Shown in pieces: positions 1 to 64,000 of a stretch of 64,000 bases of DNA. The stretch is taken from assembly GCA_947598325.1 (NCBI GenBank), contig CANQFD010000005.1, positions 1 to 64,000 of the forward strand. Direction: 5' to 3'. Both the position numbers and the translations under genes were made by a program. A model generated the notes under the pieces. That model had not been told where the DNA came from. It saw only the letters and a program-made list of their open reading frames with translations, and made no database searches. How positions within the stretch are numbered: position 1 is the first letter of the stretch; every line of letters begins with the position of its first letter. The stretch comes from an uncultured Bacilli bacterium (GTDB taxonomy: Bacteria; Bacillota_I; Bacilli_A; RF39; UBA660).

Positions 1-36
1 AAAATATTAATTTTGAATTTTAAAAATTTCATAAGA

Positions 37-64
37 AAACCTCTAGTTTAAAAACTAGGGGTTT
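37..64. terminator. Inverted repeat, possible terminator
   Basis: A 13-bp inverted repeat (37-49 with 52-64, one G-U pair) lies at the left edge. Read on the minus strand it is followed by a short T-rich stretch. It may end transcription from oapA (second terminator) or belong to a gene left of the window. The T-tract is weak. Confidence 0.35.
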
Positions 65-76
65 GTCAACACTCTG

Positions 77-106
77 AAAAGAACTCAAAATAAATTGAGT
101 TCTTTT
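77..106 (-). terminator. Rho-independent terminator after oapA-like gene
   Basis: A 12-bp perfect stem (77-88 with 95-106) has a 6-nt loop and a T-run on the minus-strand side. It lies about 65 nt downstream of the oapA-like stop codon. A second, shorter hairpin (111-118 with 124-131) sits between the two. Confidence 0.65.
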
Positions 107-171
107 ACATTGTCATATTTTTCATATGACATTATTATTGTTATCTTTATTTTCAATATTATACTATTTTT

Positions 172-720
172 TTAAATTTTTTTAAAACTAAATAAATGTA
201 TTAATTTTCCAACCATAAATGTTATCTTTTCAGAGTTTTCAATAGCTATACTTTTTCCAATTGCTTTTGTTGTTATTGTTAATGATGCTATTAAGCCAGT
301 TACGACTAAAATAACTATGGAACCATTTAAGTTAAACTCTTTAGATATCATATTTGAAACTAACATACCTGCTGAACCACTGACAACTCCGGCTACATCA
401 CCTACAACATCGTTACATATAGATGCAAGTTTATCTGAATTTTTTAAAAGTTTTATAGAATGTTTACTACCTTTTACTTTTTTAGAAGCCATTGAATGAA
501 ATGGTTTTTCTTTAGCAGCAGTAATAGCCACTCCTATCATATCAAAAATCATTCCTATTAGTATAAATACTATTATAAGAATAATTCCAAAAACTATATT
601 TATGTTTGGTATTATACTCTCTGATAAACTTGAAAAAATGATTGAAAGTATAAAAGATGTCAACATAACTATTAATATCCATTTTGTTCTATCATTTTTT
701 CTTTTTGTCTTTTTTTTCAT
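172..720 (-). CDS. oapA: OapA-like OLE RNA-associated membrane protein
   Basis: This 182-residue integral membrane protein has four predicted membrane helices (about 14-32, 41-66, 105-125 and 133-152). Between the second and third lies a conserved-looking polar stretch with the motifs AAKEKPFHSMASKKVKGSK and ICNDVVGD. The motif style resembles small DUF21-like proteins of Firmicutes. OapA of Bacillus halodurans is about 21 kDa with four helices and binds OLE RNA at the membrane; it is normally encoded just downstream of the ole RNA gene, as here. I chose the ATG at 720 because AGGAG precedes it by 5 nt. A longer reading to 783 would begin inside the structured RNA. The assignment rests on size, topology, motifs and neighbour, not on a database search. 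Confidence 0.8.
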   Translation of the reverse strand: MKKKTKRKNDRTKWILIVMLTSFILSIIFSSLSESIIPNINIVFGIILIIVFILIGMIFDMIGVAITAAKEKPFHSMASKKVKGSKHSIKLLKNSDKLASICNDVVGDVAGVVSGSAGMLVSNMISKEFNLNGSIVILVVTGLIASLTITTKAIGKSIAIENSEKITFMVGKLIHLFSFKKI

Positions 721-769
721 AAAATCTCCTAAAATAAAAAAATATGATGGTACTAATATAATAAACTTT

Positions 770-1319
770 GCGCCATAGGTCAAGTAGGTTTTCCCCTATT
801 CTAACCTTTCGTTACCAAAAGGCGGTTCCCCTTTAATGAATAGATATATCGTTTCCGAATATATGACTTGATTACCACTAAGTACACACTGCAATCTTAT
901 ATTAGTATACAGCCTAGGAGATTTCCTCACTGACATTTATCTATTATTAGCCATCTTTTGCAAATACAATTTCATATAGCAATTTCATATAAATAATTAT
1001 TGGCCACTAATATTTATATTATTCTATAATCCCAAGATATTCACTCAAGGCAAGCTACACTACTCACAGCTTTAGCCGCATAGTAGGTTCAAATCCTAAC
1101 TCGTACTAGATCAAGGGTCTAGCACAATATTAAGTCTCCACGTCATATGGGTTCTGCTTATATGCCGTTATAAGTTTCCCATATAACTACCTCCCAGCAT
1201 CCACCCCAGACTGGGCGTCCAAAGCAAACACCAGAAGTTTCACAGTTGTGCTCTTTAACGAATTTTTAGGCTCGTCTTCATAATAGATGTATCAACTAGG
1301 ATACTGCACCACTCATATA
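770..1319 (-). ncRNA. ole: OLE-like large structured non-coding RNA
   Basis: About 550-600 nt have no credible reading frame, and base composition is clearly richer in G and C than the flanks. On the minus strand it has many local hairpins, for example GUAUC/GAUAC near 1295, CCCAG/UGGG near 1210 and CUAGA/UCUAG near 1115. It also has G-rich single-stranded-looking blocks near its 3' end (about 790-835). A promoter with perfect 17-nt spacing ends at 1326, so the 5' end is near 1319. The 3' limit is approximate. OLE (ornate, large, extremophilic) RNAs are about 600 nt and lie upstream of oapA; in Bacillus halodurans they form a membrane RNP tied to Mg2+, alcohol and cold stress. tmRNA, RNase P and tRNA were considered and rejected. 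Confidence 0.78.
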
Positions 1320-1325
1320 CCAATA

Positions 1326-1354
1326 ATTTTATCAAAAAAACTAAGTTCAGTCAA
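1326..1354 (-). promoter_or_regulatory. Promoter of the OLE-like RNA
   Basis: A -35 box TTGACT (1349-1354), a 17-nt spacer and a -10 box TAAAAT (1326-1331) are seen on the minus strand, with TGA just before the -10. The predicted start is near 1319. Confidence 0.75.
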
Positions 1355-1417
1355 ATTTTTGAGTCAATTATCAATATATTATATTCGAAAAATATAGTGA
1401 TAATTACACCCATATGA

Positions 1418-1423
1418 TATAAT
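1418..1423 (+). promoter_or_regulatory. Putative -10 box for the GT4 gene
   Basis: TATAAT lies 23 nt before the TTG start codon, with no convincing -35 box. It diverges from the OLE-like RNA promoter about 65 nt away. Confidence 0.45.
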
Positions 1424-1446
1424 AATCAAAAAAGGAGTAGATCAAA

Positions 1447-2478
1447 TTGAAAAAGGAGAAAATAAAAATTAATATGCTTTCAATGGCTGATTCTGTAGAT
1501 GGACAAGGTGTTGGGAGTGCCTATCTTGAACTTATAAAATTACTAAAAGAAGAAGGTAAAGATGATTTTGAGATTTTTATAAATAAGGGTACTAAATTTG
1601 ATATAATTCATGCTCATACTATCGAACCTAGAAATTATTTAAAATTAAAATTCAGCAAATGCCCAACAGTCGCATATGTTCATTTTTTACCTGATACATT
1701 AAATGGATCTATAAAATTACCTAAACCTATTTTTAAGATATTTAAAAAATATGTTATTAGTTTTTATAAAAGTGCAGATCATTTGGTTGTTGTTAATCCT
1801 ATATTTAAAGAAGACATGGTTAAAGTTGGACTTGATAAAAATAAAATAACATATATTCCAAATTTTGTTTCTAAAGAAAAATTTTTTAAAATGAAAAAGA
1901 ATGAAATTAAATCTTTGAGAAAAAAATATAATATTGGAGAAAATGAATTTGTAGTTCTTGGAGCTGGGCAAGTTCAAAATAGAAAAGGTGTTTTGGATTT
2001 TGTAAAAGTTGCAAAAGAATTACCAGATATTACATTTATATGGGCTGGAGGGTTCTCTTTTGGAGCAATTACAGATGGACATAATGAACTTAAGAAGATT
2101 ATGGAAAATCCTCCTAAGAATGTTAAATTTTTAGGTATTATACCTAGAGATGAAATGAATAACTTATTTAATTTATCTGACTTACTTTTTGTACCAGCAT
2201 ATAGTGAATTATTTCCAATGATAATACTTGAATCTGTAAATACTGAAACACCAATATTACTTAGAGATTTAAAGTTATATGAAGATATTTTATTTAAAAA
2301 ATATTTAAAAGGAAGTAATAATAAGGAATTTAAAAACTTAATATTAAAGTTAAGTGAAAATAATGATTTATACAAAGAACAAATAAAAAATGCTAAATAT
2401 ATAGCAAAATTTTATAGCAAAGAGAATGTATATAAAATGTGGAAAGAATTTTATACAAAAATATATAATGAAAGATAA
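1447..2478 (+). CDS. GT4 glycosyltransferase, glycolipid (LafB-like) type
   Basis: This 343-residue GT-B fold transferase begins with an IKINMLS...GQGVGSAYLEL segment. Its C-terminal donor half has GAGQVQNRKG, WAGG, and the family-4 E-x7-E region around FVPAYSELFPMIILES. The N-terminal signature and the length recall the LafB-type enzymes that add the second hexose to diacylglycerol glycolipids in Lactobacillales; I infer a membrane glycolipid or lipoteichoic-acid anchor role. The start is TTG, preceded by GGAG at 9 nt; an in-frame ATG at codon 10 is the alternative. It is one of only two plus-strand genes here, transcribed divergently from the OLE-like RNA. GT4 membership is firm; the substrate is not. 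Confidence 0.75.
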   Translation: MKKEKIKINMLSMADSVDGQGVGSAYLELIKLLKEEGKDDFEIFINKGTKFDIIHAHTIEPRNYLKLKFSKCPTVAYVHFLPDTLNGSIKLPKPIFKIFKKYVISFYKSADHLVVVNPIFKEDMVKVGLDKNKITYIPNFVSKEKFFKMKKNEIKSLRKKYNIGENEFVVLGAGQVQNRKGVLDFVKVAKELPDITFIWAGGFSFGAITDGHNELKKIMENPPKNVKFLGIIPRDEMNNLFNLSDLLFVPAYSELFPMIILESVNTETPILLRDLKLYEDILFKKYLKGSNNKEFKNLILKLSENNDLYKEQIKNAKYIAKFYSKENVYKMWKEFYTKIYNER

Positions 2479-2481
2479 AAG

Positions 2482-2503
2482 ACTCACTTTAAAGTGAGTT
2501 TTT
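2482..2503. terminator. Bidirectional terminator between convergent genes
   Basis: A self-complementary 9+9-nt stem (2482-2499) is followed by T5 on the plus strand. The minus-strand deacetylase stop codon lies within the stem, so one hairpin serves both convergent genes. Confidence 0.7.
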
Positions 2504-3556
2504 AAATTGTTCTAGGGTTATCCCTGCATTAATTCTAACTCTTGAAAGTTCTAATTTATTATCTCCCCTTTTAACTTTACCATAATTGGTTGTAAATGCT
2601 AGATTATATCCTGCTTCTTTTAACATTTTGATTGTATGATCATTATAGTCTCCACATGGATATGCGAATGAATCAGCATTTCCAATTAGTTGTTTTGATT
2701 TAATTAAATCCTCTAAACCTTTTTCATATTCAATGCATAACATAAGACCACCGTGCCCCATTTTAGAGCATCCAGATTTATGCATATCATGACTATGAGA
2801 TTGCATACTAATATAACCTGAATCAATCATTTGTTTTTGAAGTGATGCGCTAACATCAGTCCAAGATGTAACAACAAACATAGTCATCGGAATTTTATAT
2901 TCAAGAGCAAGTGGATAAGCTATAGAATAATTAGATTCATGTCCATCATCCATAGTAATAACTACACTTTTTTCTGGAAGATCTATTTTTCCATCTAAAT
3001 ACATGTTTATTTCATTCATTGTTGGAAAATAGTAATTATTTTCTTTTAAATATATTAACTGCTCTTCGAACTTTGATTTTGCTAAATAATTACTATCTTT
3101 ACCAGATTCACCTTTTGTATCATCATAAAAATAATGATACATAAGTACAGATATCCCATCTATATCTTTTTCATTAACATCGATTACATTTATAATCCTT
3201 TTTACAGAGTTTTTATTTCCACTTGAATCATTTACACTATATATTATTTTATATTTACCCGTTTTACTAGTATCTACTTTCCCTCTTATCTTTATTTTAG
3301 ATGTTATATCACCATCAATATCATCAAATGCAGTTGCACCTTTTTCAAAATATTCAGAATTTATTACTATAGTTAGTTCTTCTGCACCTATTAATTTTAT
3401 TTCTGGTTTGATATTGTTAACTTTTGTTTCTTTAATTACCTTTTTAGAATCGTTTTTATCTTTGTTAATAATTGGTAAAATGTATATTGCTATAAATATT
3501 ATCAATAGAAATATTATTATGAACAATATTTTTATTTTCTTTCCTTGTAGTTTCAT
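2489..3556 (-). CDS. Membrane-anchored polysaccharide deacetylase with Ig-like domain
   Basis: This 355-residue protein has an N-terminal membrane anchor (about 7-28). A DUF5011-type bacterial Ig-like domain follows (about 50-125: KGATAFDDIDGDITSKI, KIIYSVNDSSGN). A C-terminal NodB polysaccharide deacetylase domain covers about 135-355. The first catalytic motif reads TMDDG instead of the usual TFDDG, and the metal-binding motif is SHSHDMH. It probably deacetylates peptidoglycan or a surface polysaccharide outside the cell. The ATG at 3556 has AGGAG 8 nt upstream. A longer frame to 3613 would start inside the -35 box of the promoter found at 3585-3613, so it is excluded. Confidence 0.85.
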   Translation of the reverse strand: MKLQGKKIKILFIIIFLLIIFIAIYILPIINKDKNDSKKVIKETKVNNIKPEIKLIGAEELTIVINSEYFEKGATAFDDIDGDITSKIKIRGKVDTSKTGKYKIIYSVNDSSGNKNSVKRIINVIDVNEKDIDGISVLMYHYFYDDTKGESGKDSNYLAKSKFEEQLIYLKENNYYFPTMNEINMYLDGKIDLPEKSVVITMDDGHESNYSIAYPLALEYKIPMTMFVVTSWTDVSASLQKQMIDSGYISMQSHSHDMHKSGCSKMGHGGLMLCIEYEKGLEDLIKSKQLIGNADSFAYPCGDYNDHTIKMLKEAGYNLAFTTNYGKVKRGDNKLELSRVRINAGITLEQFKNSL

Positions 3557-3584
3557 TTTACTATCTCCTGACTTAATTAGGGTT

Positions 3585-3613
3585 ATTTTATCAGATAGTA
3601 AATATCTAGTCAA
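3585..3613 (-). promoter_or_regulatory. Promoter of the deacetylase gene
   Basis: TTGACT (3608-3613), a 17-nt spacer and TAAAAT (3585-3590) with TGA before the -10. The boxes are the same as in the OLE-like RNA promoter. The predicted start is near 3578, about 20 nt before the start codon. Confidence 0.75.
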
Positions 3614-3640
3614 TTTATATTTTTTAATTTAATATAACAA

Positions 3641-3673
3641 AAAATGACTGATCTTTATTAAGTCAATCATTTT
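3641..3673 (-). terminator. Terminator after the GT2-GT4 fusion gene
   Basis: Complementary arms AAAATGA (3641-3647) and TCATTTT (3667-3673) are reinforced by TGACT/AGTCA inside, with a T-run on the minus strand. The stop codon of the gene at 3672 lies in the stem. Confidence 0.5.
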
Positions 3674-5876
3674 AATTATTTTCTTTTTTCATTATTTTCC
3701 TAACTAAAGATATAAACCATGGTCTAAATTTTATTTTATTTACTAATCTCCATTTTGTACTATTTAATATTTCTTCATATTTTTCCTTATAGTTTATACT
3801 GCTAGTTGATGAAATTGGAAGCATAATTTTCTTTAGTACCTCAACATCCATATCGATATTTTTATTACTTTTTTTACTATATATCTTATCATATTCATCT
3901 ATCATTTTACTTAGTGATTTATTTTTATATGATTTTATATTTTTTACAACCTTGTTATATTCTTCTTTATTATTTTGAATACTTAATATTTTATCCTCTA
4001 TATACTTAGGAGTACTATCTACTGGAATAACCCAGCCTAATTTATTTTTTCTAACCTTTTCAGCACCCGCACCCATATCAAAAGATAATACAGGTATACC
4101 AGCTGATATAGCTTCATTTAATGTATATGAATAAGTTTCAGGCCAAATTTGAAAGAAACATATTAAATTAATATTATTCTTTATTAATAATTCATTTAGC
4201 TTATCTCTATCATATTTTCCATGGAATTTAAAATTTTTCTTTTTGAAATCTAATCCGCCAATCATATCTAATCCAAATATGTGATATTTTATATTTTTAG
4301 ATTTACTTTGTTTTACTAAATCTCTAAAAATAAATCCACCTTTATGCTTTAATACACATCCTATGTAAGCTACATTAAATTTTTTATCAATAATTATATT
4401 TTCATAATTTTTAGATATATCAACGCCGTGTTCTATAACACTTATATCTAGCTCTTTATACTGTTTTAAAATATAATTTTTTGTATTATTTGATGGAACT
4501 ATAATAGTATCCATTCTTTTCAAAAAAGAATACCAATCTTCTCTCCAGCTAGGAATAATATTATTATTTAATCCATTTAACTCTTTTAGACATTTAGAAT
4601 GATCTGGTTTATTCATATTTAAACAAAATTTATCATTACAGTAAAGTAAATTATAATTAGGACATAAACAATAAAAATCATGTAATGTAATTATTTTATT
4701 TATTTTATACTTTTCACAAACATCTACTATATCAAAAAAATGTCCTATCATATGTTGTATATGTACAAAATCAATATTCATTGCCAAAACTATATCTTCT
4801 AACATTTCCTTATATTTATTATTATATTTAGAAAATTCAGATATTCTATTTACATTTTTAAGTAAAATTTCATCCTCATAATCCTCAAAATAAGATTTTA
4901 AAACATAATTCTCAGGTTGCGGATATAAAATATGAAAGTTAAATTTATTTCTTAAATTATTTACAATATCCATAACATGAAGAGTAGTACCTCCAGTTAA
5001 ATTTGTCCAATCATGAATTAACACTAAAATATTTTTTCTTTTTGAAACATTCATATAATATCCAATGTTTTTACCTATATGTTTAATTGGGAACTCTTCA
5101 CACCATTTTGATAAATACCAAAAATATTTTGGATATTTATTAGAAAGAATGTTAAGATGACTATCTATTACTTTTTGTTTTTCATCTGAAAATGATTGAC
5201 TTTCTTTATGATAAACTATTACATCATCACATAATACATTTTTATATCCATAATCAATACATCTAAATGAAAAATCATTTTCTTCTCCATATCCTCTTCC
5301 ATATGATTCTTCATCAAAATAACCTACTTCATCTAATACAGATCTTTTTATGTAAACACAAAAACCATGTGATGTAGGAACCTCTGGATATTCATGATAT
5401 GAACATTTCTCTATTAATTCATTATATTCATCTATACTTATATCTTCAGGTATTTCATTTTTTTGTAAACCAATAGGCACAGACGCTAATGTTGCATTAT
5501 TAGATAATGGTGTAACCGTAGCTATTTTATCTTCTCTATATGCACACTTTTTTATTTTATCAAGCCAGTTTTTTCCAACAACAGTATCACTATTTAAGAG
5601 TAAGACATCATTTTTTGAATATTTCATTCCTTTGTTAACTGTTTTTACAAATCCCAAATTGTCTTTATTTTTTATTATAACTATATTTAAATCTTTGTTA
5701 TCTTTTTTTACCTTATTTATATATTTTCCTATATTTTCATCTGTACTACAATCATCTATTAATATTAAAGTATTTTCTTTTAAATCAGTATTCTTAATTA
5801 TTGAAGAAACACATTCACACAAAGCTGTGTAAGCATTATATATTGGAATAACAATATCACATTTTTTCATAACCAT
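3672..5876 (-). CDS. Bifunctional GT2-GT4 glycosyltransferase fusion
   Basis: This 734-residue protein carries two transferases. Residues about 5-255 are a GT2 (GT-A) domain: DIVIPIYNAY at the start, ILIDDCSTDEN, the NSDTVVG metal site, and the GEENDFSFR acceptor-side motif seen in rhamnosyltransferase-like enzymes. Residues about 280-665 are a GT4 (GT-B) domain starting ILVLIHDW, with GGTTLHV and a C-terminal IWPETYSYTLNEAISAGIP nucleotide-sugar motif. The tail has NSTKWR and a basic hydrophobic end that may bind the membrane. It probably adds two consecutive sugars to a surface polysaccharide. AGGAGG lies 5 nt before the first ATG; a second in-frame ATG two codons on is possible. Confidence 0.88.
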   Translation of the reverse strand: MVMKKCDIVIPIYNAYTALCECVSSIIKNTDLKENTLILIDDCSTDENIGKYINKVKKDNKDLNIVIIKNKDNLGFVKTVNKGMKYSKNDVLLLNSDTVVGKNWLDKIKKCAYREDKIATVTPLSNNATLASVPIGLQKNEIPEDISIDEYNELIEKCSYHEYPEVPTSHGFCVYIKRSVLDEVGYFDEESYGRGYGEENDFSFRCIDYGYKNVLCDDVIVYHKESQSFSDEKQKVIDSHLNILSNKYPKYFWYLSKWCEEFPIKHIGKNIGYYMNVSKRKNILVLIHDWTNLTGGTTLHVMDIVNNLRNKFNFHILYPQPENYVLKSYFEDYEDEILLKNVNRISEFSKYNNKYKEMLEDIVLAMNIDFVHIQHMIGHFFDIVDVCEKYKINKIITLHDFYCLCPNYNLLYCNDKFCLNMNKPDHSKCLKELNGLNNNIIPSWREDWYSFLKRMDTIIVPSNNTKNYILKQYKELDISVIEHGVDISKNYENIIIDKKFNVAYIGCVLKHKGGFIFRDLVKQSKSKNIKYHIFGLDMIGGLDFKKKNFKFHGKYDRDKLNELLIKNNINLICFFQIWPETYSYTLNEAISAGIPVLSFDMGAGAEKVRKNKLGWVIPVDSTPKYIEDKILSIQNNKEEYNKVVKNIKSYKNKSLSKMIDEYDKIYSKKSNKNIDMDVEVLKKIMLPISSTSSINYKEKYEEILNSTKWRLVNKIKFRPWFISLVRKIMKKENN

Positions 5877-5902
5877 AATTACCTCCTATTATCATACGTT
5901 TA

Positions 5903-5931
5903 ATTGTAACATAAGCATTCAAATTACACAA
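5903..5931 (-). promoter_or_regulatory. Promoter of the GT2-GT4 fusion gene
   Basis: -10 TACAAT (5903-5908) with TGT before it (extended -10), a 17-nt spacer and -35 TTGTGT (5926-5931). Confidence 0.6.
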
Positions 5932-5963
5932 TATAAATAAAACTTTTATTTTATAGCATTTTG

Positions 5964-7094
5964 TTACCAATTAATATCTATATCTAACGTTTTTATATAG
6001 TTTTTACATTTTTCTCTAAATTTACCCGAAATTTTTAAATTATAAACTTTTCTAAAAATAAATTGTCTTATTGCTTCTATTAATATACAGCATATAAACA
6101 CTATAAATACAAATAGAAATAATTTTGGAATTATTGTTATAGAATAGTGCATTTTATTAAATCCAATACTATTATATAAAATATCCCTTATATAATTATT
6201 CTCAGTAATTAAATAACATCCTAAAACATATTTAGATATTATATTAATATATCTATTTTTAAAATCTAATAAGCTAAAATACAAGAAAAATGCTACACAT
6301 CCTGCTATTAAAAGTGGATTATTATATGCTAAGAAGCCATTTATTAAATTTGAACCTATGTATTTGACTAGATCATTATCAAAATTAATTAAGTTGTTTC
6401 CAAATATATAAATCAAAAAATTTACAAATGCAGTAAAAATATATAAGTTTAAAAGTATTAACTTAATTTTATTTTTAGAACATTTTTTAAAATGATAACT
6501 ATCTTGTATTGGATTTTTCTTTAAATAAGCTCCTAATAAATATAAAAATACAAAATTAATTAATGAATATCCAGAATCAACATTATAAAATTCTCCATTT
6601 GTTATATATGGCATAAAAATAAGTAATATAAAGTAAACTAATATTATTTTTTTATATTTTTTATTATCTATGTTATTTATAACAGTATTTAATATTGGAC
6701 TTAAAAAATATAAAAGCAAGTAACAAGTTAAAAACCAATAATCCCAAAAAGTAATTGGTAATAAACTTTTTATTATTTCAATAGTTGGTATATTTTTATT
6801 AAATACAAATATACCTAATAAAACAAAAATAACTGAGTAAAACCATATTGAATTATTAATGCTTATTGCCTTTGATAATCTAAATTTTTTCTCACAATTA
6901 AAATATCCTGATAAAAGTACAAAGAGATTAACATGTATATATATTAATGAAGTTAAAAAGCTCCAAAAATAGCTTGAAAGCTGTGAAGAATTTGACCATA
7001 TATTTCCATGATAAATAAAATGCCATAATATTATAAATAACATTGAAATTATTCTTAAAAGTTCAAAATTTGATTTTCTCTCTTCTTTTACCAC
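5964..7094 (-). CDS. Acyltransferase 3 family membrane O-acyltransferase
   Basis: This 376-residue polytopic protein has about ten hydrophobic helices. Its N-terminal signature, NFELLRIISMLFIILWHF, contains the conserved arginine and histidine of the acyltransferase-3 family. Such enzymes move acetyl or other acyl groups onto extracytoplasmic glycans (OatA-like membrane domains, exopolysaccharide acetylases). It lacks an SGNH domain fused at the C-terminus; a separate SGNH protein is encoded at 32902. The start codon is GTG at 7094 with AGGGGG 8 nt upstream; a nearer ATG is out of frame. Its position in the glycan locus supports O-acylation of the surface polymer. Confidence 0.85.
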   Translation of the reverse strand: MVKEERKSNFELLRIISMLFIILWHFIYHGNIWSNSSQLSSYFWSFLTSLIYIHVNLFVLLSGYFNCEKKFRLSKAISINNSIWFYSVIFVLLGIFVFNKNIPTIEIIKSLLPITFWDYWFLTCYLLLYFLSPILNTVINNIDNKKYKKIILVYFILLIFMPYITNGEFYNVDSGYSLINFVFLYLLGAYLKKNPIQDSYHFKKCSKNKIKLILLNLYIFTAFVNFLIYIFGNNLINFDNDLVKYIGSNLINGFLAYNNPLLIAGCVAFFLYFSLLDFKNRYINIISKYVLGCYLITENNYIRDILYNSIGFNKMHYSITIIPKLFLFVFIVFICCILIEAIRQFIFRKVYNLKISGKFREKCKNYIKTLDIDINW

Positions 7095-7131
7095 GATAAC
7101 ATCCCCCTGTATTGTGTTTATTATATAAATA

Positions 7132-7140
7132 ATTATAACA
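7132..7140 (-). promoter_or_regulatory. Extended -10 promoter of the acyltransferase gene
   Basis: TGTTATAAT on the minus strand, about 40 nt before the GTG start; no good -35 box at 17 nt. Confidence 0.5.
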
Positions 7141-7185
7141 CAAAAATTATATTATGCTATCATTTATTGAGAATTTTATAATTTT

Positions 7186-7995
7186 TTAATCTTCTAATTC
7201 TAAGAATTGAATTTTTTTGTTAAATGCAATTATTGTTTCAAAAATAGGTTTTAATAACCATATTCCTATTCCAAATAAAAATCCTTTTCCAAATGCATTT
7301 GAAAGTTCAAAATTCATAACTAACTTTAATATTCCATATATAAACCAACCAACTATTGGAATTAGTAATAAAATTAGCCACCATGCACTATAACCGCATA
7401 TTTTAAAAAGTACTGCATCTCTATAAAATGGAATAAATGTTGCCCAAAAATGTTCTCTAGCTTTTATATATATTAAACCTCTTATAATAATTAAATATAT
7501 ACCGTAAACAAATAAGATAATTATCATTGTTTTTACTATTTTATTACTTAATATTATCTTGCTAGCAATAGAAACCTTCTTTTGTGTTGGCATTTCATTT
7601 TTTATATCATTTAGAATTTCTTCTGCACTATAACCTTGTTCCAATTTTTCTTTTACTTCTTCAATATTTACGTCTTCAAATACTTCATTTAAAGTTTTTG
7701 CATCTGTTTGTTCTAGTAATGTCTTGCCTGCTGAAAGAATATTTTCATCAACACCTTTTTCTTTTAGTTCTGTACTATAATTATCTATCATTTCTGCAAT
7801 TTCTTCATTTGAATATTCTTTACTTAAATCTTGATATATTGTAAGTGCATCTGATGCTGAAATATTGTCTATATTCATATTTTTTTCTTTTAAATATTCT
7901 TCTATATCTACTTTTTCCGCAGCAAAACATGTATTTGTAATTCCTAATATTATTATTGTTATTACTATTGTACTTATTATTTTTATATATTTCAT
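7186..7995 (-). CDS. Secreted/membrane protein with C-terminal DUF5684-like domain
   Basis: This 269-residue protein starts with a cleavable-looking signal peptide (to about residue 25, CFA-A). A soluble, acidic, helical stretch of roughly 120 residues follows, rich in E, K and D. Three or four membrane helices come after that, containing FIPFYRDAVLFKICGYSAWW and IPIVGWFIYGILK. The last part matches my memory of DUF5684, a small membrane domain of unknown function. A GGAG ribosome site precedes the ATG. I cannot say what it does; its setting among glycan genes suggests an envelope role but proves nothing. Confidence 0.65.
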   Translation of the reverse strand: MKYIKIISTIVITIIILGITNTCFAAEKVDIEEYLKEKNMNIDNISASDALTIYQDLSKEYSNEEIAEMIDNYSTELKEKGVDENILSAGKTLLEQTDAKTLNEVFEDVNIEEVKEKLEQGYSAEEILNDIKNEMPTQKKVSIASKIILSNKIVKTMIIILFVYGIYLIIIRGLIYIKAREHFWATFIPFYRDAVLFKICGYSAWWLILLLIPIVGWFIYGILKLVMNFELSNAFGKGFLFGIGIWLLKPIFETIIAFNKKIQFLELED

Positions 7996-8049
7996 TTTTT
8001 TCTCCTTTTAACTGTATTTCTCTTATTATCTTTATACTATATATACTTT

Positions 8050-9597
8050 CTATTCTCTTGTTTTTAAAATATAATAACCATAATATTCTTCTATATTACA
8101 TTTTTCTTTTTGTTTATCTGAAATTTCTTCTAATGAATTAACAACATATATAGAATCATCCTTTAATGTTTTCGGTATATAAAAATTATATTTACCAAAT
8201 GATTTTACAACATCAAAACCATATTTTTTCTTGCCAAATTTTACAGTATCAATATAATCGTTTACATCATATTTTAGATAAAATAATACATATATATATG
8301 GTTGATTTATATTATCTGTTATGTATACATGTTTTTCATCCATTTTATCAACATAATTAATAACATTATTAAAATTTTTTAAAAAATAGAATTCTGATTT
8401 AGTATATTTACATAAAAATGAAACAAATAGGATAATATACATTATTATAATTAATTTAAATTCTTTTTTGAATTTTTTATATATTTCATACAATCCTAAT
8501 ACAATAAAGAAAATAATTGGGAAAATAATTATATTACATCTATTAACATTGGGTTCACATACAAATAATAAAAGTACTGCGGCGATAAACCAAAAATTAA
8601 AAATTGTATATAAATTATTTTCATCTTTTGTCTTTTTAAAAGAATTATATAGTCCTATTATAAAAAATGGTAAGGAAATAACATAGGTAACACCATAAAA
8701 GCTAATTAAATTCCAAGGCATATCATTTTGCTGCATAATAAATATATCTAATGCACCTTTAAAATTTTTTATACTTCTTGATATAAAGTCAGGTGAAAAT
8801 AGCGATGATATTTCCTGATAACGATTTACATTTAATCTTGGAATCGTTAAAAAAGGTAATTTTATTTCTTTTAAATCAAAATTATTAATAAATATGAATA
8901 ATATTATTGGAAGACTTATTATTCCAACAAGTCCAATTGATAAAACTGCATCTTTTAAAGTTATTTTTTTCTTAATATATAAAAATATATTAAAAGGAAT
9001 TAAAAACATTGGAAGAAAAAAATATGATGTTCCATATGAATAAGCTGATATTCCACAAAGAGCATAACCTAAATAAAGAAAAACTTTTTTATCATTTAAT
9101 CCATAACATATAAGTAATGAAGATAATAATATTAAATCAGGAAATAAATTTGATTCTAATCCCCATCTACTTTTCATTATATGCCATGGACAAATTGCTA
9201 AAAAGAATAATCCTATTAATGCAATTTTTTCATTTTTAAATTTTTTTAATAATAAATAGAAAATTAATAAAGATATACACCCAATTAATGCCATTGGTAA
9301 TCTAACTGAAAATTCATTAAGTCCAAATATTTTAACGAAAGGTATCATCATGTATGTATATAAAACATTTTGCCCATTTCCCCATGCTATTAAATGAACA
9401 GGATTTTCTTTACCATTTCTATCTATTCCATAATTTGAAATTGAATAAGCTTCATATCCTGCGGATGCTTCATCTTGATTTAACCCAGCTGGAAGACTTG
9501 ATATATCATATATTCTAACAAAAAAACCTACTATTATAATTAATAGTACTATTATATTTCTTTTATTTGTTTTTAAAAATTTTTTTGCTTTATCCAT
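8050..9597 (-). CDS. GT-C family membrane glycosyltransferase (PMT/ArnT-like)
   Basis: This 515-residue integral membrane protein has about 11-12 helices and an extracytoplasmic C-terminal tail. The first loop has LNQDEASAGYEA, with the acidic pair expected of GT-C enzymes that use polyprenyl-phosphate sugars. It should transfer a lipid-carried sugar onto a glycan or protein on the outer face of the membrane. It lies 3 nt after the GT-C gene at 9601 and in series with the polyprenyl-phosphate transferase at 10791, a likely donor supplier. The exact GT family (39 or 83) cannot be settled by eye. Confidence 0.75.
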   Translation of the reverse strand: MDKAKKFLKTNKRNIIVLLIIIVGFFVRIYDISSLPAGLNQDEASAGYEAYSISNYGIDRNGKENPVHLIAWGNGQNVLYTYMMIPFVKIFGLNEFSVRLPMALIGCISLLIFYLLLKKFKNEKIALIGLFFLAICPWHIMKSRWGLESNLFPDLILLSSLLICYGLNDKKVFLYLGYALCGISAYSYGTSYFFLPMFLIPFNIFLYIKKKITLKDAVLSIGLVGIISLPIILFIFINNFDLKEIKLPFLTIPRLNVNRYQEISSLFSPDFISRSIKNFKGALDIFIMQQNDMPWNLISFYGVTYVISLPFFIIGLYNSFKKTKDENNLYTIFNFWFIAAVLLLFVCEPNVNRCNIIIFPIIFFIVLGLYEIYKKFKKEFKLIIIMYIILFVSFLCKYTKSEFYFLKNFNNVINYVDKMDEKHVYITDNINQPYIYVLFYLKYDVNDYIDTVKFGKKKYGFDVVKSFGKYNFYIPKTLKDDSIYVVNSLEEISDKQKEKCNIEEYYGYYILKTRE

Positions 9598-9600
9598 TTT

Positions 9601-10788
9601 TTACACCTCATCATTTAACCTTTTAATTGAATTATATGAAAATTTAATAATTGCTATAAATAGTATTATTGGCATTAAACCTGATAATTGAGGTGATAAT
9701 GAATTTGGTGCTAAAAATGAATAATATCCTACTAGTGCACTTATCTGAAGTACTATAGGTAAATAATAATCTCTTTTGTATATAACAACATATATTATTG
9801 ATAATATTTCTATCATAAAGCCATATCTTTCATGCATACCTGGTAAAAAGTAAAATGTTAATAATGATAATAATAATGCAAGTGGTATAAAGTTTTTTGT
9901 AATATTAATTTTTTTATAAAATATATAAAACAATACAAATCCAATTACAACTGATGTAAGTAATATTAATATAATTCTTTGATTATCAAAAAAGCCACCT
10001 AACATAGAATATAAATTTGGATAATTTAAAGTTAATGCTGTATATTCTCCAGTTTGATTAAAATATATTAATAAACAATCTATTATACTTCTTCCTGCTA
10101 TTACTGCTGGAATACATAATATTATATCTATTAAAGGTATAAGTAAAAAATGTAATATACTTATATCTTTTTTATAAAAATATAAAGCAATATAAATTGG
10201 CAAAATAAATATAAATTGTAATTTAAATGCAAAGGCCAAACCTAAAAATATAAAACTTAATTTAATTTTATTTTTTAACACATAGTGAATTGAACCTAAT
10301 ACAAAACTAGTATATATAATGTCACATTGTGCCCATAAAGTTGAATCTAAAATTACTGTTGGAGTTAATAGTACTATGCAAAATATTATACTGCTTAATA
10401 CTTTATCTTTTGATGGTTTTAAATCATTAACAATTTTTGAAGCAAAAAATGCACAAATAAAATCAAATATAATAGATACAATTTTAATAGAATATAATGA
10501 TGATATTGGTATATATGTTAGTAGAGCTAATATCGTCATATATGGGATGTTATAATCACCAAAATTATATTTTAATCCTGGAAGACCTCCTGAATTTTCT
10601 AATTTTTCAAACCATTGAGATAGAAATATAATATAATCAGGTGATTTATATTTTAGTAGTAGAAATCTAGTAAATATTGCTACTAATACTAAACAAACAA
10701 CAAAAATTCTAATTAAATTTTTATTATTTGTAACAATCTTTTTAAATTTATTTTCCAAATCTAATATTTTATCAGCTACTTTTATCAT
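9601..10788 (-). CDS. GT-C-like membrane mannosyltransferase-type protein
   Basis: This 395-residue polytopic protein has motifs ILDSTLWAQCDIIYTSF, LGLAFAFKLQ and LPGMHERYGFM, typical of a bacterial GT-C group annotated as mannosyltransferase or GT39-like. The C-terminal HERYGF box is characteristic. The start overlaps the region just after the upstream stop (2 nt apart), with GAGG in the end of the previous gene acting as ribosome site, so translation is probably coupled. It is likely an outer-face transferase that takes a sugar from a polyprenyl-phosphate carrier. The substrate is unknown. Confidence 0.72.
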   Translation of the reverse strand: MIKVADKILDLENKFKKIVTNNKNLIRIFVVCLVLVAIFTRFLLLKYKSPDYIIFLSQWFEKLENSGGLPGLKYNFGDYNIPYMTILALLTYIPISSLYSIKIVSIIFDFICAFFASKIVNDLKPSKDKVLSSIIFCIVLLTPTVILDSTLWAQCDIIYTSFVLGSIHYVLKNKIKLSFIFLGLAFAFKLQFIFILPIYIALYFYKKDISILHFLLIPLIDIILCIPAVIAGRSIIDCLLIYFNQTGEYTALTLNYPNLYSMLGGFFDNQRIILILLTSVVIGFVLFYIFYKKINITKNFIPLALLLSLLTFYFLPGMHERYGFMIEILSIIYVVIYKRDYYLPIVLQISALVGYYSFLAPNSLSPQLSGLMPIILFIAIIKFSYNSIKRLNDEV

Positions 10789-10790
10789 TA

Positions 10791-11762
10791 TTACTTATCC
10801 TCATTTAGTTTAACTTCTTCAATTATATATCTTGGTCTTGATTTTGTTTCATTATAAATTTTACCAATATATTCGCCTATTATACCTATACAAAATATCT
10901 GAAATCCTCCAAAGAAACATATAAGTACAACAATTGTTGTCCAGCCTTCAACATTTGATCCTAAAAAATAACCTATTACATAACATATTAAAAATATAAA
11001 ACTAAGAGCTGTAACTAGTAATCCTAAAGATGTTATTAATCTAATTGGTTTTACACTAAAAGATAATATTCCTTCCAATGCAAAATTAAGCATTTTCTTA
11101 AGTGGATATTTTGATTCACCTGCAAATCTTTCATTACGCTCATATTCTACTGTTGATGATTTAAAACCAATCAATGGTATTATTCCCCTCAAAAATAAAT
11201 TTACTTCTTTATAATTTTCAAGTTCGTTTAATGCCCTTTTACTCATTAATCTATAATCAGCATGATTATACACAATATCAACTCCAAGGAGTTTCATAAA
11301 TTTATAAAATCCCTCTGCAGTTGTTCTTTTAAACCATGTATCAGTTTTTCTAGCTGATCTTACGCCATATACTATATCACAATCATTATTATATTCTTCT
11401 ACCATTTTATCCATCACATTTATATCATCTTGAAGATCTGCATCCATACTAATTACAATATCAGCATATTCTTTTGCTGTCATAAGTCCTGCTAGCAAAG
11501 CATTTTGGTGTCCTCTATTTCTAGATAAATTTACTCCTGTTACAAAACTGTTTTTTTCATTTAATTCACTAATAATATCCCATGTCTTGTCTTTAGATCC
11601 ATCATTTACATACATTATTTTACTCTTTTTATCAATCAATTTATCTTCAATCATATTTTGTAATTTTTCTGTTAACTTTTCTGTTGTAACATATAGAACT
11701 TCTTCTTCGTTATAGCATGGTACAACTACATATAAAATACTATTCTTTACTTTCTTTTTCAT
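10791..11762 (-). CDS. GtrB/CsbB-like polyprenyl-phosphate glycosyltransferase
   Basis: This 323-residue GT2 enzyme starts with YVVVPCYNEEEVL. It has the VNDGSKDKTW and SMDADLQDD metal sites, NLSRNRGHQNALLAG, and two C-terminal membrane helices ending EYIGKIYNETKSRPRYII. This is the GtrB/CsbB/DPM1 pattern: it loads a sugar from a nucleotide donor onto undecaprenyl phosphate at the inner face. The ATG at 11762 is chosen because AGGA lies 8 nt before it; the ATG three codons upstream has its purine run directly abutting. It is followed immediately by two GT-C genes, the expected users of its product. Confidence 0.88.
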   Translation of the reverse strand: MKKKVKNSILYVVVPCYNEEEVLYVTTEKLTEKLQNMIEDKLIDKKSKIMYVNDGSKDKTWDIISELNEKNSFVTGVNLSRNRGHQNALLAGLMTAKEYADIVISMDADLQDDINVMDKMVEEYNNDCDIVYGVRSARKTDTWFKRTTAEGFYKFMKLLGVDIVYNHADYRLMSKRALNELENYKEVNLFLRGIIPLIGFKSSTVEYERNERFAGESKYPLKKMLNFALEGILSFSVKPIRLITSLGLLVTALSFIFLICYVIGYFLGSNVEGWTTIVVLICFFGGFQIFCIGIIGEYIGKIYNETKSRPRYIIEEVKLNEDK

Positions 11763-11780
11763 TTTTTCCATCCTTTACTT

Positions 11781-13691
11781 CTATTTTAACATCCAAACCT
11801 TTTTTAAAAATTCATATCTTTTTTGTATTTCCTCTTTTTGATGTTCATCTAGACCAAATTTATCATCATAATACTTATGTATTTCTTTAATTTCTTTTAT
11901 ATGTGCTTCTTTTTTAGTTACACTACTTACATTATCTCCATGTAGTCTATAATAATTTAAAGGTTTATCATAATAAGCTATCTTACCTTTTCTCATTACA
12001 TTTACATAAAATAACCAGTCTCCTGCTTGTTTATATTTTCCTGATAGTTTAAAGAATTCATCATAGTTATCATTTTTAATAATTGCACTTGATACATTTG
12101 CTATTGTACAATTTAAGAAAGAATAATTATTAAATTCATAAACTCCATCATTAACAAAATTTTTATCCCAATGACCAGTTTTCATAATATCTATTTCATT
12201 TTTTATAGTTCTAATTATCACATCACCAAATGTATTAATAAATGCTGTATCTGAATATGAAATTACCACATCATCATTCTTAATTACTGGGTTCATTATT
12301 TTTTCTAAGAATTTACTATCACAATAGTCATCCGCCTCTGCTATCCAAACGTAATCCATAGTCGCATTTTTAAAACCTTTTTCCCATTGTTTAAATGCAG
12401 AACCACTATTTTCTTCATTATAGATTTTTTTAATATTTACATATGGTTTTAAATTTTCTACAATCTCATCTATAAGCTTTCTACTATCATCAGTTGAACA
12501 ATCATCTAATATAATTATTTCATCAATTTTTATAGTTTGAGATAATATGCTATAAATTCTTTGATATAAAAATCTTTTATAATTATAATTTGGAATTACA
12601 ACTGATATTGTTTTAATATTTTTCTCTAAGGAATTTTGTTTTTTAGCAAGATCAATAATATCATCTATTGATATTTTATCAGGCATTATTTTATTAACTA
12701 GTATTTTTCTTAGAATATTATAAACGGATACCAATAAACTAGCTAGTATATTAAGACCTAACAAATTTAATTTAATTAATAATTTATAATATATTTGATG
12801 TTTTTTACCTTGATTAGTAATAAATTCTTTTAAGTATGGATTCTTATCTATTTTGTAAGGTTTAATTAATTTAGAAAATTTGCTAAACCATTTTCTTCTT
12901 TTTAATATAGATTTTTCTTTTGGTAATACATACAAAAGTAAACCTAAAAGTTGCTGATAAACAATTGCGTCTTTATATTTTTCATAGTTTTCATCTTTAC
13001 TTATTCTTTTAAGTGTTTGTGAAACTCCATAAAAAATATCAAATCTCTTATCAGTAATTTCAGAATTTTGTATAGAAGAATTCCTTTGAATATAGTTATA
13101 AAATACATTAGGATTATATACTGTTTTATTATTTATAACTATTGGTAATATTACCGCTAAATCTTCATTTATCTTCCCTTCTGCAAATTTATACATTCTA
13201 ATAACTTCTTTTTTAAATAATTTATTACAAGCTGAAGCTGCAAGACCATTATTTATGAAATCAATTTTATCAGTAGAACTACCACAAACGGTTCTAAATT
13301 CCATTTCTGTATCTTCATATATAAGTTTCATATCGCAAACTGAGATATCGGCTTTATTTTCTAATATTGTATTAAGCAATTCTTCATAATAATTTTCTTC
13401 TATATAATCATCTGAATCAATATATCCAATATAATCTCCTGTAGAATTTTCTAATGCAATATTTCTAGAATAAGATAACCCCATGTTTTGTTTATTTTCA
13501 ATTATTTTTATTCTATTATCATTTTTTTCTAATTTTTTAATTATTTTTAGTGTGCTATCAGTTGAACAATCATCAACTATTATAACTTCAATATTTTTAT
13601 ATGTTTGATTTAATATTGACTCAATACATTTTTCAATATATTTTTCTGTGTTATATGCACTTACTATTACTGAAATTTTACTATTTGACAC
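11781..13691 (-). CDS. Tandem GT2-GT2 glycosyltransferase
   Basis: This 636-residue protein has two GT2 catalytic domains. The first (about 5-225) opens ISVIVSAYNTEKYI and has the YIDSDDYIEENY site. The second (about 365-600) opens ISVVIPNYNYKRFLYQR and has WIAEADDYCDSKF. A linker of about 140 residues with a hydrophobic helix separates them. The architecture implies two sequential sugar additions or a polymerising activity on a cytoplasmic glycan intermediate. The start is GTG with a weak purine-rich site upstream; no better in-frame start is visible close by. It is the first gene of a four-gene unit (13691 to 8050). Confidence 0.85.
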   Translation of the reverse strand: MSNSKISVIVSAYNTEKYIEKCIESILNQTYKNIEVIIVDDCSTDSTLKIIKKLEKNDNRIKIIENKQNMGLSYSRNIALENSTGDYIGYIDSDDYIEENYYEELLNTILENKADISVCDMKLIYEDTEMEFRTVCGSSTDKIDFINNGLAASACNKLFKKEVIRMYKFAEGKINEDLAVILPIVINNKTVYNPNVFYNYIQRNSSIQNSEITDKRFDIFYGVSQTLKRISKDENYEKYKDAIVYQQLLGLLLYVLPKEKSILKRRKWFSKFSKLIKPYKIDKNPYLKEFITNQGKKHQIYYKLLIKLNLLGLNILASLLVSVYNILRKILVNKIMPDKISIDDIIDLAKKQNSLEKNIKTISVVIPNYNYKRFLYQRIYSILSQTIKIDEIIILDDCSTDDSRKLIDEIVENLKPYVNIKKIYNEENSGSAFKQWEKGFKNATMDYVWIAEADDYCDSKFLEKIMNPVIKNDDVVISYSDTAFINTFGDVIIRTIKNEIDIMKTGHWDKNFVNDGVYEFNNYSFLNCTIANVSSAIIKNDNYDEFFKLSGKYKQAGDWLFYVNVMRKGKIAYYDKPLNYYRLHGDNVSSVTKKEAHIKEIKEIHKYYDDKFGLDEHQKEEIQKRYEFLKKVWMLK

Positions 13692-13709
13692 CTTTTTTCA
13701 CCCATACTA

Positions 13710-13738
13710 ATTATATATTAATTTAGAGTAATAGTAAA
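13710..13738 (-). promoter_or_regulatory. Promoter of the 13691-8050 glycosyltransferase unit
   Basis: -35 TTTACT (13733-13738), a 17-nt spacer and -10 TATAAT (13710-13715). It lies just after the terminator of the preceding unit. Confidence 0.6.
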
Positions 13739-13763
13739 GAAAAAATATAAAATTATAAAATTT

Positions 13764-13797
13764 AAAAAGAGCTGATTTAAACTAAAATCAGTTCTTT
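13764..13797 (-). terminator. Terminator after the GT-C/GtrA fusion gene
   Basis: A 13-nt stem (13766-13778 with 13785-13797, one imperfect pair) has a 6-nt loop and a T5 run on the minus strand. It separates the Arn-like cluster from the next glycosyltransferase unit. Confidence 0.65.
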
Positions 13798-13867
13798 AGA
13801 AAATATCTAAAATAAAGTAAAAGAATTGACTTATACTCTTTTTTTAGAATTTATGTATTTGAGTGCA

Positions 13868-15811
13868 TTACTCTAAAAATAATTTTCTAGTTATAAAGTT
13901 AAATATCATAACTATTAAGGTTGCTACTATCTTTGATAGCATATAATAAATACTAAGTTTATTTATCATTAACCACATTATTAAATCATTTATTCCAAGA
14001 CCTATAATGCTAAAAATTATAAATGTTATAAAATTTTTCTTTTTATCTTTACTTTCATCAACATTAAATACCCAATGTACACTAGCCCAATAGTTATATA
14101 CAACTGAAATACAAAATGATAATGTATTAGATATAATAACTGGTAAATTAAAGAATTCTTTAAAGATATATAAGAAAATAAAATCAATCAAAGTTGCAGC
14201 TACTCCAACTATCGAAAATTTGAATATTTGTATAAATAAATTTTCAATTTTTTTACTAACCTTAATATGTAATAATTTTAATGCTGATTTTATAAAATTA
14301 GCAATTTTATCTTCTTTTTCTACTTTTTTATTATCTTTCATTTTCTCTCTTCTTTCTTTTAACAATATTGATTTTTTATTAAATAAATAGTTTATTGAAC
14401 CCAAACTTGCAAAAATGAATATTGGAATATAATTAACTAAATATCTTGATCTTGTTTCCCAAATAAGTAAAAATATAAATAATCCACATAATGACAATCT
14501 TGATATAAAACTATATATATTCTTTTTATCTATAAATGTTGATATGAATATAAAAATTAAAAATAATATATAATATGATGTGCATAGATAGTAGAATATA
14601 CTTCCTTTAACACTATTTGTATCAAATAATCTATGGAGTGAAGTCAATTTATATGGGTTTCTAAGTAATTTATTAGGTGCATAAAAAGTTCCATCTCCCC
14701 ATGTATACGATATTTTAGTTATTAAAAAGTCATCTAGTGTTTTAGTCTCCAAATAGTTATTTAATCTATCTTTTATCAAATTTAATTCTTTTCTTTTTTC
14801 TTTTATTTTATCACGTTGATTAATTGCATAATCAACATCTTCCATATTATATCCACCGTTTCCAACAAGTCCCATTGCTATCCAATGAGTATATGGAATT
14901 TTTTTATTTACATCAATTTTATCATATATATATCTATTATATAAAATATTCTTAAATATAAAGAGAGTTAAAAGTGTAACTAAAGTTACTAATGATATAT
15001 TTAAAATTTTTTTATAATTCAATTTATTATTTTTATATAGTAAAGATGCTATCAAAATTGCTATAAATATAATATTTGTTGTAATTTTAAGTTGCATTCC
15101 AACAAATAAGATAATTGAAAAAATTATTAATATTAAAATTGTCTCTTTTTTAGATAGTTTATCATCTTTAAAGCTAAATAAATATAATAATAAAATTGGT
15201 ATAAACATAGTAAATGTATCAGTATAAAATATTGGACAATATAAATATATTGGACTAAATAATGCAAATAGTATTATTGAAAATAAAGCCATTTTTAAAT
15301 TATATATTTTTTTAACACATTTGTATAAAATAAACATTGAAAAATCAATAATAATAATATTTAAAAGTATTCCTACATAAATATAATTAATATTTTTTAT
15401 TATTAAATTTATGATAAAAAATATTGATTTTAAAATTATTAAAATTGGTATATTATTTGGATAATAAGAAAAGTATGTATGAGAATAATTATATTCATTT
15501 CCAAAATCAATTGCTTCATTAAATATTACTCCAAAATCCCAACTTGGATGAACTTTTAAAAAATAAGATATTATTAGTTGAGAAATAAATACTATAAAAA
15601 AAATAAAATAACTAATATTTTTTATTTGTTTTTCACTTAATGTACAAATAAATTTATATAATAATTTAAGTATCATGTATATAAATACAATCGTTGGTAT
15701 TAATATATAAAATTTATAATTGCCATATATAGTAGCATTATTATAGAATAATGACACAAAAATTATAATAAAAAAAATTAAAATTGATAGTAAATTTATT
15801 ATTTTTTTCAT
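13868..15811 (-). CDS. GT-C glycosyltransferase fused to a GtrA flippase domain
   Basis: Residues 1 to about 470 of this 647-residue protein form a polytopic GT-C-like transferase with an acidic first loop (HPSWDFGVIFNEA) and a long extracytoplasmic loop. A basic cytoplasmic linker follows (about 475-515). Residues about 520-647 are a four-helix GtrA domain (FKFSIVGVAATLIDFIFL, SFCISVVYNYWASVHWVF, FNFITRKLF). GtrA proteins are thought to flip polyprenyl-phosphate sugars, so one chain may combine flipping and transfer. GtrA and GT-C are usually separate proteins. It has its own promoter at 15851 and sits next to the SMR-like pair, a second candidate flippase. Confidence 0.8.
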   Translation of the reverse strand: MKKIINLLSILIFFIIIFVSLFYNNATIYGNYKFYILIPTIVFIYMILKLLYKFICTLSEKQIKNISYFIFFIVFISQLIISYFLKVHPSWDFGVIFNEAIDFGNEYNYSHTYFSYYPNNIPILIILKSIFFIINLIIKNINYIYVGILLNIIIIDFSMFILYKCVKKIYNLKMALFSIILFALFSPIYLYCPIFYTDTFTMFIPILLLYLFSFKDDKLSKKETILILIIFSIILFVGMQLKITTNIIFIAILIASLLYKNNKLNYKKILNISLVTLVTLLTLFIFKNILYNRYIYDKIDVNKKIPYTHWIAMGLVGNGGYNMEDVDYAINQRDKIKEKRKELNLIKDRLNNYLETKTLDDFLITKISYTWGDGTFYAPNKLLRNPYKLTSLHRLFDTNSVKGSIFYYLCTSYYILFLIFIFISTFIDKKNIYSFISRLSLCGLFIFLLIWETRSRYLVNYIPIFIFASLGSINYLFNKKSILLKERREKMKDNKKVEKEDKIANFIKSALKLLHIKVSKKIENLFIQIFKFSIVGVAATLIDFIFLYIFKEFFNLPVIISNTLSFCISVVYNYWASVHWVFNVDESKDKKKNFITFIIFSIIGLGINDLIMWLMINKLSIYYMLSKIVATLIVMIFNFITRKLFLE

Positions 15812-15850
15812 TTTAAGTACTCCAACCTATATCATTCTTATTATATATTA

Positions 15851-15879
15851 AGTATATCATATTCAATTTTAATTGTAAA
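15851..15879 (-). promoter_or_regulatory. Promoter of the GT-C/GtrA fusion gene
   Basis: -35 TTTACA (15874-15879), a 17-nt spacer and -10 TATACT (15851-15856) with TGA before it. The start would lie about 33 nt before the ATG. Confidence 0.65.
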
Positions 15880-15897
15880 AGAAAAAAAAGAAAAGTA

Positions 15898-16245
15898 CTA
15901 ACATAATGTATATACTATAATCCCAAATAGTATAAATATTAATGAAATAAATTTCTTTTTATTGATTTTTTCTTTAAAAAATTTTACACCAAAGATAGTC
16001 ACATATATATAACTTGTTGCTTCTAGTATTGGTCCATATGATAGTGGAACTACTTTATATGCATATATGTTAAAAAAAGTTGCTAAAAAAAATAATATGT
16101 ATGCGAATATAACTAATCCATTTAGGTATTCTTCAATTTTTGAGGAATATTCTTTTAATGCTGATTTTTTCAATAATACTTGTGAAATAGCACTGATAAA
16201 TACACCTGTTAATAATATTAATGAATATAATAATTGTTTATTCAT
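15898..16245 (-). CDS. SMR-like flippase subunit (ArnE/ArnF type), second of pair
   Basis: This 115-residue protein has four helices and the SMR/DMT pattern: ISAISQVLLKKSAL at the first helix, VPLSYGPILEATSYIYV in the third, and GVKFFKEKINKKKFISL before the fourth. Paired small proteins of this kind (ArnE-ArnF) are proposed to flip undecaprenyl-phosphate-L-Ara4N. The chosen ATG at 16245 overlaps the stop of the partner gene by 8 nt, a coupled arrangement that suits an obligate heterodimer. A TTG start seven codons upstream is less likely. A drug-efflux SMR role is the alternative, but the context argues against it. Confidence 0.78.
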   Translation of the reverse strand: MNKQLLYSLILLTGVFISAISQVLLKKSALKEYSSKIEEYLNGLVIFAYILFFLATFFNIYAYKVVPLSYGPILEATSYIYVTIFGVKFFKEKINKKKFISLIFILFGIIVYTLC

Positions 16246-16597
16246 TTTTTTCACCACTGCTTTCAAGATTATATAAAACTACACCAATAATAATCATAAG
16301 TGCTCCTAATATTTTGCCAATAGTAATTGATTCATTAAAGAATATATATCCCCATAATATTCCCCAAACAATAGTTATTGCTTTACTAGCAAAGGCATTT
16401 GTTAAAGGCAGTTTTTTTATAATTTGTTGCCATCCAATAGCATATATACCTAAACATAAAAGAATTATGCCATAATATAAAATAAAATAAAAGCTAAAAA
16501 AAGTTTCATTAGAAGCTAGTTTTGAAAAAATCCCGCTTAATGAATAAACAACTAGCAATATATTTAATATTATATAAGTCTTTATATTATTCTTCAT
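16238..16597 (-). CDS. SMR/EamA-like flippase subunit, first of pair
   Basis: This 119-residue four-helix protein starts with a YSLSGIFSKLAS first helix. It has LPLTNAFASKAITIVWGILWGYIFFNE spread over the second to third helix region (not contiguous with the first) and ends with IIIGVVLYNLES. It matches half of a DMT-superfamily transporter. It overlaps the next small gene by 8 nt, so the two are probably made in equal amounts as a heterodimer. Lying downstream of the WecE-type aminotransferase and the ArnC-like transferase, it is a good candidate for moving the lipid-linked amino sugar across the membrane. Confidence 0.78.
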   Translation of the reverse strand: MKNNIKTYIILNILLVVYSLSGIFSKLASNETFFSFYFILYYGIILLCLGIYAIGWQQIIKKLPLTNAFASKAITIVWGILWGYIFFNESITIGKILGALMIIIGVVLYNLESSGEKNE

Positions 16598-16658
16598 TTA
16601 ATCACCTTTTTTTTAAACAATATAATTATATAATTTTTTTCTAGTTTTGTATAGCTTA

Positions 16659-17807
16659 TTAAAATTTATTACTTGGCATATATGATAAAACTTTTTCTTT
16701 AGATTTTGAAGCAAACACAAAAGCTCCAAATCTACTAGAACTATCTGTAATTTTTTCATTTGATATAGGATTAACTGTCTCTTCAACAATCATATTTTCA
16801 TCCTCATTCTTAATTGCATTTAATACATTTAAATCATCTTCGTCAAAAATAAATCTAACGCCTGCATATTTTTTAGTCGATTTACTAGTTAGATCTGGTT
16901 CAATACCCAAAGCACAATTAATAACTTGTTCAACAAAATCAATTCCTGTGGATAACTTAACTAAATGGCTTCCAATATAATCTCCACCCATTCTTCCACC
17001 AATTTCTATTATATTTATATTATTATTATCATCTATTTTTATTTCACAATGAGAAGCTCCTGTATCAATTTTCAAACTATCAAGAGCATGTGTTAATACA
17101 TTTATAACTCTATTTAACATTTCATCTGATATATCAGCAGGTTGAAAATGTCCTGTTTCTATAAAATTAGGGGCTCCTGTTGTATATTTTCTAGTCATTG
17201 CTAAAAACATATGTCTACCCTTGTATGATATAAACTCAACACTATATTCTGTTCCAGTAACAAATTCCTCAATTAAAACTTTTTTTTCAAATCCTACACT
17301 TTTAGCATTTTCAATTGCACTTTTTAGTTCACTAAAATCATTTACTTTAGTTATTCCCCTACTCCCAGATCTATCAATTGGTTTAACTATTACAGGATAA
17401 TTTAAATTAAGAGAATTCACTTCATTAATATTTTCAATTAAAACATTTTTTGGTGAAGGATCATGATTTAATTCAAAAGCTTTTCTCATTTCACTCTTAT
17501 TTGTAGATAATAATGTACATTCTAGATTATTTGATGGTAATCCTAAAGCTTGTGCAACTTTATTAACTGTTATAACTCCTAAATCTGTTGCAATTGTACA
17601 TATTCCGTCAATTTTAATTTCTCTACATTTTTCTAAAATTTTATCAACTTCTACTATACTTATTGGATAAAAATAATCAGCTATTTTTTCACCAATATCG
17701 CCACATTGCCACGCAAAAACATGGGTTTCATATCCCATTTGCTTTGCTTTATTTATAAGTGGTTCCTGCAAATATGATGCTCCTATTATTCCTAATTTCT
17801 TTTTCAT
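16659..17807 (-). CDS. ATP-grasp ligase of the amino-sugar cluster
   Basis: This 382-residue ATP-grasp enzyme starts with a Rossmann-like preATP-grasp domain (KKLGIIGASYLQEPLI). The ATP-grasp core follows: VIVKPIDRSGSRGITKV, IEEFVTGTEYSVEF and the metal-binding IIEIGGRMGG. Such enzymes join a carboxylate to an amine or thiol with ATP. Beside a sugar 4-aminotransferase it could attach an amino acid or other acid to the 4-amino group, but the substrate cannot be read from the sequence. It is the fifth gene of the unit beginning at 21277, 11 nt after the acyltransferase gene. L-amino-acid ligase or carbamoyl-phosphate-like roles are alternatives. Confidence 0.78.
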   Translation of the reverse strand: MKKKLGIIGASYLQEPLINKAKQMGYETHVFAWQCGDIGEKIADYFYPISIVEVDKILEKCREIKIDGICTIATDLGVITVNKVAQALGLPSNNLECTLLSTNKSEMRKAFELNHDPSPKNVLIENINEVNSLNLNYPVIVKPIDRSGSRGITKVNDFSELKSAIENAKSVGFEKKVLIEEFVTGTEYSVEFISYKGRHMFLAMTRKYTTGAPNFIETGHFQPADISDEMLNRVINVLTHALDSLKIDTGASHCEIKIDDNNNINIIEIGGRMGGDYIGSHLVKLSTGIDFVEQVINCALGIEPDLTSKSTKKYAGVRFIFDEDDLNVLNAIKNEDENMIVEETVNPISNEKITDSSSRFGAFVFASKSKEKVLSYMPSNKF

Positions 17808-17818
17808 ATACGTCTCCT

Positions 17819-18481
17819 CTAAATAAGATTTGTACTTTTTTTATTTTCTAGTGTAAGACTACGTGCTGGCACTATAACATCATATTCATTAGTATCCTTT
17901 GAAACATATGCATTTGCACCCACTAAAGTATAATCAGCTATTTTTACATGTTCCTTTATTATACAATGTTTTGCTAAAAAACAATTGTTACCTATAGTTA
18001 CATATCCAGAAGTATCTGCATAACTAGTAAACAAATTAAAATCACCAACAACAACATCATGAGAAATCAAAATGTGATCCCATAGAAAATTCCCATTTCC
18101 CATCTTTGCATATGGATATAATAAACAACTTTCCAAAATAATATTTCCCTCGCCCATCTCAATATCATTGTTACTAACTGATGAATGAATATAATTTGCT
18201 AAATTGTAGCCCTTTTCTTTGCATTTTTCAAAAATTGTTTTTCTAATATCATTCATATGTGAATAACCAACAGCAAGTAATATTTCATAATCCTCTGGAG
18301 GATACATTTTTTCTATATTTTCAAAAGGAATAACTGGTAGTCCACAAAAACTTTCTTCTTTAATGTATTTTTCGTTTACAGTAAATGCTTCTACAGTACG
18401 GGTAGGATCGTCCTTTTTCACATAATAATAAACTAATCTTGCTAAATCTTCATTTCCAAAAATTATTAACTTATTTTTCAT
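17819..18481 (-). CDS. NeuD/PglD-like left-handed beta-helix acyltransferase
   Basis: This 220-residue protein has an N-terminal Rossmann-like domain (KLIIFGNEDLARLVYYYV). A C-terminal hexapeptide-repeat region covers about 100-205, with the catalytic-type histidine in ILISHDVVVGDF. This is the NeuD/PglD family, which acetylates amino or hydroxyl groups of bacillosamine, sialic acids and related amino sugars. Next to a TDP-Fuc4N aminotransferase, N-acylation of the 4-amino group is the simplest reading. Its ATG overlaps the stop of the ArnC-like gene by 4 nt (ATGA). Confidence 0.83.
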   Translation of the reverse strand: MKNKLIIFGNEDLARLVYYYVKKDDPTRTVEAFTVNEKYIKEESFCGLPVIPFENIEKMYPPEDYEILLAVGYSHMNDIRKTIFEKCKEKGYNLANYIHSSVSNNDIEMGEGNIILESCLLYPYAKMGNGNFLWDHILISHDVVVGDFNLFTSYADTSGYVTIGNNCFLAKHCIIKEHVKIADYTLVGANAYVSKDTNEYDVIVPARSLTLENKKSTNLI

Positions 18482-19410
18482 TTATCTTCACCTTTTCCTT
18501 CTATTTCTTTTATTACAAATTGAGGAGAATTATTCAAAGATAAATAAATTCTTCCTATATACTCCCCTATAACTCCAAGAACAAATAAAATAACTCCTCC
18601 AATTAATAATAACAATGAAGCAATTGATGTATATCCAATCATTATATTACTATTAATTATTTTTTTGATTATTAATATAATCACACCAATAAAACCACAA
18701 GCTCCCATAAATATTCCAAGATATGAAGCTACACGCAATGGTTTAATTGAAAATGCAGTAAAACCATTCATCCATAAAGAGAATAATTTTTTTAAAGAAT
18801 AACCTGATTTACCATAAAGTCTCTCACTTTTCTTTAATTGTACAGTTCCCCAATTTTTTGTAGCTTGCAAGAATAAACCTGCTATATATGGATAAGGATT
18901 ATCATATTTATTTACTTGATCAACAACAAATCTTTTAACTGCATAAAGACTTGTTAGAGTTATATTTTTTGGTTTTCCTATCATTTGACAAGCCATCCAG
19001 TCATTTAACTTAGTACCAAGTTTTCTTGTTGCAGAAGTATGAGAATCATAACTAGCACAAACGCAATCATAACCCTCTTCTAATTTTTCTAATAATTTTG
19101 GAATATCTTGAGGGTTGTTTTCTCCATCATCATCTAATCCAACAATTATATCACCTTTAGAATGTTTAAACCCCGCCATTATTGCACTATGCTGTCCAAA
19201 ATTCCTTGATAAATTAATTGCAATTGTATTCTTATCTTTTTTTGCTAAACCACTAATAACATTCCATGTATCATCTTTTGATCCATCATTTACTAATATA
19301 ATTTCATATTGATATCCTTTCAAAGTTTTGACAACTTCTTTATGAACAATATTAATACTTTTTTCACTGTTATAACATGGGATTACTATTGATAAAAAAC
19401 TTCTATTCAT
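18478..19410 (-). CDS. ArnC-like polyprenyl-phosphate sugar transferase
   Basis: This 310-residue GT2 enzyme begins LSIVIPCYNSEKS. It has LVNDGSKDDTW, the metal site GLDDDGENNPQD, and NLSRNFGQHSAIMAGF, which is strikingly like E. coli ArnC (LNRNYGQHSAIMAGF by memory). Two C-terminal helices precede GEYIGRIY. It should load a nucleotide-activated sugar onto undecaprenyl phosphate. Its position directly after the WecE-type aminotransferase makes TDP-Fuc4N or an acylated form the probable donor. It overlaps the next gene by 4 nt. The metal site reads DDD-GE rather than the usual DADLQ. Confidence 0.87.
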   Translation of the reverse strand: MNRSFLSIVIPCYNSEKSINIVHKEVVKTLKGYQYEIILVNDGSKDDTWNVISGLAKKDKNTIAINLSRNFGQHSAIMAGFKHSKGDIIVGLDDDGENNPQDIPKLLEKLEEGYDCVCASYDSHTSATRKLGTKLNDWMACQMIGKPKNITLTSLYAVKRFVVDQVNKYDNPYPYIAGLFLQATKNWGTVQLKKSERLYGKSGYSLKKLFSLWMNGFTAFSIKPLRVASYLGIFMGACGFIGVIILIIKKIINSNIMIGYTSIASLLLLIGGVILFVLGVIGEYIGRIYLSLNNSPQFVIKEIEGKGEDK

Positions 19411-19418
19411 AATATCTC

Positions 19419-20564
19419 CTACCTATAATATTTTTTTACTTTTTCACATACCTTTTGTACTTCAGCATCCTCTAATCCATAGTACATTGGTAATCTAACT
19501 ATTTTTTCACTTTCAGAGGTTGTATATACATCCTCACCATTAAATCTACCAAATTTAATTCCTGCAGGTGCAGAATGTAAAGGCACGTAATGAAATACAG
19601 CACCTATTCCATTTTCCTTCATATAACTGATAAATTTTGTTCTTTCTTCTAAATTTTTACATTTCAAATAAAACATATGAGCATTATGTATACAATCTTT
19701 TGGAATATAAGGAAGAGTTATTTTTCCTTCATTTTGTAATTCAACTAAATTATTATAGTAATCGTTCCAATTTTTAAGCCTACTCTCATTAATTAAATCT
19801 GCCTGTTCTAGTTGTGCATATAAATAAGCAGCATTCAAATCACTAGGCAAATAACTATCACCAAAATCAACCCATGTATATTTATCAACTTGTCCCCTAA
19901 AAAATTTAGCTCTATTAGTGCCTTTTTCTCTTAATATTTCTGCTTTTTCTATATAATTAGGATTATTAATTATAATAGCTCCGCCTTCACCCATTGAATA
20001 ATTTTTAGTTTCATGAAATGAATAGCATCCAAAATCACCAATAGTTCCTAAAGCTCTTCCTTTATATGAACTCATTACTCCTTGAGCTGCATCCTCTACT
20101 ACCTTTAAATTATATCTTTTTGCAATGTCCATTATTGTATCCATTTCACATGCAACACCAGCATAATGTACTGCAATAATAGCCTTTGTTTTATCTGTTA
20201 TTGCATCTTCAATTTTTGTTTCATCTATATTCATTGTATCTGGTCTTATATCTACGAAAACTAATTTAGCACCAGATAAAACCGCACTTGTGGCAGTACT
20301 AGAGAAAGTATAACTTGGTAATATAACTTCATCTCCAGGTTTGATATCACATAACATCATTGCCATATCTAATGCTGAAGTACAACTACTAGTAAGCAAT
20401 ACTTTTTTAGCATTAAATCTATTTTCTAACCATTGGTTACATTTTTTAGTAAATTCCCCATCACCACATATTTGCCTATTTTCAATAGCTTGTTTAATAT
20501 ATTCAATTTCTTTACCTACATAAGGAGGTACATTAAAATTTATAATCTTATTTTCATCTTTCAT
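19419..20564 (-). CDS. wecE: TDP-4-keto-6-deoxyglucose 4-aminotransferase (TDP-Fuc4N synthesis)
   Basis: This 381-residue PLP enzyme of the DegT/DnrJ/EryC1 family is very close in motif order to E. coli WecE (RffA). Shared blocks include FNVPP-VG-E, CGDGEFT, RPDTMNIDET, HYAGVACEMDT, EDAAQGVMS-YKGRALGTIG, REKGTNR, FFRGQVDKYTW and FHYVPLHSAP. The PLP lysine is K187 in SFHETKNYS. WecE makes TDP-4-amino-4,6-dideoxy-D-galactose for enterobacterial common antigen. Here the enzyme probably feeds a lipid-linked amino sugar. Its ATG overlaps the SDR stop by 4 nt. No RmlA or RmlB is in this window, so the precursor must come from elsewhere. Confidence 0.92.
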   Translation of the reverse strand: MKDENKIINFNVPPYVGKEIEYIKQAIENRQICGDGEFTKKCNQWLENRFNAKKVLLTSSCTSALDMAMMLCDIKPGDEVILPSYTFSSTATSAVLSGAKLVFVDIRPDTMNIDETKIEDAITDKTKAIIAVHYAGVACEMDTIMDIAKRYNLKVVEDAAQGVMSSYKGRALGTIGDFGCYSFHETKNYSMGEGGAIIINNPNYIEKAEILREKGTNRAKFFRGQVDKYTWVDFGDSYLPSDLNAAYLYAQLEQADLINESRLKNWNDYYNNLVELQNEGKITLPYIPKDCIHNAHMFYLKCKNLEERTKFISYMKENGIGAVFHYVPLHSAPAGIKFGRFNGEDVYTTSESEKIVRLPMYYGLEDAEVQKVCEKVKKYYR

Positions 20565-21277
20565 AATTTCATTCCTCCGTTCACGTTTATAACTTCATCA
20601 GTAATATAATTTGAATAGTTACTTGCCAAGAATAATACCGTATTTGCTATATCTATAGGTTCTGCAAGTCTATTTAATAAAGTTTGTTTTTTAAATTGCT
20701 CTAACAAATCCTTTGGTACTGTTGATAGCATATCAGTCATTGTATAGCCTGGAGCTACTGCATTTACCCTAACATTTCCATCTTTCATTGCAAATTCCTT
20801 GGACCATGTATGTGTTAAACCAATTAGTCCCGCTTTTGATGCAGCATAATTTGCTTGTCCAATATTTCCATAAACTCCAACAATTGAAGCTATATTTATT
20901 ATACTGCCATAATGTTGAGCCTGCATTATAGGACCAACGTATTTCGTAATATTGAAAGGTCCTACTAAATTTGTATTTAAAACTTTAACAAAGTCCTCGT
21001 TTGTCATATTTTTTGTTAAATTATCACTGGTAATTCCCGCATTATTAACTAAAATATCTATTCTGCCATATTTTTTATATATATCTTTTATAAATTCTTT
21101 TACTGCCTCATTATCCGTTATATCAACCCTATAATAATCTATTTCATCAGACTCTACCTGCGTATCATGATATACTCCAATAACCTTTGCACCATGTTTA
21201 ACAAACAATTGCGCAGTTACTAGTCCTATGCCCCTTGAAGCCCCCGTTATTATAGCAATTTTTCCTTCTAACATCAT
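20561..21277 (-). CDS. SDR oxidoreductase, FabG-like, first gene of the amino-sugar unit
   Basis: This 238-residue classical short-chain dehydrogenase has the cofactor motif TGASRGIG (11-18), NNAG, a catalytic YAASK and the C-terminal VNGGMKL typical of the FabG group. Genome pipelines would call it a 3-oxoacyl-ACP reductase. Its place as first gene of a glycan operon, overlapping WecE, suggests instead that it acts on a sugar or on the acyl group used to decorate the amino sugar. There is a good ribosome site (AGGGGGC) before two adjacent ATG codons; the first is used here. Confidence 0.8.
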   Translation of the reverse strand: MMLEGKIAIITGASRGIGLVTAQLFVKHGAKVIGVYHDTQVESDEIDYYRVDITDNEAVKEFIKDIYKKYGRIDILVNNAGITSDNLTKNMTNEDFVKVLNTNLVGPFNITKYVGPIMQAQHYGSIINIASIVGVYGNIGQANYAASKAGLIGLTHTWSKEFAMKDGNVRVNAVAPGYTMTDMLSTVPKDLLEQFKKQTLLNRLAEPIDIANTVLFLASNYSNYITDEVINVNGGMKL

Positions 21278-21343
21278 ATTATGCCCCCTATAATGACTAA
21301 TGATTTAAAATTCATTTAAAAAATAAGCCTTTAAACTTTTTCC

Positions 21344-21372
21344 ATTGTAACATACAATACTATATTAGTCAA
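21344..21372 (-). promoter_or_regulatory. Promoter of the WecE/ArnC-like operon
   Basis: -35 TTGACT (21367-21372), a 17-nt spacer and -10 TACAAT (21344-21349) with TGT before it. It is one of the best promoters in the window, with a leader of about 60 nt. Confidence 0.75.
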
Positions 21373-21423
21373 AGGGTTATAATTAAGACAGATTAATTTA
21401 TTATTTAGAAAACTTTTTAAACC

Positions 21424-21456
21424 AAAAATAGACGAAATTACAATTTCATCTATTTT
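21424..21456 (-). terminator. Terminator after the yfhO-type gene
   Basis: A 14-bp stem (21425-21438 with 21443-21456) is perfect with one G-U pair on the minus strand and is followed by a T-run. The stop codon at 21455 lies in the stem. Confidence 0.7.
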
Positions 21457-24313
21457 ATAAGTTTTTATTATTCATAGTTACATTTTTTATTTTAATATTA
21501 CTAAGTATATATAATATTAATATCAAAATTCCTAAAACTGAAGTAATAATTCCAATATTGAGTCTTGGAAAGTTATATTTTGCAACTATATTATATTCCC
21601 CTTTAGATAATTTTAAACCTATAAAGCCATAATCAACAGAAAAAGTTTTTACTTTTTTTCCATTGACATATATATTCCATCCTTCCTCATTTGGAATTGA
21701 TAACATTAAAATTCCATCATCATTTGTAGTAATTTTGCCCTTTAGTCTTCCTTTAGAAATGTTAAAGTTATCTATCTTTGCTTCGCTATTATTATTCTCT
21801 AAATTTTTTTCAGAAACAATAGCATTATCTAATAATAAATCCATTTGATTAGCTTCATTTAACGACTCAAATTTTCTTGTCGTTATTGATTTATTATACC
21901 ATTTAGCTATTGAAGTTGTTAGTTTATTTTCATAAATTTTCAAATCATTTATTTGCTTTATTAAAATTAAATTTTCTATATCTAAAGGTTCATACGATAA
22001 AATGTATTTTGAATTTGTTAAACTTAAAATTTTCAAATCATTAATATCATCAATGCAAGAAACTTTTATTGCACTGCTTATATTAGCTTTTTTATAAATA
22101 TTAATATAATAATTTTGTAAATCTTTGTTTAAAGCACTATTATAAACCGTATTTGACGAATAAAGTTCAAGAAATGAATCTGCTAAATTATTAAAATCTT
22201 CATAATTTTTTTCAATTCTATAATAACTCTTATCCTTGCTTCTTAAATATTTTATCGCATCTATTGTATTTGTATTAATTGTGCCATTGTTAAATATACT
22301 AGTTGCCTTACCTGAATTTAATAAATTTCTATAGTTTGTGGTGATATAATTGTCATAAACATTTGATATAATAACAATTGCAATAAATGAACATAAAATA
22401 ACCGTATATCCCTTTTTTATATCATTTAATAATATTAATAATAAATAACCTAATATTATAAATATCAATATGATATAAGAATTAAAATGTATTTCTTTTG
22501 GTTGTAAATAAAATGATGCAAACCATATCAATAAAGTAATAATAAGTGATATATAAGTTCCTATATTATTAATTTTTTTATTTAGAATCATATTTTCTAT
22601 AACATATCCCATACAATAAACAAGCATAGGAATTAATATATATGTATATCTAAAAGAAGGATATGCAAATGCATTAAATACTAATCCTGATAATTTATTA
22701 AATATCAAAAAATACGCTGCTATAATATTAATCAGTAATAATGTTCTCCCTTTTTTATTTTTATTTTCACTTAATTTATATATTATAAATTGTGTAATAA
22801 AAAATATAGTAAATACACTTATAAATAATATAGACATTTCATAATAATTTTTTTCGAATATATCAGGTCCATTATTTATAAATAATAAATTATTTGATAA
22901 CATTCTACTACTTCCTGATAGTAAATAATGAAAATCAAATGATCCGATTAAACTTTGAAAAATATTTAAAAATATATTATCACCGACTGCAGACAATCTA
23001 GATGAATTGGTTAATACATGATAAGTCGCTGGAATAAAAATTATTCCTGATATCATGAAAGCAATAATTATTTTTAACACAAATTTCATACATTTATTTA
23101 ATGATTTCTTTAGATTAAATTTTTCTTGTGATATTAATCTATATAATATATAGAAAAAGATAAAAATTAAAATCATATATCCTATATAAAAACTATAGAT
23201 TAATAAACATGATATACTAAGAATAAATAGTATATTACTTTTTAAGCTATTACTTTTTAGAATTTCTTCAATAGATACTAAAATAAGCATTAGGAAGAAA
23301 ATAGAGGTACCTAAGAAATAATGTTGACCCCATAGAAATATATATCCGCTCATTGCACACATAAGGGCACATAAATTTATAACTATTTTCTCATTAAAGA
23401 AGTATTTAAAGTATTTTCTTGATAGAAAATATATTGTTATTATTTTAATAATTTGCATCCAAATAAGAAGAAATACAAGGTTTGAAGGTTTAGAAATCAA
23501 ACTCAAAACAACAGCTGATAATGAGAAAATATCAAAAATCCAGGATACGTTATTAATCATACTAGTTCCTAAACCATAATTGAAATTCCAAATAGTAAAT
23601 TGATGATTTTTAATACTTGAAACTATATTATACAAATATGGATAATATTGATAAAAAGTATCTGTTCCCGTATCAAGGTAAATATAAACATTTTGTTTAA
23701 AAATAAAGGTTTTAAAAATTATATATATAGAATATATGAGAATAAAAACAAATGCAGAATCAATTTTTTTATTTTTAAACAATAATATTATTGAAAATAT
23801 AAAAATAGTATTAATTACAATATTAATTAAATCAATATTTTTAATTGAATATAGTAATTTAGATTCCATTTGGATGTTTTTTATTAAAACTGCCCCATTA
23901 TCTTTACCTACTAGATCCAATCGTATATACTTGTAGTCTTTATCAACATTAATATAATTTTTACCATTTTTATATTTAAATGATCTACTATCCTTTTCAT
24001 TAAATTCATCTAGAGAATTTGCATAATAAATTTTTCCTGCGAAAGATTTCATATTATCATATTTTAAATCTATATTTAAAGCATAATCTCTATTATTTTC
24101 TACTACAATATATTGGTATTTACCTACAATTGTACATTTTTTATTTTTACAATTTAAGTTAGATTTATAAATTATTTTAGAATTATATTTATCAAACGAA
24201 ATTTTTGTTGTTTTTGTTTCTATTATATTGTATATAAAAGAAAAGAAAAAAACGGCGATTAATATTGAAATAAATAGTAAAACTTTATTTTTAACATTCA
24301 ATTTACTTTTCAT
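21455..24313 (-). CDS. YfhO-family membrane protein
   Basis: This 952-residue protein has about 13 membrane helices and a C-terminal soluble domain. A diagnostic region, YLDTGTDTFYQYYPYLYNI then NFNYGLGTSMINN, matches the YfhO family (GT-C-like). In Bacillus, YfhO works with CsbB, a polyprenyl-phosphate transferase, to glycosylate lipoteichoic acid; a similar outer-face transfer role is inferred here. The C-terminal part has EEGWNIYVNGKKV, common in this family. It is the last gene of the ABC-exporter unit beginning at 26709. A ribosome site AGGAG precedes the ATG. Confidence 0.85.
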   Translation of the reverse strand: MKSKLNVKNKVLLFISILIAVFFFSFIYNIIETKTTKISFDKYNSKIIYKSNLNCKNKKCTIVGKYQYIVVENNRDYALNIDLKYDNMKSFAGKIYYANSLDEFNEKDSRSFKYKNGKNYINVDKDYKYIRLDLVGKDNGAVLIKNIQMESKLLYSIKNIDLINIVINTIFIFSIILLFKNKKIDSAFVFILIYSIYIIFKTFIFKQNVYIYLDTGTDTFYQYYPYLYNIVSSIKNHQFTIWNFNYGLGTSMINNVSWIFDIFSLSAVVLSLISKPSNLVFLLIWMQIIKIITIYFLSRKYFKYFFNEKIVINLCALMCAMSGYIFLWGQHYFLGTSIFFLMLILVSIEEILKSNSLKSNILFILSISCLLIYSFYIGYMILIFIFFYILYRLISQEKFNLKKSLNKCMKFVLKIIIAFMISGIIFIPATYHVLTNSSRLSAVGDNIFLNIFQSLIGSFDFHYLLSGSSRMLSNNLLFINNGPDIFEKNYYEMSILFISVFTIFFITQFIIYKLSENKNKKGRTLLLINIIAAYFLIFNKLSGLVFNAFAYPSFRYTYILIPMLVYCMGYVIENMILNKKINNIGTYISLIITLLIWFASFYLQPKEIHFNSYIILIFIILGYLLLILLNDIKKGYTVILCSFIAIVIISNVYDNYITTNYRNLLNSGKATSIFNNGTINTNTIDAIKYLRSKDKSYYRIEKNYEDFNNLADSFLELYSSNTVYNSALNKDLQNYYINIYKKANISSAIKVSCIDDINDLKILSLTNSKYILSYEPLDIENLILIKQINDLKIYENKLTTSIAKWYNKSITTRKFESLNEANQMDLLLDNAIVSEKNLENNNSEAKIDNFNISKGRLKGKITTNDDGILMLSIPNEEGWNIYVNGKKVKTFSVDYGFIGLKLSKGEYNIVAKYNFPRLNIGIITSVLGILILILYILSNIKIKNVTMNNKNL

Positions 24314-24329
24314 ATTATATCTCTCCTGA

Positions 24330-25187
24330 TTATATTTTTTTATCTTCCATAATTATTTGTTTTAATTTTGTTAAAGATTTAATTATTTCTTGATTTCTAT
24401 ATATTAACTTTTCATAATTTGAATTTTTAAAGCTTTCATTTAAAGAAGAACCTTCTTTATGAAATATCTCCAAATTAGAATCATAATAAAAAATTAAATT
24501 ATCTTTTTTTCTTCTATAATTTAAAAATTCTTCTTCATGATATAAAAATGTCCCTTTATAGAATACGTCTTTGTATTTTTTATAATATTTTTTTGAAAAT
24601 ATAAGAGCACATCCATGAAGTGCGACATTAAACTTACTTTCAGAACCATTTATCATTTTTTTTGGTTTCTTAAATAATCTTTTAATAGTTATATATATTT
24701 TTAATAAATTTCTAAGTAATACATTTTTATATATTTTAATAAGTTTTTCAGAATATTTTATTTTTTCATCTATTTCATCTAATGACTCATATGCATAGAA
24801 TGGATTTACTGAATCACCATCATTTGTTATTATTTTTGGACCCATGACATCAAATTTTGTTTTATCATAACAATCATATATTTCATCAATAAAGTTACTT
24901 TGATTAATTATAGTATCATTATTTATCACACATAAAAAATCAGGTTTATAATTTTTAATTGCGTACTCACAGCCAGCATTATTACCATTTGCATACCCAA
25001 CATTTTCTTTTAGTAAAACTATGTTCTTTGTATATCTCTTTAACTTTGTTTTTTCTTTTTCATTCAAACTGTTATTATCTACTACAATTATAGATATATC
25101 TTTTTTAGTTTTTAACTTATTGATTGATTTAATACACTCTATTGTATCATGTAAATTCTTATAATGTAATATAACAAATGAAATCAT
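24330..25187 (-). CDS. GT2 glycosyltransferase, rhamnosyltransferase-like
   Basis: This 285-residue GT2 enzyme starts ISFVILHYKNLHDTIECI. It has VVDNNS, NVGYANGNNAG, a VINNDTII metal site and HEEEFLNYR as the acceptor-side acidic motif. It resembles rhamnosyl- and related transferases of O-antigen and wall polysaccharide loci. An AGAGG ribosome site precedes the ATG. It lies 2 nt after the permease gene and 16 nt before the yfhO-type gene, so it belongs to the exporter operon. The donor is unknown. Confidence 0.82.
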   Translation of the reverse strand: MISFVILHYKNLHDTIECIKSINKLKTKKDISIIVVDNNSLNEKEKTKLKRYTKNIVLLKENVGYANGNNAGCEYAIKNYKPDFLCVINNDTIINQSNFIDEIYDCYDKTKFDVMGPKIITNDGDSVNPFYAYESLDEIDEKIKYSEKLIKIYKNVLLRNLLKIYITIKRLFKKPKKMINGSESKFNVALHGCALIFSKKYYKKYKDVFYKGTFLYHEEEFLNYRRKKDNLIFYYDSNLEIFHKEGSSLNESFKNSNYEKLIYRNQEIIKSLTKLKQIIMEDKKI

Positions 25188-25189
25188 AT

Positions 25190-25966
25190 TTACACTTCCT
25201 CTGCAAAACCTTTTTCAAGTTTTCTAAATATTAAATATCCTACTATCATAACAATAAAACTAAATAAAGCTACTATTCCTAATATACTAAAATCTGGCCA
25301 AGATAAATAATATAAAATTGATCTATATGCTTCTATAATATGTGTCATTGGATTTAATGCTAATATTTTTGATATAACACTACCATCAAACATAGATAAT
25401 GAATATATTACAGGTGTTCCATAGAATAACATTGTTACAATAAAGTTTACTATATATTCAACATCTCTTACATATACATTAATTGCACTTAAAATAAAAA
25501 TTATTCCAAGTGACAACATAAACTGAATTATTGCTATTACAGGTAAAAGAATTATATAATGATGAATTCCAATACCACTTGCAATAACAAATACAAGTAC
25601 TATTATGCATGATATAAAGAAATTAACAAGACCACTTACTGCAACAGATAATGGTAGTATTTCCCTTGGAAAAAAAACCTTTTTTATTAAATTTTCATTA
25701 GCAAGAATAGTCGTTGTACCTTGCTGAATTACTGTTACAAAAAAATTCCAAGGAATTACACCAATGATTAAAAATATTAGATAATTTTCTTGTTTTACTC
25801 TCAATATATATGGAAAAACAATTGCATAAACAAGTACCGTTAATAATGGATTTATAAATGACCATAATACCCCTAAAAAAGATCCTTTATATTTTCCTCT
25901 AATTTCTTTTTTTACATTGCTTTTTAATAATTCTCTATAGTTATATAATCTCTTAAATAATTCCAT
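25190..25966 (-). CDS. ABC-2 polysaccharide/teichoic acid export permease (Wzm/TagG-like)
   Basis: This 258-residue protein has six predicted helices. Its N-terminal cytoplasmic segment, VKKEIRGKYKGSFLGVLWSFINPL, is the hallmark of Wzm/TagG permeases. With the ATPase encoded just upstream it forms an exporter for a complete lipid-linked glycan. I chose the ATG at 25966, which has AGGTGG about 4 nt upstream and lies 8 nt after the ATPase stop. An earlier ATG would overlap that gene and lacks a ribosome site. Confidence 0.88.
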   Translation of the reverse strand: MELFKRLYNYRELLKSNVKKEIRGKYKGSFLGVLWSFINPLLTVLVYAIVFPYILRVKQENYLIFLIIGVIPWNFFVTVIQQGTTTILANENLIKKVFFPREILPLSVAVSGLVNFFISCIIVLVFVIASGIGIHHYIILLPVIAIIQFMLSLGIIFILSAINVYVRDVEYIVNFIVTMLFYGTPVIYSLSMFDGSVISKILALNPMTHIIEAYRSILYYLSWPDFSILGIVALFSFIVMIVGYLIFRKLEKGFAEEV

Positions 25967-25974
25967 TTTACCAC

Positions 25975-26709
25975 CTACTGACATACTCTTAAATATTCTT
26001 CTATTACTTCATTTGTTTTTCCATCTAGTCTAACATTACCCTCATATATCCAAATTGCTCTATCACATAATTTTTTGACTGACTCTAAACTGTGACTAAC
26101 AATAACGATAGTTTTGTTACTATTTTTTAACTCCATCAATTTATCAAAACATTTATCTTGAAAATGCTGATCACCTACAGCTAAAATTTCATCTATTAAT
26201 AATATTTCTGCATCTACATTAATTGCAACAGAGAATGCAAGTCTCATATACATACCTGATGAATAAGTTCTAACTGGAGTATCTATTAAATCGCCAAGTT
26301 CTGAAAATTCAATTATTTTTTCAACCCTTGAATCAATTTCACTTCTTGTAAGACCAAAGACTGAAGCATTAAAATAAATATTTTCTCTTCCTGTAAAATC
26401 AGGATGAAATCCTGCACCTAGTTCAAGAAGCGACGTTAATTTACCATTAGTTATAATGCTTCCCTTTGTCGGATAAATTATTTTAGTCATTAGTTTTAAT
26501 AAAGTAGATTTCCCACTTCCGTTAGTACCAACAAGTGCAACTGTTTCTCCTTTTCTTATATCTATATTAATATTTTTTAAAATTTGTCTATATTCTTTTT
26601 TATTTTTATTACCAAAAACTAATCTTTCTTTTAACGTATGAGGTTTATCAGAATTAAGTTTAAATCTCTTAGACATATTTAAAACTTTTATTGCTATATC
26701 TTTTTCCAT
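25975..26709 (-). CDS. ABC exporter ATPase (Wzt/TagH-like, no sugar-binding domain)
   Basis: This 244-residue ATPase has Walker A GTNGSGKST, the FTGRENIYFNASVFGL box typical of Wzt/TagH, signature SSGMYMRLAF, Walker B EILLIDE and the H-loop VSH. It is the energy subunit for the permease that follows. Wzt proteins that recognise a chain-end modification carry an extra C-terminal carbohydrate-binding domain; this one stops after the nucleotide-binding domain, as in the group of exporters that do not check chain length that way. AAGGAG lies before the ATG. It is the first gene of a four-gene unit. Confidence 0.9.
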   Translation of the reverse strand: MEKDIAIKVLNMSKRFKLNSDKPHTLKERLVFGNKNKKEYRQILKNINIDIRKGETVALVGTNGSGKSTLLKLMTKIIYPTKGSIITNGKLTSLLELGAGFHPDFTGRENIYFNASVFGLTRSEIDSRVEKIIEFSELGDLIDTPVRTYSSGMYMRLAFSVAINVDAEILLIDEILAVGDQHFQDKCFDKLMELKNSNKTIVIVSHSLESVKKLCDRAIWIYEGNVRLDGKTNEVIEEYLRVCQ

Positions 26710-26728
26710 ATCTATACTCCTTATTTAG

Positions 26729-26737
26729 ATTATATCA
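26729..26737 (-). promoter_or_regulatory. Extended -10 promoter of the ABC exporter operon
   Basis: TGATATAAT on the minus strand, about 20 nt before the ATG; the -35 region (TTTAAT) is poor. Confidence 0.5.
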
Positions 26738-26782
26738 AAAAAAGAAAGTTTATTAAACCCCCTTTGTAAATAATAGTAAACC

Positions 26783-28282
26783 TTAATTATGGTTACCCTT
26801 TTTCAAACTCGTTAATCTTCTTAATGGCTTTGTTATTTTCCAACTTTTACTATTCAATACTGAATTAAATTTTTTTGATACTGAATCAAAATTTTGTTCT
26901 AATTTAGAATAACTTTCATTTAAATTATTTATCTTTTCTTCTAAGTTAGCTATTTTTCTTTCTTTTTCACTTATGTCTAACGCAACACTTCTATATGAAA
27001 ATTCTATTATCTTATTTCTTTCTTCTTTACTAAGGTTATGTACACATTTTAAAATATAATCCTCTCTATCTTTTAAAGATAATTCTTTTAATTTATCTTT
27101 ATTGATATTTTTTTGTTTTAATATATAATCTAAATTATAATTATATATATCAATAATACTTGGATTTTTCATTCTAAATTGTATATATTTTTTATCGAAC
27201 ATAAGCTCATATGGTGTATACCAATAAAAGGTTAAGAAATTTAGCTTTTCTATTCCAATTTTTTCTTCTTCAAAATATTTTAAATTAGAAAATTTGGAAA
27301 ATGCTGTTGGTAAACTATCGTTTATGCTTATAATATTTTTACCATATAAAATAGTTTCATATCCTACATTTGATATATCGCATATTATTGTTTCACATTT
27401 TGAAATCCACTCAGGTGTATAAATAGATTTATCTAAAGTAAATTTAGTTGATATATTTTTATCTTTTGATGCAGGATGTTCTCTTACTAATACATCATCA
27501 CGATCAAATTCATTTGAAAGTCTTTTTAAAACTTCATCACTAGTCATTTTTGAATAAGCCTGTTCAAAAAAATCATTTTTTATACCTAAAGCATATCCTA
27601 TCTTATATTTAGGTATTGAATATAAGAATTTAATCATAGATAAAGCTTCTTTATTTAAAAATAAAGATAATAGTTCTTTTCTATTAAATAATAATTTTTC
27701 TTGTTTTTTAAATTCGTTATAGTATTTTTCTGTATACTTAGCGCTATCATATTTATTAAAAAATTGGAAATATCCTAATGTTGTATTATAATTTGTTCTC
27801 CTTATAGTTGACAATTCTAATTGTATTATTTTTATATTTCTTTTACTTGCTATTTTTTCAAGTGTAGGTAGCCAAACCCATGTTAATATTGCTTCTACTT
27901 TTTTATTGTTATCTTTTTCAATCGCATTTATTTTTTCTTCTATTATACATTCTATTTTTTCATTACTTTTTACTAATAAATCAACCCATGCATCACCTAC
28001 AGAATCATAATCAGAAATAATTTGTTCCTCTTCTTTAGTTGTAATAGAATACTTTTCATTTTTTTCTAAATCATTTTTTGTTGGTAATGAATAATCAAAT
28101 ACCTTTTGCCTTTGATCTGATTTTGCGCTATGATTTGGATCTACATCTAAAAAAAATTTTGATTGTGCTATAATATTGGTTTTATTTTTTAAACAAAAAT
28201 CCATAAACTTATAAAATACCCATTGATATGTTGGATACTCTTTGGAATATTCATCTAATGTAAATAAAAATGGAACAATCAT
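26783..28282 (-). CDS. Putative KpsS/KpsC-like glycan transferase, coiled-coil tail
   Basis: This protein has about 499 residues. The core (about 240-350) has VREHPASKDKN and CETIICDISNVGYETILYGKN. This recalls the substrate-binding region of KpsS/KpsC-type Kdo transferases or CDP-alcohol phosphotransferases (a histidine-proline basic motif, then a serine/aspartate box before G-x-E-x-x-x-x-G). A coiled coil follows (about 430-475), then LNSKSWKITKPLRRL, an end seen in other capsule transferases. It follows a CMP-sugar synthetase gene, so a CMP-activated donor is a reasonable guess. The start is uncertain: an ATG at 28282, 1 nt after the upstream stop, is preferred to a GTG at 28297. Assignment is tentative. 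Confidence 0.5.
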   Translation of the reverse strand: MIVPFLFTLDEYSKEYPTYQWVFYKFMDFCLKNKTNIIAQSKFFLDVDPNHSAKSDQRQKVFDYSLPTKNDLEKNEKYSITTKEEEQIISDYDSVGDAWVDLLVKSNEKIECIIEEKINAIEKDNNKKVEAILTWVWLPTLEKIASKRNIKIIQLELSTIRRTNYNTTLGYFQFFNKYDSAKYTEKYYNEFKKQEKLLFNRKELLSLFLNKEALSMIKFLYSIPKYKIGYALGIKNDFFEQAYSKMTSDEVLKRLSNEFDRDDVLVREHPASKDKNISTKFTLDKSIYTPEWISKCETIICDISNVGYETILYGKNIISINDSLPTAFSKFSNLKYFEEEKIGIEKLNFLTFYWYTPYELMFDKKYIQFRMKNPSIIDIYNYNLDYILKQKNINKDKLKELSLKDREDYILKCVHNLSKEERNKIIEFSYRSVALDISEKERKIANLEEKINNLNESYSKLEQNFDSVSKKFNSVLNSKSWKITKPLRRLTSLKKGNHN

Positions 28283-28283
28283 A

Positions 28284-28949
28284 TTATTTTTTCTCACTTT
28301 CTATATTATTTAGATTGTAAATAGCATCTGCAATTACAAAATCTTCTTCTTCATCTATATCAATTGCTTCAATTTTAGATACTTCAAGCATATATGGATT
28401 ACTTCCTATTCTTCTATTGTTATCTAATATTTCACTTTTTTTAAAAATATATAACCCACTAGTTTCTTCATAAATTGGTTCTATATCTTGAGTTCTTGGA
28501 ATATTATCTAAATCATAATTTAATGGCTTAAAATCTTTCCATAAAAAATTTTGTATTTTCTGAACTGTAAAAACTGAATCATACTCGCCATCAAGTATTA
28601 TATCAATTCCTTTTTCTATTGTTTCTGGTTTTATAAATGGTGCAGTTGCATGAGTAAGTAAATATATATCAGAATCTACATCATTTGCAAATGCAGTTAA
28701 AACTTCATTAATCTTTGTAGTATTTTGATCTAAATTGCTATTTCTCTTTAAAAATTTTACACCATCTGGTATATATTTTTTTATTTCTTCATTACTACAA
28801 TATACATATATTTCATCTATTTTTTTAACTTTTTTTAATGTGTCTAATATGTAATAACATAGTGGCTTGCCATTAGTAAATTCTCTAATATTTTTATTTT
28901 TTACTCTTTCACTATTCAATTTTATTGGTACTATTGCTGTTATTTTCAT
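28284..28949 (-). CDS. CMP-sugar acid synthetase (NeuA/KdsB-like cytidylyltransferase)
   Basis: This 221-residue nucleotidyltransferase has the cytidylyltransferase start IVPIKLNSERVKNKNI in place of the usual IPARGGSKRLPGKN. It also has CYYILDTLKK, TTKINEVL and THATAPFIKPETI, and closes with the IDIDEEEDFVIAD acidic box typical of acylneuraminate/Kdo cytidylyltransferases. It should activate a 2-keto sugar acid with CTP. GGAGG lies 7 nt before the ATG. It overlaps the preceding aldolase gene by 38 nt, a tight coupling that suggests both act on the same sugar. Confidence 0.85.
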   Translation of the reverse strand: MKITAIVPIKLNSERVKNKNIREFTNGKPLCYYILDTLKKVKKIDEIYVYCSNEEIKKYIPDGVKFLKRNSNLDQNTTKINEVLTAFANDVDSDIYLLTHATAPFIKPETIEKGIDIILDGEYDSVFTVQKIQNFLWKDFKPLNYDLDNIPRTQDIEPIYEETSGLYIFKKSEILDNNRRIGSNPYMLEVSKIEAIDIDEEEDFVIADAIYNLNNIESEKK

Positions 28950-30525
28950 TTTTTACCTCCATATATTTTGAATTTGTTATCCATTCTATAGTCATAATAT
29001 TTTTAAAATATTCTAAATTATTTCTCATTATATTATTCAAATAATCTATTTGTTTTCTATCAACAGTATAATATAAATTACTATCATAATGATTATTTTT
29101 AATATCAACATCAAAACCGTCAAAACCTGCTAAATATACTTTTTCTACTTTTAACTTTGATAAGATTTTTAAAAGCATTAATAGTGCATTATCAATCTTA
29201 GCATCAGATACTAAACAAGAATTATAATCGAATATAATTTTTTTATCTGTATTTATGTTTGAAATATTTGATGTTAAAATCATTTTACCATTATAATCTT
29301 CTAAATTTATTTTTTTATACCTTTTTTTATTACTTGTAAATATAAAATCAAATTTAAAGTTATCATTTATATGATTTACTAATATAGTAATAATATTTTC
29401 TCTCTTTTGATATTTTTGTATTCTAGATATATTCTTATTTATAGAGTTACCTGGTCCTATTAACAAAATTTCTTTATTATTAATAATTTCTTTAAGAATT
29501 TTATAAGAATTTTCATCATCAAATGAATTATTCATATAGTCATAATATAATTTTTCTATATAGGATTTATCATAATTGTATCTTTTTTTATCATCAATAT
29601 TACTTAATATATTTTTTATATCTAAAACGTTAATAGTCTGTTTATCCATTAAATATTTACTATAATTTGGATGACAATTAAGTATAGCTGATAAATAATA
29701 TTCTATTGAGTATCCCCAATAAATCTCTTGTTTAATAACTGAAATTATATTGGATATTATATCAAAAATAGGATCAAGAATATATTTAGAATTATTTATA
29801 AATTGTAAAATTAATTCACTGCAAAGATTCCCTGCACCTCTTCCCATACCATATATAGAAGAATCTATTATAATTAAATCGTTATTAGAATAATTTATAA
29901 AATCACATGTATTTGATAAAGCTAGTTGTAAATTATTATGTGAATGAAATCCAACTGCAATAGTTTTTTCTAAATATGTATTTGTTAAATCTGAAAAATG
30001 ATGTATATCTTTTTTTCTCATAACACCAAAACTGTCAACTATGTAAAATGCATATGGTTTAATTTCATTTACTTTTTTTATTAAATCTATAAACTCTTCA
30101 TCGCTATAGCTTACAGAAACCATTGGTTGCATAAATAGTAAATAGCCTTTTTCTTTGATCTTTTTTGCATCATCTAATGCAGAATTTATATCTTTTTTAT
30201 GAAAAGCTAGTCTTATACCACAAAATTTAGAATTAGGATTGTAATTTTCTAATGAATCAATATCAAAATCCCCATAGTTAATCATTACTATACTACTTTT
30301 ATTATCAGTACACAATTTTATACTTGATTGGTTATTATATTTTGTATAATTTAGATCATATATACGTTTTGAATCTAAATATCCTAATTCAATAAAATCA
30401 ATTTTAGACTTTTTTAAACCATCATATATTTCTTTTATATTATCGAAACCAAAATTCCAATTATTTACATATCCACCATCTCTAAGTGTGCAATCCAAAA
30501 TTTTAATATTTTTATCCTGTTTCAT
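28912..30525 (-). CDS. DRE-TIM aldolase fused to a C-terminal MptE/sialyltransferase-like domain
   Basis: This protein has 537 residues. The N-terminal domain (about 7-280) is a DRE-TIM metallolyase: LDCTLRDGGYVNNW (10-23), with metal-binding H194 and H196 in GFHSHNNLQLA and GMGRGAGNL later. It resembles 4-hydroxy-2-oxovalerate aldolase (pyruvate-type aldol chemistry). A second domain (about 350-510) has ILLIGPGNSI, VNH, FIFTSNKKRY and VYLAGFDGFD, like DUF115/MptE or CST-type sialyltransferase folds. With the cytidylyltransferase it could make and activate a 2-keto-3-deoxy sugar acid. The ATG at 30525 has AGAGG 8 nt upstream; a longer frame to 30615 would cross the terminator and the GH25 gene. 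Confidence 0.72.
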   Translation of the reverse strand: MKQDKNIKILDCTLRDGGYVNNWNFGFDNIKEIYDGLKKSKIDFIELGYLDSKRIYDLNYTKYNNQSSIKLCTDNKSSIVMINYGDFDIDSLENYNPNSKFCGIRLAFHKKDINSALDDAKKIKEKGYLLFMQPMVSVSYSDEEFIDLIKKVNEIKPYAFYIVDSFGVMRKKDIHHFSDLTNTYLEKTIAVGFHSHNNLQLALSNTCDFINYSNNDLIIIDSSIYGMGRGAGNLCSELILQFINNSKYILDPIFDIISNIISVIKQEIYWGYSIEYYLSAILNCHPNYSKYLMDKQTINVLDIKNILSNIDDKKRYNYDKSYIEKLYYDYMNNSFDDENSYKILKEIINNKEILLIGPGNSINKNISRIQKYQKRENIITILVNHINDNFKFDFIFTSNKKRYKKINLEDYNGKMILTSNISNINTDKKIIFDYNSCLVSDAKIDNALLMLLKILSKLKVEKVYLAGFDGFDVDIKNNHYDSNLYYTVDRKQIDYLNNIMRNNLEYFKNIMTIEWITNSKYMEVKNENNSNSTNKIE

Positions 30526-30547
30526 ACCAATACCTCTAATATAATTT

Positions 30548-30553
30548 ATTATA
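30548..30553 (-). promoter_or_regulatory. Possible -10 box for the aldolase/CMP-sugar genes
   Basis: TATAAT on the minus strand, 22 nt before the aldolase ATG and just after the GH25 terminator; the -35 (TTTATT at 17 nt) is weak. Confidence 0.4.
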
Positions 30554-30571
30554 TCATTATTTAGTTTAAAA

Positions 30572-30600
30572 ATAAAGAAAAAAAAGTTGGTAACCCAACT
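30572..30600 (-). terminator. Terminator after the GH25 lysozyme gene
   Basis: Stem AGTTGG (30585-30590) with CCAACT (30595-30600), a 4-nt loop, then a long T-run on the minus strand (30572-30584). It begins directly after the stop codon. Confidence 0.75.
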
Positions 30601-30601
30601 C

Positions 30602-32851
30602 TTATAAAAATACACTTATATCTACGCTTGATGTTCCAGTTATATAGCTCATATATGGCCATGTTGCACTACTAGTATATTGCCATCCTATCCAATTTCC
30701 TGAATATTGATTCGTATGATAATACTGTGCAACCCATACCGGATAATTTCTAATTGTTTCACTATTAAGTCTACCATTTGGAGTATCTAACCATGTACAA
30801 CTGCCATAAATTCCAACATTTGAATATCCCCTATTTCTCAAAGTATTTGCAAATATACTTAAAGTTATTGAATATAAGCCTGCATCATAAGATACCCCTC
30901 TCCAAGATGTAATTTCTGCATCAAAGAAAATTGGCATTGATAACTCTGAACTTGAAACACCTCTTGAAGCTAATACATCTGCAACAAAATTTGCCTCTTT
31001 CTCGGCAGCAAACTCTGTTTGTGCGTATGTAAATAAATATATACTATATGGTATTCCAAGTCTTCTTACTGCTGCTAAATTATATTCAAACTGTGAATCC
31101 ATAACACAATCATCTGTTCTAGATGTTCCATAACCGATTCTTAAAATTGCACCATCGATACTTCCAGATGCCCATAATCCATCCCAATCAACATGTTGAT
31201 AATCAGATACATCGATTATAGTTTTTACATTTCTTCTTAATAATTCACCTGTTGTAAAATCAAACCAGCAACGAACTCCTTCAACTTTTTGTACACCTTT
31301 AGCTATTGATCCATTTAGATAATAATAATATGTTTTTCCATTAATATCTCTAAATCCTGTTTTTAATACACCATCTGTTCCAAAATCATAATCTACGCCG
31401 CCTATGTTTTGAATTCCTACTAATAATACTCCATCAGTATCTGCATAATATGTTTTATTTTCTAAAGATGTAACAAAGCTATTTTTAAACATTTTATAAG
31501 AAGCTTCTCCAAAGAAATATACTTTATTATTATAGCTTTGAACACCTGTTTTTAGTACACCATCTACTCCTGCATAATAAGTTAAGCCAGCCATTGATGT
31601 TACTAGACAATCCTTAAACATTTTGTATGTATTTTCTCCAAAAAAATATACTTTATTATTATAGCTTTGAACACCTGTTTTTAGTATACCATTTGCCCCT
31701 GCATAATATGTTAAACCCTCTGTTGAAGTTACTAAGCAATTTTTAAACATTTTGTGTGTATTTTCTCCAAAGAAATATACTTTATTATTATAATTTTGAA
31801 CACCTGTTTTTAGTACACCATCTTCACCTGCATAATAAGTTAAGCCGGCCATTGATGTTACTAGACAATCTTTAAACATTTTGTATGTATTTTCTCCAAA
31901 GAAATATGCTTTTCCATCTACTACTTGATATCCTCTTTGCATTACTCCATTATCATCAAAATAATAACTTTGTCCCTTATAATCTATTATTCCTGTTTGT
32001 AATACTCCATTGGCATCCGGATAATATGTTAGTCCTGATATTGATGTTACTAAACAATCTTTAAACATTTTATAAGAAGCTTCTCCAAAGAAATACTTTT
32101 TTCCATTTACTGTCTGCACTCCGCTTCTTCTTATTCCATTGTTATCAAAATAATAGCTTTGTCCTTCATAATTTACTATTCCTGTTTGTAATACTCCATT
32201 GGCATCTGGATAATATGTATTCCCTGCTAATGACGCTACTAAACAATCTTTAAACATTTTATAAGAAGCTTCTCCAAAGAAATACTTTTTTCCATTTACT
32301 GTCTGCACTCCGCTTCTTCTTATTCCATTATTATCAAAATAATAGCTTTGTCCTTTATAGTCTATTATTCCTGTTTGTAATACTCCATTCGCATCTGGAT
32401 AATATGTATTTCCTGCTAATGATGTTACTAAACAATTCTTAAACATTTTATAAGAAGCTTCTCCAAAGAAATATTTTTTTCCATTTACTACTTGATATCC
32501 TCTTTGCTTTATTCCATTAATATAATAGTATGTATTCCCATCATCTTCAACTATTAAACCATTTTTAATTTGTGATTGAAGAAGATTATTTTGTATACTA
32601 TTAGAATTAGTTGATACTTCTTGATTATTTGATTGTTGCTGTATTGGTTCGTCTAATTCATCTATAACTTCTTCATTTTCATTAATAGGAGTTTCAGTTT
32701 CTAAATTTACCTGATTTTCACTAGCATTATCTATTACATCTTCACTTATGTTATCTTCTAAACTATCTAATGGGTCTTCTGCATATGCGACTGAAATCAT
32801 CATAAAGCTACAGATAAAAGTAAATAAAAATGATTTTAGAATTTTTCTCAT
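30602..32851 (-). CDS. Secreted GH25 lysozyme with cell-wall-binding repeats
   Basis: This 749-residue protein has a signal peptide (to about 24) and an acidic, Q/N/E-rich linker (to about 90). About seven copies of a repeat around YFFGE-x-YKMFK-x-x-V-TS follow (about 125-545). The first three copies are 63 residues long and the next four are 43. A GH25 muramidase domain covers about 555-749 (IIDVSDYQHVDW, RIGYG, FFDAEITSW). It cleaves the peptidoglycan glycan strand. The repeats are of the glucan/choline-binding (CW) type and should hold the enzyme to the wall glycan. AGGAGG precedes the ATG. It sits in the middle of the glycan locus with its own promoter and terminator. Confidence 0.92.
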   Translation of the reverse strand: MRKILKSFLFTFICSFMMISVAYAEDPLDSLEDNISEDVIDNASENQVNLETETPINENEEVIDELDEPIQQQSNNQEVSTNSNSIQNNLLQSQIKNGLIVEDDGNTYYYINGIKQRGYQVVNGKKYFFGEASYKMFKNCLVTSLAGNTYYPDANGVLQTGIIDYKGQSYYFDNNGIRRSGVQTVNGKKYFFGEASYKMFKDCLVASLAGNTYYPDANGVLQTGIVNYEGQSYYFDNNGIRRSGVQTVNGKKYFFGEASYKMFKDCLVTSISGLTYYPDANGVLQTGIIDYKGQSYYFDDNGVMQRGYQVVDGKAYFFGENTYKMFKDCLVTSMAGLTYYAGEDGVLKTGVQNYNNKVYFFGENTHKMFKNCLVTSTEGLTYYAGANGILKTGVQSYNNKVYFFGENTYKMFKDCLVTSMAGLTYYAGVDGVLKTGVQSYNNKVYFFGEASYKMFKNSFVTSLENKTYYADTDGVLLVGIQNIGGVDYDFGTDGVLKTGFRDINGKTYYYYLNGSIAKGVQKVEGVRCWFDFTTGELLRRNVKTIIDVSDYQHVDWDGLWASGSIDGAILRIGYGTSRTDDCVMDSQFEYNLAAVRRLGIPYSIYLFTYAQTEFAAEKEANFVADVLASRGVSSSELSMPIFFDAEITSWRGVSYDAGLYSITLSIFANTLRNRGYSNVGIYGSCTWLDTPNGRLNSETIRNYPVWVAQYYHTNQYSGNWIGWQYTSSATWPYMSYITGTSSVDISVFL
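31480..32510 (-). repeat. Tandem DNA repeats within the GH25 gene
   Basis: Near-identical direct repeats encode the wall-binding modules. Three have a period of about 189 bp (upstream half of the array) and four about 129 bp (downstream half). Long stretches are identical at the nucleotide level, so copy number may change by recombination or misassemble with short reads. Confidence 0.85.
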
Positions 32852-32869
32852 ACTATACCTCCTGCATTA

Positions 32870-32878
32870 ATTATAACA
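32870..32878 (-). promoter_or_regulatory. Extended -10 promoter of the GH25 gene
   Basis: TGTTATAAT on the minus strand, about 20 nt before the ATG; no -35 box at the expected distance. Confidence 0.5.
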
Positions 32879-32883
32879 TAGGC

Positions 32884-32922
32884 ATCAAAAAAAGTATACA
32901 ATTAACCCCTTAGTATACTTTT
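32884..32922 (-). terminator. Terminator after the SGNH hydrolase gene
   Basis: A 10-bp perfect stem (32890-32899 with 32913-32922), a loop containing the stop codon, and T7 on the minus strand. Confidence 0.75.
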
Positions 32923-33579
32923 CTTTACAATATTTGTAATTATTTTATATCCTTCATCATTTGGATGAAGTCCATCATCTGAAAATTTTTCATCTAATAC
33001 TTTATCTTCATTTAATAAATGGCTATATAAATCAATGTATATGTAATTATTTTTTTTACATATTTCTTTTATTTTATTATTGACATTTTCTATTTTTTCT
33101 CTCATTTCATTTGCATCTGGAACAGATGGATAATATTCATTTTTCCATTTATTGTTAATTGGATAGATAGATTGAATATATATTTTACAAGTTGGTAATT
33201 TTTGATTTATTTCTTTTGTTAATTTTTCTATATCTTTATATACATCATCATTATTATCATATAACAAATCATTTATTCCTATTAATAAAATTACTTTAGA
33301 TGGATTATATCTATAAACTCTATTATTCATATCGTCTAATATATCATGTACCCTATTACCATTTTTACCACTATTTACAACTGGTAAGTCTTTATAATAT
33401 TTTTCTAAGTTATAAAAATCAATTATAGAATCTCCTAAAAATAAATAATTTTGATTAACAATTTCTTTTTTTGTTATTTTATTAACAACACAATTTTTAT
33501 TTTGATATTCATGAAATGAAAAAATCAAAGTAAATACAAGTAATAATGTTAAAATTCTATAAATTATTAATCTTTTCAT
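32902..33579 (-). CDS. Membrane-anchored SGNH/GDSL hydrolase
   Basis: This 225-residue protein has an N-terminal membrane anchor or signal (about 4-20). The SGNH blocks follow: block I FLGDSIID with the catalytic serine, block II with the NSGKNGNR glycine/asparagine, block III LIGINDLL, and block V SDDGLHPNDEG with catalytic Asp and His. It is probably an esterase or acylhydrolase outside the membrane, possibly removing or transferring acetyl groups on the surface glycan alongside the acyltransferase at 5964. The ATG at 33579 has AGGTGG a few bases upstream; an earlier frame start overlaps the promoter. Confidence 0.85.
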   Translation of the reverse strand: MKRLIIYRILTLLLVFTLIFSFHEYQNKNCVVNKITKKEIVNQNYLFLGDSIIDFYNLEKYYKDLPVVNSGKNGNRVHDILDDMNNRVYRYNPSKVILLIGINDLLYDNNDDVYKDIEKLTKEINQKLPTCKIYIQSIYPINNKWKNEYYPSVPDANEMREKIENVNNKIKEICKKNNYIYIDLYSHLLNEDKVLDEKFSDDGLHPNDEGYKIITNIVKKSILRG

Positions 33580-33594
33580 AAAACCACCTTTTCT

Positions 33595-33603
33595 AGTATA
33601 ACA
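33595..33603 (-). promoter_or_regulatory. Extended -10 promoter of the SGNH hydrolase gene
   Basis: TGTTATACT on the minus strand, about 16 nt before the ATG; no -35 box. Confidence 0.4.
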
Positions 33604-33612
33604 CATAAAAAA

Positions 33613-33637
33613 TAAAAAAAGTATATTTTTATATACT
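33613..33637 (-). terminator. Terminator after rmlD
   Basis: AT-rich 7-bp stem (33620-33626 with 33631-33637) and a long T-run on the minus strand; the TAG stop codon at 33636 is in the stem. Confidence 0.6.
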
Positions 33638-34517
33638 ATTTTTTAGCTAGAGTCAATTTCTTTTCAGACAATTCTTTTAAATATCTTTTTACTGCATCTT
33701 CATATGGTGGTAAGAGATCAAAATCATTATCAACAAGAGATATTTTACTTAATTGTGAATTTAGTGGTCTTGGAGCTTTTGTTTTATAATTTTGTGTTAA
33801 AATTGGTAATACATCTATATTTATATTATTTGATGAAAATATATATTTTGAAAAATAATACCAAGATGTATATCCATAATTACTGGCATGATATATTCCG
33901 TACCTTTCTGTATATGCCATATCAACCAATAATTTTGCTAAATCAACCGTATATGTAGGAGATCCATATTGATCACTTATTACTTTTAATTGATTTTTTG
34001 TTTTGGCTAAATCAAGCATAGTCTTTACAAAATTATTACCATTTTTACCAAAAACCCATGAGGTTCTAACAATAAAATGTTTATCATACTGCTTTGTTAT
34101 AAGTTCTCCCATCCTCTTTGTTTTTCCGTATATATTGATTGGATTAGTTTTATCATAAATATCATAATTTTCACTAGAATCCTTTGTTCCATCAAATACG
34201 TAATCTGTACTTATATATATTAATTTTGCTCCTACAGTTTTTGCGGCATTTACTATATTTCTTGTACCATTTACATTAACATTATAACAATTATTAACAT
34301 CTTCTTCTGCATTATCTACTGCAGTATATGCTGCGCAGTGAATTATTACATCTGGTTTATAATTAAGTATAACTCTATCAACTTCCCATGAATTAGTTAT
34401 ATCCATTTGTTTAGATGTAGGCGCTAATATATTTTCATCTGATACACCTCTTTTCTGTAATTCCCTAACAACATCATAGCCTAGTTGCCCTGTTACTCCT
34501 GTTACTAAAAATTTCAT
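33636..34517 (-). CDS. rmlD: dTDP-4-dehydrorhamnose reductase
   Basis: This 293-residue extended SDR has the cofactor motif TGVTGQLGYDV, CAAYTAVDNAE, STDYVFDG, catalytic YGKTKRMGE and RTSWVFG, the standard RmlD pattern. It makes dTDP-L-rhamnose from dTDP-4-keto-rhamnose. RmlA, RmlB and RmlC are not in the window. Two rhamnosyltransferase-like genes lie just upstream in the same direction, so rhamnose probably enters the surface polymer. It has its own extended -10 promoter and AGGGAGG ribosome site. Confidence 0.92.
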   Translation of the reverse strand: MKFLVTGVTGQLGYDVVRELQKRGVSDENILAPTSKQMDITNSWEVDRVILNYKPDVIIHCAAYTAVDNAEEDVNNCYNVNVNGTRNIVNAAKTVGAKLIYISTDYVFDGTKDSSENYDIYDKTNPINIYGKTKRMGELITKQYDKHFIVRTSWVFGKNGNNFVKTMLDLAKTKNQLKVISDQYGSPTYTVDLAKLLVDMAYTERYGIYHASNYGYTSWYYFSKYIFSSNNINIDVLPILTQNYKTKAPRPLNSQLSKISLVDNDFDLLPPYEDAVKRYLKELSEKKLTLAKK

Positions 34518-34540
34518 TATATTACCTCCCTATATAAATT

Positions 34541-34549
34541 ATTATAACA
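34541..34549 (-). promoter_or_regulatory. Extended -10 promoter of rmlD
   Basis: TGTTATAAT on the minus strand, about 24 nt before the ATG; no -35 box. Confidence 0.5.
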
Positions 34550-34574
34550 AAAAAAGAAAACAATGGTATCCTAT

Positions 34575-35738
34575 TTATTTCAATAATTTATCAAATAATT
34601 TCTTATATTTATTTACTATTATATCCCATGTATAATCTTCTTTTATTCTTTTTTTAGCAAGATCTCCGTAATTTGCATAATCCTTTGTTTTGAAATTTTC
34701 CACCTTGTTTATAACTTCAACTAAAGATCCCTCTTCTTTTGAAAAATATAATGTTGATTCTTCTCCTACTTCCTTATTATATGATACATCATAAAGTATA
34801 TTTATATCTGTTATACTAAGAGCTTCTAATAATGATGGATTTGTTCCACCCGCAGAATGACCATGTATATATGCTTTAGCATTTTTTCTAAGTCTTCTAA
34901 GAATTTCATCATCATAGATAGATCCAACAAATTTTATTCTTTTATCTTTATCAAAATTTGTTAATTTTAATAATTTTTTATAGAATTTATTTTTTTCCAC
35001 ATTTGTAACTATTACTAAATCTTTTTCAGTATTTGACTTCATAAATTCTCTAATAATTAAACCATAATTATTTTCTGGAACGAATCTTCCTACTATTAAA
35101 TAATATTCTCTAGGTTTTATATCATATTTTTCCATAAATTCCTTAGTATTTTTGTCAATATCTTTTAGATCATTTAAATATGCACCATATGGAATAAATG
35201 TTGTAGGAACATTATATTTTTTATATTTGTCCTTTACGTATTCTTCAATTGATTTAGAATCACAAACAACATAATTGGAAGACTTAATCATTGTTCTTTC
35301 AGATATTTTGAAACATTGTTTAATCCACCAAGCCCACTTTTCTCTTTTCCATTCAAGTCCATCTGGATTAATAATTATTTTCACACCCATTTTATTTAAA
35401 CTTTTATGAATCAGTGTAAATAATGGTCCTACTCTGCATCCTAGTATATACATAATAACGTTATTTAATTTTTCTTTTTTGATATATTTTTTATAATACA
35501 AGGTTGCGATTATTGTAAATGTAAACATTGTAACAAACCCTTGCTTTGGAACATATATTTGTTTACAAATTACTCCATTTCTAACTTCTTCTTTTTTTCC
35601 TTTTTCATGTGTTAACTCTGGTACAAAAAATCTTGTTTCTTTATCATTATAATTATTTATTAAATTTGTTACAAAAGTTTCCCAACCACCGTATTTACTC
35701 TCATAACCTCTTGCACCTATTATTATAATATTTTTCAT
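34575..35738 (-). CDS. Rhamnosyltransferase, DUF1972/GT4 (Cps2T/WchF-like)
   Basis: This 387-residue GT-B enzyme opens with the DUF1972 signature GARGYESKYGGWETFV, shared by the Cps2T/WchF beta-1,4-rhamnosyltransferases of streptococcal capsules and by RgpA-like enzymes. It continues with INPDGLEWKR-KWAWW and a GT4 donor half (VGRFVPENN, GHSAGGTNPSLLEAL). It should move rhamnose from dTDP-rhamnose to a lipid-linked sugar on the inner membrane face. It overlaps the GT2 gene before it by 4 nt. rmlD follows, in keeping with the donor. Confidence 0.85.
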   Translation of the reverse strand: MKNIIIIGARGYESKYGGWETFVTNLINNYNDKETRFFVPELTHEKGKKEEVRNGVICKQIYVPKQGFVTMFTFTIIATLYYKKYIKKEKLNNVIMYILGCRVGPLFTLIHKSLNKMGVKIIINPDGLEWKREKWAWWIKQCFKISERTMIKSSNYVVCDSKSIEEYVKDKYKKYNVPTTFIPYGAYLNDLKDIDKNTKEFMEKYDIKPREYYLIVGRFVPENNYGLIIREFMKSNTEKDLVIVTNVEKNKFYKKLLKLTNFDKDKRIKFVGSIYDDEILRRLRKNAKAYIHGHSAGGTNPSLLEALSITDINILYDVSYNKEVGEESTLYFSKEEGSLVEVINKVENFKTKDYANYGDLAKKRIKEDYTWDIIVNKYKKLFDKLLK

Positions 35739-36601
35739 TTTTTACCTCCAAAACTACGTATTATATGATATAAAAATGAGATTATATAACTTATATAATA
35801 AGTAAGTCTTAATAAGATAATACCAAATATATTTAGTTTATTATATTCTTTTTCGTAATATCTTTGACTATCTTTAAGAATTTTATATTTTTTTAAAGAA
35901 TTTATACTCTTATCAATACTTACTGATAAATTATGAATCACCTTTATTTCATTATCAACATAAGTATTCATGTTATTATCTTTTAATTTTTTTCCAAGAA
36001 TATTTTCTTCATAATACAAAAATGTATTTTCGTCAAAATAATTTACTTTTTCTAAAGATTTTTTTCTAATTATAAAGAAACATCCGGATACTACATCTAC
36101 TTTTGTTAATTTTTTATTATAATTTTTATCATCATATAAAAGTCTTTTTTTAGAATACCTTTGTACAAAATTTATATTAGAAAGTAAATCGTCTAAAAAT
36201 GTAGGTAATTTCCATCCTCTAAATATTTCTCCATGTTGAATTATATTAGGTGAAATTAAATCTATATTTTTATTTTCATCTAAATCTTTTTTTAGGTTTT
36301 CAATATCTGAATCTTTTAAAATAATATCTGGATTAGAAATAATTATATAATCGATTTTAAAATGTGAAATAAGATATTTTATACCAAAATTATTGCCAGA
36401 AGAATAACCTGTATTTTCTTTTGTTTCTATAATTTTGATTTTTTCATTTTCGTATTTTTTTAGTTTATATGATGCTTTATCATTAGGACAATTATTAACA
36501 ATAATAATATGATCTAAAGATTTGAAGTTTTTTATTTGATCTAACATATATTTCGTTGTTTCATAATCATTATAATTTAATATTACTATACCTGTTTTCA
36601 T
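35735..36601 (-). CDS. GT2 glycosyltransferase, rhamnosyltransferase-like
   Basis: This 288-residue GT2 enzyme has GIVILNYNDYETT, IIVNNCPND, NTGYSSGNNFG and ISNPDIIL as the metal site, with LYYEENILGKKL on the acceptor side and a hydrophobic C-terminal end (about 255-280) that may sit in the membrane. The layout is like RgpB and other rhamnosyltransferases. It is translationally coupled to the DUF1972 enzyme (4-nt overlap) and lies 13 nt after the polymerase-transferase fusion. AAGGAG precedes the ATG. Confidence 0.83.
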   Translation of the reverse strand: MKTGIVILNYNDYETTKYMLDQIKNFKSLDHIIIVNNCPNDKASYKLKKYENEKIKIIETKENTGYSSGNNFGIKYLISHFKIDYIIISNPDIILKDSDIENLKKDLDENKNIDLISPNIIQHGEIFRGWKLPTFLDDLLSNINFVQRYSKKRLLYDDKNYNKKLTKVDVVSGCFFIIRKKSLEKVNYFDENTFLYYEENILGKKLKDNNMNTYVDNEIKVIHNLSVSIDKSINSLKKYKILKDSQRYYEKEYNKLNIFGIILLRLTYYISYIISFLYHIIRSFGGKK

Positions 36602-36614
36602 GTTTACTCCTTCA

Positions 36615-38897
36615 TTATTTAAATACTTTCAAAATTTGATTTTTTGTATTTTTAACATCATATTTAATTGCTGTTTCTCTTGCTTTTTTAACTATTTTTT
36701 CTTTTTGTTCATCATTTAAATTTTCATATTTTAATATTTTATTTTTTAGATCTACTTCATTTTTAGGTTCAAAAAAGAATCCGTTTTTATTATCTATCAA
36801 ATAATCAGTAGGTCCAAAATTTTTACTTGCAATTACAAATATTTCACATGCCATAGCTTCAAGACCTACAAGTCCTAAACTTTCAGAATATCTATAAGTT
36901 GGAAATATAAATAAATCAAGTGAATTGTAAATATCAACAAGTTCTTCTTGAGAAACAAGATTTCTTATTTCTAAATATTTATCAATATCAAGTTCTTTTA
37001 TTAAATCTTTCATAATTGGTTCTTCTGATCCACTACCTACAATTAAGAACTTCTTATTTCCTATTTTATTTTCTTTTTCTAACTCTTTTATAGCTTTTAA
37101 AAACACATCATATCCTTTATTTTTTTCTATTCTACTAACATATCCTATATAATGTTTATTTACGTCTAATCCACAACTTTTTTTAGCCTCTTCTTTATTT
37201 TTTTTCTTAAATAATGAAGTATTTACTCCTCCAGATGGATATACTGTCATCTTGTCATCTTCTAAACTATAAATTTTAATCATTAATTTTTTAAAATAAT
37301 TTGAAGGCACTATAACATGATCTGCATATTTTAAATATTTTTTACTTCTCTTAATATTCTTCTTTTCATTATCTAAATCAGGAACAACATCATTACCATG
37401 TACATTTAATATTAATTTAGTATTTTTTGAAGTAATTTTTGGTAAAATTGCACCTAGTGTTGAATGAGAAATATAATGAACATAAATATAATCATAATTA
37501 TTAAATATACCCTTAATAATTGTTTTTAAATATAAATTTATATATGAGAACAATTTTTTTATTTTACTATCTTGCTTATACATTACTACTATATCAACAT
37601 TAAAATTATTAGCCTCTAATAATTCTTTTGTATTTTTAACAAAAGACCCATAATGTTTATATTTCTTACTAGGATACATATTAGAAACAAGTAATATATT
37701 CTTTTTATCAATTTTAATACTATTTTTATTTAGTATTACTAATAATGCTATAAATATTGACACCATAGGTTGACAAAGCACATGCCCTGAAACTAATGAC
37801 ATTAAAATAAATAAAACTAAACTAAATTTATACTGATGTTTCAAATTCACATTCTTCATTGATAAAATAATAATGATTATCCAAATTGTAAAACCAAAAA
37901 CTCCAATGCTATAAAATATATCAAAAATATCAAGTTCACTATTTTTTGCAATTTGAGATACTCCAATTCCATATAAATGAGCATATTTATCTTGATTTAT
38001 ATAAATTTCATTAATATTTTTTAAATACGTTAATCTATTTGAAAAAATTAATTTATCCACTGCATTAATAGAAAGTGCATCGGAAACTGTATTAATTTTA
38101 TAATAATCTTTTGCTATTTTAAAATTTTTATATATTACTGTTTTTGGTAATATTAATATTATTAAAATAGTAAACATTATTGGTATAACAAAAAATAAAT
38201 ATTTTAATTTTGTTTTTATAATTTTATATTTATTTATAAAATATTTTATAATATAAAACCAAAATACTATAATAACACCTAAAAACATAGTTTTTGTTCC
38301 AAGAAGCATAACTACTATTAATAATTCAATATAAAACAATAATTTTAATATATAATTTTTTGAATTTATTACATAATTTAGTACAATTGGTAAAAGACCT
38401 ATAAATATCGCACTTAATTCATTACCTGAATAAAATAATCCTAAATATCCCCCTTTGTGTTCCGCTGGCTTATATAAACTATAACCTGTATTAAATATAT
38501 AAGGTACTATTATAAAATTCAAATATATTAGGTATATATAAAAAATAAGTTTATCATCAATATTTTTATTTTCATATTTATAAAAGAAGAATATCAAAAT
38601 AGGTAAATAAAATATTTTTATAACATTTAAAACTTCTTTTATTAAATCATTTTCAGTATGAATTAAAGTATGCATAATTTCTAAAAGAAAATATAAAATA
38701 AATATTATTATACCTTTTTTTCCATAATTATTTTTAATTAAATATACAATTGTAATTAAAAAGAATATTCCTCTTAATAAAACTCCAATTGACATAAAAT
38801 CTATGTCATTTCTAATTTGAAAAGATGTTATAACGTCAAATATTGGTCCAAAGAGTAGAAACAATATAACAAATTTATTAAATAGTTTATTATGCAT
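36615..38897 (-). CDS. O-antigen ligase/polymerase-like protein fused to GT4
   Basis: Residues 1 to about 400 of this 760-residue protein form a membrane domain with 11-12 helices and a long outer loop, like Wzy/WaaL polymerase-ligases. Residues about 403-760 are a GT4 domain (ILLVSNMYPSKK, LNVHGNDVVPD, YVSRIEKNKGYDV, IFPTYRYSESLGLVGLEAMA). Combining chain assembly at the inner face with polymerisation or ligation at the outer face in one chain is unusual. It is the first gene of the rhamnan-type unit with the two rhamnosyltransferases. The weak ribosome site is GGTGG. Confidence 0.82.
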   Translation of the reverse strand: MHNKLFNKFVILFLLFGPIFDVITSFQIRNDIDFMSIGVLLRGIFFLITIVYLIKNNYGKKGIIIFILYFLLEIMHTLIHTENDLIKEVLNVIKIFYLPILIFFFYKYENKNIDDKLIFYIYLIYLNFIIVPYIFNTGYSLYKPAEHKGGYLGLFYSGNELSAIFIGLLPIVLNYVINSKNYILKLLFYIELLIVVMLLGTKTMFLGVIIVFWFYIIKYFINKYKIIKTKLKYLFFVIPIMFTILIILILPKTVIYKNFKIAKDYYKINTVSDALSINAVDKLIFSNRLTYLKNINEIYINQDKYAHLYGIGVSQIAKNSELDIFDIFYSIGVFGFTIWIIIIILSMKNVNLKHQYKFSLVLFILMSLVSGHVLCQPMVSIFIALLVILNKNSIKIDKKNILLVSNMYPSKKYKHYGSFVKNTKELLEANNFNVDIVVMYKQDSKIKKLFSYINLYLKTIIKGIFNNYDYIYVHYISHSTLGAILPKITSKNTKLILNVHGNDVVPDLDNEKKNIKRSKKYLKYADHVIVPSNYFKKLMIKIYSLEDDKMTVYPSGGVNTSLFKKKNKEEAKKSCGLDVNKHYIGYVSRIEKNKGYDVFLKAIKELEKENKIGNKKFLIVGSGSEEPIMKDLIKELDIDKYLEIRNLVSQEELVDIYNSLDLFIFPTYRYSESLGLVGLEAMACEIFVIASKNFGPTDYLIDNKNGFFFEPKNEVDLKNKILKYENLNDEQKEKIVKKARETAIKYDVKNTKNQILKVFK

Positions 38898-38912
38898 ATT
38901 ACCACCAAAATA

Positions 38913-38921
38913 ATTATAACA
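38913..38921 (-). promoter_or_regulatory. Extended -10 promoter of the polymerase-GT4 unit
   Basis: TGTTATAAT on the minus strand, about 16 nt before the ATG; the -35 at 17 nt (TTTATG) is weak. Confidence 0.5.
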
Positions 38922-38932
38922 CGTATAATTAT

Positions 38933-38975
38933 AAACATAAAGATTTTCGAATTAAAATTTTAAATCTTTATGTTT
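38933..38975. repeat. 14-bp inverted repeat upstream of the polymerase-GT4 gene
   Basis: Perfect arms of 14 nt (38933-38946 and 38962-38975) flank a 15-nt spacer. The repeat overlaps the -35 position of the predicted promoter, so it could be an operator or a leader hairpin. It has no T-run of terminator type. Confidence 0.6.
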
Positions 38976-39015
38976 GAAAAATTATTTATCATATCTTTTA
39001 TAAATATATATAATA

Positions 39016-39050
39016 AAAAGAAGGATAGCATCCCGCGTATCCTCTTTTTT
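39016..39050. terminator. Bidirectional terminator
   Basis: Arms AAAAGAAGGATA and TATCCTCTTTTTT close a GC-rich loop (CATCCCGCG), with T-runs on both strands. It ends the 42495-39099 unit about 50 nt after its last stop codon. Confidence 0.75.
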
Positions 39051-39098
39051 AACATATTAACTATCATGTCATTATTATATTGTGCAATAAAAATTTTT

Positions 39099-40517
39099 TT
39101 ATTCATTTAAAAATGATTTTCTTTCTTCTTTTAGTTTTTTTCTCTCTTCTTTTTTTGATGTATTAAAGTTTTTTTCCTGTATATCTTGATTATTTTTTTT
39201 ATTATTAAGTTTTTCTACTTTGGATATATATTTCTTTTTTAATTTAATATTTTTTGATAGTGATTTTATCCACAATATAAATAGTATAAATATTCCTATA
39301 CCAATTATTAAAAATACGGTTTTTATTTTTTTAACTAGGTTTATATAAATAATTGATTGTTCATTATAAAATCTTTGAAATGTTTTTTGATCCAGATCAT
39401 ATAAATAAAATCCTTTTTCTTTTGAATCTAAATTTAGTGCATATACAAGTCTAAATCTAGAATTTTCACTTAATGCATAGCCATCTATTGTTTCATCATT
39501 TATTTTAAATTTTATTTCATTATATTTATAAGGAATTTCCACATTTTTTTCTGGTTTTAATATAAGTAATTTTAAATTCCCATTACTAAATTCGTTATAT
39601 TTTGTGTATTTTCCATTTTTATAGATATATAAACCTGGTTTATTATCTTCATCAATAAGTACTACAAGTGTATAATTTGTATCTTTACTTTTATATACTT
39701 CTACTTCCTTATTATCTATTTTAATAACTGCTTTTTCATAACCAGCTGGTGCATCTATTCCATTTATTTTTCTCATTATTTTATATTTTTGACCATTTAG
39801 TTTAACAGTAATTGGATTTTTTTCAGATACAGTTACGTTAATAATATATGTTCTAATAGCACCATTTTCTGCTTTTACATTTATTTCAAGTTTATTAACA
39901 CCTAAATCTACTTCTTTTTCCCCTGCGCCCTCTACACTTGCCTTACTATCAGTTGCGATTGCTTTTATATCTATTTTTGTTTTTTCATCACTTTTTATAT
40001 CTACATTATATTCTAGAGTATCTTTATTAAATTCTGGTGTTAATGTTAAGCCATCTATTTCTAAAGATTTTAAACTATTATCTGAACTTTTGTTATTTTC
40101 TTCTTTTTTAGTCGTTGTTGCACCTTTTTCTACAACTTTAATAGTACATGATGTATTAGGAAAAGCTTTTATTCCATCATATCCTGCGATTGTTCCATTT
40201 GAAGTTATAGTAACATTTCCTACATCTACTGCTTTAAATTTATATGTATAACTTATACTTTTGGAAAAATCATTTGATATACTTCTAGAATCTGCTCCAC
40301 CTGAATATTTTAATTTTGATTCATCGTTTGAATATGTTGTTATATCCCAATAAACTTCATCGGAAGAATTTCCACTTATTGTAACAGAAATTGTATTTCC
40401 TACCTTAACTGTACTTGGTGCAGAACATGACAAACTTCCAGATGGTGCTGCTAAAGCTGGTTTTGGTACTAAAGCTATTAATAAAATTGCCAATAAACCA
40501 TATATTTTTTTCTTCAT
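39099..40517 (-). CDS. Cell-surface anchored protein with cohesin-like and cadherin-like domains
   Basis: This 472-residue protein has a signal peptide (to about 23, ALA-A). A beta-rich domain follows (about 25-130; KVGNTISVTISG, KLKYSGG, YTYKFKAVDVGNVTIT), whose pattern recalls cohesins. Next is a cadherin-like beta-sandwich (PF12733 type; SLKSLEIDGLTL-TPEF, YNVDIKSDE, about 150-235) and a further unassigned region. A membrane helix (about 405-425) leads to a lysine/glutamate-rich cytoplasmic tail. It is 13 nt downstream of a gene whose product ends in a dockerin, so it may be that enzyme's membrane receptor. The cohesin call is by pattern only. Confidence 0.6.
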   Translation of the reverse strand: MKKKIYGLLAILLIALVPKPALAAPSGSLSCSAPSTVKVGNTISVTISGNSSDEVYWDITTYSNDESKLKYSGGADSRSISNDFSKSISYTYKFKAVDVGNVTITSNGTIAGYDGIKAFPNTSCTIKVVEKGATTTKKEENNKSSDNSLKSLEIDGLTLTPEFNKDTLEYNVDIKSDEKTKIDIKAIATDSKASVEGAGEKEVDLGVNKLEINVKAENGAIRTYIINVTVSEKNPITVKLNGQKYKIMRKINGIDAPAGYEKAVIKIDNKEVEVYKSKDTNYTLVVLIDEDNKPGLYIYKNGKYTKYNEFSNGNLKLLILKPEKNVEIPYKYNEIKFKINDETIDGYALSENSRFRLVYALNLDSKEKGFYLYDLDQKTFQRFYNEQSIIYINLVKKIKTVFLIIGIGIFILFILWIKSLSKNIKLKKKYISKVEKLNNKKNNQDIQEKNFNTSKKEERKKLKEERKSFLNE

Positions 40518-40530
40518 ACTTATCCCTCTT

Positions 40531-42495
40531 TTATTTTGTTATTTGTATTTTTCCAAGCATATGAGCTCTTACCATAGCTAAATCTGATATATCAACTTTA
40601 TCGTCGTTATTTACATCAGCGGCATCAAATAATACCGTATCAAAACTTATTTTACCAAGCATATTTGCTCTTACCATTGCTAAATCTGATACATCTATTG
40701 ATCCATCTGCGCTAGGATCTCCATTTATTACGATTACATATGTAGTATTATTTATTATTAGTTTATCCCCTGTTGAAATATTTCCTGTTAAGGCATCTGA
40801 ATTATATTTATTTTTTATTACTACAGATGAAGGATTATACTTGTTTTTTATAGTAGATATTAAATTTTCTCTCTTATCACCAAGATTAAGACCATATATA
40901 TTATTATTTCTATTATTTAAACCTAAACCACTTATTATTTGTGAAGGATCAATATTTTGTGTACTAGGATTGCTTGCATTATTTTGATTATTGTTAGTTG
41001 ATGAGTTTGATTTATTAATTGTTACATTATATGTTTTTTGATTTCCATTAGATGCAGTTACAACAACTGATATAATTGTACTATTTGAATTTAAATTATA
41101 GTTACCTGTTCCTTTAACTGAAGAATATGGACTTGCTTTTTCTGCTTCTACTTTTACTGAATTTACACTACTATCTACAGTACATGTATAATTAACAACT
41201 GATGAGTAGAAATTAAATGAACAACTGCTAACTTTTAATGATTTTAATGAGTTATCCCCATTTTCATTTATACTAAGAGTTGTTGAGTCAGGCATATTAT
41301 TATATACAGGTATTTTAAATGTTAATGCCTCGTTTAATTTACCAGCATTATGATAGGTTAAATATGCGTTATAACTTTCCCCAGGAAGTACTCGAACATT
41401 TGCCATGTACTGATTTCTATATAATGCTTTATCGTTGATTGTATTAAATTTTTGATAGTAATTAGTATCTTGTCCTGATGAAACATAGTTATTACTTATT
41501 ACACTAGCTCCCCCATTTATAGCAGCTTGTGGGGTTGTCCAATTATTTGCCTTTGCAGTTTCTAAAGCTTTTCTATATATTTCATCAGTACTTGAACCAC
41601 TTGCATTTACATTGAAATAGTTATAATAAGTTTTTCCATCACTTTGCATTTTTGCAGTTAAGCCTCTTCCATCTGCCCCTTGTTCTTGAATAACTCTTGC
41701 TATTAGAGATATAGGATTAACTTTATAAGTCATTCCTGCCGAAATAAAAGCTCCCTCTAATCCTTCTAAAAATGTACCTTTAACCATATTTGCAACAGCA
41801 GTCTGAGTATGTATATTAGGATCATATGATTGTTCCTCAAACATAAATATTGTATTTTCTGTAAGCCAATTTCTTGGATCTATATAAAATTCTATTGTTT
41901 GTTTGCTAGCAGCATACCACCCTGGTTCAAATTGTTTATATACTCCATTGTTATATGCTTCTCCATCTGTTGATCTAAGTGCAGTATATGGACTATTAAT
42001 TAGGTTTTTACTAACTGGAGAATATTCACCATTTATTACATCATTAAATGATAATCCATTACCATATTTAGATACTTTAAATTCCCAAGTTGGATGTATT
42101 GCATGAAGTTTTTGAAGTGGTAATATATAACTTTCTGGAAAACCTTTTTGTCTTAATACATTAGCATAATTATCGTCTGTTGTATATTGTCTATAATCTG
42201 TTAAATAATTATTTGAAATCCATCCTACGTAATTGTTTGAATAATAATTTCCTCTTACCTTTTTAAATCCATTTGTTTCCTCTATTACTTCAAGTCTTGC
42301 TGGTGCTTTTACAAGTATACTTGATTTATCAACATCAGTCATTATTTCTCCACCTGGTGTTTTTCTAAAATATGATGGTTCATTTACTGTACAAGTTGTA
42401 AAGGTAGTTGAAGCATGTACAGTCTTTACATTAAAAAGCATAAATATAAATGTAAATGAACATAAAATAATAATTTTCTTTAAAAACTTACTCAT
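40531..42495 (-). CDS. Glucosaminidase with SH3, cadherin-like and dockerin domains
   Basis: This 654-residue secreted protein has a signal peptide (to about 28), then an SH3-like domain (about 35-100). An N-acetylglucosaminidase (GH73 type) domain covers about 150-390, with its catalytic-type glutamate in ARVIQEQGADGRG. A cadherin-like beta-sandwich (about 415-495) and an asparagine/serine linker follow. A type I dockerin (about 585-654) carries two calcium loops, DPSADGSIDVSDLAMVR and DVNNDDKVDISDLAMVR. The enzyme hydrolyses peptidoglycan glycan strands. The dockerin predicts docking to a cohesin; the neighbouring gene at 39099 has a candidate. It is the first gene of the unit. Confidence 0.88.
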   Translation of the reverse strand: MSKFLKKIIILCSFTFIFMLFNVKTVHASTTFTTCTVNEPSYFRKTPGGEIMTDVDKSSILVKAPARLEVIEETNGFKKVRGNYYSNNYVGWISNNYLTDYRQYTTDDNYANVLRQKGFPESYILPLQKLHAIHPTWEFKVSKYGNGLSFNDVINGEYSPVSKNLINSPYTALRSTDGEAYNNGVYKQFEPGWYAASKQTIEFYIDPRNWLTENTIFMFEEQSYDPNIHTQTAVANMVKGTFLEGLEGAFISAGMTYKVNPISLIARVIQEQGADGRGLTAKMQSDGKTYYNYFNVNASGSSTDEIYRKALETAKANNWTTPQAAINGGASVISNNYVSSGQDTNYYQKFNTINDKALYRNQYMANVRVLPGESYNAYLTYHNAGKLNEALTFKIPVYNNMPDSTTLSINENGDNSLKSLKVSSCSFNFYSSVVNYTCTVDSSVNSVKVEAEKASPYSSVKGTGNYNLNSNSTIISVVVTASNGNQKTYNVTINKSNSSTNNNQNNASNPSTQNIDPSQIISGLGLNNRNNNIYGLNLGDKRENLISTIKNKYNPSSVVIKNKYNSDALTGNISTGDKLIINNTTYVIVINGDPSADGSIDVSDLAMVRANMLGKISFDTVLFDAADVNNDDKVDISDLAMVRAHMLGKIQITK

Positions 42496-42518
42496 AATAC
42501 TGCTACTCCTTTTATTAA

Positions 42519-42527
42519 ATTATAGCA
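42519..42527 (-). promoter_or_regulatory. Extended -10 promoter of the glucosaminidase unit
   Basis: TGCTATAAT on the minus strand, about 24 nt before the ATG; no good -35 box. Confidence 0.5.
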
Positions 42528-42701
42528 AACAATTTGTAATCAAAATAATTTTTTTGTAAAAATATTTAAAAACATGTAAAATATATGTTAATAATATAAT
42601 TATAATTTTTTTAATAGAGAACTTTATATATATTGGTATTCATGATATAATACTGTATATCATAATAAATAAAATATCAATGAGCTAACCTTTTGCTATA
42701 A

Positions 42702-42730
42702 TTGTATTTTAATTTAATTAGATGTATAAT
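42702..42730 (+). promoter_or_regulatory. Promoter of the LCP gene
   Basis: -35 TTGTAT (42702-42707), a 17-nt spacer and -10 TATAAT (42725-42730), with GGAGG following at 42743. An extended -10 (TGCTATAAT, 42694-42702) just upstream is an alternative. Confidence 0.65.
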
Positions 42731-42754
42731 ATAAAAGTATTCGGAGGAACAAGT

Positions 42755-44821
42755 ATGAAAAAGAATAAAAATGGAAATTATACAAGGGAAGAAATCAAAA
42801 TGATAAAGAAAAAAAATAAATCAATAAACTTATTTACAGGAGTAATAGTTGGTATGTTCATATGCATATCAGGATATTTAATTTATAATATACTTAAATT
42901 AAATGGTATTGAAGATATACTTAGATATGTATTTATTTTTATGCTTGCTATAATATGTTTATTAGTATTTAGAAAGTATTTAAGATTGAGAAAGCAACCA
43001 AAAAGAATTAAATATGTGATATTTATATTGTTGTTAATATTATTTGGTTCTATAGAGTTTTTATTTAGTTCTATTATAGATAAAGGTATTGATACTATTG
43101 ATAAAATGAGTAAAGATAAAGTTACATATACTAGTGTTCTAATAACTCTTAAGGATGGAAAATATACTAATATTAAGGATATAAATAAGGCAAAAATTGG
43201 AATTATTAGTGACACTGATGATATTGAGGGATATGTTCTTGCTCAAAATATTATAAAGGATAATAAAATTAAGGAAGATCAATTAGTTGATTATGATGAA
43301 TATATAACTATGCTTACAGATTTATATGAAGAAGAAGTTGATGCAATTTTTATATCAGGTAGTTATAATGATAAATATTCTAGTATTGAAAAATTTGAAA
43401 ATATAAAAGATGAAGTTAAAGTTTTAGATAAATATTCAAAAAGAATGAAAAAGGTTGTAGATAAAAATACTGCTACATCTAATAAAAAGGTTACTGAACC
43501 ATTTTCTATATTGTTACTTGGTGTTGATTCTACTGAAGAAGATATATCAAAAACAAGTGGTCTTGGGGATTCAATAATGTTAGTTACATTTAATCCTAAT
43601 ACATTAAATGCAACCATATTCAGTATTCCACGTGATACTTTTGTTCCTATATCTTGTTATAAAAATGCAAGAAGTAAAATTACTCATGCAGCATCTGGTG
43701 GAGATTCATGTATGATTAAAACAGTAGAAAACTTTACAAGTATTGATATAGATTATTATGCAAAAGTAAATTTTAGAGGATTAATAAATCTTGTTAATAT
43801 TCTTGGTGGAATAGATGTAGATGTTCCATATGCATTTTGTGAAACAACATTATGGAGAAGCGAAGCTCAAATGGTATATGTAGATGAAGGATTGCAACAT
43901 TTAAATGGTGATCAGGCTTTAGGACTTGCTAGAAATAGAAAAACTTATAAAAGATGTGGTGCTAAATATAGTACTGGTACAAGAAATGATTTTGTAAGAG
44001 GTCAAAATCAACAACTTGTAATAAAAGGAATTATGAACAAAGCAAGAGAAATTAAAAGTATAAATAAAGTATATGAAATACTAGATACAATAAGTATCAG
44101 TTTAGATACAAATCTTACAAGAGATCAAATATTAGATTTTTATAATATATTCAAAAAAATATTATTAAGTTCTGATTCATTATCAGAAACAAATGATGTA
44201 ATAAGCATGCAAAAAACATATTTAAATGGATCTGGTGGACTAATGTATGATAATGTAATGAATATGGAATTATATGAATTTGTACCATCTAATGAATCTC
44301 TTAAAGCAATTGTAAATGCAATGAAGGTTAATCTAGAATTAAAGAGTGAAAAACCAGTTACATCATTTAGTTTTACGATAGATGAACCATATAAACAAAA
44401 GGTTATCGGTTCTGATTTATATGGTGGTGTTGAAAAATATTCTAGTCCTTCTAAGTCTAATGATAATGAAACTAAAACATGTGAAACTGGTGAAGAAATT
44501 GGTGCTGATGGAGTTACATGTGTTTGTAAAAATGGTTATGCTAGAAACTCATCTGGAGTTTGTGAAAAAAAGGTTATCACATGTCCAAGTAACAAGGAAT
44601 TAGGTGCTGATGGAGTTACATGTGTTTGTAAACCAGATTATAAAGATTCAAATGGTCAATGCTTATCATCCCCTATTATAAAAGATGATCCTTCAACTAT
44701 TCCTGATACTGAGGATGACAATGATGATGATAGTTCTACTGATGATACTGAGGATTCTGATACTACTAATAATTCTGGAAGTACCGGAGAAAACGCAGGA
44801 CCAGATGAAGGAGATAATTAA
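42755..44821 (+). CDS. LytR-CpsA-Psr (LCP) family glycan-wall ligase with Cys-rich tail
   Basis: This 688-residue protein has three N-terminal membrane helices. An accessory domain follows (about 125-205; IGIISDTDDIEGYVLAQ), like that of streptococcal CpsA, and then the LCP domain (about 240-430; SILLLGVDST, SIPRDTFVPI, NVLGGIDV-type region, GDQALGLARNR). LCP enzymes move lipid-linked glycans onto peptidoglycan. Two Cys-rich EGF-like modules (about 575-640; GADGVTCVCK in each) and an acidic D/T/S tail follow; these are unusual for the family. GGAGG lies 7 nt before the ATG at 42755. It probably anchors products of the neighbouring glycan locus. Confidence 0.9.
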   Translation: MKKNKNGNYTREEIKMIKKKNKSINLFTGVIVGMFICISGYLIYNILKLNGIEDILRYVFIFMLAIICLLVFRKYLRLRKQPKRIKYVIFILLLILFGSIEFLFSSIIDKGIDTIDKMSKDKVTYTSVLITLKDGKYTNIKDINKAKIGIISDTDDIEGYVLAQNIIKDNKIKEDQLVDYDEYITMLTDLYEEEVDAIFISGSYNDKYSSIEKFENIKDEVKVLDKYSKRMKKVVDKNTATSNKKVTEPFSILLLGVDSTEEDISKTSGLGDSIMLVTFNPNTLNATIFSIPRDTFVPISCYKNARSKITHAASGGDSCMIKTVENFTSIDIDYYAKVNFRGLINLVNILGGIDVDVPYAFCETTLWRSEAQMVYVDEGLQHLNGDQALGLARNRKTYKRCGAKYSTGTRNDFVRGQNQQLVIKGIMNKAREIKSINKVYEILDTISISLDTNLTRDQILDFYNIFKKILLSSDSLSETNDVISMQKTYLNGSGGLMYDNVMNMELYEFVPSNESLKAIVNAMKVNLELKSEKPVTSFSFTIDEPYKQKVIGSDLYGGVEKYSSPSKSNDNETKTCETGEEIGADGVTCVCKNGYARNSSGVCEKKVITCPSNKELGADGVTCVCKPDYKDSNGQCLSSPIIKDDPSTIPDTEDDNDDDSSTDDTEDSDTTNNSGSTGENAGPDEGDN
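44501..44632 (+). repeat. Exact 30-bp direct repeat in the LCP gene
   Basis: Identical 30-bp segments at 44501-44530 and 44603-44632 encode GADGVTCVCK in the two EGF-like modules. The identity points to recent duplication or gene conversion. Confidence 0.9.
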
Positions 44822-44857
44822 AACAAGCAATTAAATTAATGCTTGTTTTCTTTTTTT
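44820..44857 (+). terminator. Terminator of the LCP gene, shared with polC
   Basis: Stem AAAACAAGCA/TGCTTGTTTT (about 44820-44849) with T7 on the plus strand. On the minus strand it lies directly after the polC stop, with a weaker T-run. Confidence 0.75.
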
Positions 44858-47800
44858 AGAATAAACTTAATTGACTTGTTTCTGGCATACCATCAAATAT
44901 ACCCATGATTTTCATCTTATCTATTAAAGTTCCAGATACTTTACATCTTATTTGAAATTCCTCAATAGATATAAATGATGATTTATTTCTTTCCACAATT
45001 ATATTGTTAGCAACTGTATCCCCTAAGCCATCAATTGAATTAAATGGTGGAATTATATCCGTTTCATTTATTGCATTATATGTAGTTGCCTCACTTTTAT
45101 ATAAATCTACATTCAAGAATTTTATACCTCTTGCTGTTGCTTCTAAACATAAATGAAGTGATTCTCGTGATCCCATATCTTTATTAGTTGCATCTCTCCC
45201 CTTATTATCTATTTCTATAATTTTTTCTTTTATTGTATCGTATCCTTTCATCATAGATATAATATCTACATCAGTTGCTTTACAAGAAAGCCAAGAGGCA
45301 TAGTAATATACTGGCATATGCACTTTGTACCAAGCTACCCTAAATGCACTTGTTACATATGCTGCTGCATGAGCTTTTGGAAACATGTATTTTATTTTAT
45401 GACATGATTCAATATACCAATCTGCAATACCTGCGTCTTTTAGTATCTTTTCATATTCATTCCACTGTTCTTTATCTTTTGGTTTACTTGCCCTACCTTT
45501 ACGAACGAATTCCATTATTTTAAATGCAGTTATGGGTTTAAGTCCATTATACATAAGATATACCATTATATCATCACGACATCCTATAACTTCACTAAAT
45601 GGTACTATATTATTTTTTATTAATTCTTGTGCATTACCAAGCCAAACATCAGTTCCATGAGATAAACCTGATATTTTAACAAGTTCTCCAAATGTTTTAG
45701 GTTTAGTATCTTCTACCATTTGAATAGTAAATTTTGTACCAAATTCTGGTATACCAAGTGTTCCTGTGTTACACATTATTTGTTCTTTTGTAACACCAAG
45801 AGGCTCTGGTGATAGAAATATTCCCATTGTTTCTTTATCATCAAGTGGAACTTTTAAAATATCAGTATGGGTCATATCTTGTATCATACGAAGTTGTGTT
45901 GGATCAGAATGCCCTAATATATCTAGTTTTAATACATCATCTTCTATTTTATGGTAATCAAAATGTGTTGTCCTCCATGCTGAATTTGGATCATCTGCAG
46001 GAAACTGAAATGGTGTAAAATCAAATACATCCATATAATCTGGAATAACTACTATCCCCCCAGGATGCTGACCTGTTGTTCTTTTTACGCCTACGCACCC
46101 TTTTGATAATCTTTCAATTTCTGTTGATCTTTTATTTATTCCTCTATCTTCAAAATAACCTTTTGTATATCCATAAGCTGTCTTTTCTGCGACAGTACCA
46201 ATTGTCCCTGCTCTATAAACATTATCCACACCAAATAATACTTTAGTATATTCATGAATTGCAGCTTGATTTAAATCAGAGAAATTAAGGTCTATATCAG
46301 GTACCTTATCAGCATTAAATCCAAGAAAAGTAGCAAATGGTATATCTTGACCATCTTTAATCATATCAGTACTACAATTTGGACATTTTTTATTTGGAAG
46401 ATCAAACCCTGAAGAATATGTAGCACCTAGTGATTTTCCATTTTCTTCAAAAATACTAATCTTACATTTTGGACATCTATAGTGTGCTGAAAGTGGATTT
46501 ACTTCAGTAATACCCATCATTGTTGCAACAAAACTTGAACCAACAGAACCTCTAGATCCAACTAAATAACCATCATCATTAGACTTTTTAACTAACCTTT
46601 GAGCTATTAGATAAATAGGATCAAATCCTGCTCCTATAACACCTCCTAGGCTCTTCTTAAGTCTTTTTTCTAGTTCATCATCATCTATATTCTCTTCTAT
46701 AGTTTCTTTTAAATAATTTCTAACTAATTCTTTTACCTTCTCACTGCCACCTAATATAACATCATGAAGTCTTATATATGACTCATCTATTAAATTTCCA
46801 TTAAAATTTTCTTTTTCTAAAAAATATTTAACACTAGTTAAAACTATATCACCATATAGCTCCGTTCCAAGTCTTTCTTCTATATTATGTGGCAAAGGAT
46901 TTCCGTACCAATCATTTGCTTTTTCATAAACAAGATCAGTAACTACCCTTGGGCAATCAAGATAAGTTTTACCATCATCTGATTTTACTCTTGGTGAAAA
47001 AGGTACCCCTCCAGTTTGAACTATTACATCAAAAATATCTACCATATCAAGTATTTTATTAGTATTAGTTATAACTATTTCCTTTGCTTTTTCTTTTCCT
47101 AAAAAATCAAATGATTCAAGCATTTCATTAGTTGTTCTAAAATGTTGTGTAGGGATTTGTCCACCCTTACTATTTCTAATAAGTGGATGACGACCTCTAC
47201 CTGGCACATTTTGATTTATAATTATTTCGCGATATATTTTATCTTCTTTTCTTAGGTGATGAACGTCCCCTGTTGCAACTATTATTTTTCCTGCTTCTTC
47301 AGTTACTCTTACTATTTTTTCTATATTTTGTATAAGTTGTGCTTCGTTTTCAAATACAGATGGAACTAAATGACAATATTCATCTACTGGTTGAACTTCA
47401 ACATAATCATAAAATTTAATTATGTTAGCAAGTTCTTCATCACTTTTAGTTGAAGCGTTAGTAAATACTTCACTTTGATAACATCCACTACCTATAAGAA
47501 GACCTTCTCTATATTTTTCTATCTCACTTCTAAGTATTCTAGGAGTTTTGTATAAATATTTAGTATTGGCAAAAGATATAATTTTAAATATATTCTTAAG
47601 TCCTGTTTTATTTAGGGTTAATATGTTTATATCATGTGCTTTACCATATTTATGTATTTCATCTTTTGGTACTAAATTATTAAGCTCACTTATTTTTCTA
47701 AAATTTTGATCATATAACTTTTTAAGCATCTTATGAAGAACATATGCTGTTCCTTCAGCATCATAATTTGCTCTATGGTGGGCATCTTCATCAAATACTA

Positions 47801-49499
47801 CACCATATCTTTTAGTAATAGCGGATAGACTATGTCTTGTTTCCCCTTTATCAAGTGCACGTGATAATTCTAAAGTATCAATAATTGGATTTTTAAATTC
47901 ACCTAGATTATACTTTTGATATGCCATTTCAATAAATGAAGAATCAAATTTAGCATTATGTGCAACCATAGGAACATCTGTAGATCCTATCCAAGAAATA
48001 AATTTCTCAACTCCCCCTTTTTCATCTATTTTACCCTTTAGCATATCATCAGTAATATGAGTAATATCTATAATTTTTTTAGGAAGTTTTCTTTTTGGAT
48101 CTATAAGTTCATCAAATGTATCTATTATTTCTCCATTACATATTTTAACGGCCCCAATTTCTATAATAGAATCTCCGCCACCTGCATTAAATCCTGTTGT
48201 CTCAAGGTCAAAAACAACATATGTAGTAAGAAGTATATCATCATCATTAGGTCTAATTACTATATCAACATTATCATCAACCATTACAAGTTCACAACCA
48301 TATATTACTTTAAATGGTTCTTCACCATCCTTTAAATTTTGATTCATTCCTCTAACTAAATTAAAAGCATTTGGAAAACTCTGTGCACCATCATGATCAG
48401 TTACTGCTATACCTCTATGTCCCCATTTTTTTGCTTGTTTTATTAAATCTTCTATAGATACAACACCATCCATTTGACTCATTAAAGTATGTGAATGTAG
48501 CTCTACTCTTTTTTCATTTGCATCATCCATTATTTCAGTAATAGTTTTCTCTATAGGAACAATATTTTTAGCACTCAAAACATAATCATTTGAAAATGTA
48601 TCATATGATACTCTACCATTTATCTTATACCATGACCCAATTTTTAGATCATTATTTACTCTTTGAAAATCTTCTTCATTTCTAAAAAATATCTTAGAAA
48701 TTAAACTATCTGTTTCATCAGATATTTTTAAAGTAATTATTTTAAAATTTGATTTACTACTTTCAAATTCTTCTTTTCCAAAAATATACCCAGACACAGT
48801 GACATTATCAATTTCTCCAGTTACTTGATTCATAGAAACTGATTCTTCTTTTATATCAAAGCCCAAAATAGCATTACTATCTGGATCTTTTTTAGTGCTT
48901 ACCATCTGCATTTTTTCTATAGGTTTTTCTTTTCTTACATTTTTAATATTATTAATATTTTCTATTGTTTTGTTTACTTCTTCTTTTAATTTTGTATCTA
49001 TTTCTTCTTTTAGTTTATTCTCCTCTTTTATATATTCAATAGATAATGAAAAATCTTCAAAACCAATTCTTTTATATGAATTAATTATTTGATTTAATTT
49101 ATTATTTATCATGTTTACCTCGGCTTTATTAAAAGCCTCAAGTACCAATCCATTTGTTGTATATTTAATAGTTTTACCTAAAAAAAACATAGATATTGCT
49201 TTACCTAAAGCTAAACTATTTATAACATAATTAAAATAATCATTGATATGGGATTTTTTTATATTAATAGGTTTTATAGTATATGTAACTGTATTCAAAT
49301 TTGAAAAGCCATTATTAATATTATTATCAATGTATTCAAGTATAGAAACTGGTAATAGTTCTTTAGTTTGAATTATAAAATTCCAATTTAATCTATCCTT
49401 TGATGATATTATTTTAAGTATTTTTCCACCATCAAAATATTTATAATCATCTTTAGATAAATTTATTTTATTTAAAAATAATTCTAATTTACTATCCAT
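44856..49499 (-). CDS. polC: DNA polymerase III alpha subunit, Gram-positive PolC type
   Basis: This protein of about 1547 residues has an N-terminal domain and an OB-fold (about 215-315). A PHP domain follows (RVELHSHTLMSQMDG, AVTDHDG), interrupted by a DnaQ-like 3'-5' exonuclease (VVFDLETTGFNAGG; AHNAKFDSSF; HRANYDAEGTA). The polymerase core comes next, with a zinc-type CPKC...CPNC pair and the palm motif PDIDLNFSD. The whole order is that of PolC, the replicative polymerase of Bacillota. The ATG at 49499 is preferred (GGTGG just upstream, and a -10 box only 27 nt away); an ATG five codons earlier is possible. Confidence 0.97.
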   Translation of the reverse strand: MDSKLELFLNKINLSKDDYKYFDGGKILKIISSKDRLNWNFIIQTKELLPVSILEYIDNNINNGFSNLNTVTYTIKPINIKKSHINDYFNYVINSLALGKAISMFFLGKTIKYTTNGLVLEAFNKAEVNMINNKLNQIINSYKRIGFEDFSLSIEYIKEENKLKEEIDTKLKEEVNKTIENINNIKNVRKEKPIEKMQMVSTKKDPDSNAILGFDIKEESVSMNQVTGEIDNVTVSGYIFGKEEFESSKSNFKIITLKISDETDSLISKIFFRNEEDFQRVNNDLKIGSWYKINGRVSYDTFSNDYVLSAKNIVPIEKTITEIMDDANEKRVELHSHTLMSQMDGVVSIEDLIKQAKKWGHRGIAVTDHDGAQSFPNAFNLVRGMNQNLKDGEEPFKVIYGCELVMVDDNVDIVIRPNDDDILLTTYVVFDLETTGFNAGGGDSIIEIGAVKICNGEIIDTFDELIDPKRKLPKKIIDITHITDDMLKGKIDEKGGVEKFISWIGSTDVPMVAHNAKFDSSFIEMAYQKYNLGEFKNPIIDTLELSRALDKGETRHSLSAITKRYGVVFDEDAHHRANYDAEGTAYVLHKMLKKLYDQNFRKISELNNLVPKDEIHKYGKAHDINILTLNKTGLKNIFKIISFANTKYLYKTPRILRSEIEKYREGLLIGSGCYQSEVFTNASTKSDEELANIIKFYDYVEVQPVDEYCHLVPSVFENEAQLIQNIEKIVRVTEEAGKIIVATGDVHHLRKEDKIYREIIINQNVPGRGRHPLIRNSKGGQIPTQHFRTTNEMLESFDFLGKEKAKEIVITNTNKILDMVDIFDVIVQTGGVPFSPRVKSDDGKTYLDCPRVVTDLVYEKANDWYGNPLPHNIEERLGTELYGDIVLTSVKYFLEKENFNGNLIDESYIRLHDVILGGSEKVKELVRNYLKETIEENIDDDELEKRLKKSLGGVIGAGFDPIYLIAQRLVKKSNDDGYLVGSRGSVGSSFVATMMGITEVNPLSAHYRCPKCKISIFEENGKSLGATYSSGFDLPNKKCPNCSTDMIKDGQDIPFATFLGFNADKVPDIDLNFSDLNQAAIHEYTKVLFGVDNVYRAGTIGTVAEKTAYGYTKGYFEDRGINKRSTEIERLSKGCVGVKRTTGQHPGGIVVIPDYMDVFDFTPFQFPADDPNSAWRTTHFDYHKIEDDVLKLDILGHSDPTQLRMIQDMTHTDILKVPLDDKETMGIFLSPEPLGVTKEQIMCNTGTLGIPEFGTKFTIQMVEDTKPKTFGELVKISGLSHGTDVWLGNAQELIKNNIVPFSEVIGCRDDIMVYLMYNGLKPITAFKIMEFVRKGRASKPKDKEQWNEYEKILKDAGIADWYIESCHKIKYMFPKAHAAAYVTSAFRVAWYKVHMPVYYYASWLSCKATDVDIISMMKGYDTIKEKIIEIDNKGRDATNKDMGSRESLHLCLEATARGIKFLNVDLYKSEATTYNAINETDIIPPFNSIDGLGDTVANNIIVERNKSSFISIEEFQIRCKVSGTLIDKMKIMGIFDGMPETSQLSLF

Positions 49500-49525
49500 A
49501 CTACTACCACCCATCCTGTAATATA

Positions 49526-49534
49526 ATTATATCA
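49526..49534 (-). promoter_or_regulatory. Extended -10 promoter of polC
   Basis: TGATATAAT on the minus strand with a weak -35 (TTTATT at 17 nt). The start would lie near 49519. Confidence 0.5.
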
Positions 49535-49670
49535 ATTATTTATAAACTAATAAAGAAAAAAGGAAGAAAAAAGTTGAATTTTCTACCTTGTTAATTGGAG
49601 TCTTAGTATATTGATTTTTTAATTTTGTTAATAAACTATCTAAAAAATCAAAAGAATAATGATTTTGTAT

Positions 49671-49964
49671 CTAATTACCAATATTTTTTAATCTTTTTTT
49701 AATTAATAATATTAAATCCATAGGACCATTAATTTGGTTTAATATAATTAAACTAGATTGAAGTTTAGTTTTAATACTTATGTTATCTTTTATAAATTCT
49801 GCCTCTTTTTTATAATTAAATTTTTCTATTTTATATTCTTTAGTAAAACTTTTTATATATTCTTCTATTTCTTTTAAAATATATACTTTTGTATCATATT
49901 CATCCATTTCTTGGATTCCATAATATCCTTCAACTAAGCATCTATATTTATCTTCTAATTTCAT
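49671..49964 (-). CDS. Small uncharacterised protein coupled to the ABC-F gene
   Basis: This 97-residue protein is predicted to be mostly helical and charged, with no signal peptide and no membrane helix. I do not recognise a family. Its ATG directly follows the TAA stop of the ABC-F gene with no spacer (TAA-ATG), so the two are translated from one mRNA and may work together. The pattern of lysine, glutamate and isoleucine suggests a helical bundle. No terminator of good quality is seen between it and polC. Confidence 0.65.
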   Translation of the reverse strand: MKLEDKYRCLVEGYYGIQEMDEYDTKVYILKEIEEYIKSFTKEYKIEKFNYKKEAEFIKDNISIKTKLQSSLIILNQINGPMDLILLIKKRLKNIGN

Positions 49965-51548
49965 TTATTTCAACTCCAAATATTCATCATAAGTCATTTG
50001 TTTATCAATATATTTTCCATCTTCTTTAAATTCTATTATTCTATTTGCAACTGTTGATAAAAGTTCATGATCATGGGATGAGAAAAGTAATGCTCCTTTA
50101 TATTCTTTCATACCTTTATTTAATGATGTTATAGATTCTATATCTAAATGATTAGTAGGATCATCTAAAATAAGTACATTAGCTAAACTAAGCATTAATT
50201 TTGAAAGCATACATCTAACTTTCTCTCCACCAGATAAAACATTTACATTCTTTAATGCTTCCTCACCAGAAAATAACATTCTGCCTAAGAATCCTCTAAT
50301 AAATGGTTCCTCTTGATTACTTGAATATTGTCTTAACCAATCTACTAAATTTAAATCACAATCAAAATAACTAGAATGATTTTTTGGAAAATAATCGTAT
50401 TTTACTGTAGTTCCCCATTTAATATAACCTTCATCTGGTTCTAATTCTCCTGTTATTATTTTAAATAATGTTGTTATAGCAAGCTCATTAGTTCCAACAA
50501 AACCTACCTTATCACTATTATTAATTGTTAAATTCATATTCTTTAATACTACTTCTCCATCAATAGTTTTTGAGATTCCTTTAAGTTCAAGTACATCTTT
50601 ACCAAGAGGTCTTTCTATCTCAAAATTAATATATGGATATTTTCTAGAAGATGCTTTCATCTCATCTAATTCTATTTTTTCTAGTGATTTCTTTCTACTT
50701 GTAGCTTGTTTTGATTTTGATGCATTAGCAGAAAATCTAGCAATAAAATCTTTTAATTCTTTTATTTTTTCTTCTTTTTTCTTATTAGATTCTTTCATTT
50801 GTTTTAATATTAACTGACTTGATTCATACCAAAAATCATAATTACCAATAAATTCAGTTATCTTTCCGTAATCTATATCTATCATATGAGTACATACTTT
50901 ATTTAAAAAATGTCTATCATGGGATACTACTATTATAGTATTATCAAAGTTTATTAAAAATTCTTCTAACCACATTTTAGCTTCTATATCAAGATAGTTT
51001 GTTGGTTCATCAAGTATTAAAATATCTGGATTCCCGAAAAGTGCGGATGCAAGTAAAACCTTTACCTTTTCTGGTCCTGTTAAATCTTTCATAAATTTAT
51101 CATGATAACTAGTATCTATTCCAAGACCACTTAATAGTATAGCAGCATCACTTTCAGCATTCCATCCATTAAGGTCTTCAAATTCTGCCTCAAGTTCACC
51201 AGCTCTTATTCCATCTTCTTCTGTAAAATCAGTTTTTGAATATATTTTTTCTTTTTCTTTCATAATACTATAAAGTTTTGTGTTACCCATTATAACTGTT
51301 TCAATTACATTATATTCATCATACGCATTATGATCTTGTTTTAACACAGATATTCTTTCACCCTTTGATATATTAATATCACCTGTTGTTGATTCAATAT
51401 CACCACTTAATATTTTTAGAAAGGTTGACTTACCTGCCCCATTCGCACCTATTACGCCATAGCAATTTCCTTTTGTAAATTTTAAATTAACATTTTCAAA
51501 TAATGTCCTAGTATTAAATTTTAAACTCAAATTGTTTACTTGCAACAT
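49965..51548 (-). CDS. ABC-F family ATPase (YkpA/YbiT-like)
   Basis: This 527-residue protein has two ABC domains and no membrane part. The first has Walker A GANGAGKST and Walker B ILILDEPTNYLD; its signature reads LTGPEKVKVLLA. The second has LSGGEKVRCMLS and LILDDPTNHLD, but the Walker A region reads GTNELAITT, which lacks the usual GKS/T. A charged linker (about 240-300) joins the domains. ABC-F proteins act on the ribosome to rescue or regulate translation; this subgroup has a size and order like YkpA. A GAGGTG ribosome site precedes the ATG. Confidence 0.9.
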   Translation of the reverse strand: MLQVNNLSLKFNTRTLFENVNLKFTKGNCYGVIGANGAGKSTFLKILSGDIESTTGDINISKGERISVLKQDHNAYDEYNVIETVIMGNTKLYSIMKEKEKIYSKTDFTEEDGIRAGELEAEFEDLNGWNAESDAAILLSGLGIDTSYHDKFMKDLTGPEKVKVLLASALFGNPDILILDEPTNYLDIEAKMWLEEFLINFDNTIIVVSHDRHFLNKVCTHMIDIDYGKITEFIGNYDFWYESSQLILKQMKESNKKKEEKIKELKDFIARFSANASKSKQATSRKKSLEKIELDEMKASSRKYPYINFEIERPLGKDVLELKGISKTIDGEVVLKNMNLTINNSDKVGFVGTNELAITTLFKIITGELEPDEGYIKWGTTVKYDYFPKNHSSYFDCDLNLVDWLRQYSSNQEEPFIRGFLGRMLFSGEEALKNVNVLSGGEKVRCMLSKLMLSLANVLILDDPTNHLDIESITSLNKGMKEYKGALLFSSHDHELLSTVANRIIEFKEDGKYIDKQMTYDEYLELK

Positions 51549-51610
51549 AACTTCACCTCAAAATTTTCTAATATAATTTTACTTTATTAAAATAATAAAT
51601 GCAAGAAAAG

Positions 51611-51641
51611 TTTAAAAAATAGATCATTAAAAGATCTATTT
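51611..51641 (-). terminator. Terminator after the 634-residue envelope protein gene
   Basis: 9-bp stem (51617-51625 with 51633-51641), a 7-nt loop and T6 on the minus strand; the stop codon at 51636 is in the stem. Confidence 0.72.
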
Positions 51642-53540
51642 AGCTATATATAAACCATATTTATTTTTCTTTTTTTCTATTATATATATTGCCTTATTTT
51701 TTGGGTTAAATACAACCCTTTCAACTTGTGAATTATTTATCTTTTTTACAACTTTACCATTTAAATTTATAACTTTAATATAATTGGCAACGTTATTATT
51801 TATAATTACTGAACCCTTATATAAAGGTATCATTTCTCCATCTGAATTGCTTATACTTTCATTTTCTTTTAATTTATAACTTTTTACTTTTGAATCTTTT
51901 ATATTATAAATATCAATTTTTTCATCACTTAAATATGCAATCCCTAGATTATCATAACTATGTAATTTGCTATTTTTAGTAGAAATTATCTTTTTAAGAT
52001 TATCATCATACATTTCATATCTACCATTTTTTTCTAATCTATAAAAAACATTATTTGATATTGTTATTTTTTCAAACTTATTTTTACTTAATAATTTAGA
52101 ATCCTTAACTGAATATACATACACATTATCATTAATTGTTTCTCCAAATTTTACTTTTTTATCAGCTACTACTATTTCATCATCTTTTACTAATAATTCT
52201 TTATTTTCCTTATCATATAAAACATATTTGCCTGCATATTCTGAATTTTGGTTATTTTTAGGATACTTTATAACCTTATAATCATCATCATAATGAATAT
52301 ATCTATCCATTAAAAGATTATTTATTTTTGTATCAAATAATTGTTTCATATTTTTAAAATCATAAATAATTGTTATAGAATTATCACAGTAATTACTTGA
52401 ACAAGACATTTGTAAATATAAATTATCGTCATCATTATTTAACTTTTCAACATTTGAGTAAAAATACTTATTATCGGCTTTATATGAATATAAACTAACA
52501 AACTTTTTTGTATCTAAATTAAGTATCCCGAACTCTTTAGTTTCAATATTATCTACTAGTACATCTGTCTGATCAGGTTTGTATAAACTACTACTATAAA
52601 CATAATACTTATCATTATCTATTTTTTTATTTACTGATTTTGATATTTCTAAAAGTGTAGCTTCTGATTTAATTTTCTTTTGCTTTCCATTTTCTTTTAA
52701 TACATATTTTTCAAGTTTATTATTTTTCTTTTTTGTTACTACTATTTCATCTTTAACACTTTTATAACTAATAAATTCATCACCAATAATTTTTTGCTTA
52801 CTAACATCAAAATAGTTATAAAGATTAGTCTTTACATTTTTAACTATTAAATAATCATTACTTCTATCTTCATTTACAATACTCTTTGATACAGTATAAT
52901 CATTTAATATATTTTTTAAATTCTCGTCTAATATAAAACTTTTATTATCTGCTAAAACAGATATTATGTTACCATTATCAAATGTATTAATTTCCTTTAT
53001 ATTAGAATAGATTTTCTTTCCTTTTTTATTTATTATGCTATATATTTTTTCTGAATCATTATCTTCTTCCATAATAATATAATTGTTATTTAATACATTA
53101 AGTTTATTTTTAGAAGAATAAAGTTCTTTTCCATTTTTATTATTTATAACATATTGTTCTTCATCTTTATCCGTGTTTATTTTTTTCACTATAAAATACT
53201 TATCACTAATTTCATAAATACTACTTATAGTTTTAGAATCACTATCATATTTTTCTTTATATTTTGCAATCAATTTTCCATCTGAATTTAATAGTTCGGC
53301 AGTATATTCTTTTGATTTATCACCTTTTATAGCGATTATACCATTGCAATAAGAATCAATGCATTCTAAAGAAGAATATTTAGCGCTCAATATCTTTTTA
53401 ACATTTTTTACAGAACCATCTGAGTTTAAACTTAAAATAAGTTTTAATATACCACATATTATTAAAAGTGCAACAATTATAAATAAAACAATATATATTA
53501 ATTTATTTGTTTTTTTATCTATTTTTTTACTCTTACTCAT
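51636..53540 (-). CDS. Extracytoplasmic WG-repeat/propeller-like protein, function unknown
   Basis: This 634-residue protein has a basic N-terminus and one membrane helix (about 12-34), so most of it lies outside. The rest is beta-rich, with repeated units around the pattern N-K-G-K-x-I/L-Y-S (NNKNGKELYSS, NKKGKKIYSN) and DN-x-I-x-V-L, and ends KNKYGLYIAK. This looks like WG/KWG repeats or a beta-propeller. No catalytic motif is evident. AGGAGG precedes the ATG. It is transcribed alone, with its own terminator. A sensor or scaffold role would be a guess. Confidence 0.6.
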   Translation of the reverse strand: MSKSKKIDKKTNKLIYIVLFIIVALLIICGILKLILSLNSDGSVKNVKKILSAKYSSLECIDSYCNGIIAIKGDKSKEYTAELLNSDGKLIAKYKEKYDSDSKTISSIYEISDKYFIVKKINTDKDEEQYVINNKNGKELYSSKNKLNVLNNNYIIMEEDNDSEKIYSIINKKGKKIYSNIKEINTFDNGNIISVLADNKSFILDENLKNILNDYTVSKSIVNEDRSNDYLIVKNVKTNLYNYFDVSKQKIIGDEFISYKSVKDEIVVTKKKNNKLEKYVLKENGKQKKIKSEATLLEISKSVNKKIDNDKYYVYSSSLYKPDQTDVLVDNIETKEFGILNLDTKKFVSLYSYKADNKYFYSNVEKLNNDDDNLYLQMSCSSNYCDNSITIIYDFKNMKQLFDTKINNLLMDRYIHYDDDYKVIKYPKNNQNSEYAGKYVLYDKENKELLVKDDEIVVADKKVKFGETINDNVYVYSVKDSKLLSKNKFEKITISNNVFYRLEKNGRYEMYDDNLKKIISTKNSKLHSYDNLGIAYLSDEKIDIYNIKDSKVKSYKLKENESISNSDGEMIPLYKGSVIINNNVANYIKVINLNGKVVKKINNSQVERVVFNPKNKAIYIIEKKKNKYGLYIAK

Positions 53541-53613
53541 TTAAATCCTCCTACTTATTCTTTAGATTATTATATTATAAAATAGTGTTTTTATCAAGAA
53601 AAACTTAACTGAT

Positions 53614-53643
53614 ATTAAAAAAAGATTAATCTTGTTAATCTTT
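53614..53643 (-). terminator. Terminator after the GH5 gene
   Basis: 9-bp perfect stem (53621-53629 with 53635-53643), a 5-nt loop and T7 on the minus strand; the stop codon at 53635 is in the stem. Confidence 0.75.
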
Positions 53644-54663
53644 CATAACTTCTTTTATAAACTTACCTGATTCAGACAAACTTGAATCTTCTAAATTATT
53701 AGGTTGTGTCCCCTCAAGTAACAATGCTGATGACTCATTTTTATCTGATAATGCCCAGTTAGCCCATGATAAATTATTCTCATTCATAAAGTCTATCCAT
53801 TTTCTTGCTTCATCTAGATAAACTCCTCCATTACCTGATGCATCACTTACTCCCCATTCTGAAACAAATAATGGTATTTTTGTTAATGCATCTTTTGCTC
53901 TATTTCTAAGCCACTCAGTATGTGTTCCTGAATAAAAATGAAGTGCATACATAACATTTTTGTCATTTAGTGGATTATTTGCTGCTTTATCAACATCCTG
54001 ACTCCAAGTTCCTGTCCCAACAATTATTATAGAATTTTTACTATTTTCTCTTATAACATTTATCACTTCTTCAGCGTATGGTTTAATGTTATTGTCCCAA
54101 GTTACATTTCCATTTGGTTCATTACATATCTCATATATTACATTTGGTTTATTTTTATATTTTTGACTTACTTCTTTAAAAAACTCTTTTGCTTCTTCTT
54201 TATGTTTAAGTGGATCCCCATCACTTAATATATGCCAATCTATTATTACATACATATCAAGCTTTATTGCAGTATCAACAACATCTTCTACTTTATTTTT
54301 TATTGATTTATCATTTATATAACCGCCTTCTTCAGTATACATTGCTATTCTAAATAAATTACTATTCCATTCATCTCTTAATTTTTTTATCATTTCTTCA
54401 TTAGCAAATTTGCCATACCACTGTATACCATGTGTACTCATTCCTTTTAATTGAATCATATTACCTTTTTCATTAACAAGAGTATTATTCTTTATTTCTA
54501 ACCATCCATTAGAACTAACTAAATTATTATCAACAGTAGTACTTGATTGCACATCTTTTTTTACTTCTTCATTATTTATATTTTGATTATTATCTTTTTT
54601 TAAATACAAAAATCCAAGAACTACAATTAAAGAAATAATTATAAATAATAATATTTTTTTCAT
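53635..54663 (-). CDS. Membrane-anchored GH5 glycoside hydrolase (cellulase-like)
   Basis: This 342-residue protein has an N-terminal membrane segment (about 3-22) and a short polar linker, then a complete GH5 TIM barrel. Key blocks are [40 protein letters not shown], the acid/base glutamate in [20 protein letters not shown] and the nucleophile glutamate in PLFVSEWG. The pattern fits GH5 subfamily 2 endo-beta-1,4-glucanases. A membrane anchor in place of a secreted, dockerin-bearing form suggests hydrolysis near the cell surface. The ATG at 54663 follows GGTGA; a GTG/ATG four codons earlier has no ribosome site. Confidence 0.9.
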
Positions 54664-54679
54664 ATCTATCACCATATTG

Positions 54680-54688
54680 ATTATAACA
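54680..54688 (-). promoter_or_regulatory. Extended -10 promoter of the GH5 gene
   Basis: TGTTATAAT on the minus strand; the leader would be only about 10 nt. It overlaps the T-run of the preceding gene's terminator. Confidence 0.42.
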
Positions 54689-54714
54689 AAAAAGATGATA
54701 TATTTCTATATCAT
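54687..54714 (-). terminator. Terminator after the superoxide dismutase gene
   Basis: 8-bp stem (54695-54702 with 54707-54714), a 4-nt loop and T6 on the minus strand; the TAG stop at 54706 is in the hairpin. Confidence 0.65.
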
Positions 54715-55305
54715 ATATATACTATTATACCTATTATTTACAACATTAAAATCAAGTATATAAAATAAATTTCTAATATATTCCTTTTTATCTGTTTTAT
54801 ACTGAAGATAATATGAATGTTCCCATACATCTATTACAAGTAGTGGAATAAAATCTATTAATATTAAATCTTGATGTTTTTCAATTTGAATAATAAGTAA
54901 TTTGCTTAATAATCTATCATAACCAAATACTACCCAACCTGGTCCTTCTACATTTAACAAAGATGCATTTAATTCATCAATAAATGCATCATATGAACCA
55001 AAATCTTTTTTTATATGTGAAATAAGTTCATTACTTAGTAAAGTTTTATTAGGCATTGGAGTTAAATTTTCAAAAAACAATCCATGAAGTATATAAGCAT
55101 TTGCATTAAATGATAATCTTTTAGATAAATTTTGTATGTTACTAAAATCACTATTTTTTCTATTATTGTTAAATTCATCCATTATTTTATTTAAATTATC
55201 AGTATAACCTTTATATAATGTATTATAATGATAATTAAACATATTACTATCATAATAAGGTTCTAAATCTTTATAATTATATTTTAACTTCTTCATTTCA
55301 TACAT
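54706..55305 (-). CDS. Fe/Mn-type superoxide dismutase family protein
   Basis: This 199-residue protein has the Fe/Mn superoxide dismutase fold. All four metal ligands can be placed: a His in MFNYHYNT, a His in YILHGLFFENL, and Asp and His in VIDVWEHSYYLQY. Second-shell positions differ from the textbook enzymes: the HHxKHH cluster is reduced to a single His, and GSGW reads GPGW. It may be an active but divergent enzyme or have altered metal use. The ATG at 55305 has AGGGTG 6 nt upstream; a GTG three codons earlier overlaps that site. Confidence 0.85.
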   Translation of the reverse strand: MYEMKKLKYNYKDLEPYYDSNMFNYHYNTLYKGYTDNLNKIMDEFNNNRKNSDFSNIQNLSKRLSFNANAYILHGLFFENLTPMPNKTLLSNELISHIKKDFGSYDAFIDELNASLLNVEGPGWVVFGYDRLLSKLLIIQIEKHQDLILIDFIPLLVIDVWEHSYYLQYKTDKKEYIRNLFYILDFNVVNNRYNSIYMI

Positions 55306-55361
55306 AAATTTCACCCTATTTAAATATATATATAAATTTTAAAAAAAGTACATTTAAATAT

Positions 55362-56189
55362 CTATTTTTTATCATATTCATCCAGAAAGTTATATTCTTT
55401 TCCGCCCTTTTTATATCTTATAACTGTATCTAAATTAACATTTTCTAAAGATGTAAAAATATTAATATCTACATTTTTATTTTTCTTTTTTAATTCTTGT
55501 ATTAATTCTTTCATTTCATACCTTTTAGAATCTCTTTCATTTTTAGAATATTCTTCTGTAAATCTACAAGCACAATTTAGAAAATTAAGATTATTAAATT
55601 TTTTCCATGAAATAATATTATCTTCTTTTACTAAATAAAGTGGTCTTATAAGTTCAAGTCCATCGAAATTAGTACTATGAAGTTTAGGCATCATCGTTTT
55701 TATTTCACATCCATAAAATATATTTAAAAGTATTGTTTCTATTACATCATCAAAATGATGACCCAATGCTATTTTATTACATCCAAGTTCCTTTGCTTTA
55801 TTATACAAATATCCTCTTCTCATTCTAGCACATAAATAACATGGATCTGCTTTTGAGATTTTATCTGTTACCTCAAATATATCTGAAGAAAAAATTTTTA
55901 TAGGTATATCTAATTTTTTTGCATTTTCTTCAATCATTTTTCTATTTTTTTTATTATATCCTGGATCCATACATATAAATTCACATTCAAATTTTATTTT
56001 CCCATGTCTCATTATTTCTTGAAATAACTTAGCCATTAAAAAGGAATCTTTACCACCAGATATACATACTGCAATTTTATCATTTTCATTTATCATTTTA
56101 TATTTATCAATTGCTTTTACAAACGGCCTAAATAACTCTTTTCTGTATTTTTTAATTATACTTCTCTCTACTTCCTTACAATATTCCAT
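55362..56189 (-). CDS. TtcA-like tRNA thiolation PP-loop enzyme
   Basis: This 275-residue PP-loop ATPase has the ATP motif CISGGKDSFLMA and the family-typical DPGYN, C-x-x-C in DPCYLCARMRRG, GHHFDDVIETILLN and a late CACRF cysteine. These are the marks of the TtcA group, which sulfurates tRNA (2-thiocytidine in TtcA itself) with help from a cysteine-ligated iron-sulfur cluster. It overlaps the cysteine desulfurase gene by 14 nt, giving an obvious sulfur source. The exact tRNA position modified cannot be deduced. Confidence 0.83.
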   Translation of the reverse strand: MEYCKEVERSIIKKYRKELFRPFVKAIDKYKMINENDKIAVCISGGKDSFLMAKLFQEIMRHGKIKFECEFICMDPGYNKKNRKMIEENAKKLDIPIKIFSSDIFEVTDKISKADPCYLCARMRRGYLYNKAKELGCNKIALGHHFDDVIETILLNIFYGCEIKTMMPKLHSTNFDGLELIRPLYLVKEDNIISWKKFNNLNFLNCACRFTEEYSKNERDSKRYEMKELIQELKKKNKNVDINIFTSLENVNLDTVIRYKKGGKEYNFLDEYDKK

Positions 56190-57306
56190 GATTCTTCACC
56201 ATCTTTTTATATATTTCATTAAATACTTTTAAAAATTCATCAATTTCAGTAATAGTAGTAAGATGTGAAATACTTACTCTAATAGTACTTTTAGCAAGTT
56301 GTTCATCTTTCGTAATTGCATATACTACTTTTGAAATATTATTTTTACTTGAACATGCAGATTTTGTGCTTATATATATATCATTTTCTTCTAATTGTTT
56401 TGCTACTTCATCTGATGAAATACCTTTTAGACTGAAATTTAATGTATTATATATACAATTTCCTACACTATTAATTACTACACCTTTATATTTTAATAAA
56501 TTATCTCTTAAGTATTTATTTAATTTCTTTATATATTCATTATTCTTATTTTGATTTGAAAGTGCTAATTCCAGTGATGTCTTTACCGATAATATTAATG
56601 GAAGTGATGGAGTACCACTTCTATAAATAGTTGTGCTCTCTCCTCCATGTATTTGTGACATTAATTTTACATTACCCTTCTTAATTAAAACACCTATTCC
56701 ACTTATTCCATAAAATTTATGAGGAGCAAATGTTATCATATCCGTATTTTCATAATTAATATCTACTTTTCCTATTGCACCAGTAGCATCTGTATGAAAT
56801 GTGCAATTTTCATATTTTTTTAGTAAATTTCCTATTTTTTCTATATCTTGTACTATACCAGTTTCACTCTCAACACTACTAATACTTATAAGTGTTTTTC
56901 TATTATCTATTAAATTAATAAGTTGATCTATGTTAATTTTTCCATCTTTATTTACACTTAAAATATCTATATCATAGTTTTTGTTAAGCAAATAGTTAGA
57001 TGGTGCGATTATAGATGAATGTTCTATTTCAGATATAATAATATGACATTTATCATACTTTTCTATAAATCCCTTTATTGCTAAATTATTACTTTCTGTT
57101 GCTCCACTTGTATAAATAATATCTTCTCTCTTTGCGCCAAAAATTCCTGCTATATAATCTGACACTTCATCTATCTTTTTCTTTGCCTCGCGTCCTAATT
57201 TATGAGTTGAATTAGGATTAGCATAATATAATATACTATTTAAATTAAATTCTTCTAATACCTTTTTATTTACTGGACAATTGGCAGCATAATCTAAATA
57301 TATCAT
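56176..57306 (-). CDS. Cysteine desulfurase (NifS/IscS-like)
   Basis: This 376-residue class V PLP enzyme starts IYLDYAANCPVNKKV and has TSGATESNNLAIKG, EIEHSSII, the HTDATGAIGK box, the PLP lysine in FAPHKFYG, GGESTTIYRSGTPSLP and the active-site cysteine in STKSACSS. It takes sulfur from cysteine for tRNA thiolation or Fe-S cluster assembly. No IscU or SufU is nearby; the overlap with the TtcA-like gene suggests a dedicated tRNA role. The ATG at 57306 is preferred to a GTG three codons earlier. Confidence 0.9.
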   Translation of the reverse strand: MIYLDYAANCPVNKKVLEEFNLNSILYYANPNSTHKLGREAKKKIDEVSDYIAGIFGAKREDIIYTSGATESNNLAIKGFIEKYDKCHIIISEIEHSSIIAPSNYLLNKNYDIDILSVNKDGKINIDQLINLIDNRKTLISISSVESETGIVQDIEKIGNLLKKYENCTFHTDATGAIGKVDINYENTDMITFAPHKFYGISGIGVLIKKGNVKLMSQIHGGESTTIYRSGTPSLPLILSVKTSLELALSNQNKNNEYIKKLNKYLRDNLLKYKGVVINSVGNCIYNTLNFSLKGISSDEVAKQLEENDIYISTKSACSSKNNISKVVYAITKDEQLAKSTIRVSISHLTTITEIDEFLKVFNEIYKKMVKNHGIL

Positions 57307-57350
57307 AGTTATCACTTTCTCTCTTTAATGATATTATAATCATCAAATAC

Positions 57351-57359
57351 ATTATATCA
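57351..57359 (-). promoter_or_regulatory. Extended -10 promoter of the desulfurase/TtcA-like pair
   Basis: TGATATAAT on the minus strand, about 45 nt before the ATG; no -35 box. Confidence 0.42.
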
Positions 57360-57370
57360 CATCTTTTAAT

Positions 57371-59335
57371 TTAATAATATGTAGTCCTATCATTCCAGCT
57401 ATTATACATATTTTTTGGAAAATTAACTAAATCTCTAGGATTAATCATAGTGGTTGATTCATTATATAAATGACCTTTATACATTGTCAAATGAAGATGT
57501 ATCCCTGTTGATGCACCTGTTGTACCCATTTTCCCAATGATAGTATTTTGAGTAACATTTTGATTTTTTCTAACATATTTTTTATCCAAATGATAATATG
57601 CTGATGTATAATTTTGTCCATTTACGTTATGATGTATAATTATATAGTTTCCCATAGATGAATTAGAACCTGTCTGAGCTACCTTTCCCTCTGCAATAGA
57701 ATACACATCTTTATTTGGACCTGACATATCTATTCCTGAATGAAATTTTTTAGTTTTATCTATCGGATGAACCCTATATCCATATTCACTTGTTAAATAT
57801 CCTGTTGCAAGTGGTCTCATAAATTTAATATTACTTTCACAAATTCCATATAATGTCATATTTTTATCTATATTTATAGTAGAATTACTATTATACTTTT
57901 CTCCATTTCCATCTTTTTTCGTATTCCAATAACATGTATAGTTTTCTTTTGAAATGGTATCTAATGTTATTTTCGCACTTGAATCATAACTTGCGAATAA
58001 TTCTAAATTTCTATTAAAAATATACGTATTAGAATAAATATTATTTTTTTCATCTACATATCCTTTAAATGTTTTATATACTATATCTTCATTTTTTGTA
58101 TTAATTGCATTTGAGTTATTCAGATTATACGTTATTTTATAACTTGCTTTTGGTATTTCTAATTCTTTTATTGTTCCAAAACCCTGTTTAAATTCTTTAG
58201 CTTTTTTATTATCACTATATATTCCTTCTTCTGAATTAATTTTTAAAGTATAAAATTCTGGAATCCATTTTGCATAATATGTTTTATTAGCTCCTTCTAC
58301 TATAGTATCATTACTTATTTTGTTATTAAAATTTAAATCAGTATACCAACCACCAAATATATACCCTTCTCTTTTAGGATCATCTAAAACACCAAGTTCT
58401 TCATAATATTCTTTTATATATTCCTTTACATTTAATTCACCTTCATGTAACATTAGTCCATATATTTCTATTTCATCATCTTTATTCCATATAAAATTAT
58501 CAGCAAGTTCAAAATTAAAACTATTATAATCAATATCTTTTGCCTTAAATGTTTTCGTAAATCTTTGCCATGATGAATTTGTTTTTATATTGAGTAAATC
58601 TTCTTTAAATCCAATATTTAGAGTTTTTTCATTATTAGTTTTTATATAAACAATAAATGTATAGTTTTCATCTTTCTTTAAATTTATTTTTTCATTATAT
58701 GTTAGTGTAAAATTATTTACATTTGGTTTAAATTTGTATACATTTTCATTTAAGAATACTTTATCATTTGTTATAATATCAAAATTATTGTCATTCCAAA
58801 GTGATTTATTAATTAAATTTTTATATAAATTATTTTCTAGGTAATTATAATCAAATGTAATTAAATAACTATTTATTTTGTAATATGCGTATAATGTATG
58901 ATCATTTTTATTATCTACTATTGAAGTACTATCTATCTTTTTTGTATATTTTTTATCAAGATACCATCCTATAAAGGTATAACCCTCTTTTTCAGGAATT
59001 GGAAGTATTCCATATTCTTTCTTATATATTACATTTTTAAATTTTATCTCTTCATTATTGTTATTGTTATAATTAAAATAAATCTTTAATTCGATATTTT
59101 CAGATTTTGAATCTACACTTTTAATGGAATTATTACTTTTAGAGTAGTTTTCAGTTGTTTTTACAACATATGAATATGGTTTATTATTGTTTTTCTCTTT
59201 GTCATTATCAATATTTTTTTCAATTGTTTTTTGCTTAATAATTGGCTTTTGATTATCTGTTTTTTCTCTATTTATTAATGGTAAGAATATAACAAATAGT
59301 ACTATTAAGCTAATTAAAATATATTTTTTTTGCAT
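57371..59335 (-). CDS. Surface M23 endopeptidase with Listeria-Bacteroides repeats
   Basis: This 654-residue protein has an N-terminal membrane anchor or signal (about 4-22). Two or more InlB-type beta-repeats follow (EGYTFIGWYLDKKYTKKI, EGYIFGGWYTDLNFNNKI, each followed by an aromatic YAYY/YAKW end), with a carbohydrate-binding-like beta region between them. A C-terminal M23 (LytM/NlpD) domain covers about 530-640, with HSGIDMS and HLHLTMY supplying the zinc ligands. All ligands are present, so it is likely an active peptidoglycan cross-link endopeptidase. It appears to be a single-gene unit. Confidence 0.88.
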   Translation of the reverse strand: MQKKYILISLIVLFVIFLPLINREKTDNQKPIIKQKTIEKNIDNDKEKNNNKPYSYVVKTTENYSKSNNSIKSVDSKSENIELKIYFNYNNNNNEEIKFKNVIYKKEYGILPIPEKEGYTFIGWYLDKKYTKKIDSTSIVDNKNDHTLYAYYKINSYLITFDYNYLENNLYKNLINKSLWNDNNFDIITNDKVFLNENVYKFKPNVNNFTLTYNEKINLKKDENYTFIVYIKTNNEKTLNIGFKEDLLNIKTNSSWQRFTKTFKAKDIDYNSFNFELADNFIWNKDDEIEIYGLMLHEGELNVKEYIKEYYEELGVLDDPKREGYIFGGWYTDLNFNNKISNDTIVEGANKTYYAKWIPEFYTLKINSEEGIYSDNKKAKEFKQGFGTIKELEIPKASYKITYNLNNSNAINTKNEDIVYKTFKGYVDEKNNIYSNTYIFNRNLELFASYDSSAKITLDTISKENYTCYWNTKKDGNGEKYNSNSTINIDKNMTLYGICESNIKFMRPLATGYLTSEYGYRVHPIDKTKKFHSGIDMSGPNKDVYSIAEGKVAQTGSNSSMGNYIIIHHNVNGQNYTSAYYHLDKKYVRKNQNVTQNTIIGKMGTTGASTGIHLHLTMYKGHLYNESTTMINPRDLVNFPKNMYNSWNDRTTYY

Positions 59336-59383
59336 CTTTACCCCCTTTATACTTATATTAGCTTTAAAATTTTAATATCCACT

Positions 59384-59407
59384 AAAAAAGGATTTAAAAA
59401 TCCTTTT
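59384..59407 (-). terminator. Terminator after topB
   Basis: 9-bp stem (59386-59394 with 59399-59407), a 4-nt loop and a T-run on the minus strand. Confidence 0.68.
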
Positions 59408-59428
59408 AATTTTAATAAATCTATATTT

Positions 59429-61528
59429 TTAATTAAATACAAATGAAAGTTTACCATCATTTTCTAATTTTAATTTCGCAGAAAACTCTTTATTATTTTT
59501 AGATATAAATCCTTTTATATTTGGAGATATTTTATTTTTAAGTATTTCACTTGCAACTTTTTTGCTTATTACTCTTTTACAAATACTCATACTTATTTTA
59601 AAATCACAACCATCTTTATAACCCATACATCCATAATTATACTTTCCTTTTATTACATCCTTGCCACATTTTGGACATTTACCTATTATATCTTTATAAA
59701 AACCTGTATCTGTATCTTCTTCTATAGAAATATTTTTTTCATTAAAAACATCATCTATTTCACTTTCTGTAAGTTTTACTACGTCTTCTATTTTGATATT
59801 ACCATTATATACTTGTTTTAAACCTTTACCTAACTCACTTGTTTTATATTTATCCATATTAATATTCATTTGTGATAATGATTCAATTAAATATTTACCA
59901 CCTGGAAGTATATAATAAACATCTTTTTTTAATTCAATATATTTATTATTAATAGCATTGTTAATTATACCTGTTCGAGTTGCCTCTGTACCAAGTTCTA
60001 ATCCTTCAAATATTGCTCTATAGTCTTCTGTATCATCCTCATCATCCACATTTACTTTAGATTTATCTTCTTTAAATGGGTTTTTTAAATAATTATTAAG
60101 AGTCTCAATAGTATAATGTTTTGGAGCTGATTTTTTCTTTTCTTTTGGTTTAAAATTAATGTTTACAGTATCTCCTATATTTAAATTAGGTAAAATTTTA
60201 TCATTTTTAGTAGATTCATCGTACTTTGTCCAGCCTTTTTCTATTATTACATTACCCTTTAATATAAATTCTTCTTTTTCACCTAATTTTATTTTTATCT
60301 CTGTTTTTTCTATTTTACAATCTAAAGCACAAAATACACTTACAAATCTTCTCATAACTGCTGTATATACTTTCAGTTCATCATCAGTCATATTTTCTTT
60401 TTTAGGTATTTTATATGTTGGAGTAAGTGCTGAATGAGACTCTATTTTACTATCATCAAATATAGTTTTTTTATCCTTAAATTTTACTTTATATCCTAGT
60501 TTACCTACAATATTTAATATTTCTTTTATTTTTTCTTTTTCATTAGTAGCTAAATATTCTGAATTTGTTCTTGGATATGTTAGATAACCCTCTTCATATA
60601 ATTTTTGTACAATAGCAAGTGATTTTTCCATAGGCATTTTGTATTTTTTTCCTAAATAATTTTGAAGTTTAGTAAGTGAATAAAGTTTGCCTGGAGATAA
60701 TATATCTTTTTTTATTTTCTTATCTATTACAACTGCTTTTTCTTTATTATATATATCACATAATTTTTTTGCATCTTCTATTTTTTCTTTTTCAAATTTT
60801 TTCTTTGATGTAAGTTCAACTAATTCATCATTTGTTTTTTCATTTGATACTATACCATAATAAATATCTGGAACAAATTCTTCTATTTGTTTATCTCTAT
60901 CATAAATTGCTTTAACAATAGGTACTATTACTCTTCCTACTCTAAGTAATGTACCTGTTTTTAAAGTTGCATATCTCGTTAAATTAACACCATAAAGCCA
61001 ATCTACATAAGTTCTTGCAAATCCTTCATTAGCTAAATTGTCATATTCCTTTTCATCCTTCATATCATTTAATGCTTCATTTATTGTTTTAGAAGTTTGA
61101 TCTGGTAGCCAAAGTCTAACTAATTTCTTTTTATTTTTAAGTGCATTATTTATACATAATCTAACTATTATTTCTCCTTCTCTATCAGAGTCTCCAGCAT
61201 TAACTACTAAATCTACATTTTCTCTATTAATTAGCTCCTTAATTATATTAAATTGCTTTAATACACCCTCGTCAATCTTTTTATTTTTATCTTTTTTTAG
61301 ATTAAATTTAAATTCTTTTGGATAAAATGGCAAATTATCTATTTTCCATCTTCTATCTTCTATATTTTCATAATAATCCTCTATATCATATAAGGTAAAT
61401 AAATGACCAAATGCCCATGTAACTAAATAATTATCATTTTCAAAATAGCCATCACGTCTTTTCATATTTCCAATTGCGGATACTATATTTCTTGCAAGAG
61501 ATGGTTTTTCTGCGACTATAAGATTCAT
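59429..61528 (-). CDS. topB: DNA topoisomerase III
   Basis: This 699-residue type IA topoisomerase has an N-terminal TOPRIM domain (LIVAEKPSLARNI; VVNAGDSDREGEIIVR with the DxD metal site). The catalytic tyrosine region is EEGYLTYPRTNSEYL. A C-terminal zinc-ribbon, CPKCGKDV then CMGYKDGCDF, and a short repeat domain close the protein. The length and order fit TopB of Bacillota. It decatenates and relaxes DNA during replication and recombination. GGAGG precedes the ATG. Confidence 0.95.
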   Translation of the reverse strand: MNLIVAEKPSLARNIVSAIGNMKRRDGYFENDNYLVTWAFGHLFTLYDIEDYYENIEDRRWKIDNLPFYPKEFKFNLKKDKNKKIDEGVLKQFNIIKELINRENVDLVVNAGDSDREGEIIVRLCINNALKNKKKLVRLWLPDQTSKTINEALNDMKDEKEYDNLANEGFARTYVDWLYGVNLTRYATLKTGTLLRVGRVIVPIVKAIYDRDKQIEEFVPDIYYGIVSNEKTNDELVELTSKKKFEKEKIEDAKKLCDIYNKEKAVVIDKKIKKDILSPGKLYSLTKLQNYLGKKYKMPMEKSLAIVQKLYEEGYLTYPRTNSEYLATNEKEKIKEILNIVGKLGYKVKFKDKKTIFDDSKIESHSALTPTYKIPKKENMTDDELKVYTAVMRRFVSVFCALDCKIEKTEIKIKLGEKEEFILKGNVIIEKGWTKYDESTKNDKILPNLNIGDTVNINFKPKEKKKSAPKHYTIETLNNYLKNPFKEDKSKVNVDDEDDTEDYRAIFEGLELGTEATRTGIINNAINNKYIELKKDVYYILPGGKYLIESLSQMNINMDKYKTSELGKGLKQVYNGNIKIEDVVKLTESEIDDVFNEKNISIEEDTDTGFYKDIIGKCPKCGKDVIKGKYNYGCMGYKDGCDFKISMSICKRVISKKVASEILKNKISPNIKGFISKNNKEFSAKLKLENDGKLSFVFN

Positions 61529-61669
61529 ATATTTACCTCCATAAATTAATTTTAATATAGTTTAAGTAAAATCTCAAGAATAAAAAAATACATTAATATA
61601 TTCTTTTAAAGAATAGAATATTATAAAAAGAATAAAGATAAAGTCCTATAACACTATAATTTATATTAT

Positions 61670-61703
61670 AAAAAATAATATGACGTTATAATCATATTAT
61701 TTT
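61670..61703 (-). terminator. Terminator after the ABC exporter gene
   Basis: 12-bp perfect stem (61672-61683 with 61692-61703), an 8-nt loop and T-rich sequence on the minus strand. The stop codon at 61704 abuts it. Confidence 0.75.
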
Positions 61704-64000
61704 CTATAATTCAAACTGCGAATTATAAAGTTCTGCATAAAATCCTTTTTTCTTAATTAATTCATCATGATTTCCAGATTCTATAATATCTCCATCTTTC
61801 ATAACTAATATCAAATCTGCATTTTTTATTGTGGATAATCTATGTGCGATTATAAATGATGTTTTACCTTTTGTTAAGTTATCCATAGCATTTTGAACAA
61901 GTTCTTCTGTTCTTGTATCTACATTACTTGTTGCTTCATCTAATATTAAAAATGGTGAATCATCCAGCATAGCTCTTGCTATTGTAAGAAGCTGTCTTTG
62001 ACCTGCAGAAACACTATCATTATCTGATAATTTAGAGTTATATCCATGTGGTAATGTCTTTATAAAATGATGAAGTCCTACTGTTTTACAAACCTTTTTT
62101 ACATCCTCATCGCTTATATTTTCCCTATTATAAACTATATTTTCTTTTACTGTCCCATCAAATAACCAAGTATCTTGAAGAACCATCGTAAATAGTTCAT
62201 GAATATTTTCTCTTGTTAAATTATATATTGATGTATCATCTATTTTTATATCACCGTTATTTATTTCATAAAATTTCATAAGAAGATTTACCATAGTAGT
62301 TTTACCTGCTCCCGTTGGACCTACTATTGCTATTTTTTGACCAGGTTTTGCTACTGCACTAAATCCCTTTATAGTTGGTTTATCATTACCATCATATTTA
62401 AACGTTACATTTTCAAATTCAATTTTTCCTTTAACATTTTCCTTTTGTAAATATGTCTTAATATTGCTTTCATCTGCCATCTCTTCTCCATCAATAAATT
62501 CAAATACTCTTTCAGATGCTGCTGCAGTTGATTGAAGTGATGTCATAGCTTGTGCAATTTGAGAAAGCGGTGATGTAAATAATCTTACATATACTATAAA
62601 TGCTACTATAGTACCAAATGTTATAATTTCATTCATTGTTAAAAGTGCTCCAACTATACATACTGCAACATAACCAAAGTTACCAATAAATCCCATCATT
62701 GGCATCATTAGACCTGATAAAAATTGACTTTTCCTATTTGCATCATATACTTTTTTATTATATTCATCAAATTTTTTATCTGATATTTTTTTACCATTAT
62801 ATGCCTTTACTACATTAAGACCGGAATAAACTTCCTCTATATGTCCATTTAAATTACCCAATTCTACTTGCCTTGATACAAAGTATTTTTGTGATTTACT
62901 AAGTACCATAAACATAAATATAAATCCAATTAAACTAGATAAAATTGCAGTAATTGCCATTATCCAATTGGTATAAAACATCATAATTATAGTTCCTAAA
63001 AATAATGTCACTGCTGAAACTAAGGTTGCAAGGGATTGATTCATAGACTGTGCTATCGTATCAACATCATTAGTTACCCTTGATAATATGTCCCCGGATT
63101 GATGGTTATCAAAATACTTAAGTGGAAGCTTATTTATCTTTTTAGAAATTTTTTCTCTTAAATTCATAGCAAATTTATTTGCAACATCTGTCATTGAAAG
63201 TGATTGAATATAATTAAATAATGCGCTTATCAAATATAGAACTGCAAGGAATAAAGCTATACTATCAATCTTATTAATATTCATATTTGGTTCTACAACC
63301 ATTTTTATATTTTTTGGCATCTCATCTATTTTTTTATATAGTTTTTGAGCATCAATATTTTTCTTATTCATGTCAATACTACTAATAATATTTAAAAATT
63401 GTACTTGATCACTAGATGATATCTTTACACCATCAATTTCAATTTCCTTGAATATTATTTTTTGTATACTTTCTGGAAAGTTTACATTATTTTTATCTTT
63501 ACTATTCATTAAAAGTAACATTTTCTTTTTATCTTTTGTAGTAACATTAATATTATTATACGTAGAATTTGGCATTATCATATTTAATATACTATCAGGT
63601 AATTCTACTATTTTTTGAAACATTTCAGATTTATCTTGCATATTTATATTTGATAATGTATTTTGAAATATTTGTTTATCATTAACAGAAATATCATTGG
63701 ACATCATAATATTTTGAATATTTTCATTTGACATATTCAATTTAAGTATTTCTGGTACTATTTTTTGAAAATTATCTTCATTTAAATTTGATGTAATTTC
63801 ATTTGATAACTTTTCTAAATTGTCTGAATTTACTATTAATCCTTCAGAAATTGTATCAGTAAGTTTTGATAATTTATTTGGAGCCAAAATTGATAATATT
63901 GAGCCTGCACATGCAAGTATAAGAGAAAGTGTTATTAATACTTTAAAAGCTTTTAGTTCTTTAAATAAACGTTTTATCGCACCTTTAAAATTCTTTGCTT
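61704..64000 (-). CDS. ABC exporter, membrane-ATPase fusion (partial, N-terminus off window)
   Basis: The reading frame stays open to the right edge, so the real start is beyond 64000. A TTG at 63887 that could look like a start lies inside the first membrane helix (upstream residues read LITLSLILACAGSI). After helix 1 comes an extracytoplasmic insertion of about 180 residues, rich in N, D and I, before helix 2. The rest is standard: six-helix core, Walker A GPTGAGKTT, signature SAGQRQLL, Walker B FLILDEATSNVD and H-loop AHR. It resembles MsbA/LmrA-type multidrug or lipid exporters. Often a second half-transporter is adjacent, which would lie to the right. Confidence 0.9.
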   Translation of the reverse strand, partial: AKNFKGAIKRLFKELKAFKVLITLSLILACAGSILSILAPNKLSKLTDTISEGLIVNSDNLEKLSNEITSNLNEDNFQKIVPEILKLNMSNENIQNIMMSNDISVNDKQIFQNTLSNINMQDKSEMFQKIVELPDSILNMIMPNSTYNNINVTTKDKKKMLLLMNSKDKNNVNFPESIQKIIFKEIEIDGVKISSSDQVQFLNIISSIDMNKKNIDAQKLYKKIDEMPKNIKMVVEPNMNINKIDSIALFLAVLYLISALFNYIQSLSMTDVANKFAMNLREKISKKINKLPLKYFDNHQSGDILSRVTNDVDTIAQSMNQSLATLVSAVTLFLGTIIMMFYTNWIMAITAILSSLIGFIFMFMVLSKSQKYFVSRQVELGNLNGHIEEVYSGLNVVKAYNGKKISDKKFDEYNKKVYDANRKSQFLSGLMMPMMGFIGNFGYVAVCIVGALLTMNEIITFGTIVAFIVYVRLFTSPLSQIAQAMTSLQSTAAASERVFEFIDGEEMADESNIKTYLQKENVKGKIEFENVTFKYDGNDKPTIKGFSAVAKPGQKIAIVGPTGAGKTTMVNLLMKFYEINNGDIKIDDTSIYNLTRENIHELFTMVLQDTWLFDGTVKENIVYNRENISDEDVKKVCKTVGLHHFIKTLPHGYNSKLSDNDSVSAGQRQLLTIARAMLDDSPFLILDEATSNVDTRTEELVQNAMDNLTKGKTSFIIAHRLSTIKNADLILVMKDGDIIESGNHDELIKKKGFYAELYNSQFEL

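Follow-up and report, generated by a model that had tools for sequence, protein, structure and literature searches.

An ole-oapA gene pair in the 0.94-Mb genome of an uncultured RF39 gut bacterium

INTRODUCTION

OLE is one of the largest RNAs of bacteria, and no biochemical function is known for it. Three proteins, OapA, OapB, and OapC, are essential in H. halodurans. There, OLE occurs abundantly and assembles with OapA into a particle (PMC11332333), while OapB binds P12.2 and P13 of the RNA (PMC9723947). Fernando and Breaker (2024; PMC11332333) described OLE together with OapA, largely without OapB and OapC, in the reduced-genome gut clades RF39 and TANB77, and found that RF39 OLE RNAs commonly lack P7 and P8 (variant 2), with variant 1 often lacking the OapB site. 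Both the system and its occurrence in gut bacteria that have reduced genomes and largely lack OapB and OapC are therefore known: A preliminary description of the DNA studied here had placed OLE outside its classic extremophile hosts, which is true but, as a novelty, had already been reported in that study.

Here, we analyze an OLE-OapA locus at the start of a 64-kb stretch of DNA (hereafter, the window) that opens contig C5 of an uncultured RF39 bacterium, whose 0.94-Mb genome is assembled in 13 contigs and is 89% complete. As in H. halodurans and other Bacillaceae, the RNA has the full-length RF01071 fold, ole lies directly upstream of oapA, and the protein combines a DxxxD motif with a CNNM-like fold. 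The window RNA is AT-rich and scores 395 bits, however, whereas five Bacillaceae OLE RNAs score 485 to 522 bits, and, in contrast to the H. halodurans type of OLE ribonucleoprotein, neither OapB nor OapC was found in the window's genome. The locus thereby resembles the RF39 and TANB77 cases, i.e., reduced-genome uncultured gut bacteria in which OapA is kept and OapB and OapC are largely missing, but unlike the published variants 1 and 2, its RNA retains P7, P8, and the OapB site. With the CNNM Mg2+ transporters MpfA, CorC, and CorB, OapA shares a transmembrane fold and a presumed role in Mg2+ handling; it differs from them in lacking CBS and CorC domains, in carrying DxxxD, and in co-occurring with OLE.

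RESULTS

A full-length OLE RNA lies directly upstream of oapA

A full-length OLE RNA is present on the minus strand of the window (1328 to 731; Table 1), where cmscan matched RF01071 untruncated over model positions 1 to 616 of 616, with 395.1 bits (E = 1.5e-112) against a gathering score of 50. No Rfam family other than RF01071 scored above threshold across the 64-kb window. This search is the covariance-model check that had been proposed along with the OLE assignment, and it confirmed the assignment over all 616 positions.

Table 1. Features of the ole-oapA locus (window coordinates).
Feature	Position	Strand	Basis
OLE noncoding RNA (Rfam RF01071)	731..1328	minus	cmscan match; covariation over 34 relatives
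oapA, encoding a helical membrane protein of 182 residues with DxxxD (D104, D108)	172..720	minus	PF01595, motif, AlphaFold2 model
Promoter-like site of ole, TTGACT-17-TAAAAT, TG preceding second hexamer	1326..1354	minus	consensus scan
Shine-Dalgarno-like AGGAG of oapA	723..731	minus	sequence; abuts OLE 3′ end
Hairpin 3′ of oapA, U-rich descending arm, likely terminator	77..106	minus	fold, -16.5 kcal/mol

The transcript, which probably starts near 1319, had been described as noncoding, G/C-richer than its surroundings, and rich in hairpins, and all three properties held up upon quantification. Between 784 and 1319, we found no frame of at least 60 amino acids, the sole overlap being the oapA frame, which enters the 3′ end of OLE. 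The G+C content was 35.8% in OLE as compared to 24.1% in the window, with only 0.08% of equal-length windows being equally rich. The predicted fold amounted to -163.1 kcal/mol versus -138.2 kcal/mol for shuffled sequences (z = -3.96; 0 of 100 shuffles equal), and covariation, which is treated below, points the same way.

The promoter of ole had been called excellent. A promoter-like site does occur, but its agreement with the consensus at 10 of 12 bases makes it good rather than excellent; shuffles of the same AT-rich stretch yield ~10 chance sites with nine or more matches, and the candidate site is by itself no evidence of function. The gene order came out as previously stated: oapA begins at 720 on the same strand, behind AGGAG and 10 bases past the end of the Rfam match at 731. 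No terminator was found between ole and oapA; a strong 12-bp hairpin at ~77 to 106, beyond oapA, is a likely terminator by its predicted fold (z = -4.77; 0 of 200 shuffles as good). The window start is the contig end (C5:1), and gene neighbors are visible on one side only. On that side, a glycosyltransferase related to IagA/BgsA (1447 to 2478, plus strand) is encoded divergently from ole, and a glycosyltransferase of this kind also adjoins OLE in two more genomes of the genus (L007 and L015).

OLE and OapA are retained or lost jointly across the family

A survey of 291 genomes from the window's family detected OLE in 186 and OapA in 191. Both were present in 183 genomes and neither in 97, with 3 genomes carrying OLE only and 8 carrying OapA only; of the 194 genomes that carry at least one of the genes, 183 thus carry both. 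Among the OapA-only genomes, two rest on marginal matches (E about 6e-4); the others can be explained by missing contigs or by stricter filtering in the large RNA search. The OLE match exceeded 300 bits in 130 of the 186 genomes; the remaining RNAs include forms of ~495 nt that score about 230 to 250 bits and resemble the published variant 2.

The two genes are also commonly adjacent. Of 10 loci tested in named records, which included Lentibacillus halodurans and uncultured Bacilli, 9 had OLE directly upstream of OapA. Two family members (G002 and G010) carry OLE and OapA on separate contigs, and the linkage is therefore not universal. These data bear on whether OLE might be mainly a long 5′ leader or cis-regulatory element of oapA rather than a free RNA of a particle. 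Such a role would fit an OLE 3′ end that abuts the Shine-Dalgarno sequence of oapA with no terminator found between the two; it is at odds with the separate contigs in G010 and G002 and with H. halodurans, where OLE is an abundant RNA in a particle with OapA (PMC11332333). We accordingly regard a mere leader as improbable, and strongly so.

Several individual genomes are of separate interest. In one (G012, locus L017), OLE and OapA are 1.2 kb apart; unlinked partners occur naturally. Within the window's genus, OLE, OapA, and MpfA were not found in three of the seven other members (G005, G006, and G007; 64 to 90% complete), through either loss or incompleteness; these three count among the family genomes with neither OLE nor OapA. 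One family genome (G032) holds, besides a normal OLE-OapA pair and with only one OapA, a second OLE match (C3:70010-70394, L156; 385 nt, 154 bits, model positions 54 to 595). With a contig end only ~30 bases away and 4% contamination in the assembly, this second copy could stem from a contaminant or from faulty assembly, and we make no claim on it. Last, Spo0A is encoded in the 0.94-Mb source genome (G000:C2:88659-88970, 142 bits) and likewise in nearly all members of the family, and sporulation may thus persist in these gut bacteria despite their reduced genomes. Its presence fits the published link of OLE with sporulation genes, but within the family Spo0A fails to separate OLE carriers from noncarriers.

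Covariation supports the OLE secondary structure

Upon mapping the Rfam structure via the cmscan alignment, we found both bases present in 152 of 159 model pairs, 145 of which were standard pairs. To count covariation, we aligned 34 OLE RNAs (that of the window, those of its relatives, and five from Bacillaceae) with MAFFT. The paired fraction of cells was 86.9%, as compared to 71.4% in shuffled alignments and ~42% when partners were slid by one to three columns, and the covariation score was 0.477, as compared to 0.196 (shuffled) and 0.095 to 0.139 (slid). Changes on both sides were seen in 109 of the 152 pairs. The observed covariation values exceeded 500 of 500 shuffles and every slid control. 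The alignment was independent of structure fitting, yet the placement of the structure relied on the window sequence, and kinship alone can lift related sequences above shuffles; most weight hence falls on the Rfam match, which is independent, and on the slid control. Covariation also held inside the family. Helices 11 and 12 (the inner part of the long P9 arm) are variable, poorly aligned, and 44 to 60% paired. P7 and P8 were retained in the window RNA. Judged from these alignments, the structure is much better supported by covariation than by folding energy.

The same data speak to whether OLE could be a decayed, nonfunctional remnant in a shrinking genome that is retained only through the use of oapA. 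The reduced size of the genome (0.94 Mb), the lack of an OLE match in roughly one-third of family genomes, and the shortened RNAs of about 495 nt in some relatives would all fit decay. Decay is, however, hard to reconcile with a near-complete set of model pairs (152 of 159, 145 standard), with covariation within the family, and with the joint retention or loss of OLE and OapA, and we consider it very improbable.

The 182-residue protein groups with OapA

OapA of the window matched the CNNM domain PF01595 at 32.4 bits (cut-off, 28.4) and contained no CBS or CorC domains. Its DxxxD motif, the mark that sets OapA apart from CNNM domains (PMC11332333), reads C-N-D104-V-V-G-D108, and D104 and D108 are among the residues that were invariant in 17 of 17 aligned OapA proteins encoded beside OLE. 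An AlphaFold2 model (pLDDT 87.8) displayed a helical bundle, for which Foldseek returned MtCorB (7m1t/7m1u) and the CorC transmembrane domain (7cff) as the best PDB folds, each at probability 1.00 (7m1t: TMq 0.61, E = 3.3e-3). The best E-value of this fold search was only 2.3e-3, with the unrelated PDB entries listed all at probability 0.14 or less. These matches are in line with an earlier published OapA-CorB comparison. A PDB sequence search with an OapA profile, unlike the fold search, gave no match. Relatives in named records came mostly from gut and rumen assemblies labelled Bacilli or Erysipelotrichaceae, the best two at 83% and 68% identity; none were found in viral contigs. Altogether, the CNNM match, the DxxxD motif, the fold, and the co-occurrence with OLE support the grouping of the 182-residue protein with OapA, as the preliminary description had suggested. 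That it is instead a truncated fragment of an MpfA/CNNM transporter, as the above-cut-off Pfam match and CNNM-like fold might suggest, is improbable in the extreme, given a DxxxD that is absent from CNNM domains, the adjoining OLE, 17 homologues of similar length, and the lack of any CorC domain found in the genome.

A stop-codon reassignment in the OapA of G002 was considered and rejected, as the two TGA codons in its matched stretch lie outside an intact 173-residue frame; in the window genes, TGA is a stop and TGG encodes Trp.

Fernando and Breaker reported an anticorrelation of OLE with MpfA (PMC11332333), which we could repeat within one class: The CorC_HlyC domain of MpfA was found in 0 of 37 family genomes, the window's own included, but 20 of the 23 relatives examined outside the family have it. 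Nearly all of the examined family genomes without OLE were also without MpfA, and MpfA is therefore no one-for-one replacement within the family. One family member without OLE (G022) encodes a 431-residue CNNM protein.

The OapB-site loop is conserved in a genome where OapB was not found

The rest of the genome was searched for OapB and OapC, a check raised in the preliminary description, and neither was found. OapB is a KOW protein, and the only KOW proteins in the source genome (89%-complete assembly) were uL24 and NusG. The oapB gene normally lies between map and infA, in the translation operon; in the source genome, these two genes overlap and no further gene fits between them. For OapC, a YbxF/L7Ae-type protein, no PF01248 match in the source genome passed the cut-off, the best reaching 12.9 bits within a 443-residue frame. 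Since the assembly is 89% complete and consists of 13 contigs, these searches fall short of proving absence. The OapB search covered the window's own genome, and the wider absence in RF39 is taken from PMC11332333.

A gene for bS21 is present in the source genome. The CCUCC anti-Shine-Dalgarno mimic occurred in 0 of 45 family OLE RNAs, and we had considered a lineage-specific loss of this bS21-related element. This idea was dropped, because P6 of the five Bacillaceae control RNAs lacks CCUCC too; CCUCC is therefore not a general mark of OLE.

The GGUAAC apical loop of P13 was nearly invariant among the family OLE RNAs. This adds a small new point: The loop of the OapB site is conserved here although OapB was not found in the source genome. 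Either OapB was missed, through incompleteness or divergence, or the P13 loop has another role. Such a role might be a contact with another protein or an RNA-RNA contact that is older and more general than OapB, in which case the minimal particle would consist of OLE, OapA, and a further factor; we offer this as a speculation that is more likely wrong than right.

DISCUSSION

The best overall explanation of the locus is a true ole-oapA gene pair, arranged in tandem on one strand, and we hold this reading with near certainty. Transcription of ole would start from its own promoter near 1326 to 1354 and would probably read through into oapA, as suggested by the 10-base spacing and the lack of a terminator found between the genes. 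By analogy with the H. halodurans and Clostridium RNAs, OLE would be abundant, and it may dimerize and dock OapA at the membrane, both of which have been shown or modeled for those RNAs. From the same studies, the particle would act in the homeostasis of metal ions (Mg2+) and stress, where it may stand in for the CNNM-CBS-CorC Mg2+ exporter MpfA. The lineage studied here appears to have pared the particle to OLE and OapA, possibly together with bS21.

The locus provides a clear case of a 0.94-Mb genome in which, out of the three proteins essential in H. halodurans, only OapA was found. Minimal systems that occur naturally in this way help to distinguish the roles of OLE and OapA from the additions made by OapB and OapC, and the family supplies many close species with and without the OLE-OapA pair that are useful for comparison.
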